From positions 1 through 64,000 of the forward strand of contig CANMTR010000009.1 in NCBI GenBank assembly GCA_947500825.1: 64,000 nt of DNA. Reading direction: 5' to 3'. A model generated the notes under the pieces. That model was not told the DNA's origin and ran no database searches. It saw nothing but the letters and a program-made list of their open reading frames with translations. Both the position numbers and the translations under genes were made by a program. This document shows positions 1 through 64,000 of this stretch, piece by piece; within the stretch, counting starts at the first letter, position 1; each line of letters opens with the position of its first letter. Source of the DNA: an uncultured Paracoccaceae bacterium. Its GTDB lineage: Bacteria; Pseudomonadota; Alphaproteobacteria; Rhodobacterales; Rhodobacteraceae.

Positions 1-37
1 CTACCAGCTCTCTCAGGTCCATCATGGGTTTGGTCAT
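1..37 (-). CDS. IS256-family transposase, N-terminal fragment (cut by window edge)
   Basis: Reading the minus strand from the ATG at 37 gives MTKPMMDLRELV before the window ends. I recall this as the typical start of IS256-family (Mutator-like) transposases of Rhodobacterales, which continue into a conserved leucine-rich helix. A GAGGG ribosome binding site lies about 10 bases upstream. Only 12 codons are visible, so the family call rests on memory of that N-terminus and on the ribosome binding site. Whether the gene is intact cannot be judged here. Confidence 0.5.
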   Translation of the reverse strand, partial: MTKPMMDLRELV

Positions 38-503
38 CGGGGTCGTCCCTCGGTTCAGGTTGGTGTTCGCAACCCGACCCTACCGAGAAACCCGATGACC
101 GCCTCAGCTACACCACTCGGCGGGACACGACCAGGCCGACAGTGGTAACCTGCATGGGGTGGCTCCTCTCGATCGCAGATTCTGACACCTGCACTATGGC
201 GCATTACGACGCCGGGGAGCGGGAGCCATCCACCCCATCTGGTTCGGTAAAGCCGCACTGCAGCGATGAACCGGCCGGCGGACGGCAGCTTAGGGCCGAT
301 CACAGTCCTGCTAACCAATAATAAGGGCGACCATCGGGACCCGCGTTCACTGTCAGAATTGAGGAAATTGCAGCGCCGCTAACGTGGATGCGGGGCAGCA
401 GTTGCACCTTCGCTCGCCACCGTCTGGCCCTCGGTCGATCCTCCGTTGAGGAAGGATAGTGACCAACGAGGAAGACTATCGTGGCAATCCACACTGGAAA
501 GTC
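38..503. other. Gene-poor stretch between transposase start and tRNA-Pro
   Basis: I see no convincing protein gene. The first 100 bases or so should hold the transposase leader and the outer end of the IS element; I cannot place the terminal inverted repeat without its partner. Nearer the tRNA there is an inverted repeat, GATAGT at 456-461 and ACTATC at 476-481, on the 3' side of the tRNA. It has no T-run, so a terminator role is uncertain. Confidence 0.4.
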
Positions 504-580
504 TGGTCGGAGTGGCGAGATTCGAACTCACGACCCCTGCCTCCCGAAGACAGTGCTCTACCAAGCTGAGCTACACTCCG
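504..580 (-). tRNA. tRNA-Pro (anticodon CGG)
   Basis: The minus strand folds as a complete cloverleaf. The acceptor stem is CGGAGTG/CACTCCG, the D arm GCTC...GAGC, the anticodon stem CTGTC/GGCAG with loop TTCGGGA (anticodon CGG, proline), and the T arm GTGAG/CTCGC around TTCGAAT. Discriminator A is followed by an encoded CCA (ends at 504). Its 3' end points toward the gene-poor, IS-bearing left edge, the usual side for integration events at tRNA genes. Confidence 0.95.
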
Positions 581-591
581 ACCGTGGGGCG

Positions 592-620
592 CGTCTAGCG
601 GTTCACTTGGATCTTGGCAA
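592..620 (-). promoter_or_regulatory. Probable sigma-70 promoter of tRNA-Pro
   Basis: On the minus strand TTGCCA (615-620) and TAGACG (592-597) are separated by exactly 17 bases and lie just upstream of the mature tRNA 5' end at 580, placing a start site near 585. The -35 is close to consensus and the -10 is weak, as is common for stable-RNA promoters in alphaproteobacteria. Confidence 0.5.
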
Positions 621-1175
621 GAGGTTCGACGTTTCGTCCGCGGTCTTGCTTTCGCCGTTGGCGGATACTCGAACGGCACGCGCGGGGGCGTGAGTGTCGC
701 GAGGTCCACCTCGCCGTGGACGAGGCGATGCTGGAGACCCCGGCCGTGAAAGGGTCGCTGGCGCGTTTGTGTGGCCCGAGAAAGCAGGCGGAGAGGAGCC
801 GCGGGCGCGGCGCATCGGTGGTGTCGGCCCTGCTGCGCCAAGGCCTGGATGACGGGTCGCTCGGATGGGTCGCAGTTGGAGTCGCCCATGCCGTGTTCGG
901 TATCCCCGGTCACGCAGCTTGCCGTCCAACGCCCGCGGGAAGGGAATAGGCTTCCCCCCTTTCCGTGTGTCAGAGCCATGCTCGACCCTGGAAGCCTTGA
1001 GGCGAGTTGCGCTTATCGCGACATTCGGGGACGGCGCTCGCCGGGAAGCGCGGCCAACCCGGGCGCTCCAAGCGACCGTCCCCTCCGGAAGTCCGAACGT
1101 CGCTCGCCGGGCCCACCTGGAACATGACGCCATGGCATCGTGGATGCACGGGCAGACCCGGTCCGCGGGTGTGCC
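621..1175. other. Intergenic stretch with no supported gene
   Basis: Between the tRNA-Pro promoter and the end of the ROK regulator there are about 550 bases with open frames on both strands, but none has a recognisable family, a good ribosome binding site or typical codon use. A GGGAAG...CTTCCC hairpin followed by C/T-rich sequence lies near 940-960; its role is unknown. Confidence 0.4.
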
Positions 1176-2348
1176 TCATTCCACAAGGTAGCGCTCGACG
1201 ATCGGGCGGTATCCGGCGCCGAGGGCGCAGGCGGTGGTGCCCAAGGTGCCCGAGACGATCCGGGGGGGCTTGATGCCGCGGGTGTCGGCCGCGGCCACGA
1301 GGGCCTCGACCCGCGCAATGAGCCTGTCCCGGACGTCGCCCGGAAAGCTGCCGTCGAGCACGATGTCGGGCAGGCCGAGGACGGCGACAACTGTGAGCAC
1401 GGTCCATGCAAGACGGTGCGCGGTCTCTTCGATCCAGGTTTCCTCGAGGTCCTCGAACCCCGTCCAGGACGGGCGCTGCAACAGGTCCTGCCCCCGGCCC
1501 GGATGACGCGCATCGACGCGCCGCTCGAGCTGGAGGAGCGAGGCGACCTCGAGCATCTGCTTCATGCCGCCGCCCGCCCCCGCCACGGGCAGGGAGGCGA
1601 ACGCGCCGGCATTGCCGCCCGGCCCGAGGTGGAGCTGCCCCCCCAGGACGATGCCGCCGCCGAGGAACGTGCCCACGAAGATGTAGGCGAAATCGCGCAG
1701 GTTCCTCGCGGCGCCGAAGAGATGCTCGCCGTGGCAGGCCAAAGACGCGTCGTTGCCGACGATTGCGGGAAGGCCGGTGGCCTCGGCAAAGGCATGTTCG
1801 GCGGGGAAATCTCGCCACGCCTGCATCTCGGCCGTCGGGGCGCCCAGGAAATCGAGCCAGTCCCAGAGTTCGAACGGCATCCCGATCCCGATCCCCGCGA
1901 TGCGGGTGGCACGGTCGGAGCCCAGCGCATCGCGAAACTCGGCCAGGCCGCCCCGCGCGAAGTCGAGGCAGGCGGCAGGCGTGGGGAAGGCGTGGGTTTG
2001 CCCGAGGCGCGCCGAGACCCGCCCCTCGAAATCGATCAGGACCAGGTCGGAGCGCCGTCTTCCGATCCGCAACCCGACGGAAAAAGCCCCGGTCGGGTCC
2101 ATGCCGATGGGGGTGGAGGGCTTGCCGACACGGCCGCGCTCGGGGGTGCCGCGCCGGACCAGGCCCTCGGCCTCGAGCTTGCGGGTGATGACCGAGGCCG
2201 ACTGGGCCGACAGGCCGACCCGCTTGGCGATGTCGGCCGCCGAGACGGGCCCTTCGAGCCGCAACAGGCTCAGGATCGCCCGCTCGTTGGCGCTGCGATC
2301 CGCGGCGCCCGGTGCCGCGATGCCGTCGTCTTGGCCGCCGTCCTTCAT
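1176..2348 (-). CDS. ROK-family (NagC/XylR-type) transcriptional regulator
   Basis: 390 aa. The N-terminal winged helix-turn-helix (about residues 20-75, with AILSLLRLEGPVSAADIAKR) is followed by a sugar-kinase-like ROK domain with phosphate-loop and glycine-rich segments (GIGIGMP, GTFLGGGIVLGG). The usual zinc motif CxCGxxGC of ROK proteins is absent. The ATG at 2348 is preferred over upstream ATGs because GGGAGGA sits at good spacing. It is transcribed away from the sugar transporter at 2510, so it most likely senses the imported sugar or its phosphate and controls that operon; this is inferred from position. Confidence 0.85.
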   Translation of the reverse strand: MKDGGQDDGIAAPGAADRSANERAILSLLRLEGPVSAADIAKRVGLSAQSASVITRKLEAEGLVRRGTPERGRVGKPSTPIGMDPTGAFSVGLRIGRRRSDLVLIDFEGRVSARLGQTHAFPTPAACLDFARGGLAEFRDALGSDRATRIAGIGIGMPFELWDWLDFLGAPTAEMQAWRDFPAEHAFAEATGLPAIVGNDASLACHGEHLFGAARNLRDFAYIFVGTFLGGGIVLGGQLHLGPGGNAGAFASLPVAGAGGGMKQMLEVASLLQLERRVDARHPGRGQDLLQRPSWTGFEDLEETWIEETAHRLAWTVLTVVAVLGLPDIVLDGSFPGDVRDRLIARVEALVAAADTRGIKPPRIVSGTLGTTACALGAGYRPIVERYLVE

Positions 2349-2381
2349 GCGTCGTCCTCCCGTGTCGATCATGTCCTCGCT

Positions 2382-2418
2382 GATTAATAAATCAAGTTGA
2401 AGTAAATATTGACCCAAG
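2382..2418. promoter_or_regulatory. AT-rich divergent promoter/operator candidate
   Basis: The 160-base gap between the ROK regulator and the sugar-binding protein contains one sharply AT-rich block (GATTAATAAATCAAG, then AAGTAAATATTGAC) in an otherwise GC-rich region. AATAAAT and the reverse of AATATTT form an imperfect dyad, as expected for a ROK operator. The exact operator and -10/-35 boxes are not certain. Confidence 0.35.
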
Positions 2419-2509
2419 GCCGCTTCGGCGGCATTGATGGGATGAGCCGACCGCCCGAAGAGGAGCCCGGATGCCGGGACGGGGGGCGGACGGAACGGGA
2501 GGAGACATC

Positions 2510-3526
2510 ATGAGATACGTGACGGCCATCTCGGCCCTGGCCCTCGTCGCGAGCGGTTCCATGGCGCTGGCGCAGGACGGAACGACGGCCTGCCTGATCA
2601 CCAAGACGGACACCAACCCGTTCTTCGTGAAGATGCGCGAGGGCGCCGAGCAGAAGGCGCAGGAGCTGGGCATCGAGCTGATGACCTTCGCCGGGCAGTA
2701 CGACGGCGACCACGAGACCCAGGCGCAGGCGATCGAGACCTGCATCGCGTCCCAGGCCGACGGCATCCTGCTCCTGGCCTCCGACACCTCTTCCATCGTG
2801 TCCTCGGTGGAGCAGGCGCAGGAGGCGGGCGCCATCGTCATCGCGCTCGACACTCCGCTCAACCCTGCCAGCGCTGCCGACGCGACCTTCGCCACGGACA
2901 ACTTCCGGGCCGGCGAGCTGATCGGGGAATGGGCCGCGGCGCGGATGGGCGAGGGGGCCGAGGATGCGCGCATCGCGTTCCTCGATCTCAACGTCAGCCA
3001 GCCCACCGTGGGCGTGCTGCGCGACCAGGGCTTCATGCAGGGCTTCGGCATCGATATCGCCGATCCGGGCCGCTACGGCGACGAGAGCGATCCGCGCATC
3101 GTCGGCCATGATGCCACCCAAGGAAACGAGGAGGGCGGCCGCCGCGCGATGGAGAACCTGCTGGCGCAGGATCCCAACATCGACGTGGTCTACACCATCA
3201 ACGAACCCGCGGCCGCCGGCGCCTACGAGGCGCTCGATGCGCTCGGCCGCGCGGACGAGGTGCTCGTCACCTCCGTGGACGGCGGCTGCCCCGGCATCCA
3301 GAACGTGCGCGACGGCGTGATCGGGGCGACCGCCCAGCAGTATCCGCTGCGGATGGCCGCGCTGGGGATCGAGGCGATCCACCAGTACGCCCAGGACGGT
3401 ACCCTGCCGCAACCAACCGAGGGCAAGGACTTCTTCGACACGGGCGTTCAGCTCGTGACGGACAATCCCGTGGAGGGCATCGAGTCGATCACGGTCGACG
3501 AGGGCCTGGAGCTCTGCTGGGGCTGA
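2510..3526 (+). CDS. Sugar ABC transporter substrate-binding protein (FrcB-like)
   Basis: 338 aa periplasmic binding protein of the ribose/fructose class (type 1 fold). A signal peptide covers residues 1-22 ([22 protein letters not shown], cut after ALA). The mature start [17 protein letters not shown] is typical of FrcB-like proteins. It delivers a sugar to the permease encoded 84 bases downstream. The start is set by GGGAGGAG before the ATG; an in-frame upstream ATG at 2471 would spoil the signal peptide. The ligand (fructose, ribose, inositol or similar) cannot be fixed from sequence. Confidence 0.88.
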
Positions 3527-3555
3527 CCGAGCTCGAACGACGTAGGACCTGATCG

Positions 3556-3581
3556 GGCCGGGACGCTGGTGCGCCCCGGCC
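3556..3581 (+). terminator. Stem-loop between binding-protein and permease genes
   Basis: GGCCGGG (3556-3562) pairs with CCCGGCC (3575-3581) across a 12-base loop. There is no T-run, so this is more likely an mRNA-stabilising or attenuating hairpin than a full terminator. Such stem-loops after binding-protein genes are a known way of making more binding protein than permease. Confidence 0.4.
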
Positions 3582-3609
3582 GGCACGCGACCGAAGGGGG
3601 GAGGGGCGC

Positions 3610-4674
3610 ATGAACGACAGCGACGCATACGAGGACGTCGTCAAGACGCGACGGGAGGAAGGCTTCGCCGAGTTCGAAGGGCGGCGGAAGGGGGCCATGC
3701 ACCGGTTCCACGACCTGCTGCACGCCAATCCGGCCATGGTGCCGCTGATCGTGCTCGTGGCGTCGATCGTCGTGTTCGGGGCGCTCCTGGGGTCGCGGTT
3801 CTTCTCCCCCTTCGCGCTGACGCTGATCCTCCAGCAGGTGCAGATCGTGGGGATCGTGGCGGCGGCGCAGTCGCTCATCATCCTGACGGCCGGGATCGAC
3901 CTTTCGGTGGGCGCGATCACCGTGTTCTCGTCGGTGGTGATGGGGCAGTTCGCGTTCCGCTACGGCATCCCGCCGAGCCTGGCGGTATGCTGCGGGCTGG
4001 CCTTCGGCACGCTTTGCGGAGCGCTGAACGGCTGGCTCGTCAGCCGCATGAAGTTGCCGCCCTTCATCGTGACGCTGGGCACCTGGCAGGTGATCCTCGC
4101 GTCCAACTACCTCTATTCGCGCAACGAGACGATCCGCGCCCAGGAGATCGAGGCCGAGGCCCCGATCCTGCAGCTCATGGGCGCGCGCTTCGAGGTCGCG
4201 GGCGCCGTCTTCACCGTGGGCGTGGTCTTCATGATCGTGCTGGTGCTGGCGCTCGCCTGGGCGCTCAAGAACACCGCCTGGGGGCGCCACGTCTATGCCG
4301 TGGGCGACGACCCCGAGGCGGCGGCGCTCTCGGGCGTCAACGTGCACCGCACACTGATGTCGGTCTACATGCTCGCGGGCCTGATCTACGGCTTCGCCGG
4401 CTGGGCGCTGATCGGGCGGCTTGGATCGGTCTCGCCCACCTCCGCCTACGAGGCCAACATCGAATCCATCACCGCGGTGGTGATCGGCGGCATCTCCCTG
4501 TTCGGGGGGCGCGGGTCGGTCATGGGCTCGCTCTTCGGGGCGCTGATCGTGGGCGTGTTCACTCTAGGCCTCAGGCTCCTCGGCGCGGACGCGCAATGGA
4601 CATATTTCTTCATCGGCGTGCTGATCATCGTCGCCGTCGCCGTGGACCAATGGATCAGAAAGGTGTCGGCCTGA
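3610..4674 (+). CDS. Sugar ABC transporter permease (FrcC/RbsC-like)
   Basis: 354 aa inner-membrane permease of the branched-chain/ribose class (BPD_transp_2), about eight to ten hydrophobic segments starting near residue 45. The family segment LTAGIDLSVGAI is present near residues 95-106. A longer than usual soluble N-terminus of about 40 residues precedes the first helix. The TGA overlaps the ATG of the ATPase gene by one base, so the two are translationally coupled and form one importer with the upstream binding protein. Confidence 0.9.
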   Translation: MNDSDAYEDVVKTRREEGFAEFEGRRKGAMHRFHDLLHANPAMVPLIVLVASIVVFGALLGSRFFSPFALTLILQQVQIVGIVAAAQSLIILTAGIDLSVGAITVFSSVVMGQFAFRYGIPPSLAVCCGLAFGTLCGALNGWLVSRMKLPPFIVTLGTWQVILASNYLYSRNETIRAQEIEAEAPILQLMGARFEVAGAVFTVGVVFMIVLVLALAWALKNTAWGRHVYAVGDDPEAAALSGVNVHRTLMSVYMLAGLIYGFAGWALIGRLGSVSPTSAYEANIESITAVVIGGISLFGGRGSVMGSLFGALIVGVFTLGLRLLGADAQWTYFFIGVLIIVAVAVDQWIRKVSA

Positions 4675-5447
4675 TGCAACCCGTCCTCTCCGCCAAAGGC
4701 CTCGTCAAGCGCTATGGCAAGGTTACCGCGCTCGACCGCTGCGACTTCGAACTGTACCCGGGCGAGATCCTGGCCGTGATCGGCGACAACGGCGCGGGCA
4801 AGTCCACCCTGATCAAGGCGCTCTCGGGGGCCGTCTCGCCGGACGAGGGCGAGATCGAGCTCGAGGGGCGGCGGATCGACTTCGCCTCGCCCAACGACGC
4901 CCGCATGTCGGGGATCGAGACGGTCTATCAGACCCTGGCGATGTCGCCCGCCCTGTCGATCGCGGACAACATGTTCATGGGCCGGGAGCTGCGCAAGAAG
5001 GGGTTCCTGGGCAAGTACCTCCACCAGCTCGACCACAAGGCGATGGAGGATTTCGCGCGGCAGAAGCTGTCGGATCTCGGGCTGATGACGATCCAGAACA
5101 TCTCCCAGCCCGTGGAGACGCTCTCGGGCGGCCAGCGCCAGGGCGTTGCCGTGGCGCGCGCGGCCGCGTTCGGCTCCAAGGTCATCATCCTCGACGAGCC
5201 CACTGCCGCCCTCGGCGTGAAGGAAAGCCGCCGCGTGCTGGAGCTGATCCGCGACGTGAATGCGCGGGGCATCCCGATCATCCTGATCAGCCACAACATG
5301 CCCCACGTCTTCGAGCTGGCCGACCGCATCCACGTCCATCGGCTCGGCCGGCGGCTTTGCGTGATCGACCCCAAGGAGCACAGCATGGCCGATGCCGTGG
5401 CCTTCATGACGGGCGCCAAGGAGCCCGCCGAGCCCGAGATGGCGTGA
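4674..5447 (+). CDS. Sugar ABC transporter ATP-binding protein (FrcA-like)
   Basis: 257 aa, a single ABC domain rather than the duplicated RbsA type, matching FrcA. Walker A GDNGAGKST is near residue 37, the signature LSGGQRQGVAVARA near 148 and Walker B IILDEPTAALG near 171. The ATG overlaps the permease stop (TGATG). It energises import by the FrcBCA-like system. No sugar kinase or isomerase gene follows, so metabolism of the sugar must be encoded elsewhere. Confidence 0.9.
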   Translation: MQPVLSAKGLVKRYGKVTALDRCDFELYPGEILAVIGDNGAGKSTLIKALSGAVSPDEGEIELEGRRIDFASPNDARMSGIETVYQTLAMSPALSIADNMFMGRELRKKGFLGKYLHQLDHKAMEDFARQKLSDLGLMTIQNISQPVETLSGGQRQGVAVARAAAFGSKVIILDEPTAALGVKESRRVLELIRDVNARGIPIILISHNMPHVFELADRIHVHRLGRRLCVIDPKEHSMADAVAFMTGAKEPAEPEMA

Positions 5448-5573
5448 CGCCCTCGGGCAGGCATCGGACAGGCGGAGTGCCGTGACCCGATCGCGATGGG
5501 CCCCGGCGGGTTGGCCGCGCGATGTCGTGGCGATCGACTCCGAGGGCCTCGCGGTTGCCGACGCCTCGCTTCT

Positions 5574-5602
5574 TTGTCGGAGCGTGTGATTCGCGCTACA
5601 CT
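5574..5602 (+). promoter_or_regulatory. Sigma-70-like promoter for the lyase/glycosyltransferase pair
   Basis: TTGTCG (5574-5579) and TACACT (5597-5602) are spaced by exactly 17 bases in the 343-base gap after the sugar transporter. This would give a 5' leader of about 180 bases before the ATG at 5791. Nothing else recognisable lies in that gap. Confidence 0.45.
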
Positions 5603-5790
5603 GTGAACTTCAGGCGGGGTCGTCCGAGGATCGTGCTCCCGCTCGCGGATTGCAGCGATTCCCCGAGTCGGGCATCGCCCTCGCACCCATGGACGTGCCC
5701 GTGTTACGTAGGAGGCGTTCATGAGGCGGACGTCGTGCAGCCGGAGTTGCCCGTCTGAGCCGAGGGGATAGCGAGGCGTTGGGAGTTCGC

Positions 5791-8130
5791 ATGTCAAAAC
5801 CTGGCAAGGGGCGAAGGGACGCCCCCAAGGGTCTCTTCAAGCGGGCAAAAACCCGTTACCGCTCGGCTGGCCGGGCCGAGCGGGCCGCGTGGCTTGCGGG
5901 TGTGGCCCTGTGCGCGCCCGTGGTGGTGCCTCTCTATTTCGGGGCCCGGATGCGCAAGGTCGCGCGGCAAGGCGGGCGGCCGCTGTTCGTCGCCCCCTCC
6001 AAGCCGCCGCCCCCCGTCGCCCCGGACCGGGTCGTGGAGGAAAGGCTGGCCGCCGAGGCGGACACGTTCGCGCTTGTGAGGATCATCGGCAACGACCTGC
6101 CGCCGCGCCATTCCATCGGCCAGTCGCGCGAGAACCTCGACTTCGTCCTGCGCAACGAGCCCGAGTTCGACGGCTGCCAGAAGCTCTGGATCGTCAACAG
6201 GATCGTGAACAAGACGGAGGAGGCGCGCCTGATCGCGCGCCTCGACGCGGCAGGCGCCGACTACGAGGTGATCCCCTTCGTGGCGGAAGACTACGCGCAG
6301 GTTCCGTTCGACTTCTCGCCGTTCGAGCAGGACCAGGTCCTGCAGTCGGAGGCGTTCCACGCCCTCGACGAGGTTCGCAAGGCGCGGGCGGTGGCGCAGA
6401 TCCACCGCCTCCGGAATGGCTACGTGATGCACAACAACGGGGCCCGGAACCGCGCCATCGAGCTTGGGCGGTCACGGGCGAAGTGGATTCTGCCCTTCGA
6501 CGGCAACGGGTTCATGACCTCCGCCGACTGGCGACGTCTGCGCGACGACGTGACCGCCGACCCCGAGCGGCAGTACATGGTCGTGCCCATGGCGCGGTTG
6601 GGAACGAACGAGGGCGCCCTGGACGATATCTCGCCAGAGGACGCCCACGAGGAGCCGCAGATCATGTTCCGCCGCGACGCCCCGGAGCGGTTCGACGAGG
6701 CCCATCCCTACGGCAGGCGCCCCAAGGTGGAGATGTTGGCGCGGCTCGGGGTGCGCGGTCCGTGGAACACGTGGCCGATGGAGCCTTGGGACCTGGCCGG
6801 TCGCCCGGTTGGGCCCGGGTTTCACCGCACGGGTCGGGCGGGCCTCGTGCGGCGCCTCGCCTCGGGGCGCTCGGACCTCGAGACCGCCCATCGCACGGTC
6901 AGCCGCCTGCGCGGCGTCGCCCGCGCGGATGCGATCGTCGAGACGCTCCTGCGCGCCGACGAGGCGGTGCTTGCCGAGCGGGGGGGACCCGTCGACGGGC
7001 CGCTGTTCTTCACGCCCGAATGCCTCGCCGAGGCGCCAAAGGAGACGGCCTCCGCCATCGCCGGGGCCGCCGCGAAGGCGATGGCGCGGGGCCCGTACTC
7101 GGTCACCCACAAGCCGGAAAGCCCCGCGGGCGTCGGCCCGCACGATTATTACCACCCCGCTCCCTACTGGCATCCCGACCCGCGCAAGGAGAACGGCCTG
7201 CCCTATGTCCGGCGCGACGGCGTGCGCCTGCCGGGCACCGTCCTCTACGGGGAGGGCAGCGAGAGGTTCGACCGGACGCGCTGGCAGATGATGTGCGACG
7301 ACACTCTCGCCTGCGCGCTCGAATGGTCGATATCGGGCGACGAGGCGGCACGGGAGCATGCACTCCGCCTGGTCCGGACTTGGTTCGTCGATCCCGAAAC
7401 GGCGATGACGCCCCATCTGCGGTTTGCCCAGGTCAGGCTCGGGCACGACGGGGGCGAGGGCAAGGGAACCGGCATCCTGGAGTTCAAGGATCTCGCCTTT
7501 CTTCTGGATGCCGTTCGGCTTCTGCGCGATCCCGGGGTGTCGGACGCGATGCGGGACTGGCTGGAAGCATATGTCGAATGGCTCGACACCTCGCCGCAGG
7601 GCGCGCAGGAACGCCGCGCCCCGAACAATCACGGGGTCTATTTCGACCTGCAATATGCGGCCATCGCGGCGTTCCTCGGCCGGACCGCCGAAATATCGAA
7701 GTGCTGGATGTACAGCGCCTCGCGTTTGCGCGGGCATTTCGACGGACAGGGCGCGCAGCCGCACGAACTGAGGCGCACCCTGACGAAGCATTACTGCGCC
7801 TACAATCTGCAAGGCTGGTTGAGCCTCCTGCACGTCTACCGGTCTTGCGGACTCTCGGTGGACGCCCAGCCCGAGACGGCGCGGGTCCGGCGGGGCGTGG
7901 AGTGGTTCCTGGCCCACAGGGGCAGGGCGTGGCCCTTCGAGCAGATAGCGCCTTTCGACGAGGACCGCTTCGTCCCCCTGGCGCAGGCGGCGGCGGCCCT
8001 GGGATACGCGGACGCCCCCGGTCCCCTCGACCGGGCCCTCCTGGGGGACAAGGCATGCTTCGATCCCAATGACGGTATACCGCCCTACTGGCCCCTGATC
8101 CTGGCGTCGAAAGGGCGCTCGTTCCCGTGA
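5791..8130 (+). CDS. Two-module protein: GT-A-like domain fused to alginate-lyase-family domain
   Basis: 779 aa. Residues about 32-52 form one hydrophobic segment after a very basic N-terminus, so it is probably an inner-membrane anchor. Residues about 91-330 resemble a glycosyltransferase-like module (RIIGNDLPPRHS, NNGARNRAIELG, ILPFDGNGFM). From about 436 to 770 the sequence matches the alginate lyase superfamily (PF05426, PL5-like): YHPAPYWHPDP, NPH-type segments, and the catalytic NNH at 612-614, with a later HYCAYNLQ that could supply the tyrosine. The start at 5791 follows GGGAG. The stop overlaps the GTG of the next glycosyltransferase (GTGA). Together they suggest synthesis or tailoring of a uronic-acid-rich polysaccharide; the substrate is unknown. 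Confidence 0.7.
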   Translation: MSKPGKGRRDAPKGLFKRAKTRYRSAGRAERAAWLAGVALCAPVVVPLYFGARMRKVARQGGRPLFVAPSKPPPPVAPDRVVEERLAAEADTFALVRIIGNDLPPRHSIGQSRENLDFVLRNEPEFDGCQKLWIVNRIVNKTEEARLIARLDAAGADYEVIPFVAEDYAQVPFDFSPFEQDQVLQSEAFHALDEVRKARAVAQIHRLRNGYVMHNNGARNRAIELGRSRAKWILPFDGNGFMTSADWRRLRDDVTADPERQYMVVPMARLGTNEGALDDISPEDAHEEPQIMFRRDAPERFDEAHPYGRRPKVEMLARLGVRGPWNTWPMEPWDLAGRPVGPGFHRTGRAGLVRRLASGRSDLETAHRTVSRLRGVARADAIVETLLRADEAVLAERGGPVDGPLFFTPECLAEAPKETASAIAGAAAKAMARGPYSVTHKPESPAGVGPHDYYHPAPYWHPDPRKENGLPYVRRDGVRLPGTVLYGEGSERFDRTRWQMMCDDTLACALEWSISGDEAAREHALRLVRTWFVDPETAMTPHLRFAQVRLGHDGGEGKGTGILEFKDLAFLLDAVRLLRDPGVSDAMRDWLEAYVEWLDTSPQGAQERRAPNNHGVYFDLQYAAIAAFLGRTAEISKCWMYSASRLRGHFDGQGAQPHELRRTLTKHYCAYNLQGWLSLLHVYRSCGLSVDAQPETARVRRGVEWFLAHRGRAWPFEQIAPFDEDRFVPLAQAAAALGYADAPGPLDRALLGDKACFDPNDGIPPYWPLILASKGRSFP

Positions 8131-9110
8131 GCGGGCCGCGGACGTCTCCCCTGGCCGTCACGGTCGCGGCGCTGACCCGCCGCAGGCCGCGGATGTTGTC
8201 GGGACTGCTCGACAGTTTCGCCGCGCTCGACATTCCGCCGGGATGCTCGGTGCGTTTCCTGATCGTGGAGAACGACGACGCTCCCCGCAGCGCCGCCACC
8301 GTCGAACGCCGCGGCGGGGCGCTTCCCGCCGGACCGTTGCACCACGTCCTCGAGCCGGAGCCGGGCATCCCGTTCGCGCGCAACCGGGCCGCGCGGGAGG
8401 CGCTCTCCGCCGGTCACGACCTGCTGGCGTTCGTGGACGACGACGAGGTCGTGGCACAAGACTGGCTCGTCCGCCTCGTCGCCGGGTACCGCGAAAGCGG
8501 CGCCGCCCTGATCGGGGCACCCCTCTACGTGATGCCGCCCGCGCCGGGGCTCGGTTGGCTGCAGCGGCGGATGCACGACTGCATCGCCCGCCGCCATGCC
8601 AGGAAGGCCTCGCGCAAGGGCGCGCGGGCGAGCTTGAGCGGGACGCCCGGGGTGAACATCGTCACCAACAACTGGCTCGCAGAAACCAGCGTGTTCGGCG
8701 AACACGGGATATGGTTCGACGAGACCATGCGGTTCACCGGGGGGACGGACGCGAAGTTCTCGGTGGACGTCAAGGACGCCGGATTGCCGACCGCCTGGGT
8801 GCACGACGCCCTGGCCTACGAGATCATCCCGCCGGACAGGCTCTCGTTCCGCTACCAGTTCGACCGGGCGAGGGCCCAGTCCACGACGACGTTCCGGCGC
8901 AAGATCGACAGGCGCCCCGCCTCCAGGTGGTCCGTCCTCTTCACCGTGCCGGTGAAATCGGTTCAGGCCCTTTTGCTGACCCTCTCGGTCGTTCCCAGCA
9001 ACGGGCGGACCCTCCTCGACCTTGCCCATGCATGCGGCTGGATCGCGGGCCGCATCGGCGCGACCTTCGGCGCGCGGTCGCGCCTATACGAAACCACCAC
9101 GGGCGGATGA
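8127..9110 (+). CDS. Glycosyltransferase family 2
   Basis: 327 aa, GT-A fold family 2. It starts with LAVTVAALTRRRP, contains the nucleotide-sugar/metal DxD-type motif FVDDDEV near residue 110, and has the acceptor-side segments VNIVTNNW and RFTGGTDAKFS. A hydrophobic C-terminal stretch (about 265-305) could attach it to the membrane. The GTG start overlaps the stop of the lyase-fusion gene by GTGA, so they are made together. Donor and acceptor sugars cannot be deduced. Confidence 0.85.
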   Translation: MSGPRTSPLAVTVAALTRRRPRMLSGLLDSFAALDIPPGCSVRFLIVENDDAPRSAATVERRGGALPAGPLHHVLEPEPGIPFARNRAAREALSAGHDLLAFVDDDEVVAQDWLVRLVAGYRESGAALIGAPLYVMPPAPGLGWLQRRMHDCIARRHARKASRKGARASLSGTPGVNIVTNNWLAETSVFGEHGIWFDETMRFTGGTDAKFSVDVKDAGLPTAWVHDALAYEIIPPDRLSFRYQFDRARAQSTTTFRRKIDRRPASRWSVLFTVPVKSVQALLLTLSVVPSNGRTLLDLAHACGWIAGRIGATFGARSRLYETTTGG

Positions 9111-9114
9111 CCGG

Positions 9115-9999
9115 TCAGCCCGGGCGTTGAACGGCGGTCCTGCGGCGCGCGCGCAGCAGCGTGAAGATCCCGGCCGACACCACGATGGCCGCGCCGATCG
9201 CCACGTTCGGCTCCAGCGTCTCGCCCAGGACGTAGACGCCGATGACGGAGGCGAAGACGAGCTGCAGGTAGGCGAAGGGCTGGACGGCGCTGGCCTCGGC
9301 CACCTCGTAGGCCTTGATCAGGCAGAAATGACCGATCGCGGCGGTGACGCAGAGCGTGGCCATCCAGATCCAGTCACTCCCCGCCATGGGCTCCCACAGC
9401 CACAGGCCCGGCGGCGTGAGGACCGCCGCGCCCGCGACCCCCGTCCAGAAGAACGACGTCGCCGCGCTGTCCTGTCGCGCCACGTAGCGGGTGAGCAGGC
9501 CGTAAAGCGCAAAGCACAGCGCGGCGGCCAGCGCCACCATGGCGGCGGGCGTGAACACGCCCGTGCCGGGTTGCAGGATCACCAGGATGCCCAGGAAACC
9601 CACGCCGATGGCGCTCCAGCGCCGCCAGCCCACCCGCTCGCCCAGGACCGGGCCGGAGAGGGCCGCGATCAGCAACGGATACGATGCGAAGACCGCATGT
9701 GCGTGAACGAGGCCCAGCAGCACGAAGCCCACCACCATGATGCAGACCTCTGCCGCCAGCAGCACCCCGCGGAAGATCTGGATCGCGGGCTGCCGGGTCC
9801 GCGCGGCGGCGCGGATGCCACCGGCGTTGCGGGAGGCGACCGTGATCACGAAGGCGGCGAAGAACCAGTAGCGGATCATGATCACCATGATCGTGTTGTA
9901 TTCCGCCGCCAGGTGGCGCGAGATCGCGTCCTGCACCGCGAAGATGAAGGTGGTCAGGATCATCAGCAGGATGCCGGTCCGGGTGTTCTGTTCTGTCAT
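9115..9999 (-). CDS. DMT-superfamily (EamA) transporter
   Basis: 294 aa, ten predicted membrane helices in two EamA repeats. It begins with MTEQNTRTGILLMILTTFIF and ends in a short basic tail (LLRARRRTAVQRPG). EamA proteins export small metabolites such as amino acids or nucleotides; the substrate is unknown. The ATG overlaps the stop of mnmD (ATGA), so it is the second gene of that operon. It converges on the glycosyltransferase with a 4-base gap. Confidence 0.88.
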   Translation of the reverse strand: MTEQNTRTGILLMILTTFIFAVQDAISRHLAAEYNTIMVIMIRYWFFAAFVITVASRNAGGIRAAARTRQPAIQIFRGVLLAAEVCIMVVGFVLLGLVHAHAVFASYPLLIAALSGPVLGERVGWRRWSAIGVGFLGILVILQPGTGVFTPAAMVALAAALCFALYGLLTRYVARQDSAATSFFWTGVAGAAVLTPPGLWLWEPMAGSDWIWMATLCVTAAIGHFCLIKAYEVAEASAVQPFAYLQLVFASVIGVYVLGETLEPNVAIGAAIVVSAGIFTLLRARRRTAVQRPG

Positions 10000-10652
10000 C
10001 GAAGCCGTCCGCGGGTCATGTGTCGCTTGCGCCCGTAGCCCGGAACGCGGGTCACGTCGAATCCGGCCGCCCCGAGCGCCCGGCGCACGTGTCCCGCGGC
10101 GGTATAGGTGGCGAAGGTTCCGCCGGGCGCGGTATGATGCGCGACCGCCGCCATCAGCTCCGGCGACCACAGGGCCGGGTTTCGCGCCGGCGCGAAGCCG
10201 TCGAGGAACCAAGCGTCGGCGCGGCCGTCCCAGTCGGGCAGGGTGGTCCCCGCGTCGCCCGCGATCACGTCGAGGTGGAAGTCCGGCAGGCGCGTCCCCG
10301 GTCCCGTCCAGGCCGACAGGAGTTCGGCGGACAGTTCCGCGAGAGCGGGGAAGGCGGCGTGGGCGCGGGCCATGGCGGGGACATCCAGCGGGTGCGCCTC
10401 GAACGAGGTCATGCGCAGCCGCCCCGCCGCCCCCGCCGCGCGGAACGCGGCAAGGCTCGCCAGGGCGTTCAGCCCGGTGCCGAAGCCCAGCTCGCCCAGG
10501 TGGAACCCGTCGCGGAACCGCGCGGGGAGGTCGTTGCCCGCGAGGAAGGTATGCCGCGTCTCGGCCAGCCCGTCGTCGAGCGAATAATACGGGTCGCCGT
10601 AGCGGCGCGAGACCGGCACCGGGCCGCGCCAGTCGATATCGTGCTCTTCCAT
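9996..10652 (-). CDS. mnmD: MnmD-type tRNA (mnm5s2U34) methyltransferase
   Basis: 218 aa, Rossmann SAM methyltransferase equal to the N-terminal half of E. coli MnmC. The SAM site is LGELGFGTGLNALA (about 45-58), and DAWFLDGFAPARNPALWS is the family's catalytic segment. It finishes mnm5U at the wobble position of tRNAs. It is a stand-alone methyltransferase rather than a bifunctional MnmC; an FAD oxidase-like gene is divergent 49 bases away. The ATG at 10652 begins MEEHDIDW; longer versions have no ribosome binding site. Confidence 0.88.
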   Translation of the reverse strand: MEEHDIDWRGPVPVSRRYGDPYYSLDDGLAETRHTFLAGNDLPARFRDGFHLGELGFGTGLNALASLAAFRAAGAAGRLRMTSFEAHPLDVPAMARAHAAFPALAELSAELLSAWTGPGTRLPDFHLDVIAGDAGTTLPDWDGRADAWFLDGFAPARNPALWSPELMAAVAHHTAPGGTFATYTAAGHVRRALGAAGFDVTRVPGYGRKRHMTRGRLR

Positions 10653-10701
10653 CGTGCCCGTTCCTGCCCCATGGACGTGTCGGAACCACGGGGCGAGGGC
10701 C

Positions 10702-11736
10702 ATGACAAGCACGGTGACGATCCGGGGCGCGGGCATCTTCGGCCTGACCCTGGCCTGGGAGATGCTGGGCCGGGGCGCGCGCGTAACGGTCATCGACCCC
10801 CACGGGCCCGGCGCCGGCGCCTCGGGCGGCGTCGTCGGCGCGCTGGCTCCCCATGTGCCAGAGAGCTGGGACGCGGTGAAGGCATTGCAATTCGACAGCC
10901 TGATCGGGGCGGAGGCGTTCTGGGCCGGGGTGGCCGCGGCGGGCGGCGTCGATCCGGGCTACGCGCGCACGGGGCGGTTGCAGCCCCTGGCCGACGCGGC
11001 GGCAGTGGACCGGGCGCGGGCGCGGTGCGAGGGCGCGGCGCGCCACTGGCGGGGGTGCGCCTCCTGGCAGGTCGTGGAGGCGCCGGAGGGGTGGGGGCCG
11101 GTCTCTCCCACGGGCCTCGTGGTGCGGGATACGCTGGCCGCGCGGATCGACCCGGGCCGCGCCGTCGCCGCGCTCGTCGCCGCGATCCGCGCGCAGGGCG
11201 GCGCGGTGGCGACGGAGGCCGCCGAGGAGGGCCCGGTGGTCTGGGCCACCGGCGCGGGCGGGCTGGTGGACCTCTCCCGCGCCCTGGGCCGGGAGGTCGG
11301 CCGCCCGATCAAGGGACAGGCGGCCGTTCTCGATTGCGCGATGCCGGAGGCCCCGCAGGTCTTCGCCGGGGGCCTCCACGTGGTGCCCCACGCCAACGGG
11401 ACCGTTGCGGTGGGCTCCACCACCGAGCGCGACTACGACGATCCCTCCGCCACCGACGCGCAGCTCGACGAGGTGATCGCGCGGGCGCGAGATGCCGTTC
11501 CGGCGCTGGCGGGCGCGCCCGTGCTGCGCCGCTGGGCGGGGCTGCGGCCCCGTGCGCGCAGCCGGCGGCCGGTGATCGGCCCCTGGCCGGGCCGGACGGG
11601 CCACTTCGTCGCCAACGGTGGGTTCAAGATCGGCTTCGGCGTGGCCCAGGGGGTGGCGCGGCTGGCGGCGGACCTGGTGCTGGACGGGCGCGACGCGGTG
11701 CCCGACGGCATGCGGCTGGACGGGCCCGCGCGGTGA
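10702..11736 (+). CDS. FAD-dependent oxidoreductase (DAO family, possible MnmC oxidase part)
   Basis: 344 aa. The N-terminal FAD-binding Rossmann motif is VTIRGAGIFGLTLAWEMLGRGA followed by an acidic residue (VTVIDPHGPGAGASGG). The C-terminal NGGFKIGFGVAQGVARLAADL is typical of the DAO/glycine-oxidase fold. Its divergent position next to mnmD suggests that it supplies the carboxymethyl-removing oxidase activity of MnmC, but it could equally be an amino-acid oxidase of the ThiO type. No tRNA-binding extension is apparent. Confidence 0.7.
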   Translation: MTSTVTIRGAGIFGLTLAWEMLGRGARVTVIDPHGPGAGASGGVVGALAPHVPESWDAVKALQFDSLIGAEAFWAGVAAAGGVDPGYARTGRLQPLADAAAVDRARARCEGAARHWRGCASWQVVEAPEGWGPVSPTGLVVRDTLAARIDPGRAVAALVAAIRAQGGAVATEAAEEGPVVWATGAGGLVDLSRALGREVGRPIKGQAAVLDCAMPEAPQVFAGGLHVVPHANGTVAVGSTTERDYDDPSATDAQLDEVIARARDAVPALAGAPVLRRWAGLRPRARSRRPVIGPWPGRTGHFVANGGFKIGFGVAQGVARLAADLVLDGRDAVPDGMRLDGPAR

Positions 11737-11742
11737 CCCGGC

Positions 11743-11797
11743 GTCCCGCTCGCTTGCGGGCGATGCGGGTCGGGTATTTGGAAAAAGGGTGACGGGG
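11743..11797 (+). repeat. GGGTATTTG element, copy 1 (downstream of FAD oxidoreductase)
   Basis: GGGTATTTGGAAAAAGGGTG starts at 11772 and is preceded by a short GC hairpin (CCCGC...GCGGG, about 11749-11763). It lies between the stop codons of two convergent genes, in sense orientation to the upstream gene. The same motif occurs near 18100, 33550, 36280, 36985 and 55975. Confidence 0.65.
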
Positions 11798-11802
11798 CAC
11801 GG

Positions 11803-13065
11803 TCAGCGCAGCGCGCGGCCCTTCAGGATCGCGTCGCGGCCCCAGCGGTCGCGGATGGCGTCGGTGGCGCGCTCCGCCTTGGCGCGGGCCTGGGCCTGGG
11901 GGTCGAGAAGATCGCCGAAGCCGTCCTCCGGGGCGGGCCCGATCCCGGACAGGCCCACCCCCACGAGGCGGAACGGGCCCTCCGCTATTGCCGGATCGAG
12001 GAGAGCGCGCGCCTCGCGGTAGATCCTGTCCGCGATCTGGGTGGGCTCGGGCAGGGCATGGCGGCGGGTCAGTATGCGGTGGTCGGCGCGCTTGAGCTTG
12101 AGGGTCACCACGCGGCCAGCCCGGCCGCGCGCCTTGAGCCGCCCCGACAGCTTATCGGCCAGGCGCCAGAGATGGCCGTCGAGGAGGTCGGCGTCGGCGA
12201 TGTCCTCCGAGAAGGTGGTCTCGTTCGACATGCCCTTTACGGGCGCGTCGGCGGTGACGCGCCGCATGTCCTCGCCCCGTGCCAGATGCCACAGACGGGC
12301 CCCCCTGCTGCCGAACCGCGCCTCCAGGTCGCGCTGCTCCCACCGGCGCAGGTCTGCGAAGGTGCGGATGCCCGCGCGATCGAGCGCGGTGCCGCCCACC
12401 TCTCCCACGCCCGAGATGAGCGAGACCGGGCGGGGGGACAGGAAGTCCACCGTCTCGGCCCGGCCGATCACGGAAAACCCGCGCGGCTTGTCCAGGTCGG
12501 AGGCGATCTTGGCCAGGAACTTGTTGTGGCTGAGGCCGATCGAACCGCCGATCCCCAGCTCGTCCTGCATCCGCCGTACCAGCCGGGCGAGCATCACCGC
12601 CGGGGGCGCGCCGTGGAGCCGCTCCGTCCCCGTGAGGTCCAGGAACGCCTCGTCGAGGGAGAGCGGCTCCACCGCGGGCGTCAGGTCCTGCATCATCGCA
12701 CGGATCTGGCGCGACACCTGGGCGTAGACCTCGAACCGCGGCCGCACAATCGTGGCCTCCGGGCAGAGCTGGAGCGCGCGGAACATGGGCATGGCCGACC
12801 GCACGCCCCTGATCCGCGCGATGTAGCAGGCCGTGGTCACCACGCCCCGGGTACCGCCGCCCACGATCACGGGCCGGTCGCGCAGCTCCGGGTTGTCGCG
12901 CTTCTCGACGCTGGCGTAGAAGGCGTCGCAATCCATGTGCGCGATCGACAGGTCGAACAGCTCGGGGTGGGACGCGACGCGCGGCGAGCGGCAGGCGGGG
13001 CAGCGCACCCCGCCCCCATCGGTGGCGTCGGACCTCGCCAGGCAATCGCGGCACATCGCGGGCAT
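11803..13065 (-). CDS. dinB: DNA polymerase IV (Y-family) with N-terminal zinc-finger-like extension
   Basis: 420 aa. The catalytic Y-family core has HMDCDAFYASVE (Asp45) and SLDEAFLDLTG (Asp and Glu near 136), followed by a little-finger domain with GMSNETTFSEDI. It performs translesion synthesis during the SOS response. Residues 5, 8, 22 and 25 form a CxxC...CxxC pair, which could bind zinc; E. coli DinB lacks it. It is divergent from a NUDIX gene with a 29-base gap. I saw no clear LexA site. Confidence 0.92.
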   Translation of the reverse strand: MPAMCRDCLARSDATDGGGVRCPACRSPRVASHPELFDLSIAHMDCDAFYASVEKRDNPELRDRPVIVGGGTRGVVTTACYIARIRGVRSAMPMFRALQLCPEATIVRPRFEVYAQVSRQIRAMMQDLTPAVEPLSLDEAFLDLTGTERLHGAPPAVMLARLVRRMQDELGIGGSIGLSHNKFLAKIASDLDKPRGFSVIGRAETVDFLSPRPVSLISGVGEVGGTALDRAGIRTFADLRRWEQRDLEARFGSRGARLWHLARGEDMRRVTADAPVKGMSNETTFSEDIADADLLDGHLWRLADKLSGRLKARGRAGRVVTLKLKRADHRILTRRHALPEPTQIADRIYREARALLDPAIAEGPFRLVGVGLSGIGPAPEDGFGDLLDPQAQARAKAERATDAIRDRWGRDAILKGRALR

Positions 13066-13094
13066 GGCCCCAATCTAGGCGAGGCGGGTGCCGC

Positions 13095-13532
13095 ATGACA
13101 GAGGCCTTCGACGGCGCCAAGGTCGCTATCGTGGCGGACGGCCACGTGGTGGCCCTCCTGCGCGACGAGCGGCCCGGCCTGCCCTGGGCAGGGTTCTGGG
13201 ACCTGCCGGGCGGCGGCCGCGAGGGACGGGAATCGCCCCTTGCCTGCATGCGCCGGGAGACGGCGGAGGAGACCGGCCTGCTCGTGCCGCGCGGACGCGT
13301 CCGGCACCGGGGGCGCCATGTCCGTCAGGGCCGCGTTACGTGGTTCTTCGGTGTGGACTGGCCGGGCATGCGGACCGGGGATCTGCGGCTCGGGGACGAG
13401 GGGCGGGCCCTGGTGATGATGCCGGTGGGGGTATTCGTGGCGCATCCCCGCGCGATTCCGCACCTGGCGCGTCGCCTCGGGGCTTGGCGGCGCTACTCCG
13501 CCGCCAGCGAGCCGCCCCGGGGCCGGGCCTGA
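13095..13532 (+). CDS. NUDIX hydrolase
   Basis: 145 aa. The Nudix box is seen from about residue 40 (GGGREGRE...[10 protein letters not shown]), matching Gx5Ex7REUxEExGU with Thr at the first U position. The preceding [17 protein letters not shown] and later VTWFFGVDW resemble MutT-like enzymes that hydrolyse nucleoside diphosphate derivatives; the substrate is unknown. Its 3' end overlaps the convergent amidohydrolase gene by 40 bases. Confidence 0.85.
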
Positions 13533-14368
13533 TCGCAGATCCGCGCCACGATCCGCGCAAGCCGGGCCTGCACGTCGGCGAAGCCCGCATGGGGGGTCAC
13601 GGTCGCTTCGTCCATGTAGAGCGCGCGGTCGATTTCCACCTGCACGACGTGGTAGCCCTCCGCCGGGCGCCCGTAGTGCTGCGCGGTGAAGGCGCCGGCG
13701 AAGGGCGCGTTGCGCGACACCGCGAATCCCGCTTCCGCGAAGGCGGCCTCGACCCGGTCGACGATCCGGGGGGCGGCGGCGGCGCCGTAGCGGTCGCCCA
13801 GCACCACGTCGGGCCGGCGGCCCGAGACCATGCCGTCCAGTGCCTCGTGGGGCATGGAGTGGCAATCGACCAGGATCGCCTGGCCGAACCGGGCAAACTG
13901 CTCCCGCAGCAGCCGCGCCAGCGTCGCGTGATAGGGCGCCCAGATCCCGTCGATCCGGGCCGTCGCCTCCTCGGCCGGGATCTTGCCGCGGTAGATCGCA
14001 CGCCCCCCCGAGACGACCCGCGGAACCACGCCGAGCCCGGATGCGACGCGGGGGTTGCGCGGGCCGCGCGGCAGGCCCTCGATCAGGGCCGGGTCCAGCT
14101 CGTCGGCGGCGCGGTTCACGTCGATCCAGGCGCGCGGCATGTGCGCCGCCAGAAGCGGCGCGCCGTGGTCGGGGGCGCTCGCGAACAACCGGTCGACGAA
14201 GGCATCCTCGGAGGAGCGCAGCTGCCGCGCCGTCAGGACGGTCCGTTCGAGGAAGGCCGGCGCGTAGCACCGCCCCGAATGGGGAGAGGCGAAGACGACG
14301 GGCGTATCCGGAGCCCGTGGGGCGCGAAGATCGTAGGCGCGCGGGGGCGTGGTGGCAGGCGAGGACAT
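13493..14368 (-). CDS. N-formylglutamate amidohydrolase family protein
   Basis: 291 aa, FGase family (PF05013). It contains [14 protein letters not shown] near residues 24-37, [23 protein letters not shown] and [13 protein letters not shown], the conserved His/Asp/Glu positions expected for metal binding. The family deformylates N-formylglutamate in histidine breakdown or acts on related N-acyl amino acids. No hut genes are nearby, so the physiological substrate is open. The C-terminus overlaps the NUDIX gene tail to tail. Confidence 0.83.
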
Positions 14369-14396
14369 GGCGGGATAGATGGCGCTCGGAAAGCCC

Positions 14397-14425
14397 TTGA
14401 ACAGCCGGGCGCGAGCTTTTATAGA
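14397..14425 (+). promoter_or_regulatory. Strong sigma-70-like promoter of tRNA-Val
   Basis: TTGAAC (14397-14402) and TATAGA (14420-14425) are separated by 17 bases, and the start would lie about 45 bases before the mature tRNA. It is one of the closest matches to consensus in the window and probably also drives rpmJ by read-through. Confidence 0.6.
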
Positions 14426-14474
14426 CCGCGCACCGTTCCGGGGCCCGGCCCGCGGGACGGCAAAGAGGCGATTC

Positions 14475-14549
14475 GGGCGGTTAGCTCAGCGGTAGAGCAC
14501 TTCGTTGACATCGAAGGGGTCACTGGTTCGATCCCAGTACCGCCCACCA
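14475..14549 (+). tRNA. tRNA-Val (anticodon GAC)
   Basis: Complete cloverleaf with acceptor GGGCGGT/ACCGCCC, D arm GCTC/GAGC, anticodon stem CTTCG/CGAAG with loop TTGACAT (anticodon GAC, valine), and T arm ACTGG/CCAGT around TTCGATC. CCA is encoded at 14547-14549. It lies between the amidohydrolase (divergent) and rpmJ 92 bases downstream. Confidence 0.96.
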
Positions 14550-14641
14550 TCGCCCCGGGACTCCGCCGCCGCTCCCCCGGGACCGGCAGAACCGCAACCC
14601 AAGGCGCGAGCCCCGCGCCGCGACAGATGGGAGAGAGCGAC

Positions 14642-14767
14642 ATGAAGGTGCGCAACTCGCTCCGCTCGCTGAAGGCCCGCCACCGGGATTGCCGCGTGGT
14701 GCGCCGCAAGGGCCGCGTCTACGTCATCAACAAGACGCAGCGTCGGTTCAAGGCTCGCCAGGGCTGA
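14642..14767 (+). CDS. rpmJ: 50S ribosomal protein L36
   Basis: 41 aa: [20 protein letters not shown] and then [20 protein letters not shown], the L36 family in its alphaproteobacterial form. A GAGAGAGCGAC leader serves as ribosome binding site. Of the classical C-C-C-H zinc ligands only one cysteine (Cys17) remains, so this is the zinc-independent (C-) form. It is followed 28 bases later by a strong intrinsic terminator. Confidence 0.95.
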
Positions 14768-14795
14768 TCTCGGCCCCTCGGCGGCAGCAGGATGC

Positions 14796-14824
14796 GCCCC
14801 GGTGCCCCCGGCATCGGGGCTTTT
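14796..14824 (+). terminator. Rho-independent terminator after rpmJ
   Basis: An 11-bp stem (14796-14806 with 14810-14820; GCCCCGGTGCC / GGCATCGGGGC, one G-T pair) has a CCC loop and is followed by TTTT at 14821. It ends the tRNA-Val/rpmJ transcript before the secretion operon. Confidence 0.88.
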
Positions 14825-14955
14825 CCGTGTCGCGAGCCTGAATATCCGACCGGCGCATCCGTGGTAATCCGCCGACGCCTCGGGCGCGTTCTTGGTCGCT
14901 TCGACCCCCCCATGCTAGAGGCCAGGAAGATTTTCTGGATTGGGGCAAGTGATTC

Positions 14956-16728
14956 GTGAGCGACAAGACTCCTCTGTCGGAGGCCTATGGGCGATTCCGA
15001 TCGGTCCTGCTGGCGACCGTCGTCTTCAGCTTCTGCATCAACCTGCTGCTGTTCGTCGGCCCGCTCTACATGCTGCAGGTCTATGACCGGGTGCTGTCGA
15101 GCCGCAACGAGAACACGCTCCTGGCGATCTCCGCCATCGCGGTGGCGCTCCTCGTCTCCTACGGCCTGCTCGAATTCGTCCGCTCGCGGCTCCTGGTGCG
15201 CGCGGGCATGCAGTTCGACGATGCGCTGAGCGGTGACGTCTATCGCCGCATCCTGCGGTACCAGTCGGCCCGCCCCGGCGGGACGCCGCCCCTCTCCGTG
15301 TCCGACGTGGACAAGCTGCGCGACTTCGTCACCGGCCAGGGCATCATCGCCTTTCTCGACGCGCCGTGGGTGCCGCTGTTCCTGGCGCTGTGCTTCCTGT
15401 TCCACCCGCTCCTGGGGCTGGTGGCGACCGTGGGCGCGGTGCTGATCTTCGCCCTCGCGCTGACCAACGAGCTGATCACCCGCAAGCACCTGCAGAACGG
15501 CGCCAAGGCGTCCCAGGGGGCCAGCCAGGCTTTCCACTCGACGCTGCAGAACGTCGAGGTGATCCGCGCGATGGGGATGGAGCGCAACCTCCATCGCCGC
15601 TGGCAGGAGAGCCGCGACGAGATGCTCGACCACCAGTCGCGCGCCTCGGGCCGGTCCGGCGCGATCCTGTCGGCGTCGAAGTTCATCCGGTCCACGGTGC
15701 AGATCTCGATCCTGGGCGTGGGCGCCTATCTCGCCCTCCACCGCCAGATCTCGCCCGGCATCATGATCGCCGCCTCCATCGTCATGGGCCGCGCCCTCGC
15801 GCCCGTCGAACAGGCGGTCGCCCAGTGGAAGCACTTCGTCGCCGCGCGCCAGGCCCATCACCGGCTCCGCCAGCTCTTCGCCGCCGTGCCCGACGAGGCC
15901 GAGCGGATCGAGATGCCCGCGCCGCTGGGGGCCCTGACCACCACCAGGCTGGTGGCCACGGTCCCCGGCACCCGCGACGTCGTGCTGCGCAACATCGACT
16001 TCGCCATCGAGGCGGGCGAGACGCTGGCCGTCATCGGGCCCTCGGGCTGCGGCAAGTCGACCCTGATGCGCCATCTCGTGGGCGTGGCACAGCCCGCCTC
16101 GGGCATGGTGCGTCTCGACGGGACCGACATGCGCCACTGGCGCCCCGAGCAGCTCGGCCGCCACATGGGCTACCTGTCCCAGGACGTGAACCTGTTCCGC
16201 GGCACCGTGGCCGAGAACATCGCCCGGTTCGACACACATGCCACCGACGCCGAGATCGTCGAGGCGGCGCGGCTCTCGGGCGCGCACGAGATGATCCAGA
16301 ACCTGTCGCAGGGATACGCGACCGAGATCGGCGAGGGCGGCGCGGGCCTTTCCGGCGGTCAGCGCCAGCGCCTCGGCCTGGCCCGTGCCGTGTTCCGCAC
16401 CCCGAGCCTCGTGGTGCTGGACGAGCCCAACTCCAACCTCGATTCGGTCGGCGAGCAGGCCCTGGTGGACTGCCTCAAGGCGCTGAAGGCGGCGGGTACG
16501 ACGGTGCTCCTGGTCACCCACCGCGCCAACCTGCTGACGCTCAGCGACCGCACCCTGATGCTGCGCGACGGCATGGTCGAGAAGTTCGGCCCCACCCGCG
16601 AGGTCTTCGCCCCCGCGCCGAGATCGGTGCCGAAATCGGTCTCCGCCCAGGTCGACGCCCCCCCGGCGGCGGCCGGCGGGGGCGGCGCCGCGCGGCCGAT
16701 GAGCCTGCCCCAGACCTCCGCCTACTGA
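14956..16728 (+). CDS. Type I secretion ABC transporter/ATPase (PrtD family)
   Basis: 590 aa with a GTG start. The N-terminal half has about six membrane helices (first near residues 15-45) and no C39 peptidase domain, as in PrtD/AprD. The ABC domain carries Walker A GPSGCGKST near residue 363, the signature LSGGQRQRLGLARA near 463 and Walker B LVVLDEPNSNLDS near 485. It should export an unfolded protein, typically an RTX adhesin or protease, together with the HlyD-type partner encoded next. No substrate gene or TolC gene is adjacent. Confidence 0.9.
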   Translation: MSDKTPLSEAYGRFRSVLLATVVFSFCINLLLFVGPLYMLQVYDRVLSSRNENTLLAISAIAVALLVSYGLLEFVRSRLLVRAGMQFDDALSGDVYRRILRYQSARPGGTPPLSVSDVDKLRDFVTGQGIIAFLDAPWVPLFLALCFLFHPLLGLVATVGAVLIFALALTNELITRKHLQNGAKASQGASQAFHSTLQNVEVIRAMGMERNLHRRWQESRDEMLDHQSRASGRSGAILSASKFIRSTVQISILGVGAYLALHRQISPGIMIAASIVMGRALAPVEQAVAQWKHFVAARQAHHRLRQLFAAVPDEAERIEMPAPLGALTTTRLVATVPGTRDVVLRNIDFAIEAGETLAVIGPSGCGKSTLMRHLVGVAQPASGMVRLDGTDMRHWRPEQLGRHMGYLSQDVNLFRGTVAENIARFDTHATDAEIVEAARLSGAHEMIQNLSQGYATEIGEGGAGLSGGQRQRLGLARAVFRTPSLVVLDEPNSNLDSVGEQALVDCLKALKAAGTTVLLVTHRANLLTLSDRTLMLRDGMVEKFGPTREVFAPAPRSVPKSVSAQVDAPPAAAGGGGAARPMSLPQTSAY

Positions 16729-16753
16729 CCCCGACCAGAAGGAGAGCACACCC

Positions 16754-18046
16754 GTGGCGACGTTCCGTTCGACCCGGCCCATCACCCTGGCCGGTTTCAC
16801 CATCATCTTCATGACCTTCGGCGTGTTCGGCGGCTGGGCCACCGTGGCGCGGATCGACAGTGCCGTGATCGCACCGGGCATCGTGGCGCTCGAGGGCAGC
16901 CGCAAGACCATCCAGCACCTCGAGGGCGGCATCGTCGAGTCGATCGCCGTGGAGGAGGCCGACCGCGTGAGCGAGGGCGACGTCCTGCTCAGGCTCACGT
17001 CGGTGGAGGCGGGCTCCAACCTCGACGTGATCGCCACCCGCCTCGCGGTGGCCCGGATCGCCGAGGCCCGGCTCCTGGCCGAGCGGAACCTGGAGGAGAG
17101 CTTCACGCCCCCAGACGATATCGAGGTCGGCGACAGCGAGACGGTGGCCCATGCCCTCGACGACCAGGCCGACGTCTTCGAGGACCGCCGCTCGATCCTG
17201 CAATCCGAGGCCGACATCCTGAGCGCGCGCATGGCCCAGTCCGAGCAGCAGGTCGAGGGGCTCGAACAGCAGCGCGCCGCGCTCGACAAGCGGCTCGCCA
17301 ACTACGAGGAGATGCTGGGCCGGATGCGCGACGGCGGCACGCGCGGGCTCGTGCAGAAGAACGTCATCAGCCAGCGCGAGGACGACCTGATCCAGATCGA
17401 GGCCGATCTGGGCGGTGTCGTCTCCCAGATCGCCCAGGCCCGAAACGAGATCGCCGGCACCGAGCTGCAGATCCTGCAGGTGCGCCAGCAATACCGCGAG
17501 CGGGCCAACCGCGAGCTGGAGGAGATCCGTGCCGAGCTCGGCGACCTGGTCGAACGCCGCAAGGTCGCCGGCGACGTGCTGGAGCGCACCGCGATCCGGG
17601 CGCCCGGCCAGGGCACGATCCAGAACCTGCAGGTCCATACCGTGGGCGCGGTGGTGCGTCCCGGCGAGGACCTGATGGAACTGGTTCCTGAGAACGAGAA
17701 CCTGGTCATCAACGCCCGGGTCGCGACCACCGACATCGACAGCGTCGCTCCCGGCCTGACCACCGAGATCCGCTTCCCGGCGATCCAGGGGCGGCTGACC
17801 CCGATCATGCTGGGCACGGTGGAGTCGGTCTCGAGCGATGTCATCACGCCCGACAGCCCCAACGAACAGCCCTACTTCCTTGCCCGTATCGACGTGTCCG
17901 AGGCCGATGTCCCCGAGCCCGTCCGCGACCGCATCGCCGCCGGCATGCCGGTGGAATCGGTGATCGTCACCGGCGAGCGCCGCGTGGTGGACTACCTCGC
18001 CTCGCCCCTCGTGGACGCGGTTCGCAAGAGCATGGTCGAGGAATGA
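16754..18046 (+). CDS. Type I secretion membrane fusion protein (HlyD family)
   Basis: 430 aa with a GTG start after AAGGAGAG. One membrane helix (residues about 9-30, ITLAGFTIIFMTFGVFGGWA) is followed by a lipoyl/barrel-sandwich half (SRKTIQHLEGGIVESIAVEE), a long coiled coil about residues 90-280, and the second lipoyl half (RAPGQGTIQNLQVHTVGAVV). It forms the periplasmic adaptor of the type I exporter encoded 25 bases upstream. Confidence 0.92.
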   Translation: MATFRSTRPITLAGFTIIFMTFGVFGGWATVARIDSAVIAPGIVALEGSRKTIQHLEGGIVESIAVEEADRVSEGDVLLRLTSVEAGSNLDVIATRLAVARIAEARLLAERNLEESFTPPDDIEVGDSETVAHALDDQADVFEDRRSILQSEADILSARMAQSEQQVEGLEQQRAALDKRLANYEEMLGRMRDGGTRGLVQKNVISQREDDLIQIEADLGGVVSQIAQARNEIAGTELQILQVRQQYRERANRELEEIRAELGDLVERRKVAGDVLERTAIRAPGQGTIQNLQVHTVGAVVRPGEDLMELVPENENLVINARVATTDIDSVAPGLTTEIRFPAIQGRLTPIMLGTVESVSSDVITPDSPNEQPYFLARIDVSEADVPEPVRDRIAAGMPVESVIVTGERRVVDYLASPLVDAVRKSMVEE

Positions 18047-18095
18047 GCCATCCCAGCGACCCCGGGCGGCGGAAATAGGGCACCGGGACCCGCCC

Positions 18096-18154
18096 CTTCA
18101 CCCTTTTCCCAAATACCCCCGCCGGAGGCCACGGGCCGTCCCGGCGGGGGTGCG
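18096..18154 (-). repeat. GGGTATTTG element, copy 2 (downstream of ald)
   Basis: Read on the minus strand it has an 11-bp GC inverted repeat (ACCCCCGCCGG / CCGGCGGGGGT, 18116-18152) overlapping GGGGGTATTTGGGAAAAGGG. It lies between hlyD and ald, which converge, in sense orientation to ald and 6 bases after its stop. The hairpin may act as terminator. Confidence 0.65.
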
Positions 18155-18159
18155 GTGCG

Positions 18160-19272
18160 TCACAGGACCGCCGTCGGCTCCACGGCCTCGCGGTCCTGGG
18201 CCCGGCCCACGGCGAGGTTGGTGAGCGTCCCGGCATGGACGTTGAGGCCCGCGGCCAGGTGCGGATCGTCCTGGCAGGCCTGCTTCCAGCCCTTGTCTGC
18301 GATGTCGAGCATGAAGGGCATCGTCGCGTGGCCCAGCGCCTGGGTGGAGGTGCGCGGCACCGCGCCGGGCATGTTCGCCACGCAGTAATGCATGATCCCG
18401 TCCACCTCGAAGCTCGGGTCCTGGTGGGTGGTGGGTTTCGACGTCTCGAAGCAGCCGCCCTGGTCGATGGCCACGTCCACCAGCACCGCGCCGGGCTGCA
18501 TGGAGGCAAGCTGTTCGCGCATGATCAGCTTGGGCGCCGCGGCGCCGGGGATCAGCACCGCGCCCACGACCATGTCGGCTTCCGCGATCAGCTCGGCGGT
18601 GCCGGTGGCCGAGGCGTAGGCGGTCTTGAACGTGGAGCCGTAGATATCGTCGATGTAGCGCAGGCGCGGCAGCGAGCGGTCGAGCACGATGACGTTGGCG
18701 CCCATCCCCGCGGCCACACGCGCGGCGTTCAGCCCCACGACGCCGCCGCCGATCACCACCACGCGGGCGGGGAACACACCGGGCACGCCGCCCATCAGGA
18801 CGCCGCGGCCGCCATTGGCCTTCTGCAGGGTGTAGGCGCCCGCCTGGGGCGCGAGCCGCCCCGCCACCTCGGACATGGGCGCCAGGAGCGGGAGGCCGCC
18901 GGAGCGGTCCGTCACCGTCTCGTAGGCGATGCAGGTCGCCCCCGAGGCCACGAGGTCGTCGGTCTGCGCCCGGTCGGGGGCGAGGTGGAGGTAGGTGAAG
19001 AGGATCTGCCCCTCGGACAGCATCTTGCGCTCGTTCGCCTGCGGCTCCTTCACCTTCACCACGAGCTCGGCGGCGTCGAAGATCTCCTCCGCGGTGCCGA
19101 CGATCCGCGCGCCCGCGGCCTCGTAGTCGGCATCGGGGTAGCCCGCGCCCACGCCGGCGCCGGACTGGACAGCAACCTCGTGGCCGTGGGCCACGGCCTC
19201 GGCGGCGGCGGTGGGGGTCAGGCCGACGCGGTATTCCTGCGCCTTGATCTCGGTCGGGCAGCCGATCTTCAT
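18160..19272 (-). CDS. ald: Alanine dehydrogenase
   Basis: 370 aa, starting [20 protein letters not shown]. It converts L-alanine and NAD+ to pyruvate, ammonium and NADH. The substrate-site lysine is in VKVKEPQ and the catalytic histidine in [10 protein letters not shown]. The NAD-binding Rossmann segment is [17 protein letters not shown] with the acidic VLDRS. GGAGGA precedes the ATG. An Lrp/AsnC regulator is divergent 136 bases away, the classical ald-aldR arrangement, so alanine-responsive control is likely. Confidence 0.93.
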
Positions 19273-19408
19273 GCTCGTCCTCCTCTGTCTGGTGGTCGCC
19301 ACAAGGATATGCCGACCGTCGCGGAAGACGAATGCAAAATTCGCATCCCGACCCTCCTTCCGTGACAGGAGCTTGCGCCAGGAACCGGGTTCGCCGTAGA
19401 TCCTGCGC

Positions 19409-19870
19409 ATGATCGAGATGGACGAGACCGACCGGCGCATCCTGCGCCGCCTGCAGCGCGACGGCCGGCTGTCGAACGCCGAGTTGAGTGCCGCGGTGGC
19501 CCTCAGCCCGTCGGCGTGCCATCGCCGCGTGGCCCGGCTGGAGCGGGCCGGCGTGGTGGATCGCTACGTCGCCCTGCTCGACCGGGCGGCCATGGGCCGG
19601 CGCACCACCGTCTTCGTGGAGATCACGCTGGCGGGCCAGTCCGACGGCGCCTTCGACGCGTTCGAGGCCGCGGTGGGCCGGATCGCGGAGGTCCTGGAAT
19701 GTCACCTCATGGCGGGAACGGCGGATTACCTCCTGAAGGTCGTGGTGGACGATTCGGAGGATTTCGCCGCTCTTCACCGCCGCACGCTCGCCCGCCTGCC
19801 CGGGGTGGCCCGGATGACGTCGAGCTTCTCTCTCAGGCGCGTGCGGGAGACGACGGAACTGCCGGTCTAG
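19409..19870 (+). CDS. Lrp/AsnC-family regulator, probably of ald
   Basis: 153 aa. The N-terminal helix-turn-helix is seen in residues about 5-55 (ILRRLQRDGRLSNAELSAAV, SPSACHRRVARLERAG). The RAM ligand-binding domain follows, with ECHLMAGTADYLLKVVVDD. Family members activate or repress amino-acid genes on binding the amino acid. Its divergent position suggests that it acts as AldR on ald. Its 3' end overlaps the convergent hydrolase gene by 4 bases. Confidence 0.88.
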   Translation: MIEMDETDRRILRRLQRDGRLSNAELSAAVALSPSACHRRVARLERAGVVDRYVALLDRAAMGRRTTVFVEITLAGQSDGAFDAFEAAVGRIAEVLECHLMAGTADYLLKVVVDDSEDFAALHRRTLARLPGVARMTSSFSLRRVRETTELPV

Positions 19871-20709
19871 TCCCGCCCGAGAAAGTCGGCCACCAGGTCC
19901 AGCGCCGCGCACGCCTCGGGCAGCGCGTCGGGCCAGAGCGGCCACAAGTGCCACAGGCCCGGCCAGGCGCGGGCCGTCACGTCCGCCCCCGCAAGGCTCG
20001 CCTCGTGCGCCAGCAGCAGGCCGTCGTCCTGCAGGATCTCCGCCCCGGCGGTCAGGATCAGCGTGGGCGGCAACGCGCCCAGCTCTCCCAGGATCGGGGA
20101 AACCTCGGGGTCCCGCGGGTTGGCCTCGCCGAAGGCCATCCGGGCGAAGCCCCGGTCGCCTTCGTCGTCGTTCATGATGTCGCCTTCGCGCCCGCGGGTC
20201 GTGGAGCGTCCCGTTCGGTCGGTGTTGGGAGAGATCAGCGCCAGCCGCGTGACGCGGCCGGGGCGGCGGAACGCGAGGACCAGCGCGAGTTGCCCGCCCA
20301 CGCTGTCGCCGATCACCGGCACGGGGCCGCGGAGGGCATCGAGAACGGCGAGGCAGGCGTCGCGCTGGGTGGGCCAGACCCGCTCGGGGGCGAGCGGGTA
20401 GTCCGGCACCAGGATCCGGCACCCCGTTGCCTCGGCCACCCGGGTGATCGCGGCGGCGTGGGTATCGGGGGAGCCCAGCACCAGCCCCCCCCCGTGAAGC
20501 CACAGCGCCGGGGGGCCGTCCTCGGGTCCCGCGACGCCGCAGGGCACGCCGCCGATCGTCCGGCGCGGAAGGGGCGGGGCCTGGGAAAAAAGGCCCGCGA
20601 AAGCCGCGCGCATCTCCTCGGGCGATCCGGCGATCTCGGTGGAGGTGATCCTGTCGACGAGGGCATCGCGCGAGGACGCGAAGGGGGCCGGGGGCTGCGT
20701 ATCGGGCAT
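19867..20709 (-). CDS. Alpha/beta hydrolase (HSL-type esterase)
   Basis: 280 aa with no signal peptide. The oxyanion-hole motif LHGGGLVLG is near residue 71, the nucleophile is GDSVGG (Ser near 134), the acid is in AGAEILQDD and the histidine in GLWHLWPL. These define the hormone-sensitive-lipase-like group of cytoplasmic carboxylesterases; the natural ester is unknown. A TAAGT...ACTTA dyad around TTGACA lies just upstream (about 20729-20750) and could bind a TetR-type regulator. Confidence 0.82.
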   Translation of the reverse strand: MPDTQPPAPFASSRDALVDRITSTEIAGSPEEMRAAFAGLFSQAPPLPRRTIGGVPCGVAGPEDGPPALWLHGGGLVLGSPDTHAAAITRVAEATGCRILVPDYPLAPERVWPTQRDACLAVLDALRGPVPVIGDSVGGQLALVLAFRRPGRVTRLALISPNTDRTGRSTTRGREGDIMNDDEGDRGFARMAFGEANPRDPEVSPILGELGALPPTLILTAGAEILQDDGLLLAHEASLAGADVTARAWPGLWHLWPLWPDALPEACAALDLVADFLGRD

Positions 20710-20871
20710 CGGTGGGCGCTGGCTTCTCGTGTAAGTGTCAACCTGACTTAATCGATAGGCAGGGTCGGCGGATTTTTTTCCCGCAAGGCGTATGCGAGGC
20801 GTTAGGTTGCAGTCGCGCCATAGGCGTAGGCGGGGTACGACTTTCGATTACCTAAAAATTTTCCTCCGCCT

Positions 20872-21204
20872 TTACGCACCGCCATCCAGCCCGCCTTTGC
20901 GGGTCGCGAAGTAGATATAGAGCGGCAGGCCGCAACTGACTCCGATGCAGAACGTCGCAGGGATTGCGACCAGCCGAACCCTGTCGCGCCAGGTGGTGGG
21001 GTCGAGCAGGACCCACAAGGTCAGGCTCACGGCCGCGATCGTCAGATCCCAGACGAGCCCCGTGGTCGAGGCGTTGACGTACCACGCGTCGATCACCTCC
21101 CCCAGCCCGTTGCCCTGCCTCATATAGGCCACGAACCACGCCATCGGGTGGATCGCGCCCCAGGCGGCCAGCGCCAGGAACAAAAGCGGCAGGCGGCGCC
21201 TCAT
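20872..21204 (-). CDS. DUF2834 small membrane protein
   Basis: 110 aa with three hydrophobic segments (about residues 5-28, 50-68 and 78-100) and a LVWDLTIAAVSLTLWVLL stretch typical of DUF2834. No function is established for the family. Its ATG overlaps the stop of the small lipoprotein gene by ATGA, so it is the third gene of the argH operon. Confidence 0.75.
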   Translation of the reverse strand: MRRRLPLLFLALAAWGAIHPMAWFVAYMRQGNGLGEVIDAWYVNASTTGLVWDLTIAAVSLTLWVLLDPTTWRDRVRLVAIPATFCIGVSCGLPLYIYFATRKGGLDGGA

Positions 21205-21359
21205 GGCGGCGGTACCGACACGCCGAACTTCCCCTCACCGGAGACGTCGATCGACACGCCGGTTCCGGAGGTCTCGATCCCCGGCGTGACCGGCGCCGGC
21301 GGGGCGGCCTGGCCGCAGGCCGCAGCCATCAGGATCGTCGCGAGAGCGGCGTATCTCAT
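21201..21359 (-). CDS. Small lipoprotein of unknown function in the argH operon
   Basis: 52 aa. [16 protein letters not shown] is a lipoprotein signal with the lipobox cysteine at position 15. The short mature part is proline-rich, then [12 protein letters not shown]-like sequence. Both ends overlap neighbours (argH TGA/ATG and ATG/TGA with DUF2834), so it is translated from the argH message. The combination argH, small lipoprotein, DUF2834 and divergent tlpA recurs, as I recall it, in related bacteria. No function can be assigned. Confidence 0.7.
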
Positions 21360-22747
21360 CGGCTGCGGGTCCTCCATCGGTCGATCTGGTCGCGCACGTT
21401 GGCCGGCGCGGTTCCGCCGTAGGATGTGCGGCTGGCGACCGAATTGTCCACGCCGAGGACGTCGTAGACGCCCTCGGTGATCGCCCCGTTCACCTGTCGC
21501 ATCTCCGCGAGGGTCAGGTCGGGCAGGTCGCGGCCCGTGCGCTCGGCCAGGGCCACCAGGCTCCCGGTGGCGTGGTGCGCCTCGCGGAAGGGCAGGCCCG
21601 CCTCGCGCACCAGCCAGTCGGCGAGGTCGGTCGCGGTGGAGAAGCCGTGGCCCGCGGCGGCGCGCAGCGCGTCGGCGTTCGCGGCCATGTCGGCCACCAT
21701 GCCCGTCATCGCGGCGAGCGACAGCGACAGGGTGTCGGCGGCGTCGAAGACCTGCTCCTTGTCCTCCTGCATGTCCTTGGAATAGGCCAGCGGCAGGCCC
21801 TTCATCACCATCAGGAGCGCCGATTGCGCGCCGAAGATGCGCCCGATCTTGGCCCGGATCAGCTCGGCCGCGTCGGGGTTCTTCTTCTGCGGCATGATGG
21901 ACGAGCCGGTGGAGAAGCGGTCCGACAGGGCGACGAAGCGGAACTGGGCCGACGACCAGATCACCAGCTCTTCGGCCAGGCGGCTGAGATGCATGGCGCA
22001 GATCGAGGCGGCGGAGAGGTAGTCGAGCGCGAAGTCGCGGTCCGAGACCGCGTCGAGGGAGTTGGCGCAGGGGCGGTCGAACCCGAGCGCCGAGGCCGTC
22101 GCCTCGCGGTCGATGGGGAACGACGTGCCCGCCAGCGCCGCGGCCCCCAGGGGGCATTCGTTCATCCGTGTGCGGGCATCGCGGAAGCGCGAGGCGTCGC
22201 GGCCCAGCATCTCCACGTAGGCCAGCATGTGATGGCCCCAGGTCACGGGCTGGGCGGTCTGGAGGTGGGTGAAGCCGGGCATGACCCAGTCCGCGCCCTG
22301 CTCGGCCTGGGCCAGGAGCGCCTCCTGCAGGGCCTCGATCCCCGCGAGCGCCTCGTCGCAGCGTTCCCGCGTCCAGAGGCGGAAGTCGGTGGCGACCTGG
22401 TCGTTGCGCGACCGGGCCGTGTGCAGGCGCCCTGCGGCGTCGCCGATGAGCTCGCGCAGGCGCGCCTCCACGTTCATGTGGATGTCCTCGAGCGCGGGGG
22501 AGAAGTCGAAGGTGCCGCCCTCGATCTCTGACAAGACGGTGAGAAGCCCTTCCCGGATGGCGTCGGCGTCCTTATCCGTCAGGATACCTTGCGCGGCGAG
22601 CATCGCGGCGTGGGCGCGGGAGCCTTCGATGTCCTGGGGCGCGAGGCGGCGGTCGTAGCCGATCGAGGCGTTGATCGCCTCCATGATCGCGTCGGGACCG
22701 CCGGCGAATCGGCCGCCCCACATGGCGTTCGAGGTGCTGTCGGACAT
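21356..22747 (-). CDS. argH: Argininosuccinate lyase
   Basis: 463 aa, the normal family length. It performs the last step of arginine synthesis, argininosuccinate to arginine and fumarate. The fumarase/aspartase signature [12 protein letters not shown] is present near residue 281, along with the N-terminal [11 protein letters not shown] and [10 protein letters not shown]. It starts at 22747 and is divergent from tlpA with a 27-base gap. It is translationally coupled to the next small gene. Confidence 0.97.
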
Positions 22748-22774
22748 CTGGGAAACGACCTTTTGGGAGGGATC

Positions 22775-23320
22775 ATGAAAGCCTTCGCCGCCGTTCTGTA
22801 TCTGGGCCTCGCGACCGCTGCAAACGCGCAAGGGGCGCTGGAGGGCGTCCCGCTCGAGGGGGACATGCGCAAGCTCGACGTCGCGCAGACGCCCCGCGAG
22901 GTGCCCGCAATCGCCATGCAGACGCCGGACAACCGTCCCGTCAGCCTGTCGGACTATGCCGGCCGCCCCGTGATCCTGAATTTCTGGGCCACCTGGTGCG
23001 CGCCCTGCCGCGAGGAGATGCCCGCGCTCGACGCGGTGGCGGCCGAGGGCGAGGTGGCGGTCGTCACCCTGGCCACCGGGCGCAACACCGTGGACGGGAT
23101 CGAGCGCTTCTTCGAGGAGGAGGGGATCGAGGAGTTGCCGATCCTGCTCGACCCCTCCCAGGCCGCGGCGCGGGAGATGTCGGTGCTGGGGCTGCCCGTC
23201 ACGGTGCTGATCGACGCCGAGGGGCGAGAGGTGGCCCGGCTGACCGGCGGGGCGGAGTGGGACGCGCCCGAGGCGGAGGCGGTGCTGGACGCGCTCAAGG
23301 AGGCCGCCGGGACGCCTTGA
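22775..23320 (+). CDS. TlpA-like thiol:disulfide oxidoreductase
   Basis: 181 aa. Signal peptide about residues 1-19 ([16 protein letters not shown]). The thioredoxin fold has active site W74-C75-A-P-C78 and cis-proline segment [13 protein letters not shown]. It is a periplasmic TlpA/redoxin-type reductant, probably for cytochrome c or Cu centre maturation. GGGAGG lies before the ATG. Divergence from argH with this short spacer is a common alphaproteobacterial arrangement. Confidence 0.88.
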
Positions 23321-23371
23321 CACGCGCCGTGGCGGGGCCATGTAGCATCGGCCCCTTCAAGGTCAGCTTCC

Positions 23372-23740
23372 ATGGATCCCGTCGCCCCCGTGCTCATCGC
23401 CGCCGCCGCGTTCGGCGGCTATATCAGTTTCTTCCGCTCCCGGCGGCGTCTGAACGACGCGCGCACGGTGGAGGCGGCGTGGCTGGCCACCTATCCCGGC
23501 GACGAGGTGCGCGGCACGGTCCTGTCACAGGACGGCCGCGCGGCGCTGGTGGAGACGGCCTGGGGCACCGGCCTCGTGTGCAGGGGCGGCGACGTGGCGC
23601 GCCGGCTCGACCGGGCGAGCACGGAGGTGGACGACACCGGCCTGCTGATCCGGCTGCCGGACCTGGACACGCCGCGCATCCACCTGCGGCTGGCGCCCGG
23701 CGAGGCGGCCCTGTGGCAGGAGCGGATCGAGACCGCGTGA
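23372..23740 (+). CDS. Hypothetical membrane-anchored protein
   Basis: 122 aa, no family recognised. One N-terminal hydrophobic segment (residues about 4-22, VAPVLIAAAAFGGYISFF) is followed by RSRRR and a soluble part rich in short beta-like stretches (GTVLSQDGRAALVETAWG, GLLIRLPDLDTPRIHLRL). It is 51 bases after tlpA in the same direction, so possibly co-transcribed. GTTCAGCTTCC before the ATG gives no strong ribosome binding site. Confidence 0.6.
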   Translation: MDPVAPVLIAAAAFGGYISFFRSRRRLNDARTVEAAWLATYPGDEVRGTVLSQDGRAALVETAWGTGLVCRGGDVARRLDRASTEVDDTGLLIRLPDLDTPRIHLRLAPGEAALWQERIETA

Positions 23741-23753
23741 GGGGCCGCGCGCC

Positions 23754-24611
23754 TCAGAGCGCGGATTTCAGGCTTTCGTCGAGGTAGATCTCGCGCAGGC
23801 GGCGCGCGACGGGGCCCGGCGCGCCGTCGCCCACGGCGCGGCCGTCGATCCGGGTCACCGCGGTGACGAAGGACGACGCGGAGGTGACGAAGGCCTCGTC
23901 GGCGGCCTGCGCCTCCTCCACCGTGAAGGCGCGCTCCTCGACCTTCATCTGGGCCTCGCGGGCGAAGCGCAGGACCGCCGAGCGGGTGATGCCGTGCAGG
24001 ATCTCCGATCCGAGCTGGCGGGTGACGATCGTGCCGTTCTTGACGATGTAGGCGTTGTTGGAGGTCCCTTCGGTCACGGCGCCGTCCTCGACCATCCAGG
24101 CGTCGTCGGCGCCCCGGGCGCGGGCCTCCATCTTGGCCATGGAGGGGTAGAGGAGCTGCACCGTCTTGATGTCGCGCCGGTCCCAGCGCAGGTCGGGCAG
24201 GGTGACGACGCTGAGGCCCGTGCGGGATTGGGGGCTGTCGGCGAGGCCGGGCTTGGACTGGGTGAACAGGACCACGGTCTGGGGCGTGTCCGCGTCCGGG
24301 TAGGCGAAGTCGCGGTCGGCCGCGCCACGGGTGACCTGGAGATAGACGAGCCCGTCCTCGATCCGGTTGTCGGCCACGAGGCGGCGGTGGATCTCCAGGA
24401 GGGCGTCGCGGGCCAGCGGCACGGGCATGTCGAGCTCGGACAGGGACCGCTCCAGCCGCGCGGCGTGGCCGTCGAAATCCACGAGCCGGCCGCCTAAGAC
24501 GCTGGTGACCTCGTAGACGCCGTCGGCGAAGAGGAAGCCGCGGTCGAACACCGACACCGTCGCCGCCTCCTCGGGGACGAACTCGCCGTTGACGTAGACG
24601 GTACGGGACAT
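23754..24611 (-). CDS. D-amino acid aminotransferase (class IV)
   Basis: 285 aa, fold-type IV PLP enzyme. VYVNGEFVPEEAATVSVFDR is the family's N-terminus. The PLP lysine is in RRDIKTVQLL near residue 144, and the cofactor phosphate region is EDGAVTEGTSNNAYIV. RDIKTVQLL followed by AKMEAR is characteristic of D-alanine transaminase (DAAT), which interconverts D-alanine and D-glutamate with their keto acids for peptidoglycan precursors. Branched-chain aminotransferase activity is a less likely alternative. Confidence 0.85.
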   Translation of the reverse strand: MSRTVYVNGEFVPEEAATVSVFDRGFLFADGVYEVTSVLGGRLVDFDGHAARLERSLSELDMPVPLARDALLEIHRRLVADNRIEDGLVYLQVTRGAADRDFAYPDADTPQTVVLFTQSKPGLADSPQSRTGLSVVTLPDLRWDRRDIKTVQLLYPSMAKMEARARGADDAWMVEDGAVTEGTSNNAYIVKNGTIVTRQLGSEILHGITRSAVLRFAREAQMKVEERAFTVEEAQAADEAFVTSASSFVTAVTRIDGRAVGDGAPGPVARRLREIYLDESLKSAL

Positions 24612-24809
24612 CGCGCTCTCCTTTTCGGGCTCGCGTCCGGGTGTCGGCCAGAGCGGCGGCCCGGTCAAGGCGCAGACCCCGCCCGGAGGCGCGGATCGCG
24701 GGGGCGGGGCCATGCGTATTGCGGAAAGCGGAGAAGACGTGTTGCGCGGGGATGCGGAACTATCTACCGCTTGCGGCGACGCGAGAGACACATTGTTGCG
24801 AGGAAAATC

Positions 24810-25769
24810 ATGTCCTTCCGTATCCAGCCGACGCCGCCCGCGCGCCCCAACCGCTGCCAGCTCTTCGGGCCGGGCTCGCGGCCCGCGATCTTCGAGAAGA
24901 TGGCGGCGTCGGAGGCGGACGTGATCAACCTCGACCTCGAGGACAGCGTCGGCCCCGACGACAAGGACGCGGCGCGGCGCAACATCGTGGAGGCGATCGG
25001 GGACGTGGACTGGGGCACCAAGCACCTGTCGGTGCGGATCAACGCGCTCGACACGCCCTACTGGTACCGCGACGTCGTGGACCTGCTGGAGAACGCCTCC
25101 GACCGGCTGGACCAGATCATGATCCCCAAGGTGGGCAACGCCGCCGACCTCTATGCCGTGGACGCGCTGGCGAGCGCGGTGGAAGCGGCAAAGGGGCGGG
25201 GCAAGCGCATCGCCTTCGAGGTCATCATCGAGACGGCGGCGGGGCTGTCGAACGTCCACGAGATCGCGGGCGCCACGCCGCGGCTGCAGGCCATGAGCCT
25301 GGGGGCCGCGGACTATGCCGCGTCGATGGGGATGGCGACGACGGGGATCGGGGGCACCCAGGAGAGCTACTACATGCTCCACGAGGGGCAGAAATACTGG
25401 GGCGACCCGTGGCACTGGGTGCAGACGGCCATCGTCGCGGCCTGCCGCACCCACGGGGTGCTGCCCGTGGACGGGCCGTTCGGCGACTTCTCCGACGAGG
25501 AGGGGTTCCGCGCCCAGGCCTGGCGCTCGGCCACGCTGGGCATGGTGGGCAAGTGGGCGATCCACCCAAAGCAGGTGGCGGTGTGCAACGAGGTGTTCAC
25601 GCCCTCGGACGCGGCGGTGACCGAGGCGCGCGAGATCCTGGAGGCCATGGAGAAGGCCAAGCGCGACGGTCAGGGTGCCGCCACCTACAAGGGCCGGCTG
25701 GTGGACCTGGCCTCGATCCGGCAGGCGGAGGTGATCGTGCGCCAGTCGGAGATGATCGCCGCGCGCTAG
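24810..25769 (+). CDS. mcl1: L-malyl-CoA/beta-methylmalyl-CoA lyase
   Basis: 319 aa, CitE/HpcH family. It is very close to Rhodobacter Mcl1 as I remember it: MSFRIQPTPPARPNRCQLFG, VINLDLEDSV with the metal/CoA acidic residues, AMSLGAADYAASMG and MVGKWAIHPKQV. It cleaves malyl-CoA and methylmalyl-CoA to glyoxylate plus acetyl-CoA or propionyl-CoA in the ethylmalonyl-CoA pathway. The ATG at 24810 follows GCGAGGAAAATC; an upstream in-frame ATG at 24771 is not preferred. Confidence 0.92.
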   Translation: MSFRIQPTPPARPNRCQLFGPGSRPAIFEKMAASEADVINLDLEDSVGPDDKDAARRNIVEAIGDVDWGTKHLSVRINALDTPYWYRDVVDLLENASDRLDQIMIPKVGNAADLYAVDALASAVEAAKGRGKRIAFEVIIETAAGLSNVHEIAGATPRLQAMSLGAADYAASMGMATTGIGGTQESYYMLHEGQKYWGDPWHWVQTAIVAACRTHGVLPVDGPFGDFSDEEGFRAQAWRSATLGMVGKWAIHPKQVAVCNEVFTPSDAAVTEAREILEAMEKAKRDGQGAATYKGRLVDLASIRQAEVIVRQSEMIAAR

Positions 25770-25773
25770 GGCC

Positions 25774-27078
25774 TCATTCCGCCGAGATGAGGTGGAAGAA
25801 GGTGCCCGTGACATGGCCGCGCCGCGAGCCGGTCTCGGGCACCGGGTTGCCGTCGGCGTCGGTCACGTCGGCCAGCGGCGCGTCGGGCATCTCCAGGATC
25901 GTGGAGTAGTGGAACTCGTGGCCCCGGAGTGCGGCGCCCGGCGCGAGGCCGGGCATGGGCGCGCGAAGCGTGGCGCGGCGGTAGCCCAGGTGGAACTTGC
26001 GTTTCTCGTAACTGGTGGAGAGGCCGAGAAGCCCGGCCATGCGGTGCGTGGTGCCGTCCTTGTCGGTGAGGCTCTCCCCCAGCGCCATGTAGCCGCCGCA
26101 TTCGCCGTGGACGGGGCGCGTCTCGGCATGGGCGCGCAGCCCGTCGCGGAAGGCGGTGGCGGCGGCGAGGCGGCCCGCGTGAAGCTCGGGGTAGCCGCCC
26201 GGCAGCCAGACGAGGTCGGCGCGGGGGTCGGGGGCCTCGTCGGCCAGGGGGGAGAAGGGCAGGATCTCGGCGCCGGCGTCGTGCCAGCCCTCCAGCAGGT
26301 GGGGATAGGTGAAGGAGAAGGCCGCGTCGCGGGCGATGGCGATGCGCTGGGCGGGGGGCTTCGGGAGCGGACCGGGGGCGGGCTCGGCGCCCGCGCGGGC
26401 GGCGGCGCGGATGGCGCCCAGGTCCACGTGCGCGCGCAGGAAGTCGGCGTAGGTGGCGATGGCCGCGTCGAGGTCGGGGTGCTCGGCGGCCTGGATCAGC
26501 CCGAGGTGTCGCTCAGGCAGGGCGAGGTCGCCGCGCCGGGGCAGGACGCCCAGCACGGGAAGCCGCGTGCGCTCCATCCCGAGCCGGATCAGGCGCTCGT
26601 GGCGGGGCGAGGCGACGCGGTTCAGGATCACGCCCGCGATCGCCAGGTCGGGGCGGTAGGCGGCGAAGCCCATGGCGGTGGCCGCCGCCGACTGGGCCTG
26701 GCCGCCCGCGTCGATCACCAGGATCACCGGCCAGCCCATGCGCGCGGCCGTCTCGGCCGAGGCGCCGAAGCCGGTGGCGCCTTGCGTGGCGACGCCGTCG
26801 TAGAGGCCCATGGAGCCCTCCGCGAGGCAGATGTCGGCGCCCGCCCCGCGGGAGGCGATGGCGCCCAGGAGGCCCTCGTCCATGGCCCAGGTGTCGAGGT
26901 TGAACGACGGGCGCCCGGCGGCGGCCAGGTGAAAGGCGGGGTCGATGTAGTCGGGGCCGGACTTGAAGGGCTGGACGGCGAGCCCGTCGTCGCTGAGCGC
27001 GCGCAGCAGGCCCAGCATCACGGTGGTCTTGCCGGTGCCCGACGCGGGGGCGGAGACGAGGAGGCCGGGGGGGAGCAT
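25774..27078 (-). CDS. cobB: Hydrogenobyrinic acid a,c-diamide synthase (cobyrinate amidase)
   Basis: 434 aa. The N-terminal P-loop domain starts LLVSAPASGTGKTTVMLGLL; the C-terminal class I glutamine amidotransferase-like domain holds the nucleophile in VHGECGGYMALG. It amidates side chains a and c of hydrogenobyrinic acid, using glutamine and ATP. It is the last gene of cobL-cobE-cobM-cobB and converges on mcl1 with a 4-base gap; the 44-base gap after cobM is the largest inside the unit. Confidence 0.94.
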   Translation of the reverse strand: MLPPGLLVSAPASGTGKTTVMLGLLRALSDDGLAVQPFKSGPDYIDPAFHLAAAGRPSFNLDTWAMDEGLLGAIASRGAGADICLAEGSMGLYDGVATQGATGFGASAETAARMGWPVILVIDAGGQAQSAAATAMGFAAYRPDLAIAGVILNRVASPRHERLIRLGMERTRLPVLGVLPRRGDLALPERHLGLIQAAEHPDLDAAIATYADFLRAHVDLGAIRAAARAGAEPAPGPLPKPPAQRIAIARDAAFSFTYPHLLEGWHDAGAEILPFSPLADEAPDPRADLVWLPGGYPELHAGRLAAATAFRDGLRAHAETRPVHGECGGYMALGESLTDKDGTTHRMAGLLGLSTSYEKRKFHLGYRRATLRAPMPGLAPGAALRGHEFHYSTILEMPDAPLADVTDADGNPVPETGSRRGHVTGTFFHLISAE

Positions 27079-27122
27079 GGGGGCCCTTTCTTGGATGTCG
27101 TGCGGGGGCTGACGATGCGGCG

Positions 27123-27911
27123 TCAGTCGCCGGTCCAGCCGGCCCAGGGGCTGTCGGCGGACTGGGGGCGGTAGCGGCGGTCGTAGTCGGGGGCGTAGAG
27201 GCGCGAGTCGTCGAACTCCTCCGCGTCGAGGGCGGGGCCCACGAGGATGAGGGCGGTGCGGGTGACGCCGGGGTCGAGGCGGGACTCCACCGTGGACAGG
27301 GTGGCGCGCAGGATGCGCTCGTCGGGCCAGGAGGCGCGGAAGACGACCGCGACGGGGCAGCCGGGGCCGTAATGGGGCGCAAGGTCGGCCACCACCGCGC
27401 GGAGGTTGGCGATGGAAAGGTGGATGGCCAGCGTCGCGCCGGTGGCGGCGAAGTTGGCGAGGCTCTCGCCCTCGGGCATGGACGAGGCGCGGCCGGGCGT
27501 TCGGGTCAGGACCACCGATTGCGCGATGCCAGGCAGGGTCAGCTCGGTGCCGAGCGCGGCGGCGGCGGCGGAGAAGGACGGCACCCCCGGCGTGACGGTG
27601 AAGGGGACGCCCATGCGCCGCAGGCGGCGCACCTGTTCGCCCATGGCCGACCAGACCGAGAGGTCGCCCGAGTGGAGGCGGGCGATGTCGTGGCCCGCCG
27701 CGTGGGCGGTCTCGACCTCGGCCATGATGGCGTCGAGGTCGAGGGCGGCGGTGTTCACGATGCGCGCGCCTTCGGGGCAATGGGCGAGGATGGCCTCCGG
27801 GACCAGGGAGCCTGCGTAGAGGCAGACGGGGCAGGACGCGATCAGGTCGCGGCCGCGCAGGGTCAGGAGGTCGGGGGCGCCGGGGCCGGCGCCGATGAAG
27901 TGCAGGGTCAT
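27123..27911 (-). CDS. cobM: Precorrin-4 C11-methyltransferase
   Basis: 262 aa, uroporphyrin-III C/tetrapyrrole methylase fold. It has [46 protein letters not shown] and [16 protein letters not shown], which distinguish CobM/CbiF from other corrin methylases. It transfers a methyl from SAM to C11. The ATG overlaps the stop of cobE (ATGA). Confidence 0.95.
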
Positions 27912-28270
27912 GGATCGGACCTTTCGGCGAGGGCGCAGGTGGCCATGCGGTCGGCGGAGATGCAACGGGGCCCGAGGAGCCGCGCGCCGGGGCCGGCGGC
28001 GGCCAGCGCCGCGGCCTCGGCCAGGCTGCCGGTGCCCCGGGCGGCGAGGGAGGCCGTCGAGCGGGTGGCGGTGGGCCAGCCGGCGAGGTCTGCGGCCGGA
28101 ACCGCGTGGACGGGCAGGCCTAGATACCCGGCCATGCCGCGGAAGGCGGGGGCGGCGGCCTTGTCGGCGGCGGTGGCCACCGCGCCCGGCGCGCCACCGG
28201 TCCGCGCCAGCGCGTCGCGCAGCGAGGCGGCCGTGGCGCCGGCGCGGAAGCCGAACCCCGCGACGATCAT
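27908..28270 (-). CDS. cobE: Cobalamin biosynthesis protein CobE (CbiG C-terminal domain)
   Basis: 120 aa, starting [20 protein letters not shown], the CobE/GbiG C-terminal family. Its precise role in the aerobic pathway is unsettled; it is needed for cobalamin synthesis in Pseudomonas denitrificans. The start at 28270 is preferred because homologues begin with MIVAGFG-type sequence, but it lies inside an array of near-identical GTGATCGTCGC/ATGATCGTCGC repeats, so earlier GTG or ATG starts cannot be excluded. The stop overlaps the cobM ATG. Confidence 0.82.
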
Positions 28271-28357
28271 GGCGCGCCCCCGTGGCCCGCGACGATCACG
28301 GCGCGCCATGGTGGCGCGGCGATCACAGCGCGCCGTGGTGGCGCGACGATCACAGCG
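28265..28357. repeat. Tandem degenerate 27-29 bp repeat spanning the cobE start
   Basis: On the plus strand GACGATCATGGCGCGCC, CGACGATCACGGCGCGCC, GGCGATCACAGCGCGCC and CGACGATCACAGCG follow each other at 27-29 base spacing, each with a GTGG/CCGTGG spacer. Read on the minus strand each unit repeats the cobE initiation region ((G/A)TGATCGTCGC). It fills the whole cobL-cobE gap. Confidence 0.75.
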
Positions 28358-29528
28358 TGACGCTCCATTGCAGGAGGGGGAAGGCGGCGGACCAGCCGTG
28401 GAGGCGGCCGATGGGCTCGGGCCGCGCGGTCTGGACGCGCAGCAGCTCGCCCCCCATGCGGGCGTGGCGGTCGAGGATCAGCGCCTCCGTCTCCAGCGTG
28501 ACGGCGTTGGCGACGAGGCGGGCGCCGGGGGCGAGGGCCGACAGGCGGCTCAGGAGCGCGCCCGACAGGCCGCCGCCGACGAAGACCGCGTCCGGGCGGG
28601 GGAGATCGGCCAGCGCCTCGGGGGCCGCGCCCTCGACCACCGCGAGCCGGTCCTGTCCCAGGGCGTCGGCGTTGCGGCGGATGCGGTCGGCGCGGGCGGG
28701 GTGACGCTCCACCGCCGTGGCCGCGAGGGTGGGATGCGACAGCAGCCACTCGATCGCGACGGAGCCCGAGCCGGACCCGATGTCCCACAGCCGCTCGCCC
28801 GGGCGGGGGGCCAGCGCCGAGAGGGTGAGCGCGCGCATGGGGGCCTTGGTGATCTGGCCGTCATGGGCGAAGAGCGCGTCGGGGCGGCCCGATGCGAGGG
28901 GGACGGGTGCCGCGACCGCGCCGACCTTGATCGCGGCGGCGACGGGGGCCTCGGGCACCTCGCCGGTGGCGGCGTCGAAGACGCGCTCGCGCGGGCCGCC
29001 CAGCGCCTCCAGCACCGTGACGCGGGCCTGTGCGCCCGCGCCGTCGAGCCAGGCCAGCAGGGCCGCCACCGCGTCGCCGTCGCGCAAGGTGACGAGGAGG
29101 CGCGCGCCGGGATGGAGATGCGGGCGCAGGCGCGAGAGGGGGCCTGCGTGGAGGCCGAGGCAGGGCGTGGATTCGAGCGGCCAGCCCAGCCGCGCGGCGG
29201 CCAGCGAGAAGACCGACGGGCCGGGCAGGGCGCGCCATTCGCCGGGGTCCAGCGCGCGGGCGACGACGCTGCCCGCGCCGAACCAGAACGGGTCGCCGGA
29301 GGCCAGCGCCACGGTGGGCCGGCCCCGGTGCGACAGGAGGAGCGGCAGGCCGTCCGCGAAGGGGACGGGCCAGTCGATGCGCTCCGCCCGCCCCGTGTCG
29401 GGGAGAAGGGCGAGGTGGCGGGGCGGGCCCATGACCACCTCCGCCGCCGCGAGGGCCGCGCGGGCGGCGGGAGAGAGGCCCTGCGCCCCGTCCTCGCCCA
29501 GCCCGACGAGGGTGAGCCAGGGCGTCAT
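28350..29528 (-). CDS. cobL: Precorrin-6Y C5,15-methyltransferase (decarboxylating), CbiE-CbiT fusion
   Basis: 392 aa. The N-terminal CbiE half (about residues 1-200, LTLVGLGEDGAQGLSPAARA) is a tetrapyrrole methylase. The CbiT half has the Rossmann SAM motif LWDIGSGSGSVAIEWLL near residue 240 and DAVFVGGG. It methylates C5 and C15 and decarboxylates the acetate on C12. It is the first gene of its minus-strand unit and is divergent from cobK, 71 bases apart. Confidence 0.95.
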   Translation of the reverse strand: MTPWLTLVGLGEDGAQGLSPAARAALAAAEVVMGPPRHLALLPDTGRAERIDWPVPFADGLPLLLSHRGRPTVALASGDPFWFGAGSVVARALDPGEWRALPGPSVFSLAAARLGWPLESTPCLGLHAGPLSRLRPHLHPGARLLVTLRDGDAVAALLAWLDGAGAQARVTVLEALGGPRERVFDAATGEVPEAPVAAAIKVGAVAAPVPLASGRPDALFAHDGQITKAPMRALTLSALAPRPGERLWDIGSGSGSVAIEWLLSHPTLAATAVERHPARADRIRRNADALGQDRLAVVEGAAPEALADLPRPDAVFVGGGLSGALLSRLSALAPGARLVANAVTLETEALILDRHARMGGELLRVQTARPEPIGRLHGWSAAFPLLQWSVTL

Positions 29529-29599
29529 GGCGCGGGCCTGCGGCGCGCGGGGCGCGGGAGGGGCTTGCCGCCCGGTCCGCGACGGGCGAGACGCGGGCC

Positions 29600-30355
29600 A
29601 TGGAGCGGCCCCGCAACATCCTGATCCTCGGCGGCACCACGGAGGCCACCGCGCTGGCGCGCGCCGTGGCCGGCGCCGGCCTGGCCGGGACCGTGTCCTT
29701 CGCGGGCCGGGTGGCGCGGCCCGCCGGGCAGGCGCTCGCCGTGCGGGTTGGGGGCTTCGGCGGGGCGGAGGGGCTGGCGCGGTATCTCGCCGCGACCCGC
29801 GTCACCCACCTGGTGGACGCCACGCACCCCTTCGCCGACCGGATGAGCGCCAACGCGGTGGCCGCCGCGCGGGAGGCGGGCGTGCCCATGGTGGCGCTGA
29901 CGCGGCCCGCCTGGGCCCCCGGGCCGGGCGACGACTGGCGCGTGGTCGCGGGGATCGAGGGCGCGGTCGCGGCGCTGTCGGGGCCGCCGCGGGCGGTGTT
30001 CCTGGCCGTGGGGCGGATGCATCTCGACGCCTTCGCCGCGCAGGGACAGCACCGGTACCTCCTGCGCCTCGTGGACCCGCCGGAGGGGGAGCTGCCCCTG
30101 CCGGGGGCCGAGGTGGTGGTGGCGCGGGGGCCGTTCGACGAGGACGCGGACCGCGCGCTGATGGCGCGCCACGGCACCCAGGTGGTGGTGTCGAAGAACG
30201 CGGGCGGGACCGGCGCGCGGGCCAAGATCGACGCGGCGCGCGCGCTGGGCCTGCCGGTGGTGATGATCGGCCGCCCGGCCTTGCCGCCGCGCCGGGAGCT
30301 GCACGGGGTGGCGGACGTGCTGGGCTGGATTCATTCCGCCGACCGGGGCGTGTAG
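29600..30355 (+). CDS. cobK: Precorrin-6A reductase
   Basis: 251 aa, CbiJ/CobK family (PF02571). It has NILILGGTTEATALARAVA, VDATHPFADRMSANAV, AVGRMHLDAF and ARGPFDEDADRALMARHG with VVVSKNAGGTGARAKIDAAR. It uses NADPH to reduce precorrin-6A to 6B. It is the only plus-strand gene among the ring-methylation genes; its last 25 bases overlap the end of cobJ tail to tail. Confidence 0.95.
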   Translation: MERPRNILILGGTTEATALARAVAGAGLAGTVSFAGRVARPAGQALAVRVGGFGGAEGLARYLAATRVTHLVDATHPFADRMSANAVAAAREAGVPMVALTRPAWAPGPGDDWRVVAGIEGAVAALSGPPRAVFLAVGRMHLDAFAAQGQHRYLLRLVDPPEGELPLPGAEVVVARGPFDEDADRALMARHGTQVVVSKNAGGTGARAKIDAARALGLPVVMIGRPALPPRRELHGVADVLGWIHSADRGV

Positions 30356-31065
30356 ACGAAGCGCCCCACCCGCCGCGTGGTCGAGGAGCCCACCAGGACC
30401 ACGGTGCGCATGTCGGCCATCTCGGGGCGGGCCTCCGTCAGGGGGACGGTCAGGATCTCCTCGTCGGGGGTGGAGACGGCGCGGGCGAAGATCACGGGGC
30501 GGTCGTCGCCGCAGGCCTCGTTCAGGATGTCGAGGGTGCGGGCGAAGCCCTCGGGGCGGGACTTCGAGCGGGGATTGTAGAAGGCCATGGCGAAGTCGGC
30601 CTCGGCCGCGAGGCGCAGGCGCCGCTCGATCACCGCCCATGGCTTGAGGTTGTCGCTGAGGTTGATGGCGCAGAAGTCGTGGCCCAGCGGCGCCCCGGCG
30701 CGGGCGGCGGCGGCGAGCATGGCGGTGATGCCGGGGACGACCTGGATGTCGAGGTCGAGCGTGGCGGGATCGCCCTCCATCGCCTCGAACACGGCCGCGG
30801 CCATGGCGAAGACGCCCGGATCGCCCGAGGAGACCACGGCCACATGCGCGCCGCCCCGGGCGAGGGAAAGGGCGTGGCGGGCGCGGTCGAGCTCCACCCG
30901 GTTGTCGCTGGCATGCTTGACCTGGCCGGGGCAGTCGGGAATGCGCGCGACGTAGGGGTGGTAGCCCACGAGGTCGCTCGCCTCGGCCAGCGTCGCCTGG
31001 GCCTCGGGCGTGATCATCCCGTCGTCTCCGGGGCCCAGCCCGACGATGCGTACCCAGCCGCTCAC
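30331..31065 (-). CDS. cobJ: Precorrin-3B C17-methyltransferase
   Basis: 244 aa, methylase fold with VRIVGLGPGDDGMITPEA, VSSGDPGVFAMAAAVFE, VVPGITAMLAAAARAGAPLG and AFYNPRSKSRP, diagnostic for CobJ/CbiH. It methylates C17 and drives ring contraction. The GTG at 31065 overlaps the cobI TGA (GTGA); the product starts MSGWVRIVG. It is the last gene of the riboswitch-led operon. Confidence 0.95.
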   Translation of the reverse strand: MSGWVRIVGLGPGDDGMITPEAQATLAEASDLVGYHPYVARIPDCPGQVKHASDNRVELDRARHALSLARGGAHVAVVSSGDPGVFAMAAAVFEAMEGDPATLDLDIQVVPGITAMLAAAARAGAPLGHDFCAINLSDNLKPWAVIERRLRLAAEADFAMAFYNPRSKSRPEGFARTLDILNEACGDDRPVIFARAVSTPDEEILTVPLTEARPEMADMRTVVLVGSSTTRRVGRFVYTPRSAE

Positions 31066-31787
31066 GGCCGGCGCCCCTGTCCGTGGACGAGCACGATGGA
31101 GAAGTAGGGCGGCGCCCGGTCGGGCACGTCCGCGAGGCGCATCACCCGCTCCTCGGCCATGGCGGCGCATTCCACCAGCCAGGCGCGCGCCATGAGGCCG
31201 GCGGCGTCGAGGGCGCGGCGGACCTTGTCCATGTTGCGCCCGATCTTCATCACCACCAGCGCGTCGGCGGCGCGCATCCGCGTCACCAGCGCGTCTTCGG
31301 GCAGGGTGGCCATCAGGACGGTCATCACGTCGTCGCCCCAGGTGATGGGCACGCCGCTCGCCGTCCAGGCCGCCGACATGCCGGTGATGCCGGGCACGAC
31401 GTCCACGGGCGTGTCGTGGCGCAGGCGCTCGTAGAGATGCATGAAGGAGCCGTAGAAGAACGGGTCGCCCTCGCAGGGCACCACCACGTCGCGGCCGGTG
31501 TCGGTGACGGCCCGGAGGCTGTCGCGGCACGTGGCGTAGAAGCCCGAGAGTTGCGCGTTGTAGGCCGGGTCGTCGAGGGGGATCTCGGTGGTGACGGGGT
31601 ATTCCATGGCGATCTCCACCGCGCCCGGCGCCACCAGCCCGTCGATCAGGGTGCGCGCGCGGCCCGGCCGGCCGGCCTTGCGGAAATAGGCCAGGTGGCC
31701 CGCGCCCCGGATCAGCCGGTCGGCCCGGACGCTCATCAGCTCCGGGTCGCCGGGGCCGAGGCCGACGCCGATCACCCGCCCGCTCAT
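31062..31787 (-). CDS. cobI: Precorrin-2 C20-methyltransferase
   Basis: 241 aa, methylase fold with VIGVGLGPGDPELMSVRA, CEGDPFFYGSFMHL, VVPGITGMSAAW and LVVMKIGRNMDKVR, diagnostic for CobI/CbiL. It adds the C20 methyl to precorrin-2. Its ATG overlaps the stop of cobH by ATGA and its stop overlaps the cobJ GTG. Confidence 0.95.
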   Translation of the reverse strand: MSGRVIGVGLGPGDPELMSVRADRLIRGAGHLAYFRKAGRPGRARTLIDGLVAPGAVEIAMEYPVTTEIPLDDPAYNAQLSGFYATCRDSLRAVTDTGRDVVVPCEGDPFFYGSFMHLYERLRHDTPVDVVPGITGMSAAWTASGVPITWGDDVMTVLMATLPEDALVTRMRAADALVVMKIGRNMDKVRRALDAAGLMARAWLVECAAMAEERVMRLADVPDRAPPYFSIVLVHGQGRRP

Positions 31788-32413
31788 TCCGCCCGGCTCG
31801 CCAGGGCGTTGATCGCGGCCACGGTGATGGCCGAGCCGCCCAGGCGCCCCTCGACCACGATCGCCGGGACGGGCTGGTCGGCCCAGAGCGCGGCCTTCGA
31901 CTCGGCGGCGCCGACGAAGCCCACGGGGCAGCCCACGATCGCCGCCGGGCGCGGGCAGTCCGGCTCCTCGAGCATGTTGAGAAGGCGAAAGAGCGCGGTG
32001 GGCGCGTTGCCGATGGCCACCACCGCGCCTTCGAGATGGGGGCGCCACAGCTCCAGCGCGGCGGCGGAGCGGGTGTCACCCATCCGGCGCGCGAGGTCGG
32101 GCACGCCGGGGTCCTGCAGGGTGCAGATCACCGCGTTGTCGGCCGGCAGGCGGGTGCGCGTCACCCCCTCGCTGACCATGCGCGCGTCGCACAGGATCGG
32201 GGCCCCGGCCTCCAGCGCCGCGCGCGCCGCCCCGGCCGCGCCGGGCGAGAGATGCACGTGCCGCTCCAGCCCCACCATGCCGGCGGCGTGGATCATGCGC
32301 ACCACCACCTGCTCCTCGTCGGCGTCGAACCGGGCGAGGTCGGCCTCGGCGCGGATCATGGCGAAGGAGCGCAGGTAGATCGCCGCGCCGTCCTTTTCGT
32401 AGTCGTAGGGCAT
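31784..32413 (-). CDS. cobH: Precorrin-8X methylmutase
   Basis: 209 aa. It has YEKDGAAIYLRSFAMIRAEA, RMIHAAGMVGLERHV with the catalytic histidine, ILCDARMVSEGVTR, AVVAIGNAPTALF and GCPVGFVGAAESK, all strongly conserved in CobH/CbiC. It moves the C11 methyl to C12, giving hydrogenobyrinic acid. It sits 3 bases after cobG. Confidence 0.96.
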   Translation of the reverse strand: MPYDYEKDGAAIYLRSFAMIRAEADLARFDADEEQVVVRMIHAAGMVGLERHVHLSPGAAGAARAALEAGAPILCDARMVSEGVTRTRLPADNAVICTLQDPGVPDLARRMGDTRSAAALELWRPHLEGAVVAIGNAPTALFRLLNMLEEPDCPRPAAIVGCPVGFVGAAESKAALWADQPVPAIVVEGRLGGSAITVAAINALASRAE

Positions 32414-32416
32414 GGC

Positions 32417-33535
32417 TCACCGCAGGATCGTGTGGAGGTCGTCGGGCGCCAGTCCGCGCCGCAGGGCTGTGTCGCCCGCCCGGCCGTCCCTGACAAGGTC
32501 GAACCGCCCGTCGCGGCCCACCAGCGTCCAGTCGGCGGGGCCGGAGCGCGCGCAGCCCTTGGCGCAGCCCGAGACATGGAGCGTGCCGGTCACCCGCCCC
32601 GCCAGCCGCGCCGCGACGTCGCGGGTGGAGACGGTGGCTTGCGCGCAGCCCGGCGCGCCGGGGCAGGCATCGACCGACAGGAGCGGGTCGCGCGCGTCGA
32701 AGATGAGGCCCTCGGGCACGCGCCCCGCGCCCTCGACCAGCACCATCCGCCAGGGCGTGAGCCTCAGGCCCGGCGCCGCGCCGGCAAGGGCCGCAAGCTC
32801 GGGCGCGCCGAGGCGGCCGAAGGCCACGCCGCCCAGCGCGCCGCCCGGGCAGGGACCCGGGGCGGGGCGGGGCCCGGGCGGGGGCCGCGCCGTTCCGCCG
32901 AAGCGCGCAGGGAGCCCCGCCTCGGCCACCTCTGCCACGAGCGCGCCCATACGCGTGCGTGCGCCCCGTGACCCGGCGAACCAGCGCGCAAGGTCCAGCA
33001 CCGCGGCGGCCACGTCGCCCTCGGCCACCGCGCGGCCCTCCGCCGCGCCGTCGGCGCAGACGATCGGCCCCTCCGCGCCGCGCTCGACGCGGATATCGGC
33101 GGAGGTGTCGCGCATCAGGGGCCGGGGCCCGGTGTCGAGCGCAAGGCCGAACTTCGCGGGCAGGTCCGGCAGGCCGGGCAGGGCGGCGTCCAGCGCCCGC
33201 GCGAGCCGGTCGGTCAGGTCGCCCTGCGTCCAGAAGGGGGCCACGGATATGGCGCGCCGCGCCTCGGCCTCGGGGCCGGGATCGAGCAGCCCGAGCCCGG
33301 CGAGGCCGTCCAGAAGCGCGGGGTGGTCCGCCGCCGACACGCCCCGGATCTGGAGGTTGGCACGCCGCGTCAGGTCGAGGAGGCCCGAGCCGAACCGCTC
33401 GGCCAGCGCCGCCAGCCCCGCGGCCTGGGCGCTGTCCAGCCGCCCCAGGGGCGGGCGTACCCGCACCACCAGCCCGTCGCCCGAGGCCATCGGCCGCCAC
33501 GCGCCCGGGCACCACCCGCGCACCGCCCCGCTCAT
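32417..33535 (-). CDS. cobG: Precorrin-3B synthase
   Basis: 372 aa, nitrite/sulfite-reductase-like fold with ferredoxin-like repeat at the N-terminus (GDGLVVRVRPPLGRL, DLTRRANLQIRG). The Fe-S cluster cysteines are DACPGAPGCAQATVSTRD and HVSGCAKGCARS. It is an O2-dependent mono-oxygenase making precorrin-3B, which marks the aerobic pathway; some Rhodobacter use CobZ instead. The ATG at 33535 follows a 76-base gap from cobN that contains a repeat element. Confidence 0.93.
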   Translation of the reverse strand: MSGAVRGWCPGAWRPMASGDGLVVRVRPPLGRLDSAQAAGLAALAERFGSGLLDLTRRANLQIRGVSAADHPALLDGLAGLGLLDPGPEAEARRAISVAPFWTQGDLTDRLARALDAALPGLPDLPAKFGLALDTGPRPLMRDTSADIRVERGAEGPIVCADGAAEGRAVAEGDVAAAVLDLARWFAGSRGARTRMGALVAEVAEAGLPARFGGTARPPPGPRPAPGPCPGGALGGVAFGRLGAPELAALAGAAPGLRLTPWRMVLVEGAGRVPEGLIFDARDPLLSVDACPGAPGCAQATVSTRDVAARLAGRVTGTLHVSGCAKGCARSGPADWTLVGRDGRFDLVRDGRAGDTALRRGLAPDDLHTILR

Positions 33536-33544
33536 GGAGAGACG

Positions 33545-33590
33545 CCCTTCCCTGCTTTCCCGGATACGCCGGCGGAGGGCCGGCCCCGGG
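33545..33590 (-). repeat. GGCGTATCCGG-type element, copy 3 (cobN-cobG gap)
   Basis: On the minus strand GCCGGCGTATCCGGGAAAGC followed by AGGGAAGGGCG matches the copy near 55975 (CCGGCGTATCTGAAAAAGC, AAAGAAGGGCG). GC-rich inverted sequence (GGCCGGCCC...GCCGGC) precedes it. It lies between cobN stop and cobG start, sense to cobN. Confidence 0.6.
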
Positions 33591-33611
33591 CGGGACGGGG
33601 GGAGGGCACGC

Positions 33612-36600
33612 TCACTCCGCCGCCTCCAGCCCGGCCAGGATCGAGTTGCGCCGCGTGCGCCACAGGCCGGCGGCATGGAGCGCGGCGAAGCGGTCGCGCA
33701 TGGCCGCCGCCGCGCCGGGGTTCTCCCGTTCGAGGAAGGCGGCGACCTCCGCGTCTCCCAGGGTCGCCTCGTGGTAGGCGTCGAAGAGATGCGCGGGCAC
33801 CGCGTCGGCGAGCTGGGCGAAGGCGGCCATGTGCTCCAGCGTCGCGGCGATCTCGGCCCCGCCGCGGAAGCCGTGGCGCATCATGCCGGCGAGCCACCCC
33901 GGATGGGTGGCCCGGCCGCGCACCACCCGCGCGATCTCCTCGGTCAGGGTGCGGGTGCGGGGCCGGGCGGGGTCGGTGTTGTCGAGGTGCCAGAGGCGCG
34001 CGGACCCGCCGGTGACACCTTGCGCTGCGGCGAACCCGGCCTCGTGTCCGGCGTAGTCGGCCGCGAGCAGCAGGTCGGATTCGGCCAGGTCCTGGGCGTG
34101 GAGGAAAGCGCCCGCCCCGGCGACCCGGTCGCGCAGCCCGTCCGCGTCGCGCACGGGCTCGGCCCCGTCATGGGCCCAGGCGGAGGCGGCGAGCCATGCC
34201 TCCCCGGCGGCGCGGCGGCCCTCGGGCGTGTAGTCGTCGGTGTTCATCCCCAGCCCGTAGAGGCCCGGCGCGGGGCCGAAGACGCGGTTGCCGCCCTTTC
34301 CGGCATAGGGGTTCCAGTCCGCCGCCTCGTCGCGGGCGGCCAGCGCGCGCACCGCCTGCCCGTGGAGCCGGGCGAGGCCCGGGAACGTGTCGCGGAACAG
34401 CCCCGAGATCCTGAGCGTCACGTCCACGCGGGGCCGGTCGAGCTCGGCGATGGGCAGGATCTCCACCCCCGAGACGCGCTCGGTTCCGTCGTCCCAGACC
34501 GGGCGCACGCCCATGAGCGACAGGCCCATGGCGAAGTCCTCCCCGGCGGTGCGCATGGTCGACGAGCCCCAGAGGTCGATCACCAGGGTGCGGGGCCAGT
34601 CGCCCTCGTCCTGGAGGTGGCGGCGCACGAAGTCCTCGGCCAGCCGCGCGCCCTGGGCGCAGGCGCTGCGGGTCGGCAGGGCGCGGGCGTCCACGGTATA
34701 GAGGTTGCGCCCGGTGGGCAGCACGTCGCTGCGCCCGCGATGGGGCGACCCCGAGGGGCCGGGCGCGACCCGGCGCCCCGACAGCGCGTCGAGGAGCCCG
34801 CGCCGCTCGCCCGCGCCGTCGCCGAAGGGCGAGGCGCGCCCCCAGACATGCAGGCCGTCGCCGAACTGCCCCTCCTTCACGTCGCACACGAACCGGTCGA
34901 TCCGGGTCACCGCCTCGGCCGGGCAGCCGGCCGCGTCGAGGCCGAGATCCTCTTCGATGCCCGAGGCGCGGGCCTCGGAGCGGATATCGTCCACCAGCCG
35001 GTCGCGGCGCCCCGGGTCGAGCCCGTCGGCGGTGGAGAACTCGTCGAGCAGGGCCTCGAGATGCGCGAGCCGGTCTGGCGTGCCCGAGGGCGCCAGGGGC
35101 GGGGGCACATGGCCCAGGGTCACCGCGCCGATGCGGCGCTTGGCCTGGGCCGCCTCGCCGGGATCGTTGACGATGAAGGGATAGATCGCCGGCAGGGCGC
35201 CCGTCAGGGCCTCGGGCCAGCAGGTGTCGGACAGGGCCACGGCCTTGCCCGGCAGCCATTCGAGCGTGCCGTGGGCGCCCACATGGACCATCGCGTCGGC
35301 CCGGTCGGCGAGCCACAGGTAGAAGGCCACGTAGGCGTGGCGCGGCACGCGCGAGAGGTCGTGGTAGGTCTCGGCTCGGGTGGCCGCATCTCCCCGCTCT
35401 GGCTGGAGCGCCACCAGCGCCCGGCCGCGCCTGAGCGCCGCGAAGCGGATCGCGCCATCCGCCACCGCGGGGTCGTCCCGCGGGGGGCCCCAGGCGGCGT
35501 GGAGCGCATCGCGCAGGGGCGCGGGCAAGCGCGCCAGGGCCGCCTCGTAGTCGGCGAGAGGCCAGCTCTCGGTCTGCACCGCGAGGTCGGCGGCGATGTC
35601 GCCGCCGGGGCGCGCGTCGTATCCCGCCGCCGCCAGGTCCTTCAGGATCGCCTCGGCCGAGGCCGGCGCGTCGAGGCCCACGGCATGGGCCATGTTCCAG
35701 CCCCGTCCGGGATAGGTCGACAGCACCAGCGCCGGGCGCCGCTCGGCCGCGGGCGTCCGGGCCAGCCGGATCCAGCCCGCGACCCGGTCTGCGACGGCCG
35801 CGACGCGGCCCGGGTCGGGGTGGTGGACGCTGCGGGCGAATTCCAGCTCGGGGTCGCGGGCGTCCTCCCGCTTGAAGCTCGCCACGCCGGCCATGATCCG
35901 CCCGTCCATCTCCGGCAGGACCACGTGCATGGCGAGGTCCGCGGGCGACAACCCGCGCTCCGCTTCCGCCCATGCGTCGCGCCGCGCGGTCGACAGTGCC
36001 ACCTGGAACACCGGCGCGCCGGACGCGTCGAGGGGCGATGTCCCGTCCTCCCCGATGCCGGAGAAGGCGGTGGCGTTGACGATCGCGGCCGGGTCCAGGT
36101 GGCGCACCTGCCGGGCCAGCCACCCGGCCGCCTCGGGCGCCTTCAGCGACGGCGCGAAGAGGCCGACCGCCGCGATCCCGCGGTCGCGGAACGCCGCGAT
36201 CAGGGCCGCCACGGGGGCGGTGTCGGCCGCCGCCAGGTAGGAACGGTAGAAGACCACCAGGACCGGCCCCTGTCCCGTCACCCTTTCGGCAATACCCTCG
36301 GGGGGGCGCGCAGCGCGGGGGGCCGACGGCCCCCCTCCGCCCGTCGCGGCCAGGACCGGGCAGGCGACCCCCGTCTCGGGCAGCCACGCGCCAACCTGGG
36401 GCAGCGCCCTCTGGCCGCGCACGGGCGGCGCGTAGAGGCCCGAGGCCAGGGCGAGCTGCTGGAGCGCGGCCTGGGCGGCGACCTCGCCGCCGGTGCCGCA
36501 CAGATGCGCGAGCCGCCGCAGGGTCGAGACGGGCAGGGTCGAGGCCGCGTCGAGGCGCGCGTCCTCGCGCCCGTCGGCGGGCAGGACGGCGAGGGCGATC

Positions 36601-36929
36601 CCCTTGCGCCGTGCGAGCCGCTCCACCTCGGCCAGGCCGTAGGACCAGTAGGGCGCGCCGCCGATGAGGCGCACGAGGATGCCCTGGGCGCCCTCCAGCG
36701 TGCGCTCCACGTAGGTGTCGACCGACAGGGGGTGGGCGAGCTGGCCCAGGTTGGCGAGCCTGAGGGAGGGCATGGCGGCCGCGCCGCCCCCCCGGTGCCA
36801 CCCGGCCGCGAAGGCGCCCAGGTCGGAATCGGAAAACGACAGGACGACCAGCTCGGCGGGGGACTGGGCCAGGTCGCGGGGGGCGTCGCCCTCCTCCAGC
36901 CCGTGGCTTTCGCGGAAGACCACATGCAT
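33612..36929 (-). CDS. cobN: Aerobic cobaltochelatase large subunit
   Basis: 1105 aa; CobN proteins are usually about 1100-1275, so this is on the short side. It has LVVLSFSDSDLGAFAAGW, YVERTLEGAQGILVRLIGG, YWSYGLAEVERLA, VVFYRSYLAAADTAPV, MVHVGAHGTLEWLPGKAVAL, VIDLWGSSTMRTAGEDF and the C-terminal GFRGGAEIAATLEHM. It binds hydrogenobyrinic acid diamide and inserts Co2+ with CobS and CobT, which are not in this window. Residues about 197-219 (rich in Gly, Arg and Pro) are encoded by a hairpin-bearing repeat element and look like an insertion. Confidence 0.95.
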   Translation of the reverse strand: MHVVFRESHGLEEGDAPRDLAQSPAELVVLSFSDSDLGAFAAGWHRGGGAAAMPSLRLANLGQLAHPLSVDTYVERTLEGAQGILVRLIGGAPYWSYGLAEVERLARRKGIALAVLPADGREDARLDAASTLPVSTLRRLAHLCGTGGEVAAQAALQQLALASGLYAPPVRGQRALPQVGAWLPETGVACPVLAATGGGGPSAPRAARPPEGIAERVTGQGPVLVVFYRSYLAAADTAPVAALIAAFRDRGIAAVGLFAPSLKAPEAAGWLARQVRHLDPAAIVNATAFSGIGEDGTSPLDASGAPVFQVALSTARRDAWAEAERGLSPADLAMHVVLPEMDGRIMAGVASFKREDARDPELEFARSVHHPDPGRVAAVADRVAGWIRLARTPAAERRPALVLSTYPGRGWNMAHAVGLDAPASAEAILKDLAAAGYDARPGGDIAADLAVQTESWPLADYEAALARLPAPLRDALHAAWGPPRDDPAVADGAIRFAALRRGRALVALQPERGDAATRAETYHDLSRVPRHAYVAFYLWLADRADAMVHVGAHGTLEWLPGKAVALSDTCWPEALTGALPAIYPFIVNDPGEAAQAKRRIGAVTLGHVPPPLAPSGTPDRLAHLEALLDEFSTADGLDPGRRDRLVDDIRSEARASGIEEDLGLDAAGCPAEAVTRIDRFVCDVKEGQFGDGLHVWGRASPFGDGAGERRGLLDALSGRRVAPGPSGSPHRGRSDVLPTGRNLYTVDARALPTRSACAQGARLAEDFVRRHLQDEGDWPRTLVIDLWGSSTMRTAGEDFAMGLSLMGVRPVWDDGTERVSGVEILPIAELDRPRVDVTLRISGLFRDTFPGLARLHGQAVRALAARDEAADWNPYAGKGGNRVFGPAPGLYGLGMNTDDYTPEGRRAAGEAWLAASAWAHDGAEPVRDADGLRDRVAGAGAFLHAQDLAESDLLLAADYAGHEAGFAAAQGVTGGSARLWHLDNTDPARPRTRTLTEEIARVVRGRATHPGWLAGMMRHGFRGGAEIAATLEHMAAFAQLADAVPAHLFDAYHEATLGDAEVAAFLERENPGAAAAMRDRFAALHAAGLWRTRRNSILAGLEAAE
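36274..36340 (-). repeat. GGGTATTG element with hairpin, copy 4, inside cobN
   Basis: Minus strand: a perfect 8-bp hairpin GGGGGGCC-GTC-GGCCCCCC (36317-36335), then C-rich sequence and GAGGGTATTGCCGAAAGGGT followed by GACGGG. It matches copies 1 and 2 in layout and sequence but sits within the cobN reading frame, which stays open. Confidence 0.7.
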
Positions 36930-36975
36930 CAGGCGGACCTCCGGCCCGCGCGCGGCGCCGGGTACGGGCGGCGCG

Positions 36976-37003
36976 CGGGCGTGTTGGGGGAAACGAAGAA
37001 GGC
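36976..37003 (+). repeat. GGCGTGTTGGG-type element, copy 5 (cobW-cobN gap)
   Basis: GCGGGCGTGTTGGGGGAAAC followed by GAAGAAGGCG is a weaker copy. It lies in the 150-base gap between cobW and cobN and is on the plus strand, opposite to both genes, unlike the other copies. The remainder of the gap is very C/G-rich with no promoter that I can defend. Confidence 0.45.
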
Positions 37004-37079
37004 GCGCGCCTCCGCCCCCCCGGCGCCCGGGACGCGCGCCCGGCGTGTCGGGCGGGGGAGTGGGTGGGGCGCGCGCATC

Positions 37080-38132
37080 CTACTCGGCCGGCTCGAGCGC
37101 GCCCAGGGCGGCGCGGATCGCCGATCCGTCCACGTCGTCGTGCTCGGCGATGACGACGAGGCGGCCTGCGCGGGGCTCGTCCGCGCGCCAGGGGCGGTCG
37201 AACTGGTGGCGCACCCGCGCGCCCACGGCCTGGACCAGGAGGCGCATGGGCTTGCCCGCCACGGCGGCATAGCCCTTGACCCGCAGGATGTTGCGAGCGC
37301 GGGCGAGCTCCTCGATCCGGGTGGCGAGGTCGGCCGCGCTGTCGAGCTCGGGCAGGTCGACGACGATGCTCTCGAAGTCGTCGTGGTCGTGGTCGGCCGC
37401 GTCGTCGTGGTGCGACGGGCGGGCGTCCATGTCGTCCTCGGCGGCGGCGCCGAGCCCGAGGATCACGCGCGGGTCCACCCCGCCCTCGGTCACCTCGACC
37501 ACCGGCAGGGGGCGAGGCGCCTCGGCCGCGATGACCTCGCGGGCCTTCGCCACGCCGTCGGGGCCGGCGAGGTCGGGCTTCGTGAGCAGCACGATGTCGG
37601 CGCAGGAGATCTGGTCCTCGAACACCTCCGACAGGGGGGTCTCGTGGTCGAGGCTGTCGTCGGCGGCGCGCTGGGCGTCGACGCGGGCCACGTCCGGGGC
37701 GAAGCGGCCAGCCGCCACCGCCTCGGCGTCGGCGAGCGCGATGACGCCGTCGACGGTGACCGACGAGCGGATATCGGGCCAGTCGAAGGCCTTGAGGAGG
37801 GGCTTGGGAAGCGCGAGGCCCGAGGTCTCGATCAGGATGTGGTCGGGGCGCGGGTCGAGCGCCAGCAGCGACTGGATCGTGGGGATGAAGTCGTCGGCCA
37901 CGGTGCAGCAGATGCAGCCGTTGGCCAGCTCCAGGATGTTCTCGGCCGGGCAGTCGGGGATGGCGCAGGACTTCAGGATCTCGCCGTCCACGCCCACGTC
38001 GCCGAACTCGTTGACGACCACCGCCAGGCGGCGGCCGCCGGGGTTCTGCATCAGGTGCCGGATGAGGGTGGTCTTGCCCGAGCCCAGGAAGCCCGTGATC
38101 ACGGTGACGGGGAGTTTCGACAGGTCAGCCAT
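37080..38132 (-). CDS. cobW: CobW-type GTPase / metallochaperone
   Basis: 350 aa. Walker A GFLGSGKTT is at 14-22 and the metal-binding CICC motif at 73-76 (NGCICCTVADD). A His/Asp-rich linker near residue 235 (SHHDDAADHDHDD) probably also binds metal. The C-terminal CobW_C domain follows. CobW is a G3E GTPase proposed to deliver Co2+ to the chelatase. It follows the DUF1636 gene (overlap of a few bases) and precedes cobN. Confidence 0.93.
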   Translation of the reverse strand: MADLSKLPVTVITGFLGSGKTTLIRHLMQNPGGRRLAVVVNEFGDVGVDGEILKSCAIPDCPAENILELANGCICCTVADDFIPTIQSLLALDPRPDHILIETSGLALPKPLLKAFDWPDIRSSVTVDGVIALADAEAVAAGRFAPDVARVDAQRAADDSLDHETPLSEVFEDQISCADIVLLTKPDLAGPDGVAKAREVIAAEAPRPLPVVEVTEGGVDPRVILGLGAAAEDDMDARPSHHDDAADHDHDDFESIVVDLPELDSAADLATRIEELARARNILRVKGYAAVAGKPMRLLVQAVGARVRHQFDRPWRADEPRAGRLVVIAEHDDVDGSAIRAALGALEPAE

Positions 38133-38607
38133 TGGAGGTCTCCGGTAGGGCGGGGTCGATGTCGGCGGGCGGGATGCGGGCGATGCAGTTGCGCTTGAAG
38201 TGCTCGGAGCGCTCGCGCCAGGGCACGAGGCCGTCCGGCGCCAGGGCGTAGCGGGCGGCGCCGTCGGCCAGCAGGCCCGCGTCCTCCTCGGTGAAATTGC
38301 CGTAGACGAAGGTCCAGCGGCCGGGCCCGCGCAGGGCCACCGAACAGCCCCGATCGCAGTTCGACAGGCATTCGACCTCGCGCAGGGCGAGGCCCTCGGG
38401 CATCTCCCCGGCGACGCGGTCGGCCAGCACCTTGCCGGGGCGGCGCGCCTCGCCGGGCGTGTCGATGCCGCGGCGGCACTTTACGCAGACGAGGAGCTCG
38501 GCGCCCGTGCCCCGGATGGTCTCGGCGCCCGTGCCCCGGGCGGTGTCGGCCACCGCCCCGGGGGCGGGCCGGTCGTCGGTCGCGTCCTGCGCGTCGGATG
38601 GGGCCAT
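38125..38607 (-). CDS. DUF1636 protein, probable metal- or Fe-S-binding
   Basis: 160 aa. The N-terminal 35 residues look disordered (repeats of ARGTGAETIRGTGAE). Cysteines C41, C44, C80, C84 and C88 (LLVCVKCRRG and VECLSNCDRGCS) resemble thioredoxin-like [2Fe-2S] proteins, and the family (COG5469) is described as a predicted metal-binding protein. It is the first gene after the cobalamin riboswitch and is fused by overlap to cobW, so a role in cobalt handling or electron supply for ring synthesis is likely but unproven. Confidence 0.8.
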   Translation of the reverse strand: MAPSDAQDATDDRPAPGAVADTARGTGAETIRGTGAELLVCVKCRRGIDTPGEARRPGKVLADRVAGEMPEGLALREVECLSNCDRGCSVALRGPGRWTFVYGNFTEEDAGLLADGAARYALAPDGLVPWRERSEHFKRNCIARIPPADIDPALPETSNG

Positions 38608-38713
38608 GTGGCGTCCTTTCTGGAGCGGGGCGCACGGGCGGAGAGGGGCGCGGGGGGACCCGGCGCTCCGTCATCCGACACCGGAACACCCCGTCCGGTT
38701 TCGTCTGTCTCGG

Positions 38714-38888
38714 CGCTGGCAGGTCTCCCGGCTTGCGGATGCAGGGCCCTTGGGCCCGTCGGTCGCCCGGCCTTCCCGACCCCCGCAAAGGGGCAGTGGC
38801 GCGCGGGGGCGACCTCTCCGGTCACGGTCGCGGGGGCGGCTGAGGTCGTCCTCATTCCCTTTTCACCCGTTTGACACGGGCACCAGCA
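38714..38888 (-). promoter_or_regulatory. Cobalamin (AdoCbl) riboswitch
   Basis: On the minus strand the 5' end reads TGGTGCCCGTG then CGGGTGAAAAGGGAA; the core has GCCACTGCCCC near 38797 and the 3' end AAGCCGGGAGACCTGCC (B12 box region, about 38717-38733). This order and spacing are those of the cobalamin riboswitch. It precedes DUF1636-cobW-cobN by about 105 bases; cobalamin binding should shut off that operon. Confidence 0.92.
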
Positions 38889-38924
38889 TGGTGCGACTTG
38901 GCCCGGCCGCCCCTCCTTTGTCAA
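38871..38924. promoter_or_regulatory. Opposed promoter candidates between riboswitch and cobO
   Basis: TTGACA occurs on the minus strand at 38919-38924 (17 bases later CCAAGT, upstream of the riboswitch) and on the plus strand at 38871-38876 (17 bases later CGACTT, upstream of cobO). Both -35 boxes match consensus while the -10 boxes are poor. The plus-strand box lies within the riboswitch 5' part. Confidence 0.4.
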
Positions 38925-38937
38925 GCGAGAGCCCCCC

Positions 38938-39543
38938 ATGGACGATGCCGCGCGCCACAAGGCCAAGATGGAGAAGATCAGGGCCGCGCGTGCGCGGATG
39001 ATGGCCTCCAAGACCGAGGAACGGGGCCTGATCATGGTCCATACCGGCAAGGGCAAGGGCAAGTCCTCGTCCGGTTTCGGGATGGTGATGCGCTGCGTCG
39101 GCTGGGGCATCCCGGCGGCGGTGGTGCAGTTCGTGAAGGGCGAGTGGGAGACCGGCGAGAAGCGCGTCCTGACCGAGCGCTTCGCGGACGAGGTGCGCCT
39201 GTTCGTCGCGGGCGAGGGCTTCACCTGGGAGACCCAGGACCGCGACCGCGACCGCGCCGCCGCGGAGCGCGGCTGGCAGATCGCCAAGGAGCAGATCCGC
39301 GACCCGGGGATCGGCTTCGTGCTGCTCGACGAGATCAACATCGCGCTGCGCTACGATTACCTCGACATCGACGAGGTGGTGACGTTCCTGCAGGAGGAGA
39401 AGCCGGAGATGACCCATGTGGTGCTGACCGGGCGCAACGCGAAGGAGGAGCTGGTGGCGGCCGCCGACCTCGTGACGGAGTTTGACCTGGTCAAGCACCC
39501 GTTCCGCGACGGGGTGCGGGCGCAGAAGGGCGTGGAGTTCTGA
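38938..39543 (+). CDS. cobO: Cob(I)yrinic acid a,c-diamide adenosyltransferase
   Basis: 201 aa, CobA/CobO/BtuR family. The ATP loop is MVHTGKGKGKSSSGFGM, and further conserved segments are VQFVKGEWETGE, FVLLDEINIALRYDYLDI and VVLTGRNAKEEL. It transfers adenosyl from ATP to Co(I). It is the first gene of the plus-strand set cobO-HAD-phosphoesterase-cobQ; GCGAGAG is a weak ribosome binding site. Confidence 0.96.
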   Translation: MDDAARHKAKMEKIRAARARMMASKTEERGLIMVHTGKGKGKSSSGFGMVMRCVGWGIPAAVVQFVKGEWETGEKRVLTERFADEVRLFVAGEGFTWETQDRDRDRAAAERGWQIAKEQIRDPGIGFVLLDEINIALRYDYLDIDEVVTFLQEEKPEMTHVVLTGRNAKEELVAAADLVTEFDLVKHPFRDGVRAQKGVEF

Positions 39544-39545
39544 GC

Positions 39546-40178
39546 GTGGGCGATTTTCGTGCCGAAAATCGGCTCCCCGGGATCGATCTGGCGGTGTGGG
39601 ACTTCGACGGGGTGCTGAACGTCAATCCGGGCGGCGAGATCTTCCCCTGGGTGGCTGACCTTGGCCGCGACGTGGGCGTGGACCCGGAGTCGTTCCGCGC
39701 CTTCCTGCGCCGGCCGGGGCAGGCGCGCGAGGTCCTGAAGGGCGACGCGGACCTGCTGGCGCGGCTCGAGGCGTGGATCGCGCGCGAGGGCCACGCGATC
39801 ACCGCCGAGGCCTTCCTCGAACACTGGCTGACCGCCGACGACCGGCCCGACGCGCAAGCCGTGGGGTGGCTCGCCGCCCATTCGGGGCGCAAGGTGGTGG
39901 GCACCAACAACCCCCCCGCCCGGGCGCGCTACATCCGCGAGCGGACGCGGGCCGGGCGGCTCGCGGAGGCCGTCTTCGCCAGCGGCGAGATCGGCGCGGC
40001 CAAGCCCGACCCGGGCTTCTTCCGCCGCATCGAGGACTGGTCGGGGCTGGCGCCCGGCGCGATCCTGCTCATCGACGACAGCGCCGACAACTGCGCGGCC
40101 GCGGCGCGGCGGGGCTGGTCGGTGTTCCGGTTCGGCCCGGATACGCGGGCGCGGCTGCCCGAGGCGCTGGGGCTGTGA
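39546..40178 (+). CDS. HAD-superfamily hydrolase in cobalamin operon
   Basis: 210 aa with a GTG start two bases after the cobO stop. It has the HAD motif [13 protein letters not shown], the Thr/Asn-bearing GTNN segment near residue 117, the lysine in [11 protein letters not shown] and motif [16 protein letters not shown]. It is probably a phosphatase acting on a small phosphate ester. It is coupled to cobO and to the phosphoesterase (GTGA), which suggests a cobalamin-related substrate; none is known. Confidence 0.82.
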
Positions 40179-40957
40179 CCTTTCGCGTGGCGACCTTCCA
40201 CCTGGGCGCGCCGCGCGGGGTGGCGGCGCCGCGCCTCCGCATCGCCGTGGTGGCCGACCTGCATGCCTGCCGCCCCGTCATGGGCGCGCGGCAGATCGAG
40301 GCGATCGTGGCGCGGGTGAACGCCCTGGAGCCGGACCTGATCTGCCTGCTGGGCGACTACGCAGGCCATGCCTGGGGCACCCGCACGCTGACGCCGGGCG
40401 AGGCGATCCCGCCGCTCCTGCGCCTCAATGCCCCGCTGGGCGTCGTGGCGGTGTTCGGCAACCACGACTGGGGCGACGACCGGGCGGCGTTCCGGCGCGA
40501 GGCCGGGGAGAGCCGCTGGCACCGGGCCTTCCGGGAGGCGGGGATCGCGACGCTGGTGAACGAGGCGCGGCGGATGACGGCGGGGGGCGTGCCCTTCACG
40601 CTGGCGGGGCTCGATTCGCAGATGGCCCATGGCAAGCGCGCGGGCGACGGGGAGGACGACCTGGGCGCCGTTGCGCTCGACCCCGACCTCTACACGATCC
40701 TGCTGGCCCACGAGCCCGACATCTTCGCCGAGCTGCCCGATCATGTGGACCTGACGCTGGCGGGGCACCTGCATGGCGGGCAGATCCGGCTGTTCGGGCG
40801 GGCCTGGGTGTGCCCGTCGCGGTTCGGGACGCGCTATGCGCGGGGGCTGTTCCGGGAGGGGACGCGGCAGATGGTCGTCTCCCAGGGGCTCGGGTGTTCC
40901 GGCCCGCCGATCCGCGTGGGCGCCCGCCCCGAGATCACGGTGGTGGAGCTGGCATGA
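40175..40957 (+). CDS. Calcineurin-like metallophosphoesterase in cobalamin operon
   Basis: 260 aa. Metal-site motifs in order are [29 protein letters not shown] and AGHLHGGQ, as in the YkuE-type group of membrane-proximal phosphoesterases, though no membrane helix is visible. The GTG overlaps the HAD stop and its TGA overlaps the cobQ ATG, so it is locked into the cobO-cobQ message. The substrate is unknown. Confidence 0.85.
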
Positions 40958-42399
40958 GCCGGGCCCTGATGATCCAGGGGACGGGCTCGAACGTGGGCAA
41001 GTCCATGCTGGTGGCCGGGCTGTGCCGGGCGGCGCGGGCGCGGGGGCTGTCGGTCGCGCCGTTCAAGCCCCAGAACATGTCGAACAACGCGGCGGTGACG
41101 GCGGACGGGGGCGAGATCGGGCGGGCGCAGGCGCTGCAGGCGCTGGCCGCGGGGCTCGCCCCGGTGACGGACATGAACCCCGTGCTGCTCAAGCCCGAGA
41201 CGGACACGGGCGCGCAGGTCGTGGTGCAGGGGCGGCGCGTGGGCCGGGTCCGGGCGCGGGATTACGCCGCGATGAAGCCGGGGCTGATGGCGCCGGTGAC
41301 CGAGAGCTTCGCGCGGCTGCGCGCCGCCCACGACATCGTGCTGGTGGAGGGGGCGGGGAGCCCAGCGGAGGTGAACCTGCGCGCGGGCGACATCGCCAAC
41401 ATGGGCTTCGCGCGGGCCGCCGGGGTGCCCGTGGTGCTGGCCGGCGACATCGACCGGGGCGGCGTGATCGCCCAGGTGGTGGGCACGCGCGAGGTGATGG
41501 AGCCGGGCGACCGGGAGATGGTGGCGGGATTCGTCGTCAACCGCTTTCGCGGCGACCCGGCGCTGTTCGACGACGGATACCGGATGATCGAGGCGCGCAC
41601 GGGCTGGCGCGGATACGGGGTGTGCCCGTGGTTCGCGGAAGCCTGGCGGCTGCCGGCGGAGGACGCGCTGGACGTGGCCGCGCCGGTCCGCGCGGAGGGG
41701 CTGCACGTGGTGTGCCTGCGTCTGAGCCGGATCGCCAACTTCGACGACCTGGACCCGCTGGCCCAGGAGCCGGGGGTGCGGCTGACCATGCTGGGGCCGG
41801 GTCAGGCGCTGCCGGGCGATGCGGACGTGGTGATCGTGCCCGGTTCGAAGTCGACGCGGGGAGACCTGGCGTTCCTGCGCGCCCAGGGGTGGGACGTGGA
41901 CATCGCGGCCCATGTGCGGCGCGGCGGGCACGTGCTGGGCATCTGCGGCGGGTTCCAGATGCTGGGGCGGAGCGTCGCCGACCCCGACGGCGTCGAGGGG
42001 GTACCCGGTGAGGATGCGGGCCTCGGCCTCTTGCAGATCGACACGGTGATGACGGGCGACAAGCGCCTGACGGAGGTGGCGGCCGCCCACGTCGCGAGCG
42101 GGCAGGCCTTTCGCGGCTACGAGATCCACATGGGGCGCAGCGCGGGGGCGGACATGGCCCGCCCCTATGCCCGGGTGGAGGGGCTGCCGGAGGGGGCGAC
42201 GAGCGCCGACGGGCGGATCGCGGGGAGCTACCTGCACGGGATGTTCCGCGACGACGCGTTCCGCGCGGCGTGGCTGGCGGGGTTCGGCGCGGCCTCGGCC
42301 ACCCGCTACGACGCGGGGGTGGAGGCGGTGCTGGATGCGCTGGCCGCGCATCTGGAGGCGCATCTGGACGTGGGCGGCTTGCTGGCGGCGGCGCGCTAG
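40954..42399 (+). CDS. cobQ: Cobyric acid synthase
   Basis: 481 aa. The P-loop domain ([20 protein letters not shown]) is followed by the glutamine amidotransferase domain with nucleophile [12 protein letters not shown] and histidine in [11 protein letters not shown]. It performs four successive amidations of adenosylcobyrinic acid a,c-diamide. Its ATG overlaps the phosphoesterase stop; its TAG at 42397 forms a CTAG palindrome with the cobC stop. Confidence 0.96.
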
Positions 42400-43358
42400 A
42401 GCGCCGCGTCGAGCCGCGCCCAGCCCTCGGGCGGGGGCAGGCCGAGGCGGAGCCATGCGGGCGCGTAGGGGAAGACGCGTGACCAGACACGGGCGCGCGC
42501 CAGGCGGTCCTGCGCGGCGGCGGCGTCCTGCGCGGCATAGGTGCGGAACAGGTCGGTGCCGCCCGCCAGCGTCCAGCCGGCGCGGGCGGCCCAGGCGTCG
42601 AGGCGGGCGGCGTCGGCGGCAAGGCGGGCGCGGGTGGCATCGCGCCACGCGGTGTCGGCGAGCGCGGCCGTGCCGATCTCGATCGCGGGTCCTGAGACGG
42701 GCCAGGGACCGGCGGCGGCGCGGACGCGGTCGGCCAGGGCGGGGGCGCAGAGGGCGAAACCCAGGCGCAGCCCCGCGAGCCCGTAGAACTTGCCGAAGGA
42801 GCGAAGGACGAGCGCGTTGGGGAGGCCCGCGAGCGCGGGTGCGAGCGACAGGCCGGGATCGGTGTCGGCGAAGCTCTCGTCCACCACCAGAAGGCCCGTG
42901 CGGGTGGCCAGGGCGGCGAGCGCGGCGGGGTCGTGCCGTCGCCCGTCGGGGTTGTTTGGGTTGACCACCACCGCGACGGCGGCGCCCGCCAGCGCGGCGA
43001 GGTCGTGCGTCTCGGCGACCTCGCGCCCGGCGGCGCGGAGGGCCGCGGCATGCTCGTTGTAGGTGGGGGCCAGGACGCGGGCCGGGCCGGGGGGGGCGAG
43101 GTGCGGCACGGCCTGGATCGCGGCCTGGGCGCCGGCCAGGGGCACCGCCTCGGCCGCCGTGCCGTAGGCGGCGCGGGCGGCGGCGGCGAGGCCGTCCATG
43201 TCGGCAGCGGTGGGCAGGGCCGTCCAGGCGCGGGGGGGAATGCCGGGGAGGGGATAAGGCACCGGATTGATCCCGGTGGAGAGGTCGAGCCAGTCGCCCG
43301 CCCCCCAGGCCCGGGCGGCGCGGTCGAGGTCGCCGCCGTGGTCGCGCCTCACAGCCAT
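42396..43358 (-). CDS. cobC: Threonine-phosphate decarboxylase (CobC-type aminotransferase fold)
   Basis: 320 aa, PLP fold type I. It has [42 protein letters not shown] and [18 protein letters not shown] with the PLP lysine near residue 200. It decarboxylates L-threonine-O-3-phosphate to (R)-1-amino-2-propanol phosphate for the nucleotide loop arm. The ATG at 43358 gives a 10-base overlap with cobD; an alternative GTG at 43352 would overlap by GTGA. Confidence 0.92.
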
Positions 43359-44284
43359 GCCAGCGCCAGGAGCGCGCCCGCCAGGACCGCGCCGCCGCGG
43401 CAGTAGAGTGCGAGCGCCCGGGTCACGTCGCCCGCGCCGGGATCGGGGGCGTCCGCGTTGAGCCAGGGCTCGTCGGCGGCCCCTTCGGCATAGGCGCGGG
43501 GGCCCGAGAGCCGCACGCCGAGGGCGGCGGCCATGGCGGCCTCGGGCCAGCCGGCGTTGGGCGAGCGGTGGCGGGGCGCGTCGCGGCGCATGGCGTCGAG
43601 AGAGGCGCGCGGATGGGCGGAGACGAGCGCGATGAGCCCGCCCGTGAGGCGCGCGGGCGCGAGGTTGACCAGGTCGTCCAGCCGGGCGGCGGCGCGGCCG
43701 AAATCGACGTGGCGGGGGGTGCGGTGGCCGATCATCGAATCCATGGTGTTGATCGCCTTGTAGGCGGCGATCCCCGGCAGGCCCAGCAGCAGTCCCCAGA
43801 AGAGCGGCGCCACGACGCCGTCGGAGGCGTTCTCGGCCAGGCTCTCGGTCGCGGCGCGGGCGATGCCGGGAGCGTCGAGCCGGTCGGGGTCGCGGCCCAC
43901 GATCATGGCGACGGCGGCGCGGGCGGCGTCGGTGTCGCCCCGGGCGAGGGGGGCCGCGACGGCGGCCACGTGGTCGTGGAGCGACCGGGCGGCGACAAGC
44001 GGCCAGGCGAGGAGGCCGAGGGCGAGGGTGGAGAGCAGGCCGTCGCCCAGGCGCGCCTGCACGAGATAGGCGGGGACGATGGCGGCGAGGGCCACGGCGG
44101 CCACGGTGACGCGGCCCATGAGGCGGCGGCGCTCGGGCGCGTCCCCTTCGCGGTTGAGCCGCCGGTCGAGCGCGGCGATCAGGCGGCCGAGCCACCCCAC
44201 CGGGTGGCCGATCCGGGCATGGAGGCGGGCGGGCCAGCCGAGGGCGGCCTCGAGCGCCAGGGCGACGAGCAGGGGCCAGATCAT
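43349..44284 (-). CDS. cobD: Adenosylcobinamide-phosphate synthase (CbiB/CobD)
   Basis: 311 aa membrane protein with four to five hydrophobic segments. It has EAALGWPARLHARIGHPVGWLG, ATESLAENASDGVVAPLFWG and YKAINTMDSMIGHRT, all diagnostic for CbiB/CobD. It attaches aminopropanol phosphate to adenosylcobyric acid. Its ATG overlaps the bluE stop by ATGA. Confidence 0.95.
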   Translation of the reverse strand: MIWPLLVALALEAALGWPARLHARIGHPVGWLGRLIAALDRRLNREGDAPERRRLMGRVTVAAVALAAIVPAYLVQARLGDGLLSTLALGLLAWPLVAARSLHDHVAAVAAPLARGDTDAARAAVAMIVGRDPDRLDAPGIARAATESLAENASDGVVAPLFWGLLLGLPGIAAYKAINTMDSMIGHRTPRHVDFGRAAARLDDLVNLAPARLTGGLIALVSAHPRASLDAMRRDAPRHRSPNAGWPEAAMAAALGVRLSGPRAYAEGAADEPWLNADAPDPGAGDVTRALALYCRGGAVLAGALLALAWL

Positions 44285-45066
44285 GCCGCCCCCCCGGTGG
44301 AGAAACGCAAGATCCCGGTGAGGCCGGCGGCGGCCAGCGCGGCCTCGGCGCCGTCGGGCACCGTGCCGGGGGCGAAGACGAGGCCGCGGGCCGAGCCGGT
44401 ATGGGCGCGCACCCGGCCCAGGGCGCCGAAGTCCCGCGCGAGGCCGGGGGTGGGATCGCCGCGCGGGCCGCGCAGGGCATCGGTGCGCGCGGCCGACCGG
44501 GCGGCGAGGCGGGCGCGTGCGGCGAGGTTGGGGGCCTCCTCCCACGCGGCGACGAGGTCGGCGATGTCGGGGAAGTTCAGGTCGCCTGGCGCGGTGGCCT
44601 CGGGCGGGCCCCAGAAGCCGCCGACGATCTCGGCCTCCGGCACGGGAGGCAGGGAGCGGAGCGCGCGGGCCTCGCGCGGGGCCCAGAGCAGGCGATCGGG
44701 GCGGGGATGCATCAGCGGGTCGGTCGCGCCCTCGGCCGCGAGGCAGGCGCGGGCCAGCGCGTCGGCGTCGTGGGGGGCGCGCGCGGCGCGGGCCAGCGCG
44801 AGGAGGGCGGCGGTGGAGGCGCCCGCGCCGCCGCCCGGGGGCATGTCGGCCGCGAGGGGCAGGGGGGGCAGGTCGCGCCCCAGGGCGCGGGCGAAGCGGG
44901 CCCGGACGGCGGCGGGGAGGATCTCGGCCCCGTCCGGGTCGGGTCGGACGCCGAGCGCCGCGCAGGGCAGGGTGACGAGGACGAGGGGGCCGTCCGGCCC
45001 GAGGCGGCCCTGGAGCCACTCGCCGAAATGCCCCGCCACCCGGACCGTCGGCATGCGGTCGCGCAT
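44281..45066 (-). CDS. bluE: GHMP kinase, probable L-threonine kinase (BluE/PduX)
   Basis: 261 aa. The GHMP ATP motif is PPGGGAGASTAALLAL near residue 79. The N-terminus RVAGHFGEWLQGRLGP is typical of PduX/BluE L-threonine kinases, which make the L-threonine phosphate used by CobC. It lies directly upstream of cobD and cobC, so substrate and product flow match. Start choice: ATG at 45066; GTG at 45075 would overlap the upstream stop as GTGA. Confidence 0.85.
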   Translation of the reverse strand: MRDRMPTVRVAGHFGEWLQGRLGPDGPLVLVTLPCAALGVRPDPDGAEILPAAVRARFARALGRDLPPLPLAADMPPGGGAGASTAALLALARAARAPHDADALARACLAAEGATDPLMHPRPDRLLWAPREARALRSLPPVPEAEIVGGFWGPPEATAPGDLNFPDIADLVAAWEEAPNLAARARLAARSAARTDALRGPRGDPTPGLARDFGALGRVRAHTGSARGLVFAPGTVPDGAEAALAAAGLTGILRFSTGGAA

Positions 45067-45071
45067 GCCGG

Positions 45072-45611
45072 TCACAGGGGCGCGTTCACGCAGGCCACCG
45101 ACCAGCCGCCGGCATGCCGCGTGAGGCGGGTGAGCGAGAGTGGCGCGACCTCGAAGGCGAGCGCGGGGGGGATATGGCCGAGGGCGAGGGCGAGGGCCGC
45201 GCGCACGGTGCCCGCATGGGCGACCACCGCCACGTCGCCCGTGAGGTCCAGGAGGGCGGGCGCGACGCGGGCGGCCATGTCGGCGAAGCTCTCGCCCTCG
45301 GGCCAGCGATGGGCGGCAAGGTCGTCCGGGGGGAGGGGCCCCAGATCGGGCAGGGCGTCGAATCGCGCGCCGTCGTGGCGGCCGAAATCCTGCTCCCACA
45401 GGCGCGGATCGGTTTCTATCTTCGCACTCCGGAACAGTTCCCGGGCGGTGGTGGTGCAGCGCCGGGCGGGGCTGGCCAGCACGCGGGCGGGGCGCAGGCT
45501 GCAGTCGGGGGGGACGAGGTCGAGCCGCGCGGCCGGGTCGCTGCGCCCGTGGAGGCGGCCGGCCGGTCTGGACGGGGCATGGCGGATGAGAGAGATCTCG
45601 GCGATCGGCAT
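45072..45611 (-). CDS. Histidine phosphatase, probable alpha-ribazole phosphatase
   Basis: 179 aa, histidine (phosphoglycerate-mutase-like) phosphatase. The phosphoenzyme motif is SLIRHAPS (RHG is altered to RHA), followed by LASPARRCTTTA and VVAHAGTVRAAL with the second catalytic histidine. In the cobalamin pathway this family (Salmonella CobC, here a different gene from the aminotransferase cobC) removes phosphate from alpha-ribazole-5'-phosphate or adenosylcobalamin phosphate. The first RHA rather than RHG is a small deviation. Confidence 0.82.
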   Translation of the reverse strand: MPIAEISLIRHAPSRPAGRLHGRSDPAARLDLVPPDCSLRPARVLASPARRCTTTARELFRSAKIETDPRLWEQDFGRHDGARFDALPDLGPLPPDDLAAHRWPEGESFADMAARVAPALLDLTGDVAVVAHAGTVRAALALALGHIPPALAFEVAPLSLTRLTRHAGGWSVACVNAPL

Positions 45612-45653
45612 CGGACTTCCACAAGCGGGCGCTTTATGGTCTGTCAGCCGGGA

Positions 45654-46172
45654 ATGGGAAAGTCGATCCTCATAACCGGGGGGGCGCGGTCGGGAAAGTC
45701 CGCGCTGGCCGAACGGATGGCGCTGTCGCTGGGCGCGGCGCCCGTCTATGTCGCGACGGCCGAGGCGGGCGACGGCGAGATGGCGGAGCGGATCGCCGCC
45801 CACCGCGCCCGGCGGGGGCCGGACTGGTCGCTGGTGGAGGCGCCGCGCGACCTCGAGGCCGCGCTGGAGGGCTCCGATACCGGGCCGCGGCTGGTGGATT
45901 GCCTGACCCTGTGGCTGTCGAACCTGATGGCGGCGGAGGCGGACTGGGCGCGCGCGGCGGAGCGGCTGGCGGCGATGCCCGCCGGGCAGGCGCATCCGGT
46001 GATCTTCGTGACGAACGAGGTCGGATCTGGCATCGTGCCGGACAATGCGCTGGCGCGCCGGTTCCGCGACGCGGCGGGGCGCGTCAACCAGATCGTGGCA
46101 GAGCGCGCCGACGAGGTGTATCTGTGCGTTGCCGGACAAGCCCTGAAAGTGAAACCGCCCCATGCGCCTTGA
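45654..46172 (+). CDS. cobU: Adenosylcobinamide kinase / guanylyltransferase (CobU/CobP)
   Basis: 172 aa. The Walker A SILITGGARSGKSALAER is at the N-terminus; VYVATAEAGDGEMAERIAAH carries the guanylylated histidine; DCLTLWLSNLM and FVTNEVGSGIVPDN are conserved. It phosphorylates and guanylylates adenosylcobinamide. The ATG at 45654 is preferred for length; ATG at 45636 is possible. It is divergent from the phosphatase with a 42-base gap and overlaps cobT by 11 bases. Confidence 0.94.
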   Translation: MGKSILITGGARSGKSALAERMALSLGAAPVYVATAEAGDGEMAERIAAHRARRGPDWSLVEAPRDLEAALEGSDTGPRLVDCLTLWLSNLMAAEADWARAAERLAAMPAGQAHPVIFVTNEVGSGIVPDNALARRFRDAAGRVNQIVAERADEVYLCVAGQALKVKPPHAP

Positions 46173-47175
46173 CGAGATCGACGACCTGTCCGCCCTTCCC
46201 GACGCGCTGGGCGACCTGCCCGGCTTCGACGAGGAGGCGGCCGCCGCCGCGCGGGAGCGGCAGGAGACCCTGACCAAGCCGAGCGGATCGCTGGGCAAGC
46301 TCGAGGACCTGGCGGCGTTCGTGGCCGGCTGGCACGGCACCGGCCGGCCCCGGATCGAGCGGGCGCAGGCGCTCGTCTTCGCGGGGAACCACGGGGTCTG
46401 TGCCCGGGGGGTGAACCCGTACCCGCAGGAGGTGACGGCGGCCATGGTCGCCAACTTCGAGGCCGGGGGGGCCGCGATCAACCAGCTCGCCCGCGTGGCG
46501 GGCGTGGAGCTGAACGTCGTGGCGCTGGACCTGGACCGGCCCACGGCGGACATCGCCGAGGCCCCGGCGATGAGCGAGGCGGAGTGCCTGGAGGCCATGC
46601 AGCGCGGCGCCGCGGCGGTGGACCCCGGGGCCGACATCGTGATGCTGGGCGAGATGGGGATCGGCAATTCCACCATCGCCGCGGCGCTCGCCTGCGCCTG
46701 CCTGGGCGGCACGCCGCGGGACTGGACCGGGCCCGGGGCGGGCGCCGACGAGGAGCGCGTCTGGACCAAGACCCAGGCCGTGCGCGCGGCCGTGGACCTG
46801 CATCACGGGCTGGAGCCGCTGTCGACGCTGGCGGCGCTGGGCGGGCGCGAGCTGGCCGCAATCTGCGGCGCGGTGCTGCAGGCGCGGGCGCACCGCATCC
46901 CGGTGCTCCTCGACGGGTTCATCTGCACCGCCGCGACGCTGCCCCTGTTCGTGCTGGACCGCGGGCTGCTGGACCATTGCCTGGCGGCGCATCTGAGCGC
47001 CGAGCCGGGCCATGTGCGGATGCTGGAGCTGATCGGCAAGGAGCCGATCCTGCGGCTCGACATGGCGCTGGGCGAGGGCACGGGCGCCGCGCTGGCCCTC
47101 GGGATCGTGCGGGGGGCGGTCGCGTGCCATTCGGACATGGCGACCTTTGCCGAGGCCGGGATCGGGACCCCTTGA
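46162..47175 (+). CDS. cobT: Nicotinate-nucleotide-dimethylbenzimidazole phosphoribosyltransferase
   Basis: 337 aa. It has [56 protein letters not shown] and the C-terminal [13 protein letters not shown] with the catalytic glutamate. It makes alpha-ribazole phosphate from dimethylbenzimidazole and NaMN. This is the Salmonella-type CobT, unrelated to the chelatase subunit of the same name. Its TGA overlaps the cobS TTG start. Confidence 0.96.
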
Positions 47176-47891
47176 GCCCGGCCGCGCGCCGGGACGAGAT
47201 CCGCCTGGCGGCCATGATGCTGACCCGCCTGCCGGTGGGCCGGATCGCGGACGCCCCGCCGTTGGCGCGGGCGGCCTGGGCGTTCCCGCTGGTGGGGGTG
47301 GCCCCCGGCCTCGCGGCCTGGGCGGCGTTCGCCGCCGTGGGCGGTGTTGCGGGGGCCTGGGCCGCGTGCCTGGCGGGCATCCTCGTCACCGGAGGGCTGC
47401 ACCACGACGGGCTGGCGGATTACGCCGACGGCATCTGGGGCGGGGCCGACCGTGCGCGCGCCCTGGAGATCATGCGCGACAGCCGCATCGGCAGCTACGG
47501 CACCTTGGCGCTGATCGGGGCGGTGGGGACGAGCGCGGCCGCGATCGGGCAGGCCGGGCCGGGACTGGCGGCGTTCCTGTTCGCGGGCGTGGCGAGCCGG
47601 CTCGCGATGCTGGTCGCCATGGTGGGGATGGCGCCGGCCCGCGCCGACGGGCTGGGCCGGATGGCCGCCGGCGCGGGCGGCGTCTGGCCCGGGCTGGTGC
47701 TGGCGGGTGCGCTGGGCGCAGGCGTGGGCCTTCCGGCGCTGGCCATGGCGGGGGCCGGCGCGCTCGTCGCTGCGCTTCTCGCGCGGGTCGCGACGGCGCG
47801 GATCGGCGGGCAGACGGGCGACGTGCTGGGCGCGGTGCAGCTCGGCTCGGAGGTGGCGGCCTGGATCGCGCTGGCCGCCGTGGCGAGCTAG
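47172..47891 (+). CDS. cobS: Adenosylcobinamide-GDP ribazoletransferase (cobalamin synthase)
   Basis: 239 aa membrane protein with about six helices. It has [45 protein letters not shown] and [14 protein letters not shown], the metal/CDP-alcohol-transferase-like motifs of CobS/CobV. It joins adenosylcobinamide-GDP and alpha-ribazole. The start is TTG at 47172, overlapping the cobT stop (TTGA); ATG at 47214 would trim a conserved helix. Confidence 0.92.
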
Positions 47892-47898
47892 GCCCGGA

Positions 47899-49197
47899 TC
47901 ACACCAGGACCGCGCGACGGTCCTGCGCGCCCGCGTCCACGCCGAAGACACGGCGGTAGCGGGCGACCTCGTCGTCGGGGCCGGTGGCCTTGGCGGGGTT
48001 GTCGCTGAGCTTGACCGTGGGGCGGCCGTTGGCCGCCCGCGCCTTGCACACCAGGCTGAAGGGGGCGAGCGCGTCGCCGGGCGTGAGGCCGCGGAAATCG
48101 TTGGTCAGGAGCGTCCCCCAGCCGAAGCTCATCCGCACCCGGCCCCGGAAGCGGGCGTGAAGCTCCTCGATCACGCTTACGTCGAGCCCGTCGGAGAAGA
48201 TCACCAGCTTCTCGCGCGGGTCCTCGCCGCGGTCGCGCCACCACGCGATGGCGCGTTCCGCCCCCGCGACCGGATCGCCGGAATCGACGCGGATGCCGGT
48301 CCAGCCGGCCAGCCAGTCGGGGGCGTTGTCGAGGAACCCTTCGGTGCCGTAGGTGTCGGGCAGGATGATGCGCAGGTTGCCCTCGTGCTCCTCGTGCCAG
48401 TCGGACAGCACGTCGTAGGGGGCGCGGCGCAAGTCCTCGTCGGTCTCGGCCAGGGCGGCATAGACCATGGGCAGTTCGTGGGCGTTGGTGCCGATCGCCT
48501 CCATGTCGCGGTTCTTGGCGATGAGGCAGTTCGAGGTGCCGGTGAAGGCGCTCCCCAGCCCCTCCTGCATGGCCTGGACGCACCAGTCCTGCCACAGGAA
48601 GGAATGGCGCCTGCGGGTGCCGAAATCGGCGATCTTGAGGGCGTCGAGGCCCTGCAGGCGCTCGACCTTCTCCCACAGCTTGGTCATGGCGCGGGCGTAG
48701 AGGACCTGCAGCTCGAAGCGGCCCATGTCGTGGAGCGCGGCGCGGCCCCGAAGCTCCATGAGGACCGACAGGGCCGGGATCTCCCACAGCATGACCTCGG
48801 GCCAGGAGCCCTCGAAGGTCAGCTCGTACTGGTCGCCCACGCGCTCCAGGTGGTAGGGGGGCAGGCGCAGCCCCTCGAACCAGTCCATGAAGGCGGGCGT
48901 GAACATCTGCCGCTTGCCGTAGAAGGTGTTGCCGCGCATCCAGGTGCTCTCGCCCCGCGACAGCGACAGGGAGCGGATATGGTCGAGCTGCTCGCGCAGC
49001 TCGCCCTCGTCGATGAGCCGCGCGAGGGGGACCGACCGGGTGCGGTTGATGAGGGAGAAGGTCACCCGGGTCTCGGGGTGCCGGCGCAGGACCGTCTGGC
49101 ACATCAGCAGCTTGTAGAAGTCGGTGTCGATCAGGGACCGCACGATCGGGTCGATCTTCCACTTGTGGTTCCAGACGCGGGCGGCGATGTCGACCAT
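47899..49197 (-). CDS. pncB: Nicotinate phosphoribosyltransferase
   Basis: 432 aa. It has the conserved [48 protein letters not shown]-like [15 protein letters not shown] and [13 protein letters not shown]. It forms NaMN from nicotinate, PRPP and ATP in NAD salvage. The start at 49197 follows GGAGACATCC; ATG at 49212 is the alternative. It converges on cobS with a 7-base gap, and its product NaMN is the CobT substrate. Confidence 0.93.
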
Positions 49198-49285
49198 GGA
49201 TGTCTCCGGCATGTCCGTCGGGGTCGGGTGGTTATGCGCTGGTCCCGCGCCCGGGATCAAGGCGGCAGGCCCCGCGCGGGGGGCC

Positions 49286-49711
49286 TCAGGCGTCGGGGTC
49301 GACGCGGCCGCGCATGGACTTGACGTCGCCGCGCACCTTCTTGGCCTTCAGCCGCCGTTTCTTGGAGCCGAGCGTGGGGCGCGTGGGGATGCGCCGCTTG
49401 GGCTTTTCCAGCGCGCCGCGGATCAGGTTGGCCAGCCGGTCGCGGGCGATCTCGCGGTTGCGGGCCTGGTGGCGGGTCTCGGCCACCTGGATCAGGACCG
49501 CGCCTTCCTTGGTCCAGCGCCGGCCGGCGAGGCGGCGCAGGCGCGCCTTCACCGGGCCGGGCAGGTTGGGGGACCGCTCCGCCTCGAAGCGCAGCTCCAC
49601 GGCCGTCGCGACCTTGTTGACGTTCTGCCCGCCGGGGCCGCCGGACTGGGTGAAGTGCTCCGTCATCTCCCAGTCCTCGATGGCGATGCGGTCGGTGATG
49701 CGAAGGGTCAT
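49286..49711 (-). CDS. arfB: Alternative ribosome-rescue factor ArfB (GGQ peptidyl-tRNA hydrolase)
   Basis: 141 aa. The GGQ motif is at 27-29 ([16 protein letters not shown]) and the C-terminal tail is strongly basic ([18 protein letters not shown]). ArfB frees stalled ribosomes from mRNAs lacking a stop codon, with its tail in the mRNA channel. It overlaps the ion-exchanger gene by ATGA, as second gene of that pair. Confidence 0.93.
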
Positions 49712-50742
49712 ACGAACAGGATCACCACGGACAGGACGTAGAGGGCGATCACGGTATTGCTCTCGAACCCGATGCCGCCGGCGCCCTGGCGGTCGCGCTT
49801 GAGCATCCCCAGGAGCAGGATGCCCACCATTAGGATGGAGATGGTCGCGGTGGCCATGTTGTCGGGCGTGATCGCGGTATAGATCGAGGTGGGCGAGGCC
49901 ACGTCGGCTGCGGCGAGGAACATCACGTCGAAGGCGTTGCCGCCCAGGATGTTGCCGATGGCGAGGCTGACCGCGCCCGCGCGCACCGAGGCGATGGCGG
50001 TCACCAGCTCGGGCAGGGAGGTGGAGACGCCCGCGAAGAGGGTGCCCACCGGCCCCGCGCCGATACTCGTGGTGTCCACCAGCCCGATGCAGGCCTCGGC
50101 GATGGTGTAGCCCGCCAGGGCGGTGACCGCGGCGAGGGCGGCGAAGCGCACCCACAGGGTCGCCATGCGGCCCTCGACCTCCTCCACGTCGGAGATGTCC
50201 TCCTCGGTCTCGTCGGTCTCCACCGGATTCCACATGGGGTTCTGCTGGATCTGCCACAGGATGCGCAGGCCGAAGATGTAGGTCAGCGGGATCGCGACGG
50301 TGGCGGGGTGGATGCGCCAGACCTCGAAGGAGGCGGTGGAGGCCGCGAGGAGCGGGATCGCCAGGGTGACCACCATCAGCACGCCCTGCGCGAGCCCGGT
50401 GACCGAGGCTGCGGCGTGTTCGAGGTTGGCGCGGCGGTAGAAGATGTCGGCCACGGCGATGAACACGGTCTGCGCGGTGAGCGAGCCGAAGGCGTTGCCC
50501 ACGGCCAGTTCCGGCGCGCCCTGCCACGCGGTGGAGACGGAGGTGATCGCGCCCGGCAGCGACGTGGTCGCGCCCACGAACAGGGCGCCGGCGATGACCT
50601 CGCCCAGCCCGGTGCGGTCGGCGAGCTCGTCGGCGACGGCCGAGAGGCGCACGCCGGCGACGCAGATCACGGCGGCGGTGACGAGGAAGGTGACGATCAG
50701 CCCCCAGAGCGGGTAGGCGGCGATCTGGAGGATGTCGGGCAC
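49708..50742 (-). CDS. Sodium/calcium exchanger-like membrane protein with altered alpha-1 repeat
   Basis: 344 aa, about ten helices in two inverted NCX repeats. Alpha-2 (near residue 242) keeps the ion-binding sequence STSLPELVTAIASV and GNILGGNAFDV. In alpha-1 (residues 57-75) the equivalent reads ATTSLPGAITSVSTA, so the canonical Glu is Gly64; the following GNAFGSLTAQT also lacks the usual Asn. The GTG start at 50742 has AGGAG before it. It is probably a cation antiporter; Ca2+ exchange itself is doubtful. Confidence 0.8.
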   Translation of the reverse strand: MPDILQIAAYPLWGLIVTFLVTAAVICVAGVRLSAVADELADRTGLGEVIAGALFVGATTSLPGAITSVSTAWQGAPELAVGNAFGSLTAQTVFIAVADIFYRRANLEHAAASVTGLAQGVLMVVTLAIPLLAASTASFEVWRIHPATVAIPLTYIFGLRILWQIQQNPMWNPVETDETEEDISDVEEVEGRMATLWVRFAALAAVTALAGYTIAEACIGLVDTTSIGAGPVGTLFAGVSTSLPELVTAIASVRAGAVSLAIGNILGGNAFDVMFLAAADVASPTSIYTAITPDNMATATISILMVGILLLGMLKRDRQGAGGIGFESNTVIALYVLSVVILFV

Positions 50743-50785
50743 GTGATCTCCTGGGAGGTTATCCGCTGCTGGCCGACGCAATAAA

Positions 50786-50818
50786 CGAAAAGGGACTGCC
50801 GGCAAGCGGCAGTCCCTT
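50786..50818 (-). terminator. Strong intrinsic terminator of the tiny gene at 50889-50945
   Basis: A perfect 12-bp stem (790-801 with 807-818 after 50000; AAGGGACTGCCG / CGGCAGTCCCTT) with loop GCAAG is followed on the minus strand by TTTT. It lies 71 bases after the tiny gene's stop and 44 bases before the exchanger gene's GTG. Confidence 0.85.
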
Positions 50819-50888
50819 CGAATGTTCCGGAGATGGGCCTGGTTAGAGCAGGCGCCCAACCCGTGTCGTCACGTCCGAGGGGCTGCCC

Positions 50889-50945
50889 TCAGATGCGCGC
50901 CTCGCGGGCTGTTCCGACCTCATACTCCACTATCATTCTAGACAC
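50889..50945 (-). CDS. Tiny 18-residue ORF with near-complete Shine-Dalgarno; unknown function
   Basis: GTG start at 50945 encodes MSRMIVEYEVGTAREARI and TGA at 50889. Immediately upstream GAAAGGAGGTGGTCC (50947-50961) is complementary to about 15 bases of the 16S rRNA 3' end (one G-U wobble), with 7 bases from GGAGG to GTG. The transcript ends at the 12-bp terminator and has a 71-base 3' part without other ORF. TTGACA at 51004-51009 (minus) is a candidate -35. A regulatory leader, small RNA with a peptide, or micro-protein are all possible. I know no characterised homologue with confidence. Confidence 0.55.
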   Translation of the reverse strand: MSRMIVEYEVGTAREARI

Positions 50946-51016
50946 TGGACCACCTCCTTTCGTTTGATTTCGACTAGGGGAACCGTGGCACAGATTCTGC
51001 CCGTGTCAAACGAAAA

Positions 51017-51064
51017 CACGGCCGGGCGAAATCACGGCCGGGCGACATCACGCCGGGCCCGGTG
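51017..51064. repeat. 16-bp tandem repeat after the VUT-family transporter gene
   Basis: CACGGCCGGGCGAAAT (51017-51032) and CACGGCCGGGCGACAT (51033-51048) are adjacent, differing at one base; a third degenerate unit CACGCCGGGCCC starts at 51049 inside the last codons of the transporter. It could be simple slippage expansion of a GC-rich tail. Confidence 0.6.
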
Positions 51065-51668
51065 CGCGCCTGTCGGTCAGGGCCCGGAACGGGGCCAGCG
51101 ACACCAGCGCCAGCGACAGCTTGACCAGCCAGTCGGCGGCCGCCAGCGACATCCACAGCGGCGCGGAGGGGCCGACCCCGATGAGCGGCAGGACCTCGTT
51201 GGCCCAGGCCACGTCGGCGGCGGGAAGCAGGCCCGAGAGCGCGGCGGAGAAGGCGATGGTGAAGAACAGGCCGGTGTCGAGCGCCGAGCCCAGCACCGAG
51301 GAGGCCAGCGGCGCCGACCACCAGCGCCCGCCCCGGACCCGGTCGAACACGGCGATGTCGGCGAGCTGGGCCAGGAGGAACGCGGTGCCCGAGGCCAGCG
51401 CCACCCGCGCGCTGACCAGGGGGCCGAACTGCCCCTCGATCTGGGTGCCGGCCAGCGAACAGGCCACCCCGACGGCGAAGCCCGCCAGGACCACTTTGCG
51501 CGCCGCGGCGGGGCCGTGGAGGCGGTTGGTCACGTCGGTGACGAGGAAGGCGAGCGGATAGGTGATCGCCCCCCAGGTGAGCCACTGGCCCAGCAGGTAC
51601 TGGACGAGGATGTTGGAGGCCACGACGATCGCGGCCATGGCGAGGATGGCGGGCAGGAGGCGGGGCAT
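51048..51668 (-). CDS. VUT-family (YhhQ) queuosine-precursor-type transporter
   Basis: 206 aa, about five to six helices. It has AAIVVASNILVQYLLGQWLTWGAITYPLAFLVTDVTNR, the family's N-terminus, and LADIAVFDRVR. YhhQ imports 7-cyano-7-deazaguanine or preQ1-type bases for queuosine. I looked for a preQ1 riboswitch in the 110 bases upstream and saw none. The substrate is therefore by family only. Confidence 0.85.
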   Translation of the reverse strand: MPRLLPAILAMAAIVVASNILVQYLLGQWLTWGAITYPLAFLVTDVTNRLHGPAAARKVVLAGFAVGVACSLAGTQIEGQFGPLVSARVALASGTAFLLAQLADIAVFDRVRGGRWWSAPLASSVLGSALDTGLFFTIAFSAALSGLLPAADVAWANEVLPLIGVGPSAPLWMSLAAADWLVKLSLALVSLAPFRALTDRRAPGPA

Positions 51669-51773
51669 GTCGTTCGTCCGTTTTGACAAGGTGACCGGAG
51701 ACTTGGACGCGGGCGACGAGGGGCCGCCGGCGTCGGGCGTGGCGATAGCGCCCGGGCGCGGCCTTGGCAAGGA

Positions 51774-52655
51774 TCAGTCGGGCACGGCGTAGTCCACGAA
51801 CTCGGTGCGCTGGAACCAGCGGTAGTTGTCGTCGGAGACGAGGGTGAGGCGCAGCCGCCCGTCCGCATCGCGCCACGCGGCGATGCCTTCGAGGTTGTCG
51901 CGCTCGCGCGGGGGCGTCTCCAGCAGGGTCTCCACCCCGGCAATGCGGCCGTCCTCGATCGCGATGCGGCGCACCCGCGACTGGAAGCCCAGCCGCAGGG
52001 ACAGGCGCCGCTCCAGCAGGTAGAGCCGGCCGCGATCGTCGAAGTCGAGCCCCACGGCGCGGTAGCCCAGGAGCGGCAGGCGCCCGCCGCCGGGAATCGT
52101 GCCGGCGCGGGCCCAGTCGCCGCCCTCGCCGCGCCACAGGGTGTAGTCGCCCGACCAGTCCGCCCCCTCGGGCAGGGTCCACAGGGCGCCGCCTTCGTCG
52201 ATGGCCAGGGCCTCCAGCCCGGCGTTGCCCTTGATCTCGTTGAACTCTTTGGGGAGCGGCAGGCTGGCCGGGTAGGGACGGCCCGCGCGCCATTCCAGCA
52301 GGCGGGGCACGATCTCGAGCGTGACGTAGCGGGTGCCATCGGGGGCGATGGCCAGCCCCTCGGTGTCGGCGCCGATCTGGTCGACCTCCTGCACCCCGGT
52401 CAGCGCCACGCCCCGGATCGCGCCGTCCGCGTCGCGCTCGAAGGCGAGGTCGAGCATGCCCGCGCGGTCTCCCAGGGCCACGGCGGTGCGGCCGTCGGCG
52501 GAGACCTCCAGCCCCGAGAGGCCCCCGATCCAGTCGCGCGGAGGCTCCCAGGTATAGGCGCCCAGAAGCTCGGCCGCCCCGGCCGGGGCGGTGGCGAGAA
52601 GGCACAGCGCGGCGGCGGCCGTGCGGAGCCTCAGCGCGCGAGCACCGCCTGGCAT
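51774..52655 (-). CDS. Esterase-like-activity-of-phytase family protein
   Basis: 293 aa. A basic N-terminus and signal peptide (residues about 8-28, LRTAAAALCLLATAPAGAA) are followed by a beta-propeller-like part: GGLSGLEVSADGRTAVALGDR, EGLAIAPDGTRYVTLE, GLEALAIDEGGALWTLPEG and DNLEGIAAWRDADG, matching PF13449. Periplasmic; substrate unknown. Its start overlaps the 3' end of mepA by 25 bases. Confidence 0.82.
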   Translation of the reverse strand: MPGGARALRLRTAAAALCLLATAPAGAAELLGAYTWEPPRDWIGGLSGLEVSADGRTAVALGDRAGMLDLAFERDADGAIRGVALTGVQEVDQIGADTEGLAIAPDGTRYVTLEIVPRLLEWRAGRPYPASLPLPKEFNEIKGNAGLEALAIDEGGALWTLPEGADWSGDYTLWRGEGGDWARAGTIPGGGRLPLLGYRAVGLDFDDRGRLYLLERRLSLRLGFQSRVRRIAIEDGRIAGVETLLETPPRERDNLEGIAAWRDADGRLRLTLVSDDNYRWFQRTEFVDYAVPD

Positions 52656-53539
52656 GCGCGGGGCAGGTCGGCCATCCGGAGCGACCCGGAGGGGGCCGAC
52701 GGGGTGGCGGGCGCCGCGTCCGGGTCGGGCGCCGGGGGCGACAGGATGTTGCGGACCCAGTCGCGCGCGGCGGCGCAGCCGTCGCCAGGCGGCGGCGGGT
52801 CCTGGGGCACGCAGCCCGGCGCATCGTCGGGACAGGAGAGCCTGACATGCATATGATAGTGATGTCCCCACCAGGGCCTGACCTTTCTCAACCAAGACCG
52901 GTCGCCGGTCTCGTCGGCGCACATCTGCACCTTGGCGCCGGGAAATATGAAGATGCGGGCCGTGCGCGGGTCCTGCGCGGCGGCCTTCACGAGTTCGTGC
53001 TGGAAGCGCGACCAGCGGGAATTGACGTAGGCGCCACGCTCGCGCTGCATGGAGACGGCCGAGATACGCTCCCGCTCGCCCCGGCTGAGGCCCAGGGTGG
53101 CGGGCATCAGCCACACGTCGGCGTCGAGGCCGCTCTGGTGGCTGGCATGGCCCGTGAGCATCGGGCCGCCCGAGGGCTGGCTCATGTCGCCCACGTAGAG
53201 GCCGTTGGAGGCGGGCAGGGCGGCGGCCCGGCGCGACAGGTCCTCGACGAAATCCACGGTGCGGGGATGGGCCCAGTTGCGGTTGCGCGACAGGCGCATG
53301 GCCTGCCAGGTGGACCCGGTCTCGGCCAGTTGCTCGCCCCCCGCGAGGCAGCCGCGCGAATACTCGCCGTAGGGGGCGGCGGGCAGCTCGGCGGGGCGCC
53401 CCTTGGTGCCGAAGAGCTGCTTGGCCACGCCCGCGCGCGCCACCTCCACCCGCGGTTCGGGGACGTCGCCGCCGCAGGCGGCGAGGGCGGCGAGCGCCAG
53501 GGCCGCGGCGCTGCGCGACAGGGTGCGGAACGGTCTCAT
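52631..53539 (-). CDS. mepA: Penicillin-insensitive murein endopeptidase
   Basis: 302 aa lipoprotein; signal with lipobox LAALAAC (Cys22). The M74/LAS metallopeptidase motifs are HASHQSGLDADVWLM near 129-143 and the HxH in WWGHHYHMHVRLSC near 225. It cuts D-Ala-meso-DAP cross-links in peptidoglycan. The C-terminal third is proline-rich with cysteines. Its ATG overlaps the MFS gene stop (ATGA). Confidence 0.9.
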   Translation of the reverse strand: MRPFRTLSRSAAALALAALAACGGDVPEPRVEVARAGVAKQLFGTKGRPAELPAAPYGEYSRGCLAGGEQLAETGSTWQAMRLSRNRNWAHPRTVDFVEDLSRRAAALPASNGLYVGDMSQPSGGPMLTGHASHQSGLDADVWLMPATLGLSRGERERISAVSMQRERGAYVNSRWSRFQHELVKAAAQDPRTARIFIFPGAKVQMCADETGDRSWLRKVRPWWGHHYHMHVRLSCPDDAPGCVPQDPPPPGDGCAAARDWVRNILSPPAPDPDAAPATPSAPSGSLRMADLPRACQAVLAR

Positions 53540-54870
53540 GGGCGTGGATCTCCCTCCGGGTTTACCCATGCTAGCAGGATCAACCCAAGCGCGAAAAGAA
53601 CGATCAGCGGCGCCACGCCCCAATGTTGCGATCCGGTCAGGGAGGTGACGGCGCCGATGGAGAGCGGCGCGATGAAGGCCGTGGCCCGGCCCGACAGCGC
53701 GTAGAGACCGAACCCTTCGGTCATGCGCTCGGGGTTGGCCTGGCGGATCATCATCGAGCGGCTGGCCGCCTGCAGGGCGCCGCCCGCCCCGCCGATGGTG
53801 GCCCCGATCCCGAGGAAGATCGTGTCGGGGAGCTGCGACGTGGTGGAGACGGGCATGCCCAGCACGGCCTCGCGCGAGACGCCCATGGCGATGGCGACCG
53901 CGCCGATCAGCAGGATCACGCAGGTCACGATCACCGGCATGGGGCCGAAGGACTGGTCGGCGCGCCCGCCCGCCCAGGCGAAGAGCGCGCCCGAGATCAC
54001 CGCGATGATGCCGAAGGTGCCGGTTTCGACCACCGTCCAGTCCAGCACGCCGGCGGCGAAGATCGCGCCCAGGGCATAGGCGCCCGTCAGCCCGTCGCGG
54101 TAGAGCATGGAGGCGGCGAGGAACGCGAGCCGGCTGGGCGTCTGGGGCAAGCGGCGGATGGAGCGGGCGAGGCCCGCGAGGGTGGCGCGCTTGCCGGCGT
54201 CGGTGCGGGGGCCGGGGGTCTCGCGCACCCACAGGGCGAAGGGCACGATGAAGACGAGATACCACAGGGCGGTGAAGGGGCCGACGAGGCGGGTGCCCTC
54301 GCGCGCCTCCGGGTCGAGGCCGAAGAGGGGCGGGATGCCGAGGAGCGTGGTGCCGGTGACCCCGTCCTCGGCGAAGAACAGGAGCATGATGACGAGCGAG
54401 ACCAGCCCGCCCAGGTAGCCGAAGGCCCAGCCGGACCCCGACAGGCGGCCGAGCTGCTCGGGCGGGGCGAGGTCGGGCAGCATGGCGTTGGTGAAGATCG
54501 TGGCGAGTTCCATCCCCACGAGGCCGATGCCGAACAGGACCATGGTGCGCGTCAGGTCGAAGTCCTGGGGGGCTGCGAACCACAGCCCCGAGGCCCCCGC
54601 CACGTAGAGCACCGAGAAGCCCCAGATCCAGGGCCGGCGCCGCCCCGTGCGGTCGGCCAGCGCGCCCAAGGGGGGCGCGAGGAGCGCCATGACCAGGCCC
54701 GCCGCCCCGATCCCGTAGCCCCATGCGGCCTGCGCCGCGGTGCCGTCGCCCAGGACCTGGGCCACGTAGGGGCCGAAGACGAAAGTGATCAGGAGCGTGT
54801 TGTAGGGCTGGCTGGCCCAGTCGAAGAAGAACCAGCCCCAGATGCGCCGCCGTGCCGTCGTGTCGTCCAT
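53536..54870 (-). CDS. MFS transporter, UMF1 family
   Basis: 444 aa, about twelve helices. It has WGWFFFDWASQPYNTLLITFVF at the N-terminus, typical of UMF1 (Atg22-like) transporters, and LADRTGRRRPWIWGF between helices 2 and 3 (MFS motif A). Exports or recycles small molecules such as amino acids; substrate unknown. The ATG at 54870 (MDDTTARRRIW) is preferred to the one at 54903. Confidence 0.85.
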   Translation of the reverse strand: MDDTTARRRIWGWFFFDWASQPYNTLLITFVFGPYVAQVLGDGTAAQAAWGYGIGAAGLVMALLAPPLGALADRTGRRRPWIWGFSVLYVAGASGLWFAAPQDFDLTRTMVLFGIGLVGMELATIFTNAMLPDLAPPEQLGRLSGSGWAFGYLGGLVSLVIMLLFFAEDGVTGTTLLGIPPLFGLDPEAREGTRLVGPFTALWYLVFIVPFALWVRETPGPRTDAGKRATLAGLARSIRRLPQTPSRLAFLAASMLYRDGLTGAYALGAIFAAGVLDWTVVETGTFGIIAVISGALFAWAGGRADQSFGPMPVIVTCVILLIGAVAIAMGVSREAVLGMPVSTTSQLPDTIFLGIGATIGGAGGALQAASRSMMIRQANPERMTEGFGLYALSGRATAFIAPLSIGAVTSLTGSQHWGVAPLIVLFALGLILLAWVNPEGDPRP

Positions 54871-54985
54871 CGCCGTCCGTCCGTCCTTGCGTCGCGACCG
54901 CATGAACCAGCCCCGGGCGGTGGCGGCAAGTCACGTCCGCGCGCCCGGGTGCGAGTGGACGTATCGCCGCGGCGTGGGCGGCCGT

Positions 54986-55522
54986 TTAGTTTGCCGCCCC
55001 CATGGGCGGCCAGGGACGGCGATCCTCGGCCTCGGACCAGGCGCGGACCCAGTCCGGCAGGGCGGGGCTGTCGCCCGCGCCGAGCGCGGGGGCGACTTCG
55101 GCCGTGGGCACGAGGCGCGTGCGGTCGGTGACGGCGATGCGGAACAGCGCGTGGGAGGTGCAGGTGCGTTCGCGCAGCATCGCCTGCTCCATGTAGAGGA
55201 ACTTCGCGTCCCAGCCGAGGATGCGGCTGCGCATCTCCACCCGGTGGAACATCTGCACCCGGCGGCGATAGCGCACGGTCGCCCCCGCCACCGTGCCCGC
55301 CCAGCCCCGGCCGCGCATGGCCGCGAAGAGGCCCGTGCGCTGCAGCACGGCCACGCGGCCCAGGTCATAAAGCGTGAGCGTGCGTCCGTTGTTGAGCTCC
55401 CTCCACGGGTCGATGTCCACGGGCCAGACCACGTGGCGGCCCGAATGGGTGTCGAACAGGCCCATCGGCGGGCCATTCCGGTGGACGAACGCCTGCCTGG
55501 CGGCGCGCAGGACGGGATACAT
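54986..55522 (-). CDS. Acyl-CoA thioesterase-like protein (hot-dog fold)
   Basis: 178 aa. It has VVWPVDIDPWRELNNGRTLTLYDLGRVAV near residue 30, the catalytic-Asp region of the THEM6/4HBT-type hot-dog family, then VGATVRYRRRVQMFHRVEMRSRILGWD. Hydrolyses acyl-CoA or acyl carrier thioesters; chain length is unknown. The ATG at 55522 follows AAAACCGCCC, which is not a strong binding site. Confidence 0.8.
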   Translation of the reverse strand: MYPVLRAARQAFVHRNGPPMGLFDTHSGRHVVWPVDIDPWRELNNGRTLTLYDLGRVAVLQRTGLFAAMRGRGWAGTVAGATVRYRRRVQMFHRVEMRSRILGWDAKFLYMEQAMLRERTCTSHALFRIAVTDRTRLVPTAEVAPALGAGDSPALPDWVRAWSEAEDRRPWPPMGAAN

Positions 55523-55659
55523 GGGCGGTTTTCTTTCGAGGGTCGCGCCGTGGACCGGGGAGCGGGCCGGGTCAAGCCCCGCCGGCGGCCCGGGCGGGCC
55601 TTGCCGGTGGCACGGTGCGTCGTTACCTAGGCGCGAAGCCAAATAGAGCGGAGCCGCCG

Positions 55660-55947
55660 ATGCTGTCGATCATCCAGATCCTGCTTCTGATCCTCGACGT
55701 GGTCTGGTTCGTGATGATCGCGCACATCATCATGTCCTGGCTCATAAACTTCCAGGTCCTGAACCTGCGCCAGCCGCTGGTGGCGCAGGTCTGGGACGGG
55801 CTGACACGGCTTCTCGAGCCGCTCTACGGCCCGATCCGCCGGATCCTGCCGCCCATGGGGGGGCTCGACCTGGCGCCGCTGGTGGCGCTCATCGCGGTCT
55901 ATGCGCTGAGGATCGTGCTGATCAACAACGCGCCGGCCTTCTACTGA
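55660..55947 (+). CDS. YggT family membrane protein
   Basis: 95 aa with two helices (about residues 2-22 and 70-92). It has IAHIIMSWLINFQVLNLRQPLV and LLEPLYGPIRRILPPMGGLDLAPL, the YGGT (PF02325) signature. In other bacteria the family is linked to cell shape, osmotic stress or cytochrome/photosystem assembly. ATG at 55660 follows GCGGAGCCGCC. Confidence 0.9.
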   Translation: MLSIIQILLLILDVVWFVMIAHIIMSWLINFQVLNLRQPLVAQVWDGLTRLLEPLYGPIRRILPPMGGLDLAPLVALIAVYALRIVLINNAPAFY

Positions 55948-55970
55948 TCGCGGGCGCCTGCATCCGACGG

Positions 55971-56003
55971 TGCGCCGGCGTATCTGAAAAAGCAAAGAAG
56001 GGC
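55971..56003 (+). repeat. GGCGTATCTGAAAAAG element, copy 6 (downstream of yggT)
   Basis: CCGGCGTATCTGAAAAAGC followed by AAAGAAGGGCGG, 24 bases after the yggT stop, in sense orientation to it. A GGCGC...GCGCC arm pair lies just before. It pairs with copy 3 in sequence. Confidence 0.6.
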
Positions 56004-56050
56004 GGTTGCCGGGCCCGGCCCGGGCGCCCGATGCGCGAGGACAGGCCGCG

Positions 56051-58108
56051 ATGAGCGATCCCGCCCCCACCGCCGCGACCGACAGCGCGGCGCTCCTGCG
56101 CTCGGTGTTCGGCTTCGACGGATTCCGCCCCGGGCAGGGCGAGATCGTGGATGCCGTGGCCGGGGGAGCCCCGGTGCTGGCGATCATGCCCACGGGGGGC
56201 GGCAAGTCCCTGTGCTACCAGTTGCCCGCGCTGATGCGCGACGGCCTGACGCTGGTGGTCTCGCCGCTGATCGCGTTGATGCGCGACCAGGTGCGCAGCC
56301 TCAAGGAGGCGGGCGTGGCCGCCGGCGCGCTGACCAGCGCCAATACCGACGAGGAGACGCGCGAGGTCTTCGACCGGATCGAGGACCGGAGCCTGAAGAT
56401 CCTCTACCTCGCGCCGGAGCGGCTGGGCTCGGCCGCCGCGACGCTCAGGCGCGCCGGGGTGGGCCTGATCGCGGTGGACGAGGCCCATTGCGTGAGCCAG
56501 TGGGGCCACGACTTCCGCCCCGACTACCTCAGGATCGGGGAGTTGCGCCGCTCGTTGGGCGTGCCGCTGGCGGCCTTCACGGCGACGGCGGACGCCGAGA
56601 CGCGGGGCGAGATCGTCACCCGGCTGTTCGACGGGGCCGAGCCCAAGATGTTCCTGCAAGGCTTCGACCGGCCCAACATCCACCTCGCGTTCCGCCCCAA
56701 GGACAAGCCGCGCCAGCAGATCCTGGCCTTCGCGGATGCGCGCAAGGGGCAGTCGGGCATCGTCTATTGCGGCACCCGGGCGCGGACGGAGACCCTGGCC
56801 GACGCGCTGTCGCGCGAGGGGCACGCGGCGCTGGCCTATCACGGCGGGATGGAGGCCGGGGACCGCCGCCGGGTGGAGGAACGCTTCGCCATCGAGGACG
56901 GGCTGATCGTCTGCGCCACGGTGGCCTTCGGCATGGGGGTGGACAAGCCCGACATCCGGTGGGTGGCCCATGCCGACCTGCCCAAGTCGATCGAGTCCTA
57001 CTACCAGGAGATCGGGCGGTCCGGGCGCGACGGGGCGCCGGCGGAGACGATGACGCTCTACGGTCCCGACGACATCCGCCTGAGGCGGAGCCAGATCGAC
57101 GAGGGGGCCGCGCCCCCCGAGAGGAAGGCGGCCGATCACGGCCGGCTCAACGCGCTCCTGGGGCTGGCCGAGGCGCTGGGGTGCCGCCGGCGGCGGCTGC
57201 TGGCGTATTTCGGCGAGGCCCCCGAGAGCGATTGTGGCCATTGCGACCTGTGCGACCGCCCGCCCGAGACCTTCGACGGGACCGAGCCGGTGCGGATGGC
57301 ACTGTCGGCGATCCTGCGCACGGAAGAGCGGTTCGGCACCGGGCATCTGATCGACGTGCTGACGGGCAAGACCACCGACAAGGTGCGCGCGAAGGGCCAC
57401 GACGGCCTGCCGACCTTCGGCGTGGGGCGCGCGTGGCAGGCGCGGCAGTGGCAGGCGATCTTTCGGCAGATGATGGGGCGCGACCTGGTCCGTCCCGACT
57501 CCGAGCGCCACGGCGCGCTGAGGATGACGCAAGGGGCGCGCCCGATCCTGCGCGGCGAGGAGGCGATCGAGCTCAGGCGCGACGTGATGGCCGCGCCCGA
57601 CCGGCCCGCGCCCAAGCAGATGGTCTCGGAGGAGGACGCGCCGCTCCTGTCGGCGCTGAAGGCCAAGCGGCGCGCGCTGGCCGAGGCGGCGGGGGTGCCC
57701 GCCTACGTGATCTTCACCGACCGGACGCTGATCGAGATGGCCGAGAGGAAGCCCGCCACCCTGGACGGGATGGCGGGGATCTCGGGCGTGGGGGCCACCA
57801 AGCTGGAGCGCCACGGACGCGCCTTCCTGGAGGTGATCGCGGGCCCCCAGGAGGACACCCACCCCGCCCGGCGCAGGATCGCGGGGCGCGCGGCGGGGGG
57901 CGTCTATGACCGCTTGGCGGAGGCGCAGACGCGGCTGGCGCGGGGCGAGGACGGAACCGGCAAGCCCATGTCCTGCACCGCCGCGACCCTGCGCTGGATC
58001 GCGGAGCGGTGCCCGACCAGCGCCGGGGAGATGGCGCGCGCGCCGGGATTGTCGGAGGCGCGGATGGAGCGGTTCGGAGAGGCGTTCCTGGAAGTGTGCC
58101 GGGGTTGA
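56051..58108 (+). CDS. recQ: ATP-dependent DNA helicase RecQ
   Basis: 685 aa, longer than E. coli RecQ (609). Helicase motifs include MPTGGGKSLCYQLPAL (Walker A) and VDEAHCVSQWGHDFRPDY (DEAH), then the C-terminal helicase part with YYQEIGRSGRDG. The zinc module has LLAYFGEAPESDCGHCDLCD. RQC and HRDC (TLDGMAGISGVGATKLERHG) follow. An additional C-terminal 80 residues end in a second helical repeat (LRWIAERCPTSAGEMARAPG). DNA repair and recombination. Confidence 0.95.
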   Translation: MSDPAPTAATDSAALLRSVFGFDGFRPGQGEIVDAVAGGAPVLAIMPTGGGKSLCYQLPALMRDGLTLVVSPLIALMRDQVRSLKEAGVAAGALTSANTDEETREVFDRIEDRSLKILYLAPERLGSAAATLRRAGVGLIAVDEAHCVSQWGHDFRPDYLRIGELRRSLGVPLAAFTATADAETRGEIVTRLFDGAEPKMFLQGFDRPNIHLAFRPKDKPRQQILAFADARKGQSGIVYCGTRARTETLADALSREGHAALAYHGGMEAGDRRRVEERFAIEDGLIVCATVAFGMGVDKPDIRWVAHADLPKSIESYYQEIGRSGRDGAPAETMTLYGPDDIRLRRSQIDEGAAPPERKAADHGRLNALLGLAEALGCRRRRLLAYFGEAPESDCGHCDLCDRPPETFDGTEPVRMALSAILRTEERFGTGHLIDVLTGKTTDKVRAKGHDGLPTFGVGRAWQARQWQAIFRQMMGRDLVRPDSERHGALRMTQGARPILRGEEAIELRRDVMAAPDRPAPKQMVSEEDAPLLSALKAKRRALAEAAGVPAYVIFTDRTLIEMAERKPATLDGMAGISGVGATKLERHGRAFLEVIAGPQEDTHPARRRIAGRAAGGVYDRLAEAQTRLARGEDGTGKPMSCTAATLRWIAERCPTSAGEMARAPGLSEARMERFGEAFLEVCRG

Positions 58109-58163
58109 GGCGGCGGCCGGCGGGGCCTATCTGGGCGGACCAGACCCCCGGAGGTGCCGCCCC

Positions 58164-58946
58164 ATGCTGATCGCCGTCTCGCCCGCCAAGAAGCTCGACT
58201 GGACCGAGAGGGACGTGGCGACCACCGCGCCGCGCATGGCCGACCAGGCCGCGATCCTGGCCGAGCGGGCCCGGGCGCTGTCGGCCGGCGACCTCAAGGA
58301 GCTGATGAAGATCAGCGACGCGCTGGCGCGGCTCAATGCCGAGCGGTTCGCCGAGTGGCGCGCCGACCCGGCACCCGATGCGGTGCGTCCCGCCGCCTGG
58401 GCGTTTTCCGGCGATACCTACAAGGGGCTGGAGATGGCGACGCTGGACGAGGCGGCGGTCGAGTTCGCCGACCGGCACCTGCGCATCCTGTCGGGCCTTT
58501 ACGGCGTGCTGCGGCCGCGCGACGCGATCCAGCCCTACCGACTGGAGATGGGCAGCCGGCTGAAGACGGAGCGGGGGCGCAACCTCTACGAGTTCTGGGG
58601 CGCGCGGATCTCGGCGGCGCTGGCAGCCGACGCGCGCGCGGCCGGAACGGACGTGGTGGTGAACTGCGCCAGCCAGGAATATTTCGGCGCCGTGGACGAG
58701 GATGCGCTGGGTCTGCGCGTGATCACGCCGCGTTTCCTCGACGAGAAGGGCGGCGAGGCGAAGGTGATCTCGTTCCATGCCAAGCGGGCGCGGGGCGCCA
58801 TGGCGCGGTTCGTGTGCGAGAACCGGATCACCGATCCCGAGGCGCTGAAGGACTTCGACGCGGGCGGCTATGCCCACGCGCCCGAATGGTCCGAGCCCGA
58901 CGCGCCGGCCTTCTACCGTTCGGCTGAGGCCGCCGCGACAGCCTAA
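58164..58946 (+). CDS. yaaA: Peroxide stress protein YaaA (DUF328)
   Basis: 260 aa. It has MLIAVSPAKKLDW, LMKISDALARLNAERF, ALYG-like LSGLYGVLRPRDAIQPYRLEMG, VVNCASQEYFGAV and VISFHAKRARGAMARF, all diagnostic of YaaA. In E. coli it limits free iron during peroxide stress. Its TAA overlaps the TAG of the convergent kinase gene (CTAA). Confidence 0.94.
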   Translation: MLIAVSPAKKLDWTERDVATTAPRMADQAAILAERARALSAGDLKELMKISDALARLNAERFAEWRADPAPDAVRPAAWAFSGDTYKGLEMATLDEAAVEFADRHLRILSGLYGVLRPRDAIQPYRLEMGSRLKTERGRNLYEFWGARISAALAADARAAGTDVVVNCASQEYFGAVDEDALGLRVITPRFLDEKGGEAKVISFHAKRARGAMARFVCENRITDPEALKDFDAGGYAHAPEWSEPDAPAFYRSAEAAATA

Positions 58947-61084
58947 GCGGGCCCTCGAAGCGCGGCGATCCGGTCGGCGAGGTCGGCGCGCGTGAGCGGC
59001 TTGACCAGTACGTGGTCGATCCCGGCGGCGTGGATGTCGGCGATGTCGTCGGCCATGGAATGGGCGGTCATGGCGACGATGGGAAGCGGCGCGCGACCCG
59101 ACGCCGCCTCGGCCGCGCGGATCCGGCGCGCGGCCTCGCGGCCGTCCATGTCCGGCATGGAGATGTCCATCAGGACCAGGTCGGGCGGGCGCGCGGCCAC
59201 CGCCGCCACCGCCTCGACCCCGTTGCAGGCGATCTCGAGCGACACGCCCAGGGGGGCAAGGAGCTTCTTGAGGATCATGCGGTTGGTGCGGTTGTCCTCG
59301 GCCGCGAGGATGCGGATCGGGGCGGCGGGTGCCGCCCTTGGCCCCGGGGGCGTGGCGAGGCCAGGGCAGGATGTCGCGGCCGGAGCGGCCGGGGCGCGGT
59401 CGGCCCGGGGCAGGGTCAGCGACAGGGTGAAGACGGAGCCGCCGCCCGGGCGGGGACGGTGGGCGATGTCGCCTGCCATCAGCTCGGCCAGGCGGCGGCA
59501 GATCGCCAGGCCGAGCCCGGCGCCGTCGTGGGAGCGGGTGCAGTCCTCCTCCCCTTGGGCGAAGCCGGCGAAGATGCGGAGTGCCTCCTCCTCGGGGATG
59601 CCGGGGCCGGTATCGGCGACCGCGATCTTGAGCCGGGTGTGGCCGGGGCCGTCGGGCGCGGAGCCGACCGAGAGCGCGACCTGGCCGCAGGGCGTGAACT
59701 TGAGGGCGTTGGCCAGAAGGTTGGTCAGGATCTGGCGCAGGCGGCGAGCGTCGCCCGAGAGCGCGGGCGGCAGGCCGGGAGCGAGGTCGAGGACCAGGTC
59801 GAGCCCCTTGTGGTGCGCGGCGGCGGCGAAGGAGCGCAGCGTGTCGCCGGCGAGCCGGGCGGGGTCGAACGGCTCGGGCGAGAGCGTCGTCAGCCCCGAC
59901 TCGCTGTTCGAGAAGTCGAGGATGTCGTCGACTAGCGTCAGCAGGGCCGTGGCCGAATCGCGCAAGGTGGCGGCGAAGCGGGGCGCCTCGCCGCCCGCGC
60001 CCACCGTCTCGACCAGCAGCTCGGCCATGCCGACGATGCCGTGGACGGGGGTGCGGATCTCGTGGCTCATGTTGGACAGGAAGGCGCTCTTGGCGCGGGC
60101 CGCAGCCTGGGAGGCACGGTGGAGGCGGCACAGCTCCTCCTGCTGGCGCTTGAGCTCGGTGATGTCGATGCGCAGGCTCGCGGCGCCGCCATCTGGCGTC
60201 TTGAGCTCCACCAGCCGCACCCAGCGGCCATCGGAGAGCTGCTGCTCGAACGTGTGCTCGGCGGCGGCGGCGCGGCGGTCGAGCCGTTCCTCCAGCCAGG
60301 CCTCCTCCCGGCCCAGGGCGTCGGTGTAGCGGCCTGCGCGCAACCCCTCGCGCAGCATGTCGGCAAAGCTGATGCCGGGCCGGATGCACAGGCCGGTGTC
60401 CCCGAAATGCTCGCGGAAGGCGCGGTTGCACATCACCAGCCGGTCGTTGTGGTCGAACACCACGAAACCGTCGGGGATCGCCTCGATCGCGGCCATGGTC
60501 CGGCGCATGTCGGTCTGGTTCACCGCGAGGGTGACGATGCCGCCGCAGGGCAGGCGCCGGTCGATCAGGCTGACCATCTGCCCGTTCCACAGGGTCAGCA
60601 ATTCGGGCGCGATCGGCCCGTTCCGCCAGCGCGAGACGACGTGCTCCACCCAGCCCGCGCCGTGGGGGGAGGGGTCGATCACGCCCTCGTCGTAGAGCAG
60701 CTGGGCCACCCGGGAGAAGGGAATGCCCGGGCGCATCTCCTCCAGCCCGTCGAAGATCGACAGGTAGGCCTGGTTGGCCACGACCAGCCGGTGGTCGGCG
60801 TCGAAGATGGCGAACCCGTCGCGGATGGTCTGCAGCGCCGACCAGATCCTGTCCGCGTCCTCCGGTGTTCCGCCCGCCGGGGCGGGGGGCGTGCGGTCCT
60901 GGCGCAGCGCCCCGGCCTCGGCGCGCAGGCGCCCGAGCTCGTCGCGCTTGGCCGCGATCTCGCGGTCGAGGCGGGCGATGCGTTGCCGCCGCCCGCAGAG
61001 CCGGCGGCGCTGCAACGACAGCCGCCGGTCCGCGGCGAGGCGGGCCCGGCGCTCGGCCGTGACGTCAACTGGTGAACTGGTCAT
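58943..61084 (-). CDS. Hybrid sensor histidine kinase (two PAS, HisKA, HATPase, receiver)
   Basis: 713 aa, no membrane helix, so probably cytoplasmic. The N-terminus has a coiled coil (about 15-60), then PAS domains (about 80-190 and 205-320, each with IFDADHRLVVANQAYL / VFDHNDRLVMCNRAFRE). HisKA has FLSNMSHEIRTPVHG with His341. The ATPase has LTNLLANALKFT, VADTGPGIP and GAGLGLAIC. A C-terminal receiver has LVLMDISMPDMDG with Asp640 and LVKPLT. No separate response regulator is adjacent; signal and output unknown. Confidence 0.92.
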   Translation of the reverse strand: MTSSPVDVTAERRARLAADRRLSLQRRRLCGRRQRIARLDREIAAKRDELGRLRAEAGALRQDRTPPAPAGGTPEDADRIWSALQTIRDGFAIFDADHRLVVANQAYLSIFDGLEEMRPGIPFSRVAQLLYDEGVIDPSPHGAGWVEHVVSRWRNGPIAPELLTLWNGQMVSLIDRRLPCGGIVTLAVNQTDMRRTMAAIEAIPDGFVVFDHNDRLVMCNRAFREHFGDTGLCIRPGISFADMLREGLRAGRYTDALGREEAWLEERLDRRAAAAEHTFEQQLSDGRWVRLVELKTPDGGAASLRIDITELKRQQEELCRLHRASQAAARAKSAFLSNMSHEIRTPVHGIVGMAELLVETVGAGGEAPRFAATLRDSATALLTLVDDILDFSNSESGLTTLSPEPFDPARLAGDTLRSFAAAAHHKGLDLVLDLAPGLPPALSGDARRLRQILTNLLANALKFTPCGQVALSVGSAPDGPGHTRLKIAVADTGPGIPEEEALRIFAGFAQGEEDCTRSHDGAGLGLAICRRLAELMAGDIAHRPRPGGGSVFTLSLTLPRADRAPAAPAATSCPGLATPPGPRAAPAAPIRILAAEDNRTNRMILKKLLAPLGVSLEIACNGVEAVAAVAARPPDLVLMDISMPDMDGREAARRIRAAEAASGRAPLPIVAMTAHSMADDIADIHAAGIDHVLVKPLTRADLADRIAALRGPA

Positions 61085-61152
61085 GCGGCAGGGCCCGGAT
61101 CGATACGGGGACCAGCCTTGCCGGGCCGTGGTGAAGGCGGAGTTAAGGTCGG

Positions 61153-61201
61153 CCCGCCCCGGCGTGCGCCGGGGCGGGGTCGTTGCCGGGGCGGGGTCGT
61201 T
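61153..61201. repeat. GC hairpin and 17-bp tandem repeat in the kinase-thiolase gap
   Basis: CCCGCCCCGGC (61153-61163) and GCCGGGGCGGG (61168-61178) form a perfect 11-bp stem with loop GTGC. The second arm belongs to an exact tandem duplication GCCGGGGCGGGGTCGTT (61168-61184 and 61185-61201). No T-run follows. It sits 16 bases after the thiolase stop on the minus strand, so it may serve as its terminator. Confidence 0.7.
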
Positions 61202-61217
61202 GCCGGGTCGAGGCCGG

Positions 61218-62396
61218 TCAGATCCGCTCGATCGCCAGGGCGATGCCCTGCCCGCCGCCGATGCACATGGTCACCAGCGCCAGGGCGGTATCCGAGCGCT
61301 CCAGCTCGTACATCGCCTTGACGGTCAGGATCGCGCCGGTGGCGCCCACCGGGTGACCCAGGGCGATGGCGCCGCCGTTGGGGTTCACCCGCTCGGGGTC
61401 CAGCCCCAGCTCGCGGGTTACGGCGACGGCCTGGGCGGCGAAGGCCTCGTTCGATTCGATCACGTCGAAATCGCCCACCGTCAGGCCGGTGCGCTCGCAC
61501 AGGGAGCGCACGGCTGGGATCGGGCCCAGCCCCATGACCTGGGGGCGCACGCCCGAATGGGCATAGCCCCGCACCCGGAAGCGCGGGTTCAGGCCCGCGG
61601 CCCGGGCCGCCTCGCCGCGCGCGAGGAGAAGGGCGGCAGCCCCGTCGTTGATGCCGCTGGCATTGCCGGCGGTGACGGTGCCGTCCTTGGCGAAGGCGGG
61701 GCGCAGGCCGGCGAGGCGCTCGGCGGAGGTGTCCTTGGGGTGCTCGTCGCGGGCGAAATCCACCGTGTCGCGCTTCTGGCGGACCTCGACGGGCACGATC
61801 TCGCGCTGGAAGCGGTCTTCGGCCATGGCGGTGGCGGCGCGGGTCTGGGAGGCGAGCGCGAAGTCGTCCTGGGCCTCGCGGGAGATGCCGTGCTCCTGCG
61901 CCACGTTCTCGGCGGTGACGCCCATGTGGCCGGTGCCGAAGGGACAGTTGAGCGCGCCCAGCATCATGTCCTTGGGCGCCACGTCGCCCATCTTGTGGCC
62001 CCAGCGCGCCTCGGTCAGGGCATAGGGGGAGCGGCTCATGGCCTCGGCCCCGCCGGCGAGGGCGATGTCGGCGTCGCCCATGGCGAGGTTCTGGACCGCG
62101 CTGACGATGGCCTGGGCCCCCGAGCCGCACAGGCGGTTGACGTTCATCGCCGGCGTCGTCTCGGGGATGCCGGCCTCTATCGCCGCGACGCGGGAGAGAT
62201 ACATGTCGCGCGGCTCGGTGTTGATCACGTGGCCAAAGGCGACGTGGCCGACCTGGGCGCCGTCGGCTCCGGCGCGCTCCAGCGCGGCGCGGGCCACGGT
62301 GGCGGCCAGGTCGATCGGGGGCGTGCCCGAGAGCGCGCCGCCGAAGGTACCGACGGCCGTGCGGGCGCCGGACAGGATCACGATATCGTCGAGCAT
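61218..62396 (-). CDS. Acetyl-CoA acyltransferase (beta-ketothiolase, BktB-like)
   Basis: 392 aa, thiolase fold. The nucleophile is Cys90 in [12 protein letters not shown], the histidine is in [14 protein letters not shown] and the second cysteine in TMCIGGGQG. It condenses or cleaves acyl-CoA with acetyl-CoA. [10 protein letters not shown] at the active site resembles BktB/PcaF-type enzymes rather than PhaA. Transcribed alone. Confidence 0.92.
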
Positions 62397-62573
62397 TTGG
62401 TCCTCCTCTTCGCCCGGGGAGACTGCACGGGGCCGCCGGGGGCGGCAAGGCGGCGCGGACGCGGGCGATCACGACATCGGGATCGGGCCCGCCTCGCACG
62501 GGCTGGGCGCTTTCGCGACGGCGCGGCGCGACCTAAGGTGAACTGCGGAAAGACACCTTGAACGGGAATACCG

Positions 62574-63884
62574 ATGCCGCGTCTCCTTTGCGTCCAGATC
62601 GCCCTGTCCCTGGCCGTGAGCGCGGGGGCCGGCGCCGCGGCCCAGGATGCCTCGCTCAGGCCCGAGCCACGGGAGGAGGCCTCGGCCGAGCCGCTGCTGC
62701 CGCCCGGCGCGCCGCGGGCGCGGCCCGAGGAACGGCCCTCCGGGGCCGTCGCGCCCGAGCAGGCGGGATTCGACGCGTGGCTGGCGCAGTTCCGGGGGCG
62801 GGCCCTGACCCAGGGCTTGCCCGCGGATGTGGTGGACCGCGCGTTGACGGACATTTCCTACGATCAGGAGGTGATCCGGCGCGACCGCAACCAGAGCGAG
62901 TTCACCAAGACGATCTGGGACTACCTCGACACGGCCGTGTCGGAGACCCGCGTGGCGAACGGGCGCGCCGCGCTCGCCGCGAACGCGGCCACGCTGGACG
63001 AGATCGAGGCGCGCTACGGCGTCGAGCGGGAGGTGGTAACGGCGATCTGGGGCCTCGAATCGGCCTATGGCACCTACAGGGGGCGCACCAACATCATCGA
63101 GGCGCTGGCGACGCTGGCCTATGACGGGCGGCGCGGCGCGTTCTTCGAGAGCCAGCTCGTCGCGGCGCTGAAGATCCTCGAGGCGGGCGACGTGGACCGG
63201 CCCGGCCTCACGGGAAGCTGGGCGGGGGCCATGGGCCACACCCAGTTCATCCCGACCTCCTACCTCGTGCACGCGGTGGACTTCACCGGTGACGGGGTGC
63301 GCGACATCTGGGGCGACGACCCCACCGACGCCCTGGCCTCCGCCGCCGCCTATCTCTCCCGCCATGGCTGGACGGAGGGACAACCCTGGGGCGTGGAGGT
63401 GCGCGTGGCCGAGGGCTTCGACTATCGCCTCGCCCGGCGCGGCGAGACGCGGATGCCGTCCGACTGGGCCGAGCTGGGCGTGGTGGGCATGGACGGGCAG
63501 GCGGTGCCCGACCATGCGCCGGCCTCGGTGCTGCTGCCGGCGGGATCGGAGGGGGCGGCGTTCCTGGTCTTTCCGAACTTCCGGGTGCTGGAACGCTACA
63601 ACACCGCCGACGCCTACGTGATCGGGGTGGGCCACCTGGCCGACCGGATCGGCGGCGCCGCGCCGCTGGAGGGGGACTGGCCGCGCGGGGACCGCGCCCT
63701 GAGCCGCGACGAGCGCGAGGAGCTGCAACGCCGGCTGACGGCGGCGGGGTTCGACACCCAAGGGGTGGACGGGCGGATCGGGCCGCTGACCGTGTCCGCC
63801 GTGCGCGCCTTCCAGCGCGACAGCGGCATGGTGCCCGACGGATATGCCTCCCTGCGCCTCCTGCGGGCGCTACAGGAGGGGTGA
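62574..63884 (+). CDS. MltB-type lytic murein transglycosylase with peptidoglycan-binding domain
   Basis: 436 aa. Signal peptide about 1-23 (LSLAVSAGAGAAAQ). The SLT_2 domain has ALTDISYDQEVIRRDRNQSEF, the catalytic Glu162 in IWGLESAYG, and MGHTQFIPTSYLVHAVDFTGDG. The C-terminal peptidoglycan-binding domain (about 375-435) is LQRRLTAAGFDTQGVDGRIG. It cleaves peptidoglycan to 1,6-anhydro products. Confidence 0.93.
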   Translation: MPRLLCVQIALSLAVSAGAGAAAQDASLRPEPREEASAEPLLPPGAPRARPEERPSGAVAPEQAGFDAWLAQFRGRALTQGLPADVVDRALTDISYDQEVIRRDRNQSEFTKTIWDYLDTAVSETRVANGRAALAANAATLDEIEARYGVEREVVTAIWGLESAYGTYRGRTNIIEALATLAYDGRRGAFFESQLVAALKILEAGDVDRPGLTGSWAGAMGHTQFIPTSYLVHAVDFTGDGVRDIWGDDPTDALASAAAYLSRHGWTEGQPWGVEVRVAEGFDYRLARRGETRMPSDWAELGVVGMDGQAVPDHAPASVLLPAGSEGAAFLVFPNFRVLERYNTADAYVIGVGHLADRIGGAAPLEGDWPRGDRALSRDEREELQRRLTAAGFDTQGVDGRIGPLTVSAVRAFQRDSGMVPDGYASLRLLRALQEG

Positions 63885-64000
63885 CGGCCGGAACCCGCGC
63901 GAGGCGTCCCCCATGCGCATGGCGCGTGCGGGGTGGCGGGACCATCGCCCGGCGTTGGCCCCGCCGATCTTCACGACGCGCGCCGGGGCCTGATCTTCTT
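63885..64000. other. Non-coding 116 bases to the window edge
   Basis: No ORF with support, no clear hairpin-T terminator. A GCGCATGGCGC dyad occurs at 63915-63925. Nothing else recognised. Confidence 0.4.

Follow-up and report, generated by a model that had tools for sequence, protein, structure and literature searches.

Organization of the locus

The window, that is the whole 64,000-nucleotide stretch of DNA that was analysed, carries a small RNA gene on its minus strand, on which all features given below are read. An extended Shine-Dalgarno (SD) sequence, a 17-nt complement of the 16S rRNA 3' tail, occupies 50944..50960 (established by the 16S duplex and a family block search), with GAAAGGAGGTGGTCC at 50961-50947, and the end of its GGAGG is spaced 7 nt from a GTG codon. 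This GTG (50945-50943) opens an ORF of 18 codons, MSRMIVEYEVGTAREARI, closed by a TGA stop at 50891-50889 (whole ORF 50889..50945), and a small hairpin, GAGGG-CAGC-CCCTC, lies at the stop codon (50877..50890; from the sequence and the MFE fold only). An intrinsic terminator (50789..50819) with a 13-bp stem (50819-50789) and then TTTTCGTTT ends the gene. An earlier note on this DNA had described a 12-bp terminator 71 bases past the stop; the terminator is there, although we measured a stem of 13 bp that begins 69 nt past the stop codon.

Upstream of the SD, the hexamer TTGACA (51004..51009) is a putative -35 element of the RNA's own presumed promoter, with a poorly defined -10 and a presumptive transcription start. 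TTTGAC is invariant in 12/12 aligned loci of the genus (own included) and the final A is present in 11; a simple sigma-70 scan found no promoter at the locus, and the -35 is a consensus reading. The upstream neighbour, outside the RNA, is a gene for a Vut_1 (PF02592) transporter (51048..51770), the usual address of the RNA in Rhodobacterales. Elsewhere in the window, we observed a Cobalamin riboswitch (38701-38902, minus strand, 86.3 bits).

Match of the Shine-Dalgarno sequence to the 16S rRNA tail

The genome's own 16S gene (locus L033, in an rRNA operon identified by Rfam) has the 3' end GGATCACCTCCTTT, with which the site forms 17 contiguous pairs, two of them G-U, at -30.7 kcal/mol. The long anti-SD match in front of a tiny GTG-initiated frame, as first noticed from the sequence, was thus confirmed. 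The further claim that such a match is rare held for the exact core and not for the duplex energy: exact AAAGGAGGTGRTCC is found twice in the 3.93-Mb genome, here and, in antisense orientation, at the 16S gene's 3' end, whereas by raw duplex energy the site ranked second among 63,978 windows (64 kb, both strands, step 2, overlaps merged). With one mismatch allowed, AAAGGAGGTGRTCC had 4 matches in the genome versus 9 for the reversed control pattern, and the count was therefore not raised. Raw duplex energy was rejected as proof of exceptionality, since the site is only the second-best in a GC-rich 64 kb; what is exceptional is the contiguous match to the SD-binding tail.

Distribution and genomic neighbours

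By DNA similarity, the locus was present in 13/13 genomes of the same genus (best E from 4.3e-15 to 1.9e-50). The SD block (at most 2 mismatches) was found in 158 of 198 family genomes, against 3 of 198 for the reversed control pattern, and the positive genomes had a single match each, with two exceptions. These two (G414 and G492) had two matches each, the extra ones having two mismatches and being possibly due to chance. About four in five Rhodobacterales genomes accordingly have the RNA (158/198 in the family and, by the covariance model described below, 124/149 in the order), usually in a single copy, and a script detected a terminator in 90 of the 91 Rhodobacterales loci with enough flank.

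In a sample of 289 genomes drawn from the class, 24, own genome among them, had an exact match to a longer block (control 0). An ORF of 18-30 codons came next in 24/24 of these loci, and a permissive script detected a hairpin with a T run in 20/24. A scan of named genomes yielded at least 120 stretches with the block, and 117 of 120 such stretches had an ORF of at most 33 codons; Paracoccus, Roseovarius, Bosea, Methylobacterium, Bradyrhizobium, Ancylobacter, Brevundimonas and Azospirillum were among the matches listed. Also among the matches listed were two MAG contigs labelled Gemmatimonadetes/Gemmatimonadota (L062, L082) with the block and an ORF of 20-21 codons. In Azospirillum B21 (L117) and in L153 and L168, the block precedes an ORF of 57-59 codons that looks signal-peptide-like by eye. 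Seven viral-contig records (L180-L186) had the block as well, possibly in host flanks of proviruses, with ORFs of the Bradyrhizobium type (14-16 codons; L180, L181, L182, L184), of the MSH type (L183, L186) and of 71 codons (L185); the lineage sets used below for ORF parsing, P3 permutation, accessibility and energy permutation possibly include up to six viral-contig loci. A plasmid search gave no match.

Of the 93 Rhodobacterales loci, 81 have a Vut_1-like gene upstream; at least 700 nt of upstream sequence was available in 86 of the 93, and the gene is absent in nine of those 86. In the window, the RNA is followed on its own strand by a gene for a Na/Ca exchanger; of the 81 Rhodobacterales loci in which the downstream sequence spans 1 kb or more, only 4 have the exchanger at this place. 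Other downstream Pfam matches in Rhodobacterales were a DEAD helicase (L063) and NAPRTase (L132), and the neighbours in other lineages included peptidase M13, an RNB-domain protein and Dus, among others (4/10 neighbour proteins in one set and 4/10 in the other were without a Pfam match). The variation of the downstream gene argues against a leader or attenuator, one of the roles first proposed for the RNA. Across the genomes compared, the RNA behaves as a free-standing gene that is independent of the downstream gene, and the small RNA with its own terminator, as originally suspected, proved real and conserved.

Conservation of the reading frame

Conservation of the frame in relatives had been set beforehand as a test, and it was found: the stop comes directly after codon 18 in 85 of 93 Rhodobacterales ORFs (TGA 42, TAG 27, TAA 16), and one (L067) of the other 8 is cut by the locus end. 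TGG was never seen at the stop position, against 13.3 expected if the last two letters varied freely (n=85; Fisher p 3e-11, relatedness uncorrected), and on a rapidly built tree of the upstream gene for 78 loci, one stop codon was replaced by another at least 27 times, and stop and non-stop were interchanged 6 times. The SD block was the criterion by which loci were gathered, which leaves the stop as an independent feature, and its persistence as a stop codon argues that ribosomes read the frame. By this comparative evidence, the stop codon of the 18-codon ORF is under selection.

The peptide behaved otherwise. A micro-protein with low dN/dS had been suggested, but pN/pS was 0.7-1.0 in frame and the coding frame was not the lowest of the three: 0.89 for codons 3-17 versus 0.71 and 0.85 in the other frames (0.97 in frame for codons 3-18), and 0.72 versus 0.60 and 0.86 for close pairs. 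By sub-region, pN/pS was 1.74 for codons 3-7 (the partners of the start region), 0.75 for the unpaired codons 8-12 and 1.02 for the third sub-region. No purifying selection on amino acids was thus seen by pN/pS in the three frames, the sub-regions or the close pairs. Ser2 and Glu7 are invariant in 84/84 unique 18-codon ORFs, and both lie in or beside paired positions. In other lineages, the block is followed by unrelated peptides, almost always 14-33 residues long (57-71 in four parsed loci). The mRNA of a type I toxin encodes a short hydrophobic membrane peptide, a description that does not suit MSRMIVEYEVGTAREARI or the relatives compared, as they bear several charged residues (judged by eye). 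The ORF therefore looks as if it were kept for its length and stop and not for its peptide, which would make it a clear case of evolution keeping translation (start, length, stop) while leaving the peptide free.

Fold and burial of the Shine-Dalgarno sequence

For the fold, we aligned 87 of the 93 Rhodobacterales loci, the set left after dereplication of the 91 whose flanks were long enough. In the four helices counted, 91.7% of cells were paired (87 sequences), compared with 42-53% when the partners were slid; double changes occurred in 17 of 35 pairs (equalled by 5 of 500 shuffles) and the covariation score was equalled by 0 of 500, in controls that, like the permutations below, leave relatedness in. 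The first helix, P1, joins the SD core GGAGGTG (50951..50957) to an internal anti-SD, CATCTCC (50829..50835), in both the alignment and the MFE fold, with 99.0% of cells paired in the 87 sequences and one-sided changes only. The second, P2, is a hairpin enclosing the start codon (50926..50949, TCCAGTGTC / GATAGTGGA; alignment), with 96.4% of cells paired in the 87 sequences, one-sided changes only and one G-G mismatch in the window. Since the SD block does not vary and also served as the key for the search, the support for P1 and P2 comes from consistency and not from double changes. The third helix, P3, is based on covariation and pairs a strand inside the ORF (50903..50911, within codons 12-15) with one downstream of the stop (50857..50865); its outer three pairs were formed in 77.8% and its inner six in 79.1% of cells, with double changes in 6/6 inner pairs. 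In a permutation test, the own mean of P3 was -16.2 versus -12.0, a value unreached in 10,000 permutations (relatedness not removed). The terminator stem was 94.2% paired, with two-sided changes in 10/10 counted pairs in the family. The 3' part, for which a role as the functional RNA had been considered, thus matters as the partner of the SD, through CATCTCC, and of the ORF. Immediately 5' of the internal anti-SD, a nearly invariant CTAAC (50846-50842; alignment columns 155-159) takes part in none of the counted helices.

The MFE of the window RNA was -87.3 kcal/mol (z -4.31), with the same general arrangement as the alignment fold. In the accessibility comparison, for which at most 24 loci were sampled per type, the SD of Rhodobacterales had a predicted unpaired probability of 0.009 versus 0.315 with the rest of the RNA shuffled (lower in 24/24), and the start codon was below its shuffles in 21/24. 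The Bradyrhizobium type was buried as well (start codon 0.006 versus 0.330, lower in 16/16; SD lower in 15/16). Burial of the SD throughout the class was rejected, because it was not predicted for the MSH type, to which the loci over the CC2171 cut-off belong (SD 0.320 versus 0.256 in shuffles, 24 sampled), nor for the MSS type (0.396 versus 0.299, 24 sampled), both being more open than their shuffles. ORFs of at least 40 residues and short-flank loci were left out of this comparison, the P3 permutation and the energy permutation.

Two further pairings were considered. The P2 loop segment GAATG (50934..50938) could form a pseudoknot with the pre-terminator segment CATTC (50820..50824): its 3 pairs had 94.2% of cells paired and the pair 25-190 covaries (GC57/AU21/UA1). 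In the energy test of the ORF start against the pre-terminator region, permuted pairings did at least as well as the own pairing in 4954 of 5000 cases for Rhodobacterales (80/84 loci), which argues against the pseudoknot, in 1005 of 5000 for the Bradyrhizobium type (16/17 loci), in 4 of 5000 for the MSH type (48/57 loci) and in 0 of 5000 for the MSS type (27/29). On inspection of the alignment, an antiterminator helix (columns 160-168/208-213) was set aside, as it pairs in 76-95% of rows and has no covariation. In 37 aligned rows of the MSH type, pairing is possible between the RBS-start region and codons of the ORF, with 9 of 10 pairs available in at least 31 rows and the tenth in 20; these 37 were chosen from 46 rows, 9 divergent ones being left out by eye, from a row list already without duplicates, long ORFs and a few named rows, both of which favour the counted pairs.

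Relation to the CC2171 RNA family

The Rfam model of CC2171 (RF01867) aligned to the window RNA from end to end (model 1-159) at 39.2 bits, below the gathering threshold of 75. In the order, RF01867 matched at E<=0.001 in 124 of 149 genomes and exceeded the cut-off in 0 of 149, and in 14 control genomes it matched in Caulobacter only. Of 20 class loci, 8 reached the cut-off, and 8/8 further loci of other types matched below it. A match to sX14 was set aside (27.9 bits versus a cut-off of 80; it covers the 3' part with the terminator).

Like CC2171, the RNA has the 5' block GAAAGGAGGUGRUCCAGUGUCU, a terminator and a gene of its own. It differs in its ORF of 18 codons, compared with 22-26 codons in the 8 loci passing the cut-off, and in having a local hairpin at the start, the P3 helix and an SD predicted to be buried, unlike that of the MSH type; sequence likeness outside the 5' block is weak. 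MSH-type RNAs, which are related to CC2171, have a segment a few codons into the ORF that pairs with a pre-terminator segment, and this may apply here too. At the place of the CC2171 pre-terminator helix CAUUGUC/GACAAUG, the window has GAATG/CATTC, with 3 pairs and one covarying column and with the energy permutation against it. As the match consists mostly of the 5' block, homology beyond the block would rest on the shared architecture. On the evidence of the sequence comparisons, the Rhodobacterales RNA is a diverged, unannotated branch of the CC2171 family that was missed by the Rfam cut-off. CC2171 reportedly goes back to Landt et al. 2008, and we found no study of its function among the open-licence papers listed for it.

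Interpretation

The comparisons support the conservation of the RNA, its fold, selection on its stop codon, a lack of selection on amino acids and independence of the downstream gene; the start of transcription, actual translation, switching between states and any target are inferred. With moderate confidence, we propose that the gene specifies a translation-gated regulatory RNA of the CC2171 kind that is at the same time a minimal mRNA. The product would most likely be the regulatory RNA itself, whose state, accessible 3' strand or stability is set by translation. Folding and ribosome engagement would be mutually exclusive: in the folded state, CATCTCC near the 3' end would sequester the SD by pairing and the hairpin would hold the start codon, and the long match to the 16S tail would be the means by which a 30S subunit invades the buried site and displaces the fold. 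A ribosome would then cover 18 codons to the fixed stop, opening P3 (the second half of the ORF with the 3' part) en route, so that the stop would limit how far the fold is opened. What is selected would be the fold and a short translated distance, not the peptide. Candidate outputs of the open or closed state are a freed anti-SD-like 3' strand, altered stability of the RNA and titration of 30S subunits. A dual-function sRNA would combine control of targets at the RNA level with a translated ORF, and the stop-codon selection favours only the latter of these two.

We regard it as unlikely that the locus is instead a micro-protein gene, with the 18-residue peptide as its product and the strong SD and fold only setting its amount. 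The exact length of 18 codons in 85 of 93 loci, the stop selection, the invariance of Ser2 and Glu7 and the lowest sub-region pN/pS in unpaired codons would suit such a gene, but the in-frame pN/pS is not the lowest of the frames and peaks in codons 3-7, the invariant codons coincide with paired positions, and the peptides that follow the SD block in other lineages are unrelated. A ribosome decoy, in which the 17-nt match captures 30S subunits and tunes global translation while the ORF and stop merely allow release, seems to us distinctly improbable. That the only other exact AAAGGAGGTGRTCC in the genome is the 16S antisense, and that the SD block is what lineages of the class have in common, would speak for it, and it would fit the MSH and MSS types better, their SD not being buried; in Rhodobacterales, however, a buried site is the reverse of what a good decoy requires, nearly every positive genome has a single match, and a selected stop at a fixed codon would be unneeded. 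The ribosome titration proposed earlier may apply, although the selected stop codon points to real translation over binding alone.

A leader that attenuates the downstream gene, suggested by a short ORF and a terminator upstream of the same-strand exchanger gene, is highly improbable and already largely refuted: the exchanger rarely follows the RNA while Vut_1 usually precedes it, other neighbours are found elsewhere, and the antiterminator pairing is without covariation. That the RNA is a trans-acting antisense sRNA, whose CTAAC..CATCTCC strand pairs with the SD regions of other mRNAs and whose ORF serves only as a gate, is in our judgement rather improbable. Engagement of the SD would release the 3' strand, which resembles an anti-SD, and the nearly invariant, unpaired CTAAC stands alongside it, but the T runs are short, unlike those of Hfq-binding sRNAs, for which seven or more T/U at the 3' end are given as a criterion in the available text of PMC5558911; 0 of 90 terminators had seven or more. 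More tentatively than our preferred reading of a translation-gated RNA, we suggest a ribosome gauge, in which free 30S subunits, through the 17-bp pairing with the 16S tail, compete against the internal anti-SD, so that the active form would report the number of free ribosomes; each initiation might unzip the fold over a short fixed track (18 codons here) with the peptide as a by-product, which may have been turned over freely while the SD block stayed across the class. If this is true, lineages with an unburied SD would need another internal pairing or occupancy alone.

Comparison with known systems

According to the available text of Schrader 2014 (PMC4117421), 75.4% of Caulobacter genes have no SD; because of this, RNAs of the class with an extreme SD are odd, and they would allow a direct test of what the 16S tail does in these bacteria. 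In the same text, Caulobacter ncRNAs are mostly intergenic and such regions were untranslated by ribosome profiling, although two formerly predicted ncRNAs proved to be translated; by analogy, the untranslated intergenic ncRNA regions may count against our reading of a translated RNA. Of the Caulobacter ncRNAs of 2008, CrfA alone had been followed up according to the accessible portion of a 2018 paper (PMC5988900). The available portions of PMC5082802, PMC12559287, PMC4809877 and PMC11005374 held nothing tied to the RNA, and among the Paracoccus sRNAs in that of PMC5107571 none could be mapped to the locus.

The Bradyrhizobium-type RNA (mostly 14 codons, KRCHLA) shares the SD block, a short ORF and a buried SD and start region with the Rhodobacterales RNA, but has another ORF, and the predicted partner of its SD, CACCTC, lies inside the ORF. 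Pos19 of R. sphaeroides is likewise a small RNA of a related organism and is coding according to the title of PMC5036791; in the available text, it differs in its length of 219 nt and in belonging to the RpoE regulon. The leader peptide/attenuator RNA rnTrpL of S. meliloti is similar in its short ORF (14 aa) and in that the small RNA can act alone, as the accessible text of PMC10117765 describes it, whereas it is leaderless, compared with the extreme SD here, and the RNA studied here has no conserved downstream gene. Compared with the available descriptions of CC2171, what appears new in the Rhodobacterales branch is an SD predicted to be buried by a conserved fold and an ORF apparently kept for its length and stop.
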